From: Xestospongia bergquistia
Lineage: Eukaryota > Porifera > Demospongiae > Haplosclerida > Petrosiidae
DNA length: 64,000 nt
Assembly: GCA_963965975.1 (NCBI GenBank)
Contig: OZ014416.1
Location: 6,758,001-6,822,000 of the forward strand
Reading direction: 5' to 3'
A model generated the notes under the pieces. It was not told the origin of the DNA, did not search any database, and saw only the letters and a program-made list of their open reading frames with translations. This document shows, one piece after another, positions 1 through 64,000 of this stretch. Both the position numbers and the translations under genes were made by a program. The first letter of the stretch is position 1, and the number at the start of each line of letters is the position of its first letter.

Positions 1-683
1 ATCTTATGATGACCGAGTTAGATTTACACAATGATATTATCTGACGCTGATCCTAATATTCATGTATTGTGTGTAATTTGTATTTTATTTGTTGTCTCTA
101 CTACATGTACATATATATAGTACTACCTGTCTAGTAAGACATGATATATACCCTTGATAAAAGGCCAGTGTGTTGGGTTTAAATAGCTTTTAATAATAGT
201 TAATGATGTTATGGAAACATAAATTATAACCTTCTGTAATATTGTGTTTATTTTTCTCTATATTTTGGAAATGTCAATAAACTTCTCTAAATTAATGATT
301 TTAATCACAATGACTTAATCAAGATTATATTTGATACCTGTAGTTTGATTACTACTCCTTGTTTGACTTTACTACTTACCATATAATGGATTCCAGTATG
401 TTTATTGTCAGCTCATTTGTGATAAAGGGAGCAATATATTAGCAATATCTCTATAGTCTAGTTGATGTGTTATTGACACTCACACAACAACTGTCCAATT
501 TATAGTATATGTAACTTATATCATACATAATGTTTGCTTTAATTTAACACACTAATATTGTAATTTATAATAGTTTTAATTTTTTTTAATAATGATTATA
601 TGTAAGTATAAAAAAAATTATTGTATGAAAGCATAGTATTTAAATATTGTAGTAATTGTTATATAATATATATCATTTTATAG
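1..683. other. Upstream intron or intergenic stretch, no firm gene
   Basis: AT-rich sequence before the first recognisable ankyrin exon. Because the exon at 684 opens with a splice acceptor, part of this stretch is probably intron and earlier exons may lie outside the window. Near 31-63 one frame reads like the tail of an ankyrin repeat followed by GT, but a stop lies just upstream in that frame, so it is at best a decayed exon. Confidence 0.4.
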
Positions 684-3600
684 TGGGGAAATACTCCAGT
701 ACATATGGCACATTGGTATGGTTGTTATAACATTGTTGAGCTCTTACATTCTTTTGGAGGAGATATGGACCAAGTTAGAAATGTAAGTGATAAATATAAT
801 AATATATTTACTGTATATGATGACATGGACATAGTGACCTTACATGTTATGATATATTATAAACATGACCTAATTAAATGTGGGTACATGTCACAGTTAT
901 AATATATTATTAATTTTAACAGGATGACTTACTTTTGACTTCAGCTAAAAATGGTGATATACATAATGTAAATGTAGCACTTACATCAGGTGCTAATGTC
1001 AATGTTCATCATGGTGGTTTATTGAAGGTTAGTATACTTATTATAGTATATGTATTTTTAGTACTACTTGTGGTCTGTTAGTACATACTTTAAAGTACTA
1101 CTATAAAGGTGAGTTCACAAAACTACACTTGTATATGTGTCATGTTGTGTTCTTAGTGTTGTGTTGCACAGTATCATTACTGTTCATATAAACAAGAGGA
1201 AGCATTTAAACTAAAACTCCGCCCTTGTAATTACTCTATATTACTGCAAAATGGGGACTGAAGTGTTTTTGCTTGCTTTGCTTTACAGATGATAAAGAAG
1301 GCAATAGAAATGAATAACAGTGTGGGTGTGTCCTATATTTACTCAACGGCTGCAACAAGGAGAGTTTCACAATTTACCTTAAGAAATGTGTCTGGCTGGC
1401 CATTTTCTTCCATGCATTTTCTCTTGCATCATTGTAGCTTTTGCTAGATACTTGCTGTAAAGTTTGCAACTCAATAACAATATACTAATCAAAACTTATG
1501 AATATTATAATTCAAGTACAAAGTGCAAAGTCCAAGGGATACTACAACTCCCCCCAGTTCTGGTGGACACAGTTCAACCAGACTCCATATCAGTCAGGTG
1601 GTTTTGACTGTCTAGAACTTCTCCTTAGTTTAGATGTATCACCGGAATTAGTAAACTGAGTAAAAGGTGTCTCATCTCTACTCGAGTGCTCATCTTGACT
1701 TGGAAGTCTGTTTAAGTCATGTCTATTTCTTCTGACAACTCCTGTTGATGTTCAAGAGGTAGTTGAGGATAGTTTCACTATTTCAATAAATCTGGAATAG
1801 TAATCCACCACAAGTAAATATGATACTTGTTTCCATTCAAACAGATCAGTCCCAACTTTTTGCCAGGGTGTATCTGGTAGTTCTGAAGGGCATAATGATT
1901 CAAATCGTGGTCGTTAAAACTGACAACATACTCTACACTTCTTGATATATTCTTCTATATCTACATTGATTCCAGGCCACCAAACTGAACAGCAAGCTCT
2001 TTCCTTACATTTGTGTATTCCCTGATGACCTGAGTGTAGTTGTGACAGCACTTCTTGTTGAAGATCTTTTGGGATCACTATTCTGTTACTTGTCATCATC
2101 AGTCCATTATGAATTAATAAATCTCCAAATCTCATACACTTCTTCTTTCTCCTCCCTTGCTGAATTTCCTTTTTCCATTTCTGTAGTGTTGGGTCTTTCT
2201 CTTGATGTTCCTTTATCTCGGTTAATCTTCTATCTGTTGCTGGCAGATGGCTCACTATAAGATTGATATATGCTTCTGTCTCTTCTTGCAATTCAGAAAT
2301 TCCAGTGTTTGGTAATGGTGATCTTGATAGGAAATCAGCAGTATTCAGTTCTTTTCCAGGAACGTGTTTAATGTCATATTGGTATCTTATCATCCGGAGA
2401 CGAAATCTTTCTATTCTTATAGGTAACTCTTCCAAGTTTTTCGTTGACAGCAAAGGAACTAATGGTTTGTGATCTGTTTCTAGTAAAAACTTGGACCCCA
2501 GAAGGTATTGATTGAGTCTTTCACAGGCCCAAGTCAGTGCTAGTGCCTCTTTTTCTATTTGGGCATATCTCTGTTCACACTCAGTCATAGCTCTTGATAC
2601 ATATGTAATTGGTCACAAACTTCCATTTGGTTGTTTCTGACGTAACACAGCGCCTAGTCCATATGCAGATGCATCAGCAGACACTATCATTTGTCTATTA
2701 GGTTCAAATAATGCCAAACATTTCTCTGTACATAATGATTCTTTGCTTTTGCTAGATACTTGGCACAAGTAAAGGAAACAGCAAACAGCTTCAATACCTT
2801 TCTCATTAGCTAGAATGGTCTCTATATTAGAAATTGTAAAATAAAATGTCACCATTACTACCTACTATTATAGTTATTTAAACAGTTGATAACATTTACC
2901 TTTTTTCATTTTAAACAAGAGGAAATTAGTGTCCTACTAGTTTAAATTTTGTTCATTAGTAACAGAGAACATCGGCTATTGTCCACTATCAGAATTTGAA
3001 CATTATCAGTCATAGCTTAAATGAAATGCGGTGCTTAACCTTGCTGTGGTCTCATCCAGAGACTTCCTTATCCTTTCCAAGATGATTATTGATGACTCAG
3101 CATTTCTCTTCAATCAAAGGGAAAAAAGCTTTGCCTTTTAGTCCATCTACTGGGTACTTTGCACTCTAATTGACAAAAAATCTAATACTTTCCAACTTCT
3201 TAGTAAAAGTTAGTGATTCTCCAATGACAGCTATGGCGCTAGTATTTTTAGTTTGCGCTCAATGTATTGACAAAGATAACTGCCAAAAGTTAGTAAAAAT
3301 GGCATAACTTTCCAAAGAAGTATTTTTGCAAAAATTCTCACTTTGAAAAGTTAGAAAATGTCGTAAGCTGTATGCAAGAGTTTTTTATTGAATTTTCGAG
3401 TCTTCACTGAAACCTGTGCTTTTTTCAAAGGTTTTTCAGACTTTTAAAGCTTTTTGTTCATTTGACGCTCCTTTTGGAAGTATTTTTAAGAATTACAGAA
3501 GTTTTGCTACCGTCCACTATAGTTTGGTGGCTACCAGTCCCGTATTTGCCAAGTTAAAGCAGTTCAAAGTAGTGATGTTTTAGTTATGAAATTTAGTTTT

Positions 3601-6600
3601 AGTTTAGTTATAGTTAGTTTTAAGTCCAAGTAAAATATTTTAGTTAGTTATAGTTAGTTTTTTTATTACACATCTAGTTTTAGTTTAGTTCTAGTTATTT
3701 AACTATAAATCTACAGCAATTTAGTTAATTATTGTTATTAACTAGTAGTTTTAGTTTTTATTATTTTTACTACTTAATCTATTCTAGTTACGTAATAATG
3801 ATTGTACAGTTCAGAATGTAATATTAGGGAAGATATTGTTTATTTGTTTTAAGAAACACTTTATTTTCCAAACTTGATCCACTAAGTCGATTTCTTCTAC
3901 CCTGGACATATTATCCTGCCTTTGAAAATTCATGTTCAACAGACGTAGAAGACACAGCTTAACAGAACTTTCAATTTTTTAATTATCTCTAATGTCTACA
4001 CATGTTTGTTGAAAAAATCAAAATGCTTTAAGCATGTTACATCCATTATCAGTCAAAACTTTCCCAATGACTTCTTTTGGACTACCCCATTCTGTTATTA
4101 TGTCACTACAGATAGTTATGATATTTTCTGCTGTATGAGAATCAAAGATATTTCTTATGGCTAAGGTGTAGCTTTTTGTCTCCGATTCATTGCAAAAAAA
4201 TGCACTAAAACACCAATGAAAGACTCTGTCATTCCTATTTTTAGTCCAGATGTTACAACTGAAGTGCAACTGACGTGCTAAACTGATTTGCTGCCTAATA
4301 TTACTCTTCACTCTAGCTACAACTTCAAATATCTCCTCTCTAATTTTACTTCTTCCTGGTAAGGTGTATCGTGGTTCCAATTCTAAAAAGAGATCTCTTA
4401 ACTCAAAGTTTTCAACGAGGTTGTATGGAACACTTGGAGTGCCAATAAAAACAGCAAGATTTGTTGTGATCTTTGTACTTTTTACTTTCCTTTGGAAACA
4501 AAGAAGTCTGGAGCATATTTGCTATAGTCATTTGCTTACACTTAGCCTTTGTTACTGAAGTTTGAGTTTTCTTTTGACACTTTAGGTATTCTTTCTCTAA
4601 AACTCGTTTGTACTCCTCCTTGTGTTTCCTCTTTAAATATTGCTTTAGGTTTGTAGGATTTTTACACTTGACCTTACACAATATTCCTTCATCATTTTTT
4701 AAGCAACAAATACTTTCATTTTCTTCTTCACTAAATTCAAAACTTTCCTATACAGGACTTGATTTAGGCCTTCCAGATGCTATGTTAGGATCACATTGCC
4801 AATTAAAATGAATGGCAATGTACAAAAATGCAGCTGCAATCTATACACACCAAATGTACATGAGTGTAATTGTTCTACACAAAACAATTACACTAATGTA
4901 CAGTGTACATAGTATAATACAGTCTAAAGATCATGATAGTTCTGCATCACCAACATTCAAAGAAATGTGCTAAACAGTAAACACTTCTAAGGTCCTAAAA
5001 AATGAGTTATTTTAGTTATTTTAGTTCAGGGATGAAAATGTTTTAGTTAGCTATAGTTAGTATTGAAGAACTACAAAACAGTTATGGTTAGTTATAGTTA
5101 GTTAACTAAAACCAAAAAACTCCTAGCTAAAAGTATTTTAGTTTTAGTTATAGTTAAACTAAAACAAAACTAGTTCAAAGCTATTTGCCCGGGTAACAGA
5201 CACACAGACACACACTGACGGACTACAATAACCCTCGTTATGCGCCCACGCACAGCGAGGTTAATAAGTCTAATAGTATTGTTAATGACTAGTAGGATTC
5301 AGTTTTTGGCTAGTCATTGTACATTATAATAACCACAATGTAAAAAAAGATGTATTTCTAGTAAAACTTAAAGCTGTCATTATTGTAGCAAATAACTTAG
5401 TAATGTTCTTATGATATAAATACTGTCACTATGATGTAACTGATTGACTTTGTACATTTATCTACTGTAGTATTGAACAGTTATTAATAATTAATTTGTA
5501 GCCACGTTATTTACTGTTTATTCTTTCTATAGGATCATCAGACTGCTTTGCATTATGCTTCAAGTGCAGGACACATTGAGATAGTCCAGTTATTATTAAG
5601 TGCTAAGGCAGACTCCAATATTTGTGACCAGGTTTGTATTATATAGAGAGATGGTTTATACTCCATTTACTTGTGTATTGTCTTCACTCCATGTACATGT
5701 ATGTAATACTACTAGTATGTATTATATCAGTACAGGATATTATAATAATATACATGTACATGTACATTGCTAAACATGACTCAGACAACATAAACCAACA
5801 ATCTTACACAACTCTGCCCTGAGTGTTGAAAGTAAATGATCATTTTCAATGTATTTTATTTAAGCACTGTACTTTTTCGAAGAGAGGTTTTTTATAGTGC
5901 CCACATTCTCAATCATTAAATCCAGTTTGGATATATATGGTGATAGCACCATCAGACCCCACCCTAACCCAAATCACAAGTATGATGCTACAACATCAGC
6001 ACTCCTTTGCAGTTCAAACCTACTCACCCCCATGACACTTCATCCCCAATACACCTGGCTGTCCACTTCCTTCCATGCATTTTCTATTGTTTTTGAATCC
6101 TTGCAGCTTGGCGTGAAAGTGAGCTGGTGAGTGAATTTGGGCATGTGTTAGACAAGAGTAATGTTATCTGTAGCAGCTCTTACAGTTATTCAAACTATAT
6201 TATAATAACCACACAATAAAAAATGTACTAGTAAAACTTAAAGCTAACATTATTGTAGCAAATAACTTGTAATATTATCTGATAGCAGCGCTTATAAGTG
6301 ATTCAAACTATAATGATTAGATTTTGTCTGCCAATATCCCAGGTGTTGGAGGTAAGACCCTTGATAGAATAATAGAGGGGTGGCGTAATGAATGTAGAGC
6401 TTGATGAGAAGCCAGATAATGGTGCTAGACCAATTGTGACAAAATCAGGGTCAATAGTGGCCACAGAGTCACTCTAGACTTGAAAGAGAGTCAGGTGTGA
6501 CAGTCACAGTGGTATGTGCACCTATAAGGTAGTAAATTAAGCAAACAGAGAAAAGATACAAAAAATAAAGGAGTGTGGCAAGCAGCTTTCAACTATTGTA

Positions 6601-7712
6601 CTGACTGACCAGAGGATTTGTTGGTGTTTGGAACTGTTTGTCCTTCAGTTCTGATACCACAATAGAGCAGATTGGTACACAACATAATATTCCTCTGCTC
6701 AGGGCTTCTCTGAGTTACAATAAATGTTCTGTTATGTAGATTTTCTGTTACCTTGGAGTCTGTTTGTACCATCAAGTACTTGAAAGTGAAAAGAACCTCA
6801 AACTAGAAAAAAACAGTAGCAATTCAGGCTTGTAGGTTATATTGGCACACTAGCTAGACTGACCTTGATATATGTGAGGTTGAACTTTAAAGAAAGTGTC
6901 TTCTATTGTGTTTGTGAGTTTGCCTGGCTCCCTGAACTTGCTTGCTGTGGTACATCTATTATGTCAGTTTATTATAGTATTATACCACATTCTACTAGAT
7001 ATTATATAAATGAGCATCTAATAACATGACAAGTTTCTAGCAAGTCTAAAGATTTTAGTTTCTATATGTGGGTAGGGTTTTATTTTCTTGTTCATTGTCA
7101 AATTTTATGTCTTGATGTGTTAGCTTGTTTAGAAGTCAGTTCTAATATCATATAGTAATATCATGTGACAAGATATAGCTAATAATGAGAATATGTTATT
7201 ACTACAGTTTGTTACTTGTAATACAATTGTTTTGATGATGTGTACTGATGACTGGTTACATTGACTATATAGTTTACTGTCTAATAGTTTATGTTCTTTT
7301 GTAATTAAATAACTTTGTCTCTTATGTTTCTAGGATGGACGTACACCTGTACATCTTGCAGCAAAGAATGGACATACTGACATAGTAAAGTTGTTAATCA
7401 ATAAGGGACAAGCTGATGTCAACAGTAAGGATGAAGTAAGTCACAATTGTATTACAAGACATATCATTGTACCAAATTATGACCAATGAAGTAATTCAAA
7501 TTACTTCGTTTGAGTTTAATAAATCAATAACACATGATTTTGAGGTGTATTACTGATTCAATTAGAAACCTGTACTCTATAAAAACTGTTATTTACCAGT
7601 TCATGATTCTTTTAATAAACATTTCAATGATAATGGCATTATGTAGTATTGCTGAATTCAATTAGCAAATTAGCAATATTAGTACTCTCATTATATGACT
7701 TGTAGCGAGGCT

Positions 7713-7767
<55 letters not shown>

Positions 7768-10749
7768 AACTAACAAAACTGGTTTCTCTCTGTTAGTCAT
7801 GATACTATTAATCATAGCCATTTGTAGTGTAATACAATCATACCTGAGATCCTTACTTTTCTTGACCATTATACATTGTGTTAACCACAAAACATGTTAT
7901 AAACACTTTATCAGAAACTGTTTATTGCAGTTACTATTCCAAATTTCTCAGAAACAATGCCAAACATTTTTAAATGCTTAATTTATATGTATTCATCAAT
8001 CACCATGGAAATTTTGAAAGAATATCTTAACCCTTAGAAGACCACTGTCACAAATTCACAAATTTGTGACACATGGAATGTTAATTTTAAAAATGTTTAA
8101 AAATGTTGATGGGTAATTTTTTTATAGAAAGCTTAACAAATTATTATTTAATAATTATTGCTATAGCACAACAAGTGATTTTGATCAAGTTTTTGAAAAT
8201 TGCTCAGATATTAAAACAGAAGGAGAGTGTTGTTACAATTATGACTGTAGTAGCAATGATTAACTGAATAATGAAGTCTTACAAATTGTGTTCAGATGAA
8301 TGTTTTAATAAATGCCATGTTTGACTGTAACTCATAAATCATAGCCTTTCTTATATGATATATTCATAGAAAAACAAACATACCATAGTGGTATGTTGTC
8401 ATTATTGTAGCAAATAACTTAGTAATGTTGTTATGATATAAATACTGTCACTATGATGTAACTGATTGACTTTATACATTTATCTACTGTAGTATTGAAC
8501 AGTTATTAGTAATTAATTTGTAATCATATTATTTATTGTTTATTCTTTCTATAGTATCATCAGACTGTTTTGCATTATGCTTCAAGTGCAGGACACATTG
8601 AGATAGTCCAGTTATTATTAAGTGCTAAGGCAGACTCCAATATTTGTGACAAGGTTTGTATTATATAGAGAGATGGTTTATATTCCATGTACTTGTGTAT
8701 TGTGTTCACTCCATGTACATGTATGTAATACTACTAGTATGTATTATATCAGTACAGGATATTATAATAATATACATGTACATGTACATTGCTAAACATG
8801 ACTCAGACAACATAAACCAACAATCTTACACAACTCAGCCCTGAGTGTTGAAAGTAAATGATCATTTTCAATGTATTTTATTTAAGCTCTGTACTTTTTC
8901 GAAGAGAGATTTTAGATAGTGCCCACATTCTCAATCAGTAAATCCAGTTTAGATATATATGGTGATGCCCCATCAGACCCCATCCTAACCCAAATCACAG
9001 GTATGATGCTCACAACATCAGCACTCCTTTACAGTTCAAACCTAGTCACCCCATGACACTTCATCCCCAATACACCTGGCTGTCCACTTCCTTCCATGCA
9101 TTTTCTATTGTTCTTGAATCCTTGCAGTTTGGCATGAAAGTGAGCTGGTGAATGAATTTGGGCATGTGTTAGACAAGAGTAATGTTATTTGGTAGCAGCT
9201 CTTACAGTTATTCAAACTATATTATAATAACCACACAATAAAAAATGTACTAGTAAAACTTAAAGCTAACATTATTGTAGCAAATAACTTGTAATATTAT
9301 CTGATAGCAGCGCTTATAAGTTATTCAAACTATAATGATTAGATTTTGTCTGCCAATATCCCAGGTGTTGGAGGTAAGACCCTTGATAGAATAATAGAGG
9401 GGTGGCGTAATGAATATAGAGCTTGATGAGAAGCCAGATAATAGTGCTAGTCCAATTGTGACAAAATCAGGGTCAATAGTGGCCACAGAGTCACTCTAGA
9501 CTTGAAAGAGAGTCAGGTGTGACAGTCACAGTGGTATGTGCACCTATAAGGTAGTAAATTAAGCAAACAGAGAAAAGATACAAAAAATAAAGGAGTGTGG
9601 CAAGCAGCTTTCAACTATTGTACTGACTGACCAGAGGATTTGTTGGTGTTTGGAACTGTTTGTCCTTCAGTTCTGATACCACAATAGAGCAGATTGGTAC
9701 ACAACATAATATTCCTCTGCTCAGGGCTTCTCTGAGTTACAATAAATGTTCTGTTATGTAGATTTTCTGTTACCTTGGAGTCTGTTTGTACCATCAAGTA
9801 CTTGAAAGTGAAAAGAGCCTCAAACTAGAAAAAAACAGTAGCAATTCAGGCTTGTAGGTTATATTGGCACACTAGCTAGACTGACCTTGATATATGTGAG
9901 GTTGAACTTTAAAGAAAGTGTCTTCTATTGTGTTTGTGAGTTTGCCTGGCTCCCTGAACTTGCTTGCTGTGGTACATCTATTATGTCAGTTTATTATAGT
10001 ATTATACCACATTCTACTAGATATTATATAATGTCCATCTAATAACATGACAGGTTTCTAGCAAGTATAAATACTTTAGTTTATATATGTGGGCAGGGTT
10101 TTATTTTCTTGTTCACTGTCAAATTTTGTGTCTTGATGTGTTAGCTTGTTTAGAAGTCAATTCTAATATCATATAGTAATATCATGTGACAAGATATAGC
10201 TAATAATGAGAATATGTTATTACTACAGTTTGTTAATTGTTTCAATGTAATACAATTGTTATGATGATGTGTACTGATGACTGGTTACATTGACTATATA
10301 GTTTACTGTCTAATAGTTTATGTTCTTTTGTAATTAAATAACTTTGTCTCTTATGTTTCTAGTTGGGACGTACACCTGCACATCTTGCAGCAATGAATGG
10401 ACATACTGACATAGTAAAGTTGTTAATCAAAATGGGACAAGCTAATATCAACACTAAGGATTCATTTGTAAGTCACAGTAATTGTATTACAAGACATATC
10501 AATAGTACCAAATTATGACCAATGAAGTAATTCAAATTACTTCATTTTGAGTTTAATAAATCAATAACACATGATTTTGAGGTGTATTACTGATTCAATT
10601 AGAAACCTGCACTCTATAAAAACTGTTATTTACCAGTTCATGATTCTTTTAATAAACATTTCAATGATAATGGCATTATGTAGTATTGCTGAATTCAATT
10701 AGCAAATTAGTAATATTATTACTCTCATTATATGACTTGTAGCGAGACT

Positions 10750-10794
<45 letters not shown>

Positions 10795-13700
10795 AACTAA
10801 CAAAATAGGTTTCTCTCTGTTAGTCATGATACTATTAATCATAGCCATTTGTAGTGTAATACAATCATACCTGAGATCCTTACTTTTCTTGACCATTATA
10901 CTTTGTGTTAACCACAAAACATGTTATAAACACTTTATCAGAAACTGTTTATTGCAGTTACTATTCCAAATTTCTCAGAAACAATGCCAAACATTTTTAA
11001 ATGCTTAATTTATATGTATTCATCAATCACCATGGAAATTTTGAAAGAATATCTTAACCCTTAGAAGACCACTGTCACAAATTCACAAATATGTGACACA
11101 TGGAATGTTAATTTTAAAAATGTTTCTTATATACCTTAAATTTTTTATACAAAGCTTAACAAATTATTATTTAATAATTATTGCTATAGAACAACAAGTG
11201 ATTTTGATCAGGTTTTTGAAAATTGCTCAGATATTAAAACAGAAGGAGAGTGTTGTTACAATTATGACTGTAGTAGCAATGATTAACTGAATAATGAAGT
11301 CCTACAGATTGTGTTCAGATGAATGTTTTAATAAATGCCATGTTTGACTGTAACTCATAAATCATAGCCTAAATATATATGATATACATTTATAGTAAAA
11401 CAAACATACCATAGTGGTTGATGGGTAAAGCAATTTGCTATTGAGAAAACAGAAAATGAAGCATACATACAGTGATTTTTTTCATCAACAAACTCCCAAT
11501 TTTTCACCTGGATCTTGTGGTTTTTAAGTGCAATAAATTAAATAGGCATTGTCCTTTAAGATTTAGCCTAAATATACCTATTAAATCATATCACCATAAA
11601 AGAAAGCAACAGCACATAATTTATTATAACAACAGCACATATGTCATCATAGCAACAGTTACTAAGTAAAAGAAAGCATGTCACCATAACATGAATTGCT
11701 ACAGCAACAGCCTGTATGTCACCATAGCAACTGTTATATAACAACAACACATGCGTAATGATAAAAACTATTGTCTTGGTGACTATTGTCATTATACAAC
11801 TATAGTATAACAACAATTAACATTGTCATAGTTACCATAGTAACATTGTTATCCCAATTAGGTATGTATCGTCATGATAGCAATGATTTCCATGGTAACA
11901 GTTGTCATAACGTCAATGCCATAGCAACAACATATAGATATATTACTATATTAATGTTACTTATAACACTATGACAATTGAGCAAATTCTTGTTTTAAGA
12001 TGAAAATTATAGCATTATGCTTTGATATGTTTGTCAAAATCTACAAAATATTTAATTAATGACCATTATTTAATTTTTGTGCATAATTGGCAAGTTTTGC
12101 TAATAAATGATTTTCTAACAAAAAGTATAAAATGTAGTCACTGTGACTATTTTATACATATTTTGGCACAAAACAATTTATTGCTATAGCTATTTCACAT
12201 TTTGTGAAAACAATGTCAAAAACATACTATATCTTTAAATAATATGTATTCATCCTAGATATTATATAAATGAGCATCTAATGACGAGAAGTTTCTAGCA
12301 AGTCTAAATACTTTAGTTTATATATGTGGGTGGGGTTTTATTTTCTTGTTCACTGTCAAATTTTGTGTCTTGATGTGTTATCTTGTTTAGAAGTCAGTTC
12401 TAATATCATATAATAATATCATGTGACAAGATATAGCTAATAATGAGAATATGTTATTACTACAGTTTGTTAATTGTTACAATGTAATACAATTGTTATG
12501 ATGATGTGTACTGATGACTAAATGTCCATTCACGGACACCTGCCAGCAGATGTAGTTACGCAATAAAAATTATTAGTAATAAACCACTAACGAAAATATT
12601 ATTGGTTCACAAAAATGTACAAATTAACTGCGAACATCATCAACGCACGTGGAACTTCATGTTCGATGAGCAGAAACCAACCAAAGTTAGGTAAAAAAAC
12701 AGCCAAAGGCAGAAGAATATCTTCACAATCTAAATACATTGTCGAGAATGTGAGAGCATTTTTTGAGAAGGAGAAGTTGAAGGGATCTTTTATTAAGACA
12801 CTGTTAGGTGTCAAAAGGACTACAGAAGCTACTGGTCTGTCATTAAGAACCATTAATCGAATTCATCAGGAGTACATAAGTCATGATGGTCAGTTTATGA
12901 TGCCATTTAAAAGATATGGTGTTTCACGAATAAGAATCAACCCCAATTCGTTTGACAGAGAAATAATTCGTAGAATCATTCATAACGTTTACTGTAGAAA
13001 GGAATATCCTACTCTCTGTAGTGTTTTGGAGGAAGAGTTTGGTTTCCCAGGTGGCAGATTTTGTTTATGGAGAGTTCTAAAAGAAATGGGATATTCATAC
13101 AAAAAGAAAGACAATAAACAATTTTTATATGAACAACGAAGTATACTTGAACAAAGAGACACATACCTACAACAAATAAGACAACTAAGACAACAGAATG
13201 TAAACCTTGTTTACACGGACGAAACATAGGTCAATGCACATCACAATAATGATTATTGCAGTGATGGGAAAGGTGGATGGAAGGTTCCAAGTGGTAAAGG
13301 TGAAAAATTAATTATATTACATGCAGGAGGAGTCAATGGATGGGTGGAAGAAGAAGACCTGGTGTTTAAATCCAAGACAAATTCAGTTGACTATCATGAC
13401 GAAATGAACAGTGAACACTTTTTTGAATACATGTCAGAAAACTACTACCAACACTTGATGAACCATCAGTCATAATTTTAGACAATGCAAGTTATCACAA
13501 CAAACAGCGAGACAAACCTCCAACAACACAAAACAAAAAAAGTGACATTCAAGAATGGCTGGATGAACATAACATCACTTACGAACCTACAAATATTAAA
13601 AAGACATTACTAGATAATGTGAAACAACACAGACCAAAACCTATATATCTGACTGATGAACTTGCTAATGAGTATGGACATAACATTGTCTTTGACTTCC

Positions 13701-16700
13701 TTTTTGGAATTGTGAACTCAATCCAATTCAGTTGGCATAGGCTTCAGTAAAAGGTTACGTAGCAAAACACAACACACACTACAACCTGACACATGTTCAA
13801 CAGTTAGTACCAGAAGGATTTAAACACACAACAGTAGATATGTGGTGAAGAAGAGAGTGATGATGAAGATAATGATAATGATGAGTTGATTGATGACGCA
13901 GACAGAAAACTTATTGACAGAGCTTTATGTGAACAATCTACAACAAGTGCAAGCATAAGTGACATTTGGACTGACTCCAGACAAGAATTAGACAGGACTT
14001 CCTTAGCAGCTGTGACCCAATTTTCCTACAAAATGTTCTTCCTTTAACTGACTGACTGTACTTATATTTAACATTTGAATAATATTATAGCTATCATATA
14101 ACGTATAAATTAGCCTTCAAAACTAGCTACTTACTGTAAAATCTTGTCTGCAATAAAACTTCAATCCTAGCACCATTTTGATCATTGACCACACCCAATA
14201 TATGTATGAACAATTCCAGTGGTCAGTGGTAAGCTTATACTTCATTTATGGACAATACAGCTAACTTCAAAGTATACATCACAGGTGATTTTTGAAATTA
14301 TCAGTAGATACGCAAGTTAAAAGGGATCAATACGTTACTTCAAACGTTGAAATATGACTAGTAATAAGGAAGTTACAGCAAAAAAACCAAGTGCCAGGTG
14401 AACGCGAATGGACTTTAGTTACATTGACTATATAGTTTACTGTCTAATAATTGTCTAATGTCTCGATACTTGTATGTACTAAAATATTTTTTCACAGTAC
14501 TATGTATAGTAATATATATAAAACGTATTGTAATACATATAGTTGACTGTTAACCCACAAGCAATGTGAACTGTTGTATAATATAATATATATCATTGTT
14601 GACTGTGAGTGTATTCATACAAACAAGGTACATGTACATATGATGTTCATAAGATACTCTTTTGTCATCTGTACCTTGTAAGGTTGTGATTATTGTCTAT
14701 TACATAAGCAGCTTGTTTGCTTGGAAGATCAGGTTTCTTTTCTTGAAACTTTATTTAAGTAGTGTACATTTATATAATATAATATTATTATTAATGTCAA
14801 CCATTTGTTGAAGTACCAAGTCATGGTTTGTTCATTATTGCTGATATTTACAATAACATTGATAGTGTTTGTTTTGTTTATAAGATGATTATGATGAATA
14901 ATAACAAACTATTACAATTAAAGTATGTTCACTTATTTCACTATTACAAACATAGCATTGTGAAACAAAAATCATGACAATCACTAGATTCATTAATCAT
15001 ATAATGAATCTTAAATTGATAACTGGCCGTACATTTGACCTCTTTGTGTATCATCAAGTTAATGTATTACAAAATTGTATGTGTACTCATCAGTAATAGA
15101 TTGGGTAGCAGTTTATACCATTTCTTGAGTACTGTAATTATGTTTGTCAACACAACATAACGTTGTACCTTGTAATGTCTTACAAGTATTGTTGTTGTTA
15201 CCATGGTGATAAATACAGGAGTTAAAATTGGTGATCATAAGTTTTGAAAGATGGTTCACCATTTGCTGCATATTTTACCATATATCTACTATAAGTATTT
15301 ATATCAATAATTAATTCAATATTAATATTGGTACTCTATTATGAATTAATAGTAATAATGATCTTAATATTACTGATAGCAATAATGAAATAAACTCTGT
15401 ACATTTGTTGCATACTTTGTAGTTCTTCATTGGCTACTGAGATGAAAAATCTCCAAAGATGTATCTGATATCTTTAATTATACAATTATTACATCATCAG
15501 TGCTTTAGATACATATTTAATTGAAAAAATGGTTGTCTATGTTACATTTCAAAGTATAATAAGAAAATTGAGTAATCCTTAAAAATTGCCACTTCCATCA
15601 TTTATTCCTTGAATATATCTGATCAAATCTTTAATTTGGTTTCTTCACTTTGTTGGTTACTAGGAAGTGAACGTATAAACATATGTTGATTTGTACTTTA
15701 TGCATATCAAAATTATAACACTGGGGACTACTTTAGATATGAAAACATATTCAAACTTCCTATTAGACAAATTTTCTGGCTTTAGATAATGTCTGCTATA
15801 AATGTCAATACATTCACTACAAGTAGCGTTGTCTAGTGTTATATTAGTTTAAGTATAACTAAAACTAAAATACGTTTAGTGAGGAGGTTTTTTTGGATTT
15901 TATTTAACTAACTATAACGAACTAAAATGAAATCTTTTAATAACTTTTTATAGCTAACTAAAATATTTTACTTGGGCTAAAAAACTAACTATAACTTAAC
16001 TAAAACTAAATTTCATAACTAAAACAACACTAGTGTTGTCCCAAGATTAAGAATGATTATTTTAGGTGATATATGGAATATACTCAGAGCTGATTGATTC
16101 ACATAACATTAATTTCATGTTCTGTTTTGCTATGAACACTGTTTGTGTGGACAATTAGGATTAAAAGGAAAAAGAAGATAGAACCACATATTCACTAGAT
16201 ATTCCTCCAGATAATTATTCCTTTTAAGTCAAAATTTACACACAATGTCAGAACTTGTTTCCTTGAAGTGATCCTTTTGTGCAGCTGTTCCAGGTATATT
16301 GGTAATTTTTTCACTCTTCTGACATTTCATTTCAGTGAGGTCCTTGATAAAGGTGTGTTACAGTATCACCACAAGGACATCAGTTATATGTGGTAATGTA
16401 GACATCTGTAGCCTAAGATATTTGAGTTTGCTAGTAGCCACTTAACCATGTACTAGATATGACTTACATCATTTGCTCTGTCGATTCTAAGGACCGGAGT
16501 CAATTAGCTTTCTTTCTCCAATATCAAAATTATATAAACAGTTCTAATTTTTCATGTACTGTAATATTATTAAATCAACTACATGATGAAGGGCATTTTT
16601 ATGATCAGAATTTCTGGCTTCAAAAACACCTGCATTAAGTTCACCTGTTTGCTTGTCTTGTAAAGTTGTATGATGTCTGTAAAACAAATGCATACTTATT

Positions 16701-19700
16701 AATATAGTCTGTATTTGTTGTTAGAGATGGCACTGAAGACTAGGCATTGAATATTAATAATTAATGAACCCAATATAGTGGCATCCCTGTTAAAGTTCAT
16801 AATATTAGAGCCATTATTGTATTAAATATAATTTAGTCTGTTGTAGAAGCTGCTGCTACAAAGAAGAGGATTGAAACATAATTGGAATGCTTTCCTGAAA
16901 TGCCAAGATACACTTTTGCTACACATTTGTAGTTGGCAGGTGCTTCTTACAAGCAATACAAACTTGAACCATTTTTACATATGAAAACTTCTTCATGTAC
17001 TTAGTTTCAAGGTATTGTTCAATGTGAATTTAAGTGATATTATGCTTGACATCTTTGTTACCATCAAATGTAAAAATACCTGTATGGTGTCAACATCAGC
17101 CATGACAATTCTAATGTTAACAAACTCTTCTGTAACTATTCATATGTAAACTGGTGGATAGGTCCTTAGACTCTCTCTTACTATGTCTTCCCTAAATTTT
17201 TGGCTTTCCTTCTCTTTCCTTTATGCTTACCTTAATAGACTCTTTTCAAAATAAATTTTACTTTGTTGTGTGAGACTTTGTATCTACCTATGCTAAGGCA
17301 TGAAACAGTGCTCTACAAGATCAAAGAGTATATTTATGGTAACAAGTTTAAATCAGTATCAATACCTTATAGATACACTGAGGTGTAGTTGACTTTGTTA
17401 ATATGATTCATAGTCTTAAATCCACAGATACTATGAGTGATCTTTGATACAAATTTTGTATCTATACATCAACTTTATTATTGAACTTATACCTGTGGTA
17501 ATTTTTATTCAGTTAACTGACACCTATTAATATATTTGTCAGTTCATGTCAATTACCTCATGTTTGTGACAATTTAAATGCCTTTCAAAACGTAATACAT
17601 CAATGTTATTTACATCCTGCACAATTTTTTGTCTTAATGCTTGACTCTTACTACAAAGCTTGCTTTGCAAGTTATGATATTCAGTATTTTTCATATTTTT
17701 GCCACCTAGTTTATGATGAATATTAATTTAAATCACCATCCATTGAACTTTTCCATGCCTGATATATCTAGTGCCACAACATTTTTATAACCTTAGAGGA
17801 AGTTATAGCAAGCTGCTGCAAAAATTATTGTATAAGAATTGTCATTATTAAATGTTCTATAGAGGCTATTTCCAAGCTTTTTAATGTGCTACTTTTACTG
17901 TCAAAGTACTCAAATTTAAAATAGATATTACTGATGTAAAAGCATAATCATATTGGTATAAAATTAGTGATTGCAAATTTTTTAGTTTTATAGTTATCAT
18001 AGTTCAAACAAAATTAATTATAAAAAAAAGAAAAGAACATTGTGTCATATCTAAATAGACAATGCTGTTGACTACATGATTGTTGTTCTCAAAAACACAA
18101 AAGCAATTATGTAAAATTGACATGCATGTTAATTGACATGTGACCCTAAACAATCCTAGATCTGTTCATATGTAGTATGTCAGGTAATTAAAACAAACTA
18201 GTCATGAAAGCAAGATACTTCCTCATATTAAAACAAATGACAACACTAGCAGTCAATAGAAGTATTACTAATTAAAACAACATTATCTTTCAGTCATTAT
18301 ACTCTGTTTGTAACTGTTATATTATTGTCAATGATAAAGAAATAGATAGAGCTAATTTGTGTTATTGATATTTTCAGTTTTAATATCTTAATATCTTTCT
18401 CATCAATTTGCCAAGAATCCATGAGATATTAATAATGATATAATTATAAAATACAATATTATAGCAAATTATTTTGCTCCATGTTCTCATCTAGACCTAT
18501 GTGTTATGTGTTTACTTCTTTCTCTAGTATGGCAATACTCTATTGCATTATGCCTGCTCATGTGGTAGTAAAGACACAATACAATACCTGCTAAATGATG
18601 TGAAGTTAAATCCACTGGCTGTAAACAATCGTAAACAAATACCATTAGAACTTATTCCACGAAATCTTGAAGACAGATTCCAATTTCTAAAATTGTTTCA
18701 ACCATTTCTTCAACATAATATAGAGTATCCAGTAGATTCATATGCCAAACTATTCCTTTGTGGAAAAACAAATGCTGGTAAAAGCTCTTTAGCTGCTGTT
18801 ATATCTTATCGTGCTGACAAGGGGTCTTTTCATGACTACAATGCAGAAGGGTGTGTTGAAGGTGTTGTATTACAAACTACTGGAATTGACTACCACAGCA
18901 TTCATAGTATAGAAGTAGGAAATGTTGTAATCTTTGATTTTGCCGGACATGCAGAATATTACAGTAGCCATGCTGCAGTATTGGAAACTCTTTTGTTGAG
19001 GTCACCAGCTGTCTTTGTAATTGTAACTAATCTTACTGATGAGAAAGAGATAATAAAGAGGGACCTGTACTTCTGGTTTAATTTTATTGAGAATGTTAGC
19101 ACTAATTTAAGTAACCCCAGTCAAGTTATCATTGTTGGAAGCCATATCGATCTTTTGCCACATGAAAATGATTACGAATCTTTTATTAATGAAATTGCAA
19201 GTAGTGCCATTCGTGATCAAAATTATACTGGTTTCCTGGCAATGGACTGTCACAGATCAGGAGGTAAAGGTGTTAGAAAATTTATGACTAAACTAAAGAA
19301 AAGCTGTGAAGCTGTTATTGACAGAGAAGATAAAATAAGCTACCACTGTCATTGTCTACATGCTTTCCTTCAACAGCTTCAACTTGTTGCTATTAGTTTA
19401 GATGACCTCTGCTCAAGAATTGAGAATATGAATGAGCCATGTCTTTTGTCAGACCGATCAACTGTGTTGAAGTTCTTGACCATTCTTGGAGAAAAGGGTC
19501 TTGTCTTATTTTTAGGAGATTGGTTAATTATCGACCAAAAAGCTCTTTTAACCGAGGTAAATGGTATTCTTTTTAATGAAAGCATTGATCGTGTTCGTAA
19601 ACCAGTTACCAGTAACACTGGTATCATGCCAGTATCCACATTAGCTAAACTATTTCGCAACCACAATGCAATGATGCTAATTCGCTTCTTAATAAGTCTA

Positions 19701-22700
19701 CAATTCTGTCACCAAATCAATTCTCGTTCTGTTAGTAACATCGCAAACAATATACCATCTGAAGAACCTCCTGTAACTGAAGATACCAAATACTTATTTT
19801 TTCCTGCACTTATTAAGGATGAGAGGCCCTCACCAGTCTTCAATACAACAGATGGATTTGGTTGGTGTCTATGGTGTCCAGATCCTCAACAATTTCTACC
19901 TATACGATTCCTTCATACACTACTTCGTCACTTGGCCTATACTCGTTGTCTTCCTCCTGACAACACTGATATAACTGAAACCAACATTGAAGTCAATGAA
20001 CTGTATCGTGATTGTATTATGTGGAAAAATGGTATATATTGGAAAGATGAGAATGATATTGAGGTGATGGTGGAGGTTACTGAGCACAATAGATGTGTTA
20101 CAATTTTAGTTTCATACTGTAGTTCCTTGAAAAGTTATGAGATTCGTACATCTCTCATTAAAGAAGTACTTGGTCTTAAGAACATGATATGCTCATGTCA
20201 TGTGCAGCAGTTTGTTATTCCTCCTTGTAATATGAACGATGTTGTTGACAAGGAGCTGGGACAACGTATACTCTATTCCCTTAGAAAAGTAGCCCTTGCA
20301 GTTATTACCAAATGTCCTATTGGAGATGTAAACAATAAAACTGCTACAAGTGTTGACATCAGATCTGTTGTGGGTAAAAATGAACCTTTCCTCTGCATTG
20401 CCCCCATTGTCATTGAGGTTCTCTTTACAGACAGCAAAAATGACATACTCTTGCCACCTGACTACATCCAACATATAGAGGAAGCATGTAGGGAGATGAT
20501 GCCAATGTCAAGTGATCACTCTCATCTCTCAGTGAGGGAACGTCTCAACCGATTTAGCATTTTTACTGGTCGTAATCCTTTGGTAAGTCAATAATTTTAA
20601 CAATGTTTAATTGTTTGGATATTGTACATAGACTATATCCTCTCGACCTATTAGAAAGGAAGAAATACATCATCTCTCTGAAGATGTTTTTTTTATTAGA
20701 AAGAAAGGTAGGTCATTATACTTCATCATCCTCTCTTACTTAAAATTTACTTATTATTGCTTATAGAATCTGTCACCACTAATCCTGATAAACAGATACA
20801 CTTATCAAGTACATATGATATATCAGGTATGTTTGGTATTCATGTTTGTTACATTCATTATGTTGACAACTAATGATACAGTATAATAAGGTGATAATAT
20901 TAATGACATGTAATATTTTTACTTTAGACAACTACCTGATTCAAGCTAGTTATATATAGAATGCTATAGCTTTTACTAAAAAGAACCAATTACACTGGAA
21001 TCGATTAACAGATATCATTTTGACTGCATATGTTTAGTTTTATAAACAGTTTAATTTACTTTTTGTATTTAGTTAATAGCAACATTACAAAACATTGTAA
21101 ATTGCTTTATATTTCAATACTCCTGTCTGTCAAAAATGTTTACACAGCCTGTTTGTTTATTTACTACAATAATATAGGTAATCAAGAGTCAAAAGAGGGT
21201 ACATTCACTGATGATTTTACACATTTTCCTAAGTTATGTAAGTTAATGGAGTCATTTCTGGACAATTGTAAACTTAATTTTCCTGTTAGTTGTCCAGCCA
21301 AAACGACATGAAGTTTTAACTCAACTAGTATGTATTGATACTTTATGGCGTAATATTGGTAATGGTCTTGGAGTCAGTTTTAATACCCTTCAAGGTTTGG
21401 CTGAATCCAACCAGTCAAATCAAGCAAAACTCGACCAGGTTATTCAGAAGTGGCTGGACATGAGTGGTAAAGATGATGGTGCTCCTGTCACATGGATCAC
21501 AATATTAGATCTTCTAAAGGGACCACTTGTTGACAACAAAGCCCTAGCTATGAAGATATACCAGTCATTGAAAGAAGAAAGTTCTAAAGAACAGATAGCT
21601 CCAAGTAAATATACAATATAGACACATGATGCTGATACATAAATCTTTTAGTCTTGATGTAGTTAATAGATGTGGTGGTCGTATTATTAACATTAGCATT
21701 AACCTGCTCTGTAGGTCCTAAAATACTATTGTTTATGTTTCAGTTTTTGTGATGAATTGAAAAGCTAATATATTTTTAGTGATTTTTGTTGCTCTGTCTG
21801 TTGCATAGATATCTTTGTTCTGACTCAATAAGGATTGAATGTATATTTTTATAGCTGCTCACGTATCATATATATTTTAATGTACATATTAATTATAATT
21901 AAAGGCTATGCAACTATCCACATATGATGTTTGTATTGTGACATTTTACAAGAGATTTGTATACAACTTGTCACATTTTATGACGTTAACTTTATATCCT
22001 ATAGAACTTGCTAAGGAATCAGCTACTGCTAATACAATTGAAGGATATAATCCTGACAAGTTACCTATAGGACATCAGGTATGATTTATCTTATTTTATA
22101 GGTCATGTTAATGTTGGTCATTTATAAATTCAGTTCCTTAACAATATAATAGACAATGGTTACATCATCAAATCTTTCCTATTGTAAACATAAAACACTA
22201 TTTATGACATATTTATACTCTACTCAATAGCAACAATTCTCACAAGAACTTTCAAATGAGCCCAAAGAAGCTCTCCTTGTAGCTGGTGATAGTACACAGC
22301 AAGGTAATGTAAGACATCTAACTAATAATCACTGCATATAATATGTGTGAAAACATCAACTAATCAATTGTTCCACCTCTATAGTCTATGTTGTTATCGT
22401 TAACATAGTGATATTAAGTAGTTTATTTATGTTGATAAAATGTTGTATTGCTTGTTGAAATGAAAAGGTATTAATTCTCTTTTGTGTTCACTAAGTAACC
22501 TTTAACTCAGTTACTATTCCTTTTCTTGGTATATTGTGTAGGCACTTCTGAGCCATCAGAAATATTTCTGGATTATTTTGCTGATATTTGTGAAGCCATT
22601 GAAGTTAAACCCTTTTTCATTGTTAACCGCCTCCTTACTGCTAGATTGATATCACCAACTTTCAAAGAAGACGTAAAAAGTACGATTGGTGATAATTATG

Positions 22701-23005
22701 AGAAAGCAGACAAAATAGTTAATGAACTACAACGACAGGTCAAGGAAAAAGGAATTAATTTTTTAAAGGCTATCTGTGATTTCCTTTTGAACCAGAACCA
22801 TACATTAAAAGACATTGGGATAAGAATGAAACATCAATTAGAAAGTAAGAGGTTATATTATAAAACTCTAGTATGACTGACTGTTATTTTACAGTATATA
22901 TACATATATATTTTATAATGTTATTGCTTGTTTTAAATGATATTATACTCAAGCGATCTATTGTATATCTTTCTTTTTACTGCAGGCTTAACTCTACCTA
23001 CTTAA
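684..23005 (+). CDS. Ankyrin-Roc-COR-Death-CARD-like protein, 5' end missing
   Basis: Exons: 684-782, 923-1027, 5533-5631, 7334-7435, 8555-8653, 10363-10467, 18528-20582, 20632-20707, 20767-20826, 21178-21237, 21290-21604, 22005-22078, 22231-22303, 22542-22844, 22986-23005; about 1214 residues, all phases compatible. The first six exons are each one phase-0 ankyrin repeat of 33-35 residues. The 685-residue exon starts with another ankyrin repeat and then holds a Roc-type GTPase: P-loop GKTNAGKSS near 18762, G3 motif DFAGH near 18936, G4-like SHID near 19140, followed by a COR-like region. Exon 21290-21604 is a death domain (LWRNIG, WLDMSG, PVTW landmarks). Exon 22542-22844 looks like a CARD or other death-fold helical bundle; this is less certain. 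If the last splice is not used, the frame stops at 22876 instead. Likely a cytosolic signalling scaffold that pairs ligand-binding repeats with a GTPase switch and death-fold adaptors (inference from domains). First exon and promoter not seen. A possible AATAAA lies at 23212. Confidence 0.85.
1433..1546 (-). repeat. Short gypsy LTR (114 bp)
   Basis: On the minus strand the block begins TGTAGTATCC directly after a purine-rich tract (GGGGGGAG) and ends AAAGCTACA, as expected for a 3' LTR with TG...CA ends. An 18-bp piece of its terminal sequence recurs in the same orientation at 2745-2762, at the other edge of the coding fragment. Confidence 0.65.
1433..2762 (-). mobile_element. Decayed Ty3/gypsy LTR retrotransposon fragment
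   Basis: Read on the minus strand, 2741-1914 encodes an RNase H region (SADASAYGLGAVL, then YAQIEKEALA) and the integrase HHCC zinc-binding region; 1910-1740 continues in frame into the start of the integrase core (GTDLF, VVDYYSR). Reading is broken by in-frame stops near 2610 and 1916, and by loss of most of the integrase core near 1740. A C-terminal pol tail follows, then a purine tract at 1547-1555 and the LTR. Gag, protease and reverse transcriptase are absent. It sits antisense in the intron between ankyrin exons 2 and 3 and cannot be autonomous. Confidence 0.85.
3570..5172 (-). mobile_element. hAT DNA transposon, degenerate, with 8-bp target duplication
   Basis: The 1603-bp element is flanked by the 8-bp direct repeat GTTCAAAG (3562-3569 and 5173-5180). 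Its ends are imperfect terminal inverted repeats starting TAGTGATGTTTTAG and TAGTTTTGTTTTAG, followed by subterminal TTAGTTATAG repeats. Minus-strand frames hold a BED-type zinc finger stretch (4681-4412) and the start of a hAT/ZBED transposase core with the motif LTDNGCNMLKAF (4380-4018). The two parts are in different frames and the C-terminal half is missing, so the element is inactive. It sits in an intron of the ankyrin-Roc gene. Confidence 0.85.
5376..8392 (+). repeat. 3.02-kb tandem duplication, copy 1 (two ankyrin exons)
   Basis: Positions 5376-8392 match 8398-11417 at a constant offset of 3022 bp, rising to 3027 near the TA repeat. The unit contains ankyrin exons 5533-5631 and 7334-7435 with their introns. 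Long intron stretches, for example 6593-6775 and 9615-9797, are almost identical, so the duplication is recent. It added two ankyrin repeats to the protein without disturbing phase. Confidence 0.95.
7718..7765. repeat. (TA)n microsatellite, copy 1
   Basis: Uninterrupted TA dinucleotide run inside the duplicated intron. The copy-2 counterpart at 10756-10792 is shorter, which accounts for most of the change in offset between the two copies. Confidence 0.95.
8398..11417 (+). repeat. 3.02-kb tandem duplication, copy 2 (two ankyrin exons)
   Basis: Second copy of the unit at 5376-8392, with ankyrin exons 8555-8653 and 10363-10467. Exon 10363-10467 is one codon longer than its partner at 7334-7435 because its final codons differ (SF against E). 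Splice sites are intact in both copies. Confidence 0.95.
10756..10792. repeat. (TA)n microsatellite, copy 2
   Basis: Shorter partner of the TA run at 7718-7765, at the equivalent place in the second duplication unit. Confidence 0.95.
11643..11844. promoter_or_regulatory. Cluster of RFX X-box-like palindromes in an intron
   Basis: Three near-palindromes of the form GTNRCC-AT-RGYAAC lie within about 200 bp: 11643-11656 (one mismatch), 11718-11731 (GTCACCATAGCAAC, full match) and 11831-11844 (GTTACCATAGTAAC, full match). Half-sites occur at 11680-11690 and near 11900. The match to the RFX X-box consensus is direct; regulatory function is inference. They could equally be decayed copies of a repeat. 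Confidence 0.4.
12254..12520 (+). repeat. Third, partial copy of the 3-kb unit
   Basis: Matches the intron part of copy 1 from about 6998 and of copy 2 from about 10015. It resembles copy 1 more (shared ATGAGCATCTAA). It resumes after the mariner insertion at 14416-14450 and then diverges before the expected ankyrin exon, which is absent. Confidence 0.85.
12521..14415 (+). mobile_element. Tc1/mariner-type DNA transposon, dead copy
   Basis: A 1895-bp insertion flanked by TA on each side (12519-12520 and 14416-14417), splitting sequence that is continuous in the other copies of the 3-kb unit. The ends are imperfect inverted repeats (AATGTCCATTCACG against AAGTCCATTCGCG, both followed by a CACCTG-like block). 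It encodes a broken DDE transposase. The empty site preserved in copies 1 and 2 fixes the boundaries. Confidence 0.92.
12615..13850 (+). pseudogene. Tc1/mariner/IS630-family transposase pseudogene
   Basis: An ATG-started frame runs 12615-13229 and encodes a helix-turn-helix-like N-terminus and the first catalytic strand (VYTDET), ending at TAG where the family normally has tryptophan. The same frame continues after the stop to about 13450. A frameshift then leads to the second catalytic aspartate region (IILDNASYHN, near 13470), and another shift near 13690 leads to the third acidic motif (CELNPIQ). At least three lesions make it non-functional. No other gene shares this strand within the element. 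Confidence 0.88.
14418..18527 (+). other. Large intron of the ankyrin-Roc gene
   Basis: End of the 8-kb intron before the Roc-COR exon. Apart from the residual third repeat copy (14416-14450) and the hAT MITE at 15834-16032, I see AT-rich sequence with no coding frame, RNA gene or clear repeat. Confidence 0.6.
15834..16032. mobile_element. hAT-family MITE (199 bp)
   Basis: Flanked by 8-bp near-identical repeats GCGTTGTC (15826-15833) and GTGTTGTC (16033-16040). The ends are inverted repeats starting TAGTGTTAT and TAGTGTTGTTTTAG, and the body is made of TTAGTTATAG-like subterminal motifs shared with the 1.6-kb hAT element at 3570-5172. It has no coding capacity and is best read as a deletion derivative mobilised by that family. 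Confidence 0.85.
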
Positions 23006-25082
23006 TTAGTGTGTAGCCCCTCCCACCCTTTATTTTCACATTTGTTGCTTTATATATTTCCTTATCATAGTTAATTAATTTATGTATACTTTAATTGTCT
23101 AAGATGACTTTTGGTTTTATTATTGTTGCTTTTTCTGAAGTATAATTGATAATCTAGAATGTTAATTTTAATCTGTTGAATGATTTTAGCCCTTGAGGTA
23201 ACAATGCTAAAAATAAAAACACTCATTGTTAAGCACTTTAGAAATTGATTTACTATCTCGAAAAGCTTATCCTGCTGTGCTACATTTATAGATCTTTGTT
23301 AGTCATATAAATTTTAACTAAAATATCTGATCCAAAGCTTTTGCCATACCAGTAGTCAATGAAAGTTAGCTACCTTGGGGAATATTTTGATAGAACAGAT
23401 GTCATTCAAGATTTGTGAAATTATACATTGCAAAAGAGAGAAAGGACATATTAAAATTGATAACGTTGACAGAAAAGTATACTTAAAATATAAATCTGTT
23501 TCAAAATACTGTAGAGGATTACTAATATAAATAAGAGACAACAATGTACATATTATAATACTATACATCTTTATGTGAGTAACTAGAGATAAATATTGTA
23601 AAATTAAACTTGTAAGACATTTGCTAATAACTGCAATACATAAATAAACACTCAATAGTATAAGCTAATATAATGCCCCAAGTCTGATTATTAGAGATGA
23701 TAACACTTGATATGAATAAACACACTCAATAACAGAGCAGTTTAGGATGAGAAGAGGTAGAAAAAATAGCAATGATTTATTTTTTATTTTGAGACAATTA
23801 GGTATTTAGTTTTATGAGAGATAATTTTAGAAGTTGAGCAGAAATTCATTTCTTAATAATATTAATATCAGATTAAATGATAGTGAAGTCAACAGATGAT
23901 GAAAATGGAGATGATAGAAGAATGTTATCAGTGTAGACAATTAATTCATTAAGACAGAGAGAGGGATTTTAGTGATGTCATTTAAATATAGAATGAAAGG
24001 AAGTGGGTCTATGGAAATAGCATATATATATAAAAAAGCACAAACTAACATTATCTATGAAGACTGTTCAGAGATGTGTAATTATATATTTCTCATTATA
24101 TATTCATGTCCTTTATATGTCACAATAGTAACCATCAGCAATAAATAGCAAAGATTTATATTTATTTTGAGACAATTAGGCATTTAGTTTTTTAGAATTT
24201 GAGCAGAAATTCATTTCTTAATAATATTAATATCAGATTAAATGATAGTGAAGTCAGCAGATGATGAATAATAGAAGAATGTTATCAGTGTAGACAATTA
24301 AAATTCATTAAGAGAGAAAGAGGGACTTTAGTGATGTCATTTAAATATAGAATAAAAAGAAGTGGGTCTAGAATTTAATCCTGGGAAATAACATATATAT
24401 AAAAGAAGCACAAACTAACATTATCTATGAAGATTGTTTAGAGATACATAATTTTATATTTCTCTCATTATATATTCTTATTTTTATATGGTACAATAGT
24501 AACCATCAGCAATAATTTATACATAATAATAATACCAAACCTTATAAAGTGATTAAGACATTGAAAATGAGAGCCACATTCAAATGACAACAATGACCTA
24601 TACATTCTATCAATACAATACTCAATAATAATGTGATTACTTGTAACCTAATTTGCAATAAGAACCCACTTTTCGTAAAACATTTGTGACCTGATTTGTC
24701 AAACAGGACCATTGTTAAAACACATCAAAAAACAGCTTTGACACATACAGTTGCCATATATATGCACAACTACTCATTTTAACTATATATATATTCAACT
24801 GTTTTTGAGGTGCTTAGTGGTCCCTTTTCACTAATAAGTTGCAAATATTTAAATCAGGTCCCAATTATTCTGTAGCAATCATATTTCATCCTACTTTGTA
24901 AATCCTAACATTATCTTCATTCATATTGCCAGTAGAGGTTGATAACAACAACTTATAGGTATAACAAATCCATATAATAAAAATTAATAAAAGTAAAAAA
25001 TTTCAGGGTATAAATAACAATATCAAGTATGACAATTCATAATAAAACATTAAATATATGTAACATGTACATGTACATCAGT
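23006..25082. other. Intergenic stretch between convergent genes
   Basis: Space between the 3' end of the ankyrin-Roc gene and the 3' end of PPCS. It holds a candidate polyadenylation signal at 23212-23217 for the plus-strand gene and the 380-bp tandem duplication at 23767-24515. I see no other gene. Confidence 0.6.
23767..24515. repeat. 380-bp tandem duplication
   Basis: 23767-24146 and 24147 to about 24515 align head to tail (both start AGCAANGATTTAT and run through GAGACAATTAGG and ACCATCAGCAATAA) with small indels. Non-coding, in the gap between convergent genes. Confidence 0.9.
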
Positions 25083-28000
25083 TCAATGTTGCTTATGTAC
25101 ATGACACAAATAGGATATCAATTTTTCTTCAATGACCACACCCTTCTCTTTCTCCTCTACAGAGAGACAAAATACTTCTTCATTAAGTTTATCTTTTTCA
25201 ACAACAGTCACTTTCTCTTTCCTTTGTACTAGTGTATTAGCAACTACAACCTATATAGAGGAGTATAGTGGTCATATGTCAATGTAGATATTATATAAAG
25301 ACATATATAGTTAATTACAAATCATCACTGTATCATTCATACAATGATAATGGAACATAAATATGTCCATAAGTGCATAATGAAATAAGATGAAAGGAGA
25401 TAGGAACATAAAACTTCCAAGCTATTGATTAAAATGTCAAGTAGAGGTCTTGGAAGTCATGTTGATATTAATTACTTATAAATATTAATATTGTGATTGT
25501 ACATCAACATCATCTAGGTAATCTAGCTTCAACAACACTGATCTTATGTATGTTCATGACTAAAAGATACATTCTGCCTCAAGACAACTACTATTATAGT
25601 CTATAACAGGAAATATTTATGACTATTTGTGATACATTATATTGGTAAGTCACATGACTACTTTATTGTTGTCTAGTCTAAATATATTAATTCCTAAAAT
25701 CTTAACCTGGCATTTTAATAAATGACATCTTTCCTCATGGTTCACTCTTAATATGTCTTAGGCAGTGAAAACAGTCATATTGAAAACTCTCACTGACATT
25801 GACTGTTAAAAGGTGATGTTGTACATGTACATATACTAGGTCATATTGTACATGTTAACTGTATGCTTTGGTGACAACTTTACTAGAAGGCAAATAGCAT
25901 ACATTCTTCTACTTTACTGACTTACTTGATGTCCATATTTTGTCAGAGCTTTTCTAGCTCTACTAACTAAAATACTCTCATCAGTTTCTAACTAATAACA
26001 GATTAATATCATATAATATCAATAGAATAGACATACTTTAAAGGAGACAATGAAAGCATTAGGTGACCAGCGTTGAGTTAATACTGCTATTAACTTTGGT
26101 ACTTGTTGTAAGTGAAGACTCAATGATGTTGATGATGATATCTTATGTTCAACCTAACGAGAATGTAGGAGGGATTATGTTTGTATACACAACAATGAAC
26201 ATCAAGTTCCTCTTCTGATGTTAGTATTATATCTATAGTATACTTCTTAAAGTGGCTTAATATTACATGTATACTAATTACGGAACCTATTTAAAATTTT
26301 TTCCATTGCATAAACAACTACATTTATTACATTTATTAGATGCAAGTAATAGTAAGTTCAAAGTACAGGTACAACTCTACTTGTTCTCATGTTATAACAT
26401 ACAACACAAGTATCTTTTATTAACACATAGTCTAGTTAAGTAGCTCTTCCCTTTGAAATGGGTCTAGAGCTAAAAAGAATTCCAATAAGATCTAATCTTT
26501 ATAATGCCTTTGCTAAATTATTACAAACACTACATACCATGTCATCAGGATGTATAAAGAAGTCGGACACAGCTGCTGCCAGATATATCATATGTTGAGA
26601 GGTGTTCATTAATGGACTAATAACATTAAGATAATGTACATAGTCAAATATAGTAGTGAATGGGACACAATATAACAAGTTAGTTGACTTGATCTAGAGT
26701 AGGAAAAATAACAATGTCAGAGAATAATGATAAAATTGTTTGTTAACCTAATAAGTCACTTCACTCATTTCAAGCCAAAACAGAAAATAGTTTAAAGTCA
26801 AGTGTCAATCCCAAATTGCTTTTGGCACAACATGATAATAGCTCTTCATAAACCAAATGTGTAAGCAAATGAAAACAAAACTCAAGAAATACTTCTCGAA
26901 CAAGTCACTAACATGGGCAAGTAAAATGATCACATAATACATAAAATGATCACATGACACATCAAATGATCACATGATACATAAAATGATCACATGATAC
27001 ATACAGATGTACATGTGCTTGTTGTTTATGAGTTTCATTAGTGGTTTGTGGAATGTAAAGAGTTCTAAAGATAGAATGATAGATATACATGTGTATACCC
27101 ACGCTTTGACACATGTACTACATTCTTCTGTTATAGGGTACACCATTCATGGCTAATATTGCAATATGTCTACAATATTATATACATGATAGAATGAACA
27201 GTATCGCAGCATGGAAGGGTATCATTAACACAATATGGGTGTGGTCTTATAGATTGGACACGATATTTAGGACCCAAATTGAACTTTTTCAGTTCTAGTC
27301 TTGTTGTAGTTGTCAATATAATTATTATACTTACTTGTTTATATTTCTCTAATATATGTTTTATTTTATCACTGACAATAATGTCTCCAGTACTACTGAT
27401 ATCCATTAAGTCAAGAAGTGAAGATACAGTAAATGGACAATGGAAAGGTCTAAAAGAAGACTGTCTATATAAAAAGATGACTGCATAGCCCTGAGAGAGA
27501 AACTGTCTGACAAAATCATATAATAGTTAAGGAAATAGAATGATTAATTTAACATGATTAATGTGTAAAACTACCTTTAACAGTGTCTATGTCCAATACT
27601 CCATCATGTATAGCATATAGTATATGTACATATGATCTACTAAAGATGAATTGTGTAATGATAATATGTTAGGATACTCTGCTGATAGAGAACCTCTAGT
27701 TCCTGTACTGAAGTTGTCAAGATATCGAACTGTTTGTTTTTCTAGAGGTACTGTTGTGCCACCGGACTGTATGTGTTGAGAGAAAGAGAGAAAGAGAGAG
27801 AGAGAGAAAAAGAACCAATTGAAGGTCTATTTTGGTAATTATGCAACAATTTTACTCTTTTTTTTCAAACGAACATAAAAAATCAGATAATCTTAAACTT
27901 AGTTAGTTATGAGTACTTATGAGTGCCAACTTATGACCACAATGTAGACATTTTTTCAAGATCACTCCAGCCAATTCTATTCAGTCTATCTTTGGCTAAT

Positions 28001-29027
28001 AAGCCTCTCATAATTGTTAACATCTCATCTTTATCCGGTATCATCTCTTTAGTCTCTTTACACATATCACAAGGTATTTCATGAAGTATTACATGTATTA
28101 ACTCTTGAGGGGTTTCTGCAACAAAGGGACAGAACCCAGACCATAGTTCATACATAATACACCCAACAGACCACAAATCTGACTGAAAGGAGAAAAGAGA
28201 CAATGTCACTGACTCAGGAGAAAGATAAAAAGGAGAAGGAAAAGTTGACAACGAAATTCTTTTTGTTTTTAATACCAGTTCTGACAAGTCGAACGCATTC
28301 TGGCTGTCATCAGTAAATTTAGAGAAGTATTGTTTAATGCCTTCTTGTATGTACTCATTAGTCCACTGTTTATCACCATGACGATGAGCGAAACTAAAGT
28401 CATACAATTTTAATGTACTATTTGAATCTAATAGTATCTTTGATGGTATTAAGTCACACATAACATAACCTTGAGAATGAACATAGTTTAATCCAAGTAA
28501 TATATCAGTTATAAAGTGCTTTAGTTTATCTAAAGGTATAGGCCCATCTAGTTCCATTACATCTGCTAGTGTCCCTCCACTAGCTAGTTCAGTGACCATC
28601 CATACATGTTGAGGTGATTGGTACCATTCCAGAAACTTCAATATGTGGGTGTGGTCAAGGGAGTGGAGAATACGAACATTAGCTGCTACTTGATCTAGTG
28701 ATAATCTATCATAGCGATGAATGCTAACATAGGCAATTGTCGACTTTCTTCTTCCTTTAAATGAAGTCAATAAGTCAGTATGGCATATCTCTCCATAAAG
28801 AAGGTAGTTCTCCATCATCGGTTTCAAAAACCCGCCCAACAGTTACGCGCATGCGCATAAATTACACTACAAACTACTGTACAACTTACAGTAACAAGAA
28901 CTATTCGACGTCTTGTAGTTTGGTGTTCACGAATAAACACTGTCACTTGATCTCGAACTGTTTCCAAATCTGCTGGAACTGGAGATGACCGGAGAAAGTC
29001 ATCAATAGTGATATCAGCGATTGCCAT
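25083..29027 (-). CDS. PPCS: Phosphopantothenoylcysteine synthetase (PPCS)
   Basis: Joins 4'-phosphopantothenate and cysteine, the second step of coenzyme A synthesis, in the cytosol. Exons in transcript order: 29027-28890, 27766-27678, 27506-27335, 26693-26538, 26153-26037, 25991-25926, 25250-25083. These total 906 bp, 301 residues, close to animal PPCS length. Family landmarks are plain: [11 protein letters not shown] at the exon 1/2 join, [38 protein letters not shown] and [13 protein letters not shown]. All splice phases agree. Intron 1 contains a complete intronless kinase-like gene on the same strand. The ATG at 29027 is the only one in frame near the start. It shares a 113-bp divergent promoter region with NDUFA4. 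Confidence 0.95.
26923..27002. repeat. 20-bp minisatellite, four copies
   Basis: Four head-to-tail units of the type AAAATGATCACATGATACAT with one or two changes each, in PPCS intron 3. Each unit contains the palindrome TGATCA. Confidence 0.92.
27931..28818 (-). CDS. ULK4: ULK4-like pseudokinase, single exon, nested in PPCS intron 1
   Basis: Single uninterrupted frame of 295 residues from ATG-ATG at 28818/28815 to TAA at 27931; the N-terminus [10 protein letters not shown] followed by [13 protein letters not shown] matches what I know of ULK4. Kinase landmarks are degenerate as in that family: no glycine-rich loop, no lysine at the usual beta-3 place, [10 protein letters not shown] instead of HRDLKPxN, and DFS instead of DFG. 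APE-like LSPES and the [15 protein letters not shown] helix are kept. The product probably acts as a scaffold, not as a phosphotransferase. Full-length animal ULK4 has a long HEAT/ARM-type C-terminus, which is absent here; the frame ends right after the kinase fold. An NRF1-type site lies 28 bp upstream of the start. Alternative: a retrocopy fragment. Identity as ULK4 is likely; independent expression is inferred. Confidence 0.8.
   Translation of the reverse strand: MMENYLLYGEICHTDLLTSFKGRRKSTIAYVSIHRYDRLSLDQVAANVRILHSLDHTHILKFLEWYQSPQHVWMVTELASGGTLADVMELDGPIPLDKLKHFITDILLGLNYVHSQGYVMCDLIPSKILLDSNSTLKLYDFSFAHRHGDKQWTNEYIQEGIKQYFSKFTDDSQNAFDLSELVLKTKRISLSTFPSPFYLSPESVTLSLFSFQSDLWSVGCIMYELWSGFCPFVAETPQELIHVILHEIPCDMCKETKEMIPDKDEMLTIMRGLLAKDRLNRIGWSDLEKMSTLWS
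28847..28856. promoter_or_regulatory. NRF1-type palindrome GCGCATGCGC
   Basis: A perfect GC palindrome in an otherwise AT-rich intron, next to a GC-box-like CCCGCCC (28831-28837). It is 28 bp upstream of the kinase start codon and 34 bp inside PPCS intron 1. The motif is the known NRF1 core-promoter element of animals; its use here as the nested gene's promoter is inference. Confidence 0.65.
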
Positions 29028-29140
29028 GTCAACAAATGTTGGGCGTGTCAGTGCATGTGACTAGTCACGTGACTTGGTCAGGTTGGAACAGGTTGTTTTG
29101 AGAGTTTTTGAGTAGTTTCCCGACGCAGAACTCTGCAAAG
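29028..29140. promoter_or_regulatory. Bidirectional promoter of PPCS and NDUFA4
   Basis: Only 113 bp separate the start codons of two divergent genes, so both promoters must lie here or overlap the 5' exons. The region contains the palindrome GTCACGTGAC at 29064-29073, an E-box identical to the CLEAR/USF-type consensus, with TGACTAGTCA directly overlapping upstream. Confidence 0.75.
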
Positions 29141-31853
29141 ATGTCAAAATTTATGAAAACTTTAAAAGATCACCCTGCAGTAAGTCTGTATAATGTGTTG
29201 TTTGGATGAATTTTTGAGATATTTTCATTCAGGTTGTTCCAGTATTTGTTATTACATGTTTTGGAGCTGCTATGGCTACTCTACAAATATTGAGATCAGC
29301 TAATGTCTATTCTGATGTCTCGTAAGTTCTTATACAAGTAATTTATCTCAATAAGTTAATAGAATAATTTACTAATGAGTAATGACATCTGCTGAGCAAA
29401 TGATATATTTGAAGTTGGTCTTGAGAGTAGGTGTTCTGTAAGGGGAGGGTATGTCTAGGCTTACATTCGAAGTTGAGCGAGTATGAATATTATTATATGT
29501 TAACATGTTAATGTTACATGATTTTTTTTTCTGTAACTTCATTTTACTTGTGAATTTACATTGTTACTGGTGAAGATGATGAATAATGTTTGAGGTCCAA
29601 CTTTGTCTTTTCTTTCTGTTAGTTTCTGCATTGAGGCCTTATTCTTTCTATTAATATAATATAAGATTAAGATTAATATCAAGCAAGTCACACCAATACA
29701 TTGTACCCAAGCATTTGATGAAAGGAGAGAAGAATCTGGTAACAATACAATTAAGATCCAAAATTAAATGGCTTCGCAAATAATTGCTATATTGTTATAG
29801 CTATATGAGTAATAACAATTAATTTGGGTGTGGCCTCATGATTTGAATATTTTTTGAAAGTCTTACTAAAGCATTTGTCGTTCTTAGTTGTTCTCTCCTT
29901 TTTACTTTTGCTTTAAAGACATTTTGTACTATCTATGAATTATCTATTTGTTACAGTTTAAGAATCCAAGTTTATAAAGTTTTGTGAATTATATTTAATG
30001 TCATATAACAACATAGAATAACATTGGTAGACGCTACATGTTGTCAATAAAATGGTGACTATTAATGTGCAATTGAAATAGTCGTAGTACATATAATTAC
30101 CTAACATGATTAGCCTCGTACCCAGGCATTCACGAAAGAAAAGAATGCCTGGTAACTATTGTTTGTGTGTGCGTTTAATTTCCACAGATTTCTTGGAAAA
30201 TAGTATACTTTAGCAATCCTCCGTCAACCATAACATCAATTACCACAATATCAGACTGTGATGGTTACTAGTAGTACTGATAGAATATTTTCTGATGCTC
30301 TACTCTAAGCTCTAAAGCAGCTAGGAAGGCCAAATCTATCTCTTAAAAAAGAGCAAATCTTATCTGTTGAAGCTATATATGACAGAAAAGATGTCTTAGT
30401 GTGGTTTTGTATCCCAACAGCACTGAACAAGTTTGACACTCTTTTTGTTTCCACTAAGTCTCTGCATAACCGACAAACTCGACTAGCCATGCTTAAACTC
30501 AGTAGTGAATGAAACATCATCAATATAAACCCAGCCCATTTATTTCGTCATTTAATTTAAAATGTTGTCATTATGATGTCACTGTATTGCATAAATTACA
30601 ATAATTACGCACATACACAAACAGTAGTTACCAGGCTTTCTTTTCTTTCATGAAAGCCTGGGTATGAGGCTACTAACATGATATGATAGAAATATATCAG
30701 ACATATTATAATTGTTATTTGTTATAGAAAAGATTAATCAACTATTTTTATTTTCATGTAGGTTTAGACGTTACAGTAATCCTCATCCCTGGCTAAATGT
30801 CCAACCTCATCAAAATTTAAAGGTTATCTAGAACTGTTTCTGTTGCTATCTTTATAACATGTACTCTGTCTACAAGTAAAAAAATTAACTGAAGGTTCTT
30901 TAAAAATTATTAAAATGTGGGTGTGGCCACAAAAGCACCTCATTGTAAAAAAATGGCAGCATAAACATTTCTACATTGTTATAATAGTAATAATAATAGT
31001 TTTAATAGTAATTTCTACATATGAGTATGTTTGTTTGTCAGGGACACAGTGTTCATCTTAGCAGTTATAGCAAAAACAATCTCAAAAAGAAATTGAAAGT
31101 TATATGTTATCAGGAGCTTATAACTACATTTTGTATACACATAGCATCATTAATTGTATTCATGAGATCTCTGCTGTAATCCTAGATTTTAGGAGTGTTT
31201 ACCCTAAACCTGGTTACTGCCTTGATATTGTAGGGATGGTCCAGCATTGCTGACCCTTCACTAAGGTTCTAAGGACAAGTGCATATATGACTCAGACAGC
31301 CTTCAAAAATCTTGCAGGCCACAGAAATACTTATGAGCCCCTCCTTTACACTTAATACTTATTCCACTTGAGTTGATAATGGCTAATAAATTGTTGAAGC
31401 TGTTCAAAACAAAGCAGTGCTAATTAGTAAGATGGTGGTCTTTACTTCTATTTTGGAAAGATCGCCATATTCAGCACATATTATAAAACCCATTTTACGT
31501 TTTCACTCTCATAACATTTACTCTATCCACTTCAGCATTCCTGTTGTATGAGTCCTATATGTGCTTATTCCCAAGCCCTTCCTATTTTAGGGTGTGGTCA
31601 GCAATGCCAGGATGTCATACTTCCATTTTATGATGGTTTTGTTTGAGATACTTTACAGCCAGTCCCTACCTTTTAATGATTGTCAAAAGTTCTTTTACTA
31701 CTTCCTCATACAGCATGCCAAGCAGTCCAACATATATAATTATTTTGGACAATTATAATTAATTTTATGTGCCTAATTAAGATCAATGAATAATATAAAT
31801 CCTGTGTCTTTTAACTATCAACACATACAACAACAACCAATGATTGATGTGCC

Positions 31854-31930
<77 letters not shown>

Positions 31931-32437
31931 GTAGTAACAATGTTCAAGGCTTCTCACTAACTTGCTTTTAGCATTCTCTACTTATAGTTTTCTGTTTTCT
32001 TTCCTCGTGAATAATAATTTATTGAATACCAGGTGTCTCCTGGAGCCAATGTATCAGGTTGTATTTAATCACTACTTTCATTATGGAAGGAATGTAATTA
32101 TGCTTCAAAGCACATTCCTTAATATAATTGTTTTCTTTGTATAGACAGGTCATTATATTCCTCATACTATTTTATATTAAAGGAACTTTCTAACCTGTAA
32201 GTAATCATAAACAATTCTTGAGTTATGGTGAACTAAGGAACAAAGAAAGAACATTGTGCTATCCCTACATACATACATGTAAACAATGGTATTTCATTCC
32301 TACCTGATTGTATTTATCATAAATGTAGAGTTCGTTCTTATTTATTAATCAACTTCTCTTTTATTTCCTTTTAGTTAATTAAAGCTATTGATTACGGTAA
32401 AGTACCACAAGATGAACGTCCAAAGTATGATGACTAG
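29141..32437 (+). CDS. NDUFA4: NDUFA4, cytochrome c oxidase associated subunit
   Basis: Small single-pass inner mitochondrial membrane protein, first assigned to complex I and now regarded as a complex IV subunit. Exons 29141-29179, 29233-29321, 30762-30822 and 32375-32437 give 83 residues (human 81). Seen: a short basic N-terminus (MSKFMKTLKDHPA), one membrane helix (VVPVFVITCFGAAMATLQIL), then the SNPHPWLNVQPHQ and IDYGKVPQDERPKYDD motifs of the family tail. Splice phases agree. Intron 2 contains a 562-bp MULE-like element; intron 3 has an AAT microsatellite and no other gene. AATAAA begins 17 bp after the stop, so the 3' UTR is very short. Confidence 0.93.
30111..30672. mobile_element. Mutator-like non-autonomous DNA element with long inverted repeats
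   Basis: Terminal inverted repeats of about 64 bp (left from 30111, right to 30672; both read TAGCCTC then TACCCAGGC inwards) and a perfect 10-bp direct repeat CTAACATGAT on both sides (30101-30110 and 30673-30682). Long inverted repeats with a 9-11 bp target duplication fit the Mutator/MULE group. The inside has no transposase; the 72-codon minus frame at 30305-30523 has paired cysteines but I do not recognise it. A diverged relative of the left end is visible near 29690-29745. Confidence 0.75.
30823..32374 (+). other. NDUFA4 intron 3
   Basis: Intron between the last two coding exons. An AAT microsatellite lies at 31855-31936. Short opposed segments sharing GTCAGCAATGC near 31240 and 31600 hint at another inverted-repeat element, but I cannot fix its ends. 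No gene seen. Confidence 0.5.
31855..31936. repeat. (AAT)n microsatellite
   Basis: About 27 AAT units with a few AGT variants, inside NDUFA4 intron 3. Its poly-asparagine reading frame is an artefact of the repeat. Confidence 0.95.
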
Positions 32438-32453
32438 AGTATGGCAGTGACAC

Positions 32454-32459
32454 AATAAA
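32454..32459 (+). promoter_or_regulatory. Polyadenylation signal AATAAA of NDUFA4
   Basis: Canonical hexamer 17 bp after the NDUFA4 stop and about 260 bp before the next gene. Confidence 0.7.
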
Positions 32460-32718
32460 ACTCAAACCAAACACACTATATTTGCAGTGATCTGTAGTAG
32501 CAATAATTTAGTACATTGTATATTGTTAATATTCTTTAATAATTTAATGATGGTGTCAGAGGAACGGATGTGGGCTGAGCTTGTGGCAGTATTATTAATC
32601 GTGATCGTATATATTATTGATATTCATTAATTTCGTATAAGCGATATATAGTTTAACAAAAGAGGTATGAATGGCGGAGGAAACGGATGTGGGCAGGCTC
32701 CAGTCCTAGCAGTATTAA

Positions 32719-35700
32719 ATGGCTGAATCGTTAAAGAGCATACTTATAGCTTTTGTTGTTTTTCTAATTTATTATTTGTTTGTTACTATACTTGATGAGG
32801 TAGTTTCGAATGTTGGTCATTCACTATTTCACTATGAAGAGTACATTGTACACAATTATCGGTTCCTGAAACTCCCAGTCGTTGATTCTAGATCTGGTTT
32901 TATTTTTTGCCTGTCTTTATTTAGTATCTTCGCTTCACCTTTACAAACTCCTTTTAAAAGATGGATTTTATCTACTATATTCATTCTCGTCCCAGTCTCT
33001 CCTTGGATTATTTCAATTTCACTAGCCACCATACCCACTGTAGCACATATTGATGTTCTTCATACTGCAATAGTATCACTGAGGTTACTTTTGTATGCAT
33101 TTGTGGCTAATAAGCTGGTTGGAATGACAATAGGCAAGCCTCATAAAGACATTGGCAACATGACAGGTACTGCTATCACTTTACTTTTGGTACTGTTACA
33201 GTATTTGTTTAGACTACTGTGTTAAGTTTTAGCCACAGGCATGTATATAATAGTAATAGCTCTAGACTCATTCACATGCACTGAACTTATGCATATATAA
33301 TATTAATGCTAAGCAATTATATATGCATAAGTTCAATTGCATGTGAATTTAGCTGCGGCATCAATATTGTGCGATCATACAAAACTGAATTAAATTTTCA
33401 TGTCTTTATAGATGAGGAACACTACTTAAAGATATACAACGAACAACTAGAAAGAAAAGAAACTTTAAAAGTAAACATTATCCAATGTATGACTATTGGT
33501 CCACCAACTGTTGGTAAAACTACATTGAAAGAACAACTTCTTAAAAGGAATAAACGTAATAAGAAAAAGTCTGCAAATAGGACAGCACAACCTCGACCAC
33601 CTAGTAGCCCTGTTATTGAGAAAGTTAAAAGAATCCAAGTAACAATGGGTGACAAAAAAAGTGGTGGGTCAGACCTCATATATGCAACAGATGATTCCAC
33701 ATGGAAAACTCGCACATTAGATGAACAATTGGTTGCCTGCCTCAAAAAATTTCCAAATGAGTATTTAACTTCAGCTGAGATTATATTTTGGATCCTTTTT
33801 CTTATTTTGATTTGTGGAGTTCTTTATGATTACAGTACTGCAACTCTTCCCAAATTTAATGACAAACCTCGTATCATATATTTTGTCATAAATGAGGAAA
33901 AACATCGTATTGTTGAATATGAATACGCATTCAAAGAAAGGCACAAACTTTTTCAGTTGGTGCGATTTGTTAACATTATTTCTATGGGTTTTTCTTGGTT
34001 ACCCTTAATGGGTATGGTGTCAATTCTGACAATGAAAAGGATATATCCATACTTGGCAAAACTAGTTAGCAGTAAAACTGTTACAGCTGATATTGCCATT
34101 AAAGAAGTACTTAAGAAAAAAAATGTAAAGAAAATACAACCTGTTTTTGATAGAAGTTTTACCGTTTACTTCAGAGATTGTGGAGGACAGCCAGAATTCC
34201 ATGAAGTATTACCTGCTTTGTCATCGCAATCTACCTTGTTTTTTCTTGTCTTCAATCTTAGTGAAGGTCTTGACACTCAATATAAAGTCACTTATAAAAC
34301 TAGTAATGGTAAAGTATCTGATCCATATATGAGTAGTTTTACTGTTAAACAAGCTCTTCTACATTGTCTAGCTAGTATTAGCGCAATAGGAAGTTACTGT
34401 AAGCCACATACAAGTAATTTTTGGTTCAAACGTAAGTTATTAATAATGCAATTGCATGAGAAAATCACTCAACTATGGAAGAAAAAGCTGAAACGAAACG
34501 TCTCTAATGTAATAATCATTGGAACTCACAAAGATAAAGTTGGCAAGAATGGAGAAGTACATACTATCATTGATCAGTTAGAAAATGAACTCATACATAC
34601 AGATTGGTACACTAAAGATATGGTTATCCCAACAGAGAGTGGTAGACTTGTTCTTGGAGTGAATACATTCAACCGAAATGATATAAAAGAAGTGAAAAAA
34701 TTGGTTAATAAACTTGCAACTAACAATGACTATCAGTTGGAAATACCTGTACCATGGTTGACATTTGAGTTTTACATCCAAAAATCAAATAAAAAGGTGA
34801 TGACTCTTAAGGAGTGTCAAAGTATTGCTGAAAAAAGTAATATTACACTTGGAAATGAGTTTGATACAGCTCTCTGGTTTCTACATAATAAAGTTGGTAC
34901 AATAAGGTATTTTAAGAATGTACCTGAATTGCAAAACATAGTCATTACTGACCCTCAGCTACTCTTTGATATTGTCACAGACTTAATTGTAAATACATTT
35001 TCTTTTGGAAAATACATTCAGAAAAGAAGTGAACATGACAGGTTTCGTTTATCTGGTCGTTTTACAAAACATCATTTAGAACATTGTGAAGCTGTTAAGG
35101 AGAAGTTATTATCAGTAGAACAAGTAATAGCTGTACTAGAACATCTTGTTATAATTGCTCCTGTAGGTATAAATGAACAGGAGTATTTTCTCCCTTGTAT
35201 TCTAGTACATGCTTCTCTTCCATCTACTCCATTGTCACATAATGATAGTGACATTCCTCCCCTTCTTATTACATTCAAATGTCACTACACTCCAAGAGGT
35301 ATCTTTAGCTCACTCATTGCTAGAATCCTTCTCGATAACAAAGATAAATGGGAACTCTCTTCAGAAAAAATCTTCAGAAATCAAGTTAGACTTCGATTTG
35401 TCAAGTCCGGTCATCTTGTAACAATCACTAACTTTTTTAGATTTCTTGAGATTGCAGTGAAACCTCCACATGGTTTTAGAACTACAAGTTCAAGTGATAA
35501 TATCCATGTTTCTATCCAATGCTTATTGTCTCATTATCTAATTGAAGTTAGAAATCAACTTAATTATGGATGCACTGCTGACCATTTATTTGGATTTTAT
35601 TGCAAAGAACACAATGATAACAATACTATAGAAAGTCATATTGCTGTTTGTAATGACAACAAGAAACCCACATATACAAAATGCTATAGAGAAGAGCCAA

Positions 35701-36311
35701 CAGTTCACCTAACACCACTACAAATGATGTGGTTCAATAAAAATTGTAAGTTAAATATAGTACATGTAATTATATATACATTTGTCAATTTAGTTACTAT
35801 TATAGTACAGTATATTATATTATAGCTATATAATAACACATCCAAGTTTATGAACATGTTTATGAACACTATTAATCACTTTTCTATAATTAGAAGCTAT
35901 TAATATTTGACAATTACATTATATTGAATTTCTAACATTTTCACAGCAGATTTAGAAATGACTCCAGACAATCCTATATTACCTGATGGACCACTAAGTT
36001 AGTATCTCTATTTGTTTTTCAGATATGTATTTTACAATGTCTCTTTGTTAGATGAGTGTCATTTGTCTGCTTTATTACAAGTTGTAAATGAAGTTACAGA
36101 TTGGGAAATATTGGGTATTCATCTTGGTATTAAAGATGTTGTAATTAAGGATATCAAAGCATCTAATCATTATCAAACTCAAACAGCTCGTAAAGACATG
36201 TTAGTCAAGTGGCTACGCGGAGGAAATGCAAAGAGATCTGATTTAATTAAGGCTCTCAAGATTATGAACGAAAGTTCTATTGTTCATAAAATTGAATATA
36301 CAGCTGACTAA
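32719..36311 (+). CDS. Gene A: membrane Roc-like GTPase with COR-like region and death domain
   Basis: Exons 32719-33166, 33412-35745, 35947-35997 (NAGNAG acceptor, so 35950 is possible) and 36052-36311; 1030 residues, phases agree. Residues 1-149 hold about four hydrophobic helices. The P-loop GPPTVGKTT is at 179-187, the G3 motif DCGGQ at 405-409 and the G4-like GTHKD near 518. Between G1 and G3 are roughly 220 residues that include two membrane helices (about 273-287 and 335-355), an insertion I know in no standard Roc domain. A COR-like region follows (PQLLFDIVTDL, HLVIIAPV, YFLPCILVHA). The last exon is a death domain (TDWEILGIHLG, MLVKWLRGG). Probably a membrane-anchored GTPase switch signalling through death-domain contacts (inference). 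No homologue I can name. Gene B is its tandem paralogue. Confidence 0.85.
33270..33349. repeat. Inverted repeat, about 31-bp arms
   Basis: 33270-33299 (TTCACATGCA, AACTTATGCATATATA) is matched in reverse complement by about 33318-33349, leaving a loop of about 18 bp, within intron 1 of gene A. It could form a stable hairpin in RNA or be a tiny MITE. Confidence 0.8.
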
Positions 36312-37652
36312 GCATAATGACAACTTATAGTGAATTATTGTCATTGTTATTAAGATACTTTTACACAACAGATGTAGTTATTAACTCTTATTTATGCACA
36401 AAATGTTAAAAATAATATGTAACAGACAGTAGTTGTTCATTGATGCATAACAAATAATCTGCTATTAATTTACCAGATAGACTGCTGTTCTTGTTTCATT
36501 AAAGTATGCATTTACATGGTTTCTTTTTAATAGATTTATTTGTGGCTACGCTCTGTTTGATTTTGACTCTGCATTTTTGCTTGCAGCAGAATTAATTAAT
36601 TGGGTCATTTTTGTGGTTTTATGATAATATTCACAAAGTGATTGTCATTTCTAAGTATTCATTTTGACAACCTCCATAATCAATTCATGTAAAATATAGA
36701 TATTTATAATCTCCCATCAGAAATAGCTTTTGTCTTTAAAAGCCAAGACAAATAAAATATAGTGCCACTATAGGCTTTGTGCTATTAAATTTCAAGTTGT
36801 AAATATTAATGTTCCAGATATTGGGATCATGTACTTTAAACAGTGAAGAAAATAACCTGCAGTTCATTAGAATATCATATTCAAATGGCAGGCCAGGACA
36901 ACTGATTAACATGTTCAGAGTTGCATTGGCCAGACAAATTTTCTATGTCCAAGCTGTGTGTAGATACAACTAGTGGAATACATACATACAATTGTTAGGT
37001 TATAGTCAACTATGCATACAGTTACAATGCACTGATGTTTGAAATTAATTACATAATAAACTCATGATTGTTTTCAATGTAAGTCTTTTTTTCTACCACA
37101 ACAACAGATATAGTAAGATTGTGTGATTGGTTTATCTGTTGGATAATAACAATTGCTGTATAACATAATAGTTATCTTCACCAATGGGATGGCAAAAAGT
37201 GTTGTTTTTATATATAAAATGTGTTTGCATTTTCTTCTTTTTTTCACTTCACTTTTTTCACTTCTTCACTTCAAAGTGTGTATGTGATGTAAACACAAAT
37301 TCTTGAAGACCTAACTCTGTGTTCTTTGGAACAATGGCAAAGTAACCTTTTATATATAGCAGATACCATTGAATACCAAAAGACCAAGCAGCTAGATTGT
37401 ACAGTACTAACGGTTACAAGTGAAATACCAGTGAATATCATGTTGTTATCCCTAACACTGTTCAGTGAATACAACTATAACATATATATAGGTACCATTA
37501 GATACATAATAATTATTTGTAAGTTCATTTACTAACAATAACTGTTATTAATAATTTCCTCATACTTCCTTAGACACATACCGGTAGTCAAACACACTAT
37601 TTATAACTTATCTTTCGAGGGGCGTGGGAGTGGATTAACTGCTGAAAAAATC
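36312..37652. other. Spacer between genes A and B, part of a segmental duplication
   Basis: No gene seen. The stretch after the gene A stop (to about 36860) and the segment 37340-37490 recur in order at 45280-45730 and 46050-46150. A hexamer ATTAAA near 36498 could end the gene A transcript. The gene B promoter must lie in the last few hundred bases; GGGGCGTGGGAG near 37620 is the only GC-rich patch. Confidence 0.6.
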
Positions 37653-40600
37653 ATGGTGAATTGTGACTGTTTAAAGAGTTTTTTTAAAGGCTTGTTCCTT
37701 TTCATTCTGTATTTACTTGTATCTGAAATATTAAGTGAGATTGTGTCGTTTGTTGGGGCACTGATTGCCCCAGTTGACCACAAGCTTGCACGTAGTCCTC
37801 TTAACCATCTGCTACGTATACGTCTTAGATTTTCTTTACCTACTGATGATTTGGATTTCTGGTCTGTTATTCTTTTTCAGGTAAATATCGTAGTTACATC
37901 TATCGTCTCTGGCTTAGTTATAGCTGTAGTGAGAAGGCGTTCCAAGACTTTTATTTCAATCATGGCCTCCTGTCTTGTGCCCTGTCCTTTTATCATTTGG
38001 TTGTTAGTGGACAGTTGTGTAAGTGTCTTTAACATTGTAATGGTGTCAGTCATGTTTTTCCTCTACGTGTCTACATCTGTCATACTGGTCTGGATTGTAA
38101 TGAAAAGAATTAATGCCAACAAAACAGGTAAGAATATTATGCTTAGAGTATATATGGTTACTTCATACTCCAACTGAGCACACAATAGGAATCTGTGAAA
38201 GCTGAAGCATGCCAATTGCCAAATGGTCTTGAAAAGGGAGCAAGACTCAGTAGGCAACGTATAATTAGCCACATATGAACTGAATCTTAGAGTATTTCAT
38301 GGAAAAGTGGTTCCAACTGATCATATTTGTCCTAGGGATATAGTTATATTTGGTCAACTTAATATTGCTGTCCTAGGACAGATTGTTGATACGATTAATA
38401 GTCATACCTATGGTCTCATTTTATTAGGACCCAAATGGCAGCATGTGTTTGTGCTATGAAGAAATAGTTTGTGACATGCCTCAAGCTTCTGGTTTCTTCT
38501 GAATCTGTCAGTACTTGAGGATGTCAAGTTGCAATCTTGCTACGAAAATGAGTTTAACTTAACTTAGGGACTGCATGCATGCATGGTACATATCTCTAAC
38601 ACTCAAACTGTATCCCTGGGTGTGTGTGTTGAAGCTATGGAAAACCTAGGTATTAACATATGGTATATATAATAACTAGCAAGTGTTTCTGTAGAGAGGA
38701 TATTATAGGAAAAAGGGAAGTGATCTCTAGCTCATTCAGTTTACATATGATCATGTATATCCACAGCATCTACCAACTTGTATAATTTTATGTCTTTAAA
38801 CATAATTCAAAATAGTGAAATGCTGTTTAACATGAAGTTTGTTAATACAATTCATAATTTACGTAGTCTCACAAAGCCAGACCCTGTTGCTTAGAGAGAA
38901 AGAGTTTGGTAGGGCATCCATATCATATAGAGAATTTGTTTCTCTACCCTCATTGCTTCCATTGGTTTAGACATAATAAATATTGAAATAGGTATATCAC
39001 AGTATGACTATTGTGAGTATTGATAATGCAAATTAAGTAAGTCACTTTATTTTTTAGATGAACAACAATACTTTCATATCTATCGAGAACAATTAAAAAA
39101 CAAAGACTCCTTAAAAGTGAATATTATCCAATGTATGACTATGGGTCCACCTACTGTTGGTAAAACCACACTGAAGAAACATCTACTTGAAGTGAATACT
39201 ACCACAGTTGAGGCAGAACATGACCGACCACCTAGTAGTCCAGTTTGTGAAAAGGCTAAAAGAATTCAAGTCATCATGGAAGACAAGAAAAGTGAGCAGT
39301 TATGTTCTATAGTCACAGTGAATGAATACATATGGAAAATCCTGTCATTGGATGAAGAAATAATTGGTTGTCTTAAGAAGATGGCAAAAAACAATGATAA
39401 ATATATCACTGCAGCTGACGTATTGTTTTGGACTCTTTTTTTACTACAATGAGCAGAAGTCTTTCTTGCTTATTTGCATATTTACAAATCTGTGATGAAA
39501 AATTCAATGACCATCCAATACCAATAACATTTGACCATACCAATTGGGGTCACCGTCTCATATTGTTTCTATGCATTTTCTTTCCTTTTCTTATGTTTTT
39601 AGTGGGATTAATAAGGCTAATACCAAGCTTTACTGCTGATGGTGCTGTTAAAGAGGCTCTTCGAAATAAAGATATCAAGAAAGTTCAACCTCTGCTTGAT
39701 CAAACACTTACTATCTACTTCAGAGATTGTGGAGGACAGCCAGAATTCCATGAGGTATTACCTGCTTTTTCGTCACAGTCTACCTTGTTCTTTTTTGTCT
39801 TCAATCTTAGCGAAGGTCTTGACACTCAATACAAAGTCACTTATAAAACTAGTGATGGTGATATATCTGATCCATACGTGAGTAGTTTTACTGTTAAACA
39901 AGCTCTTCTACAATGTCTAGCTAGTATTAGCTCAATTGGAAATTATTCTAAGCCACAAATGAACAGACTAAAGTCATTGTTTATATGGTTATGGAAGAAG
40001 TTAATTCAATTATGGAAAATGCAAGTAAAAGGCATTATATCTAAAGTAATTATTATAGGAACTCACAAAGATTTACTTGGTGACACTGTAGAGGCTGATG
40101 ATGTGGTTCTTCGAATGAACAGTCAGTTAGAAGATGAACTAAAAGGCACAGACTGGTACTCTAAAGACATGGTTATACCAATAGAAGGTCGTAAACTTCT
40201 CCTTGGAGTGAACACCTTCAGTCCAAATGATATAAGAAAATTAAAAGATCTAGTGAATAAGGTAGCCCTAAATGGAGACTATCAGTTAGAGATACCAGTC
40301 CCTTGGTTAGCATTTGAAATATGTATACGTAAGTTAGGGAAAAAGGTAATGTCTCTTAAAGAATGTCAACGTCTTGCTAATGAGTGTGAAATGTGGACTG
40401 AAAAAGAAATTAATGCTGCTCTTTGGTTTCTACACAATAAAGTTGGGACAATAAGGTATTTTAAAAATGTAGCTAAACTGCAGAATGTAGTCATTACTGA
40501 CCCTCAGCTACTCTTTGATATTGTCACTGACTTAATTGTGAACACATTTTCTTTTGGAAAACATATTCAGAAAAGAAGTGAACACGACAGGTTTCGTTCT

Positions 40601-42371
40601 TCAGGTCGTTTTACAAAGCATCATTTAGAGCAGTGTGAAGCTGTTAAGGAGAAGTTATTAACAGTAGAACAAGTAATAGCTGTTCTAGAACATCTTGTTA
40701 TCATTGCTCCTGTTGAGTCTAATGAACAAGAGTATTTTCTCCCTTGTATTCTAGTACATGCTTCTCTTCCATCTACTCCATTGTCACATAATGATAGTGA
40801 CATTCCTCCTCTTCTCATTACTTTCAAATGTCACTACACTCCAAGAGGTATCTTTAGCTCACTCATTGCTAGAATCCTTCTTGATGCTAAAGACAAATGG
40901 GAACTCTCTTCAGAAGAAATTAAACGAAATCAGGTTATATTTTGTCTCGTCAAGTCTGGGCATATCATCACAATCACCAACTTCTTTAAATTCCTTGAAA
41001 TTTCAGTTAAACCTCCTCAATACTTAAGAAAAAAGGAAAATGACTATGTCTCTATCCAACATTATATCTCTCAATGTTTAGCTTATGTTAGGGATCAGCT
41101 AAACTACACAGTCACTGCAGACCATTTGTTTGGATTTTATTGTAATGGTTTACACGACAAATCCATAGATCCTCATCCTGCTGAATGTAACCTCAAGGTT
41201 AAACCCACATATAAGAGATGTTGCTTTAAAGGCAGTCTTACTGCAAGCCTTTCACCAAAAGAAAAGATGTGGTTTTATGAAGAATGTAAGTAATAGAGTA
41301 CAATAAGTTGACAAAGGCACATTCAATATCCAATCAATAATATTGTTTAAAGTAAAATTGTCTAAGGTGGCTATCAATGGATTGTTGACATATTTTATTT
41401 ATATTTATAATTATATAGGTGATGAATGTACATCTTCTGAGCAAGTAAGTCTATCCTATCCTCAAGAGCCTAATTGTCTAGGTAAAAAGCACTGTATGAA
41501 TAAATAGGGTACTAGTTTATATATACTTTATTTTCAGATATAACACATCTTGATATTGTCTGTGACTATTTGAATGAACAAAAATTCCCTAAATCATCCT
41601 GGCAATCTCTTGGTTTTCAGTTAGGTTTGTATCAACCCACACTAAATGATATTGACACAAAGAACAGAGGAAATCCAGCAAAATGTCTTCAAGATTGTCT
41701 TGCTGCGTGGCTAAAGGGAGAAGACAAAGTGACAGAAAAAGGAGGGAGCACATGGTCTACATTAGTCACAGCATTAAACAAGAGTAAATGAGCATTGAGT
41801 AAAGTTTGCAATTTTGATAACACCAACAGCTTTTTTACATAATACATAATTTTTATTACCTTAGAAATTAGTAATTTTTGTTGTAATGGCTACTATAAAT
41901 GTGAAATTAATGATCATTTTAGACTAATGCAAAATTTGACTGTGTTGACACATTTTGTTTTAAATATAAAAGTGATCTAATACTGTAGGACACATAATGT
42001 AATGTTATAATTATTGATACAATGACCAAGTTTATATATTGCTTGTAAGTTATGATCAGTTATGTTAATAATTTTAAAAGTTGTTTCCTCCTGTTACTGA
42101 TTAGTGGCACAACTAGCAAGTGTGTAGTTTACTGCATATATTACAATAAGCTATCAAAGCTATACCATATAACTATTTCTATTAATATACATAAAGACAT
42201 GCCACTTTTTTAATTCTTGTTTTCTAGTGTCAATTTCTCAACAAAGTGAAATCTCACAGAAAGGTATAATGACATGAGTAGTCAATTCCATAGTATATTT
42301 ATTGCATTAGTAAAGAAAACTGTATGTGATATTTTCTTCTTTGCATTAAATAATTTGCTATGCACATGCAA

Positions 42372-42454
<83 letters not shown>

Positions 42455-44319
42455 CACTGTAAAATTGATTGGTTAATTTAACTAATACATGTTTATAATA
42501 TTACCAAAATATACTCTCAGTACCTACTCTTTGCATTCTTTTCTTGTAGACTCAACATACATATACCAACAAGCTAAGAGTTTGGATATCTCTTCACCAA
42601 TTGCAGGTATGTCATCAATAAAGTTGACTTCTTTAATGAGTAAAATTATTCCTTATTAACACTCAACTGTTTATTTATCTTATATAGCGAGGACAGTGTC
42701 CACTTGGTGGTATTCTACTTTACCAATTCTCCTTATCATATTGTTCATTGGATTTGTCTGTTTTTCTTCTACTAGCAATCAAAATGTGTTGCTTGGTAAG
42801 TTGTGTAGTCCATGATATCATACATTAACCTATTTCTTAGCTTCTTTACCAGGAGTTGAAGTTCTTGCATCTACTAGACTTCTAGTTGTAGGAGGTCGAC
42901 CAAGTCAATTAGAATGGGAGGAATATGGTCTTACTTTAGACATACCTGATAATGCCCTTCCTCCTGGATTCTTAAGTGAAATTAGAGTACGAGTCAGTGT
43001 ATCTGGTCCTTATGTCTATCCTAATTCTGAATCCTGGAAACTAGTCAGTGCTGTGTACTGGATATCGAGTAGTAAAGACTTTATCAATCCTGTAAAATTA
43101 GGAATATGGCATAATATTAGAGGATTAAAGAATAGTTCTGACTTACAAGTTGTCACTGCCAAAGATACCACTCAGAATGGAACTTACATATTTGAGAATG
43201 TACCCGAAAAGTTTATTTTAAAAGATTCCTTTGTCTACTTGAACATTAGCCATTTCTCACAATATGCTGTAACATCATCAAAATTAAATCAAACAAGCTT
43301 TGATGGTAGCTTACTTTTTCGGAAATCTCCTAAAGGCAAATTTATTTGGGAATATAGTTTAATAGTGTACATGCACCAACCAGATGGAATTGTTGGAAGG
43401 GTATGAGTCATCTTTTTTTAATACAATGGAATGTTTTTCTGTATTAATAGCTACTAGATAAAGCACTATATACTGGTTGGACACGAGATTTGCTGGATTT
43501 TGTTATAGAAATTGAAAAAGATAAAGATTTCATTACTTTAAATACAAGTTTGGCTAGTACATATTTGAATGGATGGAAAATTAAAGAGAGAAATCCACCA
43601 CTTAAAGTAAGATTATAAATGAATTCAATAATATGATGTTTTATACATATATAGTATCACAGGAAGCAAATAGAAAGTTTTGAGTCTATTCGTAGTAATA
43701 TGCAATTCTTGTTAATTTGGACTGGACAAGGACCTCCTACAACACAATTTATTGATCTCCTATTACATGGAGCTGAACAACCAACTGTTATTTCATTTGT
43801 AACAAATTCAGGTCAATAATGATTTTGTATCTTTCTTAGATATGAATGCATTGATGTGTTTCTTTATTTTTAGATGATGATAGATATGGTAATAAAGTAA
43901 TTGGAGCAAGTGGAGGTATATGAATAAGTGAACAGTCATATATTTTTTTTTTCTAATTCAAAGAAATTTATATATTTTTTTCTACTTAATGTTTAGGAAT
44001 TATTCCACCATCTGAAGACTTGTTATTTCATACTCGTAACATTTATCAAGTTCTACTTTTTTGTCATCATCTTGGTATAGAGGATGTCGACTGTGAGAAG
44101 ATTGAATGTGAAAAACCTAATAGTGTTGAAGAACAAAAAATAATTGTATTAAAGACCTGGCAAGAAAGAGGAGAGCGAACATGGAGAGACTTCATAAGAG
44201 CATTAGCTATGATGAAACGATGTGTTTTAGCAAAAGAGTTAGCAAGAGAACACAATGTTTACTTTTATAATTCTGATAATGCTCTTGAAATGTGTGGAAT
44301 GACTCTTAATGATTATTGA
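37653..44319 (+). CDS. Gene B: membrane Roc-like GTPase, death domain, TM, ZU5, UPA-like, second death domain
   Basis: Exons 37653-38127, 39058-41285, 41419-41481, 41538-41783, 42228-42263, 42550-42606, 42688-42795, 42853-43400, 43451-43606, 43655-43811, 43874-43915 and 43997-44319; about 1479 residues if the frame is continuous. The N-terminal two thirds parallel gene A: four hydrophobic helices, P-loop GPPTVGKTT (188-196), membrane hairpin, DCGGQ, GTHKD, COR-like region. Exon 41538-41783 is death domain 1 (SSWQSLGFQLG, CLAAWLKG). Exon 42688 adds a membrane helix (LPILLIILFIGFVCF). Exon 42853 is ZU5-like (GLTLDIPDNALPPG), the next exons are UPA-like, and the last is a second death domain (TWRDFIRALAMM). 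The tail order matches UNC5/PIDD-type tails. One base is missing from the frame at the T run 39436-39442: real mutation or sequence error. If the exon at 41538 is not spliced, translation stops at 41789-41791 after death domain 1. Two adjacent genes remain an alternative. Confidence 0.75.
38128..39057 (+). other. Gene B intron 1
   Basis: Separates the membrane exon from the GTPase exon, at the same place and phase as in gene A but longer (930 bp against 245 bp). No coding frame or recognisable element. Confidence 0.6.
42373..42454. repeat. (TA)n microsatellite
   Basis: Long interrupted TA run in the gene B intron between exons 42228-42263 and 42550-42606. Confidence 0.95.
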
Positions 44320-44365
44320 ATATTAGTTGACTTCTTTAGTTAGTTTGATGCATTCTATACTACTT

Positions 44366-44371
44366 AATAAA
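44366..44371 (+). promoter_or_regulatory. Polyadenylation signal AATAAA of gene B
   Basis: Canonical hexamer 47 bp after the stop codon at 44319, supporting 44319 as the true end of the gene. Confidence 0.6.
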
Positions 44372-45118
44372 GTTTCATTAACAATTATAAATTATGTTAT
44401 GAACAAAGTACATTCTAAAATTAAAATTATTATCACATAATATTAAGGGTTTAGGAATACATTATGGAAGAATTCTTAGTATATATATATGATGGAAGTT
44501 TCAGTTAACAATACTTGCTGTTAGTGGCAAATCTAATAATTATAAATCTATTCAAGTTAAAGTTGTAAGTCAAGCTCAGATGCACACAGGAAGTGGCAAA
44601 CATTGATTTATATCATGTGAAATTTAGATTAATTAGCATGTATATACCTAAGAAAAGGTACATCTGCTGGTTTTGCGTGTCATCACCTTAGAGGGCATTG
44701 TTGGTTGAATAATTTATATTACTTGTAATTAGATACATTAAGATAATAGAGTAGGATATTGTTTACAAAACTACAATTAACAAAGGCAAATAATTTAAAA
44801 TTAATTATTCTGAATTACAAAATCATGATTACTGTCATTATAATGGGAATCAATACGTCTCTACCATTGTTAGTGAACCAGCCTGCTCACAGTAGAACAA
44901 CATGGCAACCTCTTCTTTTAATTTACCTAAAATATTTGACATGTATCTTACTTCATTTTATTGAGACAAAAAATAATACTGATTATTGTTTACTATAATT
45001 ATTATATATAACAGTAAGTCATGACTTGTTCTATTATAGTAAAGGTAACCAAGAATGAACAAGAATGATAAAGCTGTTAAATGAGTTGTATGTTCTTTTT
45101 TCATCAAAAATACATTTA

Positions 45119-45290
45119 AGATGTTGTAATTAAGGATATCAAGGTAGGTAATCGTTGTCAATCTCAAGCAGCCTGTAAGGACATGTTAGTCAAATGGCTA
45201 CAGGGAGGAAATGTAAGATCTGATTTAATTAACGCTCTCAGAATGAAAGTTCTATATAAAATTGAATATACATCTGACCAAGCATAATGA
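45119..45290 (+). pseudogene. Half death domain, duplicate of the gene A 3' end
   Basis: Aligns with 36132-36311 of gene A from DVVIKDIK to the C-terminus. Two deletions (3 and 12 bp) keep the frame and the original stop is changed, so the frame runs six bases further, to a TAA formed from the next three bases. The first helices of the domain and a splice acceptor are missing. Downstream flank is also duplicated. It is a relic of a third member of the A/B array; transcription is unknown. Confidence 0.8.
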
Positions 45291-46150
45291 CAATTTTGAG
45301 TGACTTGTTCTCATTATTATTAGGATACTTTTATATAATAGATGTGGTTATTAACTCTCATTCATTTACAAAATATTATGAATTATTTGTAATGGCAATT
45401 CCATAGATGTTCACTGATGCACAACAAATCAGCTATTAATTGACTGAACAAACCACTATTTTAGTTTATTAAAGTATGTATTTACACAGTTACTCTTTGA
45501 TGGACTATTTGTAGCTATACTCTGTTTATGCATGTAGAATTAATTAATTTGTCATTCTTATGATGATATTTACAAAGTGATTGAAATTTCTAAATATACT
45601 TTTTGACAATTCTCCATATAAATGCATGTGTATAATATCCCACAAGAAATCTGTACCATTACATTTCAAGTTGTGAATATTAAAGTTCCATATATTGAGC
45701 AGCTGTACTTTAAACAGTGAAGAAAGGACATGTTACTCAAGTAACAAAAAGTATCACTGGATATCATTATATAAGACCAGTCAGTTAGTATGTACAGTAC
45801 GTACCAGTGGCTACAAGTAAATATGATTGAATATCAGTAGGACTGAGCAGTTAGCCTTATCAATGCCAGTGGCTACCAATGAATATCAGTTGGTTCTATG
45901 TAGTAGTACCATTGGATACTTGTAAAATAAGCTTTTAGCATGTGTAGCAACTGTGCATGGTTACCAGTAGATACCATTGAATACCAGTAGGACCAGTTAA
46001 CATGTTCAGTAACAGTGACTACCAATAGATATTATTGTATACAAGCAGTTATCATGTATAGTACTAGTGGTTACCAGTGAATACCAGTGAGTGGCTGCCA
46101 TGTGGTTATCCCTAACATTGTCCAGTTAATACAGCTGTTGCATATTTCCC
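45291..46150 (+). repeat. Duplicated 3' flank of gene A, with imperfect TACCAGT minisatellite
   Basis: 45291-45730 aligns with 36312-36860, and 46050-46150 with 37340-37490 (shared TGGTTATCCCTAACA). Between them, 45746-46110 is an expanded, imperfect tandem array built on TACCAGTGAATACCA-like units, of which only a short version is present at 37350-37440. A weaker third copy of the flank appears at about 46380-46570. Confidence 0.75.
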
Positions 46151-47752
46151 AAATATCTGCTTTGTGTAACTTAATAATGATGATAATAATAATAATAATA
46201 ATAATAATAATTTGTAATGGACCAGCCATAGCAGATACATAATGTTTCCCGAAATAATAATAATAAAATAACAACAATGATAATAATAATGATAATCATT
46301 ATATTTCAGTTAGTTATTAACATACGATCTTTGCTGACTTGAAGGTCTATTGAAAACTCATTAATAATAATAATAATAATAATAATAGTGCTTGCTACAG
46401 GGTTAATTAATTGGCCATTATTTGCAGTTCTTATAATAGTGATTAGCATTTTTAAGTATCCTTTTTGACAATACTTCACATAAATTTATGTGTATAGTAT
46501 CCCATATAGTCAAATAACATAGTATAGTGCCACTTAATACCATTATATTTCAACCTATGAATAAGGTTCCAAAATGAGAGATATTGGGAATTGAAGATTG
46601 ATTACATTAATTATTATTAATCTCACCTTTAAAATTGCTATAATTATTAATACAGTACAGAAGTTCCTGGACTGTCTAAAAGTTCATTAGGGTATATGAG
46701 AAGGCCAATAGGCCTCACAAAAATTTCTGTACTAATCTTCAACACTTAAGGTGTTTGTTGTCGAACTCACTGGTTTGCTTTTTAATGATCAGAGCAGCTA
46801 AAGCTCAGTGGGACTACTTAATAAGATGACCATATAAATATATTCATTCATTGTTGTCATAGTTACATCCACTCCTAAATACTCCACTCTATTCTGAAAT
46901 CATACATCTAGCATTAGATATTCATCATCAGTATCATAATTTCAATGTTCAGAATGGATTTATTTGATAACACAAACTACTATAAATATATATATATATA
47001 CCAGTATATATATTATATATACTGATATATCTTGTCTTTTGTTTTTAAATATCTTTTAAAGTAATAGAAAGAACACAATAATCTACTTCTGTACAGGCAA
47101 ACACTATTAATAAAACTAAAACTATATATACAACAATAATAGCTGTCTGTATTAGCTGATCTCTCGACTGTTATAATACATAATTATATATATTGGTTTT
47201 CTTTATAATCTTTAATTATTGATTATCCAGTTAAAAATAGTCAGTTATGCATTTTCTTAATACAAACGATATTAGACTTATGTAATAACTTTCTAATTAA
47301 TTATGATAAACTATATATTATTAAAAGAATAAAAATTAAAAGAATCATAATATTAAATAACAAATCAATGTAATTACATCCTTTGAATATTTGTTGCTCT
47401 CAAATTGGCCAATTATCAGAGAGATCAGTGACAATTTTCTTATTTAGCATAAATATTAGTCAAAATCATTTATTAATAATTAGTAAGGACTTTGTAGTCC
47501 TCCCAAAAATTTTCTGTTACCAAACATCATAGAATTTGCATAAACATTTAATTTTTATATAACAGTTGATTATATAGTACTTGTGGGTTTTCATTGTTAA
47601 CAATATTCATAATGAAAGAAAGTCTTAATAAAATGAAACAATATATATTATGGAGCTTGTTATCAAGTCATTTTAAGAGGTGTTTTCAATTTTTAAGCTT
47701 GCATACATGATATTCAGCTGACTGCATCTTTAAATCATCACTTAGTGGTTAA
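46151..47752. other. Intergenic stretch before the PECR pair
   Basis: AT-rich with (AAT)n runs near 46170-46210 and 46360-46387 and short TA runs near 46985-47020. It is between the A/B array and the 3' end of the convergent PECR copy 2. No gene recognised. Confidence 0.55.
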
Positions 47753-50625
<2,873 letters not shown>

Positions 50626-50802
50626 CACTCTCTACCACTCCCCTATTTCCGGTAATAAAATTTTGTGGAAGCATTTAAAATTTTCCCTGGCTCACAATTG
50701 TAATTATACTCGACATTGTACAACTTATTTTGAATGAGACGTGTCATTTTTTAATATTAAAGTACGTAAAATTTTCATTCAACAAAGAAAAAATTAGCAT
50801 AT

Positions 50803-53214
<2,412 letters not shown>

Positions 53215-53540
53215 CTTATAGTTCAGTCAGTCCAAAGTGTAAAGTACAGGTAATTAACACGTACCCACCTACGTTACACCTCTTATGAATTATTGTCAAT
53301 TTTTGTTTACTTTTGTCAAAAAAACTAATTACAACTGGACTGACGAGTATTTGATCTCCTCTTTTGATAAACCACTCCTTAGAGCTAACGAACATCGATT
53401 ACTTTGATAAGCTTCAAAAGCTAGAGTTGTAATAACAAGGCGCGTAGTTTTACAGACTTTCATTGTGTGCTCGATATCTCGCTCTCTTATTGTGGTTTGT
53501 TTAGTTCTTGTTGAGTGATCGTATGTTACATCTTCATACG
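53215..53540. promoter_or_regulatory. Divergent promoter region of PECR copy 1 and the KH gene
   Basis: 326 bp between two start codons facing away from each other. GC-richer than its surroundings around 53440-53550. No unambiguous motif seen beyond this. Confidence 0.55.
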
Positions 53541-63902
<10,362 letters not shown>

Positions 63903-64000
63903 CTCAGTAAAAAAACTTAACTATTATCATTTCAATCCTGGACTCTTTCGCAGTTTGATTTCTTCATTAATTCTTTTATATCTTATTAATATTATATATA
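63903..64000 (+). other. 3' flank of the KH gene
   Basis: Start of the 3' UTR after the stop at 63902. No canonical AATAAA is visible before the window ends. Confidence 0.5.

Follow-up and report, generated by a model that had tools for sequence, protein, structure and literature searches.

A family of Roco GTPases in the genome of the sponge Xestospongia bergquistia has probably turned into integral membrane proteins, in which a hairpin of two predicted membrane helices occupies the interswitch of the GTPase domain and belongs to a six-helix module coupled to the switch. A further-reaching version, offered tentatively, is that the hairpin forms the tip of the interswitch, that membrane and nucleotide state are mechanically one, and that the proteins are six-pass receptors in which a single chain segment both senses and switches, having evolved independently of the KAP ATPases, in a diversifying immune or cell-death family. 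The window analyzed is the whole 64,000-nucleotide stretch at positions 6758001-6822000 of contig OZ014416.1 (C6), which is AT-rich (GC 0.26-0.35 per 2-kb step), and the genome searched comprises 146.46 Mb in 21 contigs.

Gene A, which carries most of the evidence within the window, lies at 32719-36311 on the + strand and has four predicted exons with a total of 1030 residues. Its G motifs were read in the sequence, the likeness of the segments flanking the hairpin to those of relatives was judged by eye, and the Death domain was assigned to the gene via predicted splice sites. Hydrophobicity was taken as the Kyte-Doolittle mean (KD19) and octanol sum of the two best separated 19-residue segments between G1 and G3, and both hydrophobicity and charge were scored on simple scales rather than by trained predictors. 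The features of gene A, in window coordinates, are:

32719-33166, + strand, exon 1, with four predicted membrane helices and a predicted splice donor
33412-35745, + strand, exon 2, predicted Roc GTPase domain with the hairpin, then COR (COR-A 36.3 bits, cut-off 35.3)
33498-33524, + strand, G1 or P-loop, GPPTVGKTT
33597-33614, + strand, probable G2, PPSSPV (switch I), a putative assignment of residues aligned to the S-T of other Rocos
33702-33752, + strand, helix-like segment 5′ of the hairpin, W..xxDE..
33774-33830, + strand, TM5, predicted first helix of the hairpin (KD19 2.39)
33831-33974, + strand, loop between TM5 and TM6, predicted from charge counts to be non-cytosolic
33975-34031, + strand, TM6, predicted second helix of the hairpin (KD19 1.64)
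34086-34121, + strand, helix-like segment 3′ of the hairpin
34176-34190, + strand, G3 or switch II, DCGGQ
34521-34535, + strand, G4, GTHKD
35947-35997, + strand, exon 3, a short linker placed by predicted splice sites only
36052-36311, + strand, exon 4, Death domain (PF00531, E=1.1e-10, 41.9 bits, cut-off 22.6)

The sequence-only reading that preceded this work had described a gap of about 220 residues between the P-loop and DCGGQ of gene A, holding two hydrophobic helices. The gap is 226 residues in a single open frame, and the two hydrophobic stretches lie between the motifs at about 33774-33830 and 33975-34031.

The C6 family is assigned to the Rocos by its COR domain and motif order. G1, the putative G2, G3, and G4 stand in the order found in Ras, and COR (PF16095) follows the GTPase domain in both gene A and its neighbor, gene B (36.3 and 38.0 bits against a cut-off of 35.3). 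The Pfam Roc model, PF08477, scores 22.1 bits in A against a cut-off of 27 and aligns only from within the insert onward, a shortfall probably due to the insert; B's main frame gave no PF08477 match, and NCBIfam gave no match over cut-off. A profile of ten sequences of the membrane family matched 13 long-insert relatives over their full length (E=1.4e-93), and a profile of 13 relatives matched 3dpu, the Roco protein of C. tepidum, over the COR part (E=5.8e-9). Against the Roc domain of LRRK2, the membrane-family profile gave collinear but weak matches to the G1, G3, and G4 pieces (best E=0.0063), with 23 LRRK2 residues between the G1 and G3 pieces compared with 178 profile positions. Viral contigs and prokaryote genomes yielded pattern matches, none confirmed as relatives, and phages yielded no match.

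The hairpin had been placed between G1 and G3, which it is, although the finer order is G1-G2-TM-TM-G3. Spacing from G1 to G2 is 23 residues in the canonical relative L046 (with DFGGQ as its G3), 23-32 in 26 distinct long-insert relatives (a count reached with a loose G2 pattern that missed the G2 of L041), and 28-38 in the membrane family; spacing from G2 to G3 is 26, 116-251, and 153-191, respectively. With the first interval near normal and the second expanded, the insert is placed after switch I and before beta3, so that by homology the predicted hairpin sits at the beta2-beta3 (interswitch) turn. A profile from G1 to beta2, searched against the PDB, brought up generic P-loop proteins for the most part and gave no position for the insert. 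The expectation that an ordinary Roc domain has a G1-G3 gap of 40-60 residues suits L046 (49) and the Roc-type GTPase encoded elsewhere in the window (58), but 27 of the 28 distinct readable Rocos examined outside the C6 family have a gap of 140-275 residues filled with polar chain. The in-window Roc, at 18543-20594 on the + strand (PF08477 27.6 bits, cut-off 27), thus provides an internal control for the short gap; by eye, ankyrin-like sequence apparently precedes it.

What sets the C6 family apart is the hydrophobicity of the insert. Across 13 distinct copies in which G1 to G3 is readable, KD19 ranges from 1.83 to 3.32 in one segment and from 1.26 to 2.74 in the other, with octanol sums of -11.0 to -17.0 and -8.6 to -13.9. 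Two strongly hydrophobic segments are present in 13/13 copies by octanol (at or below -8.6) and in 12/13 by a KD19 of at least 1.6 in both, the weakest second segment being that of L016 (1.26). None of the 21 distinct readable relatives on other chromosomes has the two-segment pattern, their best values being KD 1.16 and octanol -4.3, and seven further Rocos have no segment at KD 1.6 between G1 and G3; the G1-TM-TM-G3 hairpin is therefore absent from 28/28 distinct readable Rocos examined elsewhere in the genome, out of 146 COR-A matches. These counts exclude L011 and L020, whose sequences duplicate L010 and L017; L031-L033, which coincide in position with L023, L021, and L025; five unreadable C6 loci; and L034 and L053, which have no readable G1. 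Ten ankyrin-type relatives, when aligned, look alike by eye on both sides of the insert, with the W..xxDE.. segment before it and a leucine-bearing helix-like stretch after it. The predicted hairpin appears to replace the polar, often acidic, length-variable linker of these related Rocos; the long insert is a wider Roco trait, and the hairpin, as read from these sequences, is confined to one clade.

The frame is open across the hairpin in readable copies, which argues for a coding segment rather than one that is spliced out. Neutral simulation at a distance of 0.45 kept both segments at KD of at least 1.6 in 0.21-0.47 of runs, so the hydrophobicity retained across the family is suggestive rather than overwhelming evidence of selection for hydrophobicity. 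AlphaFold2, run on the Roc region of A and two readable pieces of B, returned a model with a mean pLDDT of 35.1 and a pTM of 0.20, which was discarded.

Charge bias is consistent with an arrangement in which both parts of the GTPase are cytosolic. In seven copies of the four-helix exon, with helix positions picked by hydrophobicity (the assignment in L013 is doubtful), the frequency of lysine plus arginine per residue is 0.250 at the N-end, 0.078 in loop 1, 0.245 in loop 2, 0.056 in loop 3, and 0.191 at the C-end, a pattern that clearly predicts an N-in/C-in exon with both ends cytosolic; helix 3 is weak in L002 (1.33) and L003 (1.32). In 11 copies of the hairpin, some of them near-copies, the flanks have values of 0.179 and 0.176 and are net positive, and the loop has a value of 0.138 and is net negative; the loop of A itself is rather basic (9 K/R in 51 residues). 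Under a six-helix N-in model the hydrophobic segments show a positive-inside bias on these simple scales, and the charges taken together suggest six helices with both GTPase parts on the cytosolic side, the contrast being weaker in the hairpin than in the four-helix exon. The proposals that four helices lie upstream of the GTPase and that the chain leaves and re-enters the same side of the membrane are thus borne out by prediction in exon 1 of A and, more weakly, by the charges of the hairpin.

Gene B, at 37653-41791 on the + strand, has the exon plan of gene A and similar splice points:

37653-38127, + strand, exon 1, with four predicted membrane helices (hydrophobic segments)
39058-41285, + strand, exon 2, predicted Roc with the hairpin, then COR (COR-A 38.0 bits, cut-off 35.3), the frame being broken near 39432-39452 in TM5
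39557-39613, + strand, TM6, predicted (KD19 2.99)
41419-41481, + strand, exon 3, placed by predicted splice sites only
41538-41791, + strand, exon 4, weak Death domain (PF00531, E=0.035, 14.7 bits, below the cut-off of 22.6)

B had been put forward as a second paralogue with a gap of about 190 residues, and its motif order, TM6, and the distance between G1 at 39144 and DCGGQ at 39725 (581 bases, or about 194 codons) agree, but its first helix is frame-broken. A stop at 39450-39452 directly follows a T-run in the first hydrophobic stretch, and the matching frame resumes in another phase. The break at the T-run (39432-39452) is either a homopolymer assembly error or the mark of a pseudogene; an intron that would bypass the stop was considered as well. 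Because of this break, the two-paralogue claim rests on one intact gene in the window.

Directly 3′ of B, the region at 42550-44319 (+) combines a membrane stretch with a ZU5-like region (E=0.003, under cut-off) and a tail that is Death-like by eye and has no Pfam match; it is either a gene in its own right or an alternative 3′ portion of B. Further along, at 45120-45287 (+), is what looks by eye like a decayed copy of the Death exon of gene A. On the other side of gene A, a protein kinase domain at 27931-28842 (-) (PF00069, E=6.5e-37) has catalytic-loop and DFG-like motifs that look altered by eye, making it a possible pseudokinase, and an open frame at 1914-2588 (-) looks like a piece of a retroelement RNase H/integrase.

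Searching this genome at the protein level produced 63 matches, and the best 20 loci all lie on C6 between 5.4 and 7.9 Mb, with 57-70% identity to A for L002-L017 and 47-54% for L018-L020. The usual plan at these loci is a multi-helix exon followed by Roc with the hairpin and then COR. G1 to G3 can be read in one open frame in 15/20 loci, which amount to 13 distinct sequences with G1-G3 distances of 186-226 residues, and cannot in five (L008, L013, L014, L015, which is B, and L018). The 13 copies are not independent, as L004/L007 and L006/L019 are near-copies, and L017 and L020 are pieces of one gene. In 11/20 loci, among them L005, L016, and the identical pair L010/L011, the frame that starts shortly ahead of the P-loop stays open over 728-784 residues. 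Of the 17 loci scanned for an open frame upstream, 15 have one with three or more hydrophobic segments and 11 have one with four or more, the scan having left out L005, L016, and L018, whose P-loops did not match the pattern; the two misses, L015 (B, whose exon is present in the window) and L017, are both loci that begin near their own P-loop. A near-full match to the Death exon lies within 1.5-kb flanks at 4/20 loci (A, B, L006, and L002), a count that omits a 33-residue Death-like match on the opposite strand where L003 and L017 overlap. At the second position of G2, most copies have Ser, and L010-L012 have Thr. The P-loops of L005 and L016 are altered (GPPSVGET and GPPTVGKK) in otherwise long open frames, and these copies may be nucleotide-blind or in early decay.

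In a tree of the part from G3 to COR, the 14 C6 rows form a single clade with a support of 100/100, although the rooting is uncertain because the window's ankyrin-type Roc is very divergent. The simplest reading of these sequences is that the hairpin arose once, within the long-insert Rocos. The 146 COR-A matches in the whole genome, the C6 family included, several of them in tandem arrays (e.g., on C6, C10, C11, C12, and C15), represent a very large Roco expansion.

Within the clade, median dN over all pairs is higher in the hairpin than in any other region compared, but dN/dS over all pairs is near saturation and, in the hairpin, alignment-dependent, so close pairs are safer, bearing in mind that among them are the near-copies L004/L007 as well as two sets of duplicate rows, L017/L020 and L010/L011. 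Among close pairs of the L003/L004/L007/L009/L017 group, without L004/L007, dN is 0.21-0.38 in the hairpin versus 0.06-0.08 in the Roc part that follows, and in L010/L012 it is 0.066 versus 0.034; L006/L019 shows the reverse, with a near-identical hairpin (0.011) and a diverged Roc (0.187). The hairpin diverges about as fast as the four-helix exon in the three pairs compared: identities in the four-helix exon and hairpin are 60% and 59% in L003/L007 (Roc after the hairpin 89%, COR 78%), 23% and 22% in L003/L010 (59% and 74%), and 92% and 85% in L010/L012 (COR 98%). Median dN/dS calculated with whole-gene dS is 0.33 in the Roc part after the hairpin and 0.26 in COR. Median dS rises from 0.49 in COR through 0.89 in the Roc part that follows the hairpin to 1.18 in the hairpin itself, and the low value in COR may reflect gene conversion that homogenizes the 3′ part while the membrane parts diverge. 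No claim of positive selection on the hairpin is made, as dN is about equal to dS and the dS of this region is itself raised.

The proposed explanation is that the chain starts in the cytosol and crosses the membrane four times, after which the first third of Roc (P-loop, switch I, and beta2) would be built in the cytosol; two more crossings would precede beta3, switch II, the base-specificity motif, COR, and, in some members at least, a Death domain. With the hairpin at the linker of a pre-existing interswitch insert, the core could still fold, and the six helices would act as one fast-evolving membrane module. A change in that module, such as ligand or lipid binding or the loss of membrane integrity, would pull on the interswitch and alter the nucleotide state or Roc-COR dimerization, or the reverse, and the Death domain would then recruit partners from innate-immune or cell-death pathways. 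Coupling of switch and membrane is plausible from the position of the hairpin, as the interswitch joins switch I to switch II. The Death domain in A and the 146 COR-A matches suggest the innate-immune or cell-death role. What the sequence shows is how the genes are laid out, which family they belong to, where the insert sits, and the hydrophobicity, bias in charge, and pattern of rates; membrane insertion, GTP switching, the direction of signaling, and the immune role are inferred.

Three other explanations were weighed. The best of them, though somewhat unlikely, is that the hairpin consists of true membrane helices that serve as a passive anchor or targeting signal, for example to the ER or endosome, uncoupled from the switches. 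The freely varying length of relatives at this point (G2-G3 116-251) indicates a tolerant core, and the high dN of the hairpin fits loose constraint; yet four upstream helices already anchor the protein, leaving no need for an extra hairpin, and the divergence of hairpin and four-helix exon in step in three pairs fits helices that pack together. It is improbable that the array is largely decaying, with B and several others as pseudogenes and the hairpin as relaxed junk. Five of 20 C6 loci are indeed unreadable from G1 to G3, L005 and L016 have altered P-loops, and in most close pairs dN in the hairpin roughly equals or exceeds dS, but 11/20 loci keep a 728-784-residue open frame, median dN/dS is 0.33 and 0.26 in the parts that follow, and two octanol-scale segments persist in 13/13 distinct readable copies. 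Least probable is that the stretches are buried helices of an enlarged soluble Roc or a helical lid, a case that the sequence-only reading had named as refuting it: TM6 of A is moderately hydrophobic only (KD19 1.64, a marginal value within the range of soluble cores, up to 1.82 in A's own COR) and the flanking segments resemble those of soluble relatives, but the relatives that share those flanks carry only polar chain between them, 21/21 scored relatives have no such stretch yet retain the G motifs, the best copies reach KD19 3.32 and octanol -17.0, and the segments vary like the four-helix exon, unlike the Roc and COR parts.

If the hairpin is confirmed, these proteins would show a Ras-like GTPase whose switch regions are separated by a membrane hairpin and would be a second, independent case, after the KAP ATPases, in which a P-loop domain has withstood being interrupted by membrane helices. 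The evolutionary route suggested leads from the variable polar linker of an existing insert to a hairpin. The family would also allow a direct test of how signals from the membrane could set the nucleotide state in Roco proteins, to which LRRK2 belongs, and would give an early-branching animal a candidate class of innate receptors bound to the membrane.

Compared with known Roco proteins (LRRK1/2, DAPK1, MFHAS1, and bacterial Rocos), the C6 family has the same G1-G4 order and the same succession of Roc and COR, and differs in its predicted membrane helices, of which four precede Roc and two lie within it. Vertebrates have four Roco proteins by the count in a review, passages of which also describe the G2/switch I motif of Rocos as highly variable in length (PMC6337361). 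In brown algae, ROC domains of 77-467 aa with insertions have been reported and an innate-immune or cell-death role has been proposed for ROCOs, to which DeepTMHMM was applied, with no outcome given in the main-text passages (PMC11378527); such a role is also discussed for AP-GTPase/COR proteins (PMC8195603). Within the literature searched, where subscription journals are thinly covered and sources are represented in part, no Roco with membrane helices before Roc was evident, nor any Roco or other Ras-like GTPase whose GTPase core contains membrane helices. The closest relatives in the same genome, the ankyrin-Rocos L021-L030, are homologous along Roc-COR and share the long G2-G3 insert and similar flanks, but their insert is polar, often acidic, and free of membrane stretches, and ankyrin repeats (3/3 tested) stand where the hairpin family has the four-helix exon.

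Other GTPases provide parts of the arrangement. The helical domain of G-alpha and the interswitch toggle of Arf are inserts or mobile elements between G1 and G3 that are coupled to switching, and to our knowledge G-alpha, Arf, and MglA have no membrane helices in the insert. Atlastin, mitofusin, FeoB, SR-beta, Miro, and GIMAP are membrane-fixed GTPases with their TM helices outside the GTPase core. In MglA, the insertion lies between G1 and G2 (PMC4316618). Anthozoan NLRs with 3-5 N-terminal TM helices have been described, and Amphimedon NLRs may have TM domains too (PMC5094078). These NLRs resemble the C6 family as a normally cytosolic class of NTPase receptors that gained a multi-pass N-terminal membrane part, but they are not Roco GTPases and their helices are reportedly clustered at the N-terminus.

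The nearest precedent in layout is found in the KAP ATPases (Kidins220/ARMS, and also PifA), in which TM segments follow the P-loop inside the NTPase domain. Going by the title of a 2004 paper by Aravind, membrane helices are reportedly inserted within the KAP P-loop NTPase domain. The Walker A and B motifs of ARMS are described as flanking four TM segments (PMC10707181), and KAP is assigned to the ASCE division, together with AAA+ and STAND ATPases (PMC9599734). The suggestion that no described GTPase family is built in this way agrees with the literature searched, and the KAP ATPases qualify it, having TM segments inside a P-loop NTPase domain. No KAP model appeared among the Pfam matches of the A and B proteins at E up to 1. 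The likeness to KAP is one of layout only, as the C6 family is a Ras-like GTPase family with the G4 motif GTHKD and a COR domain.
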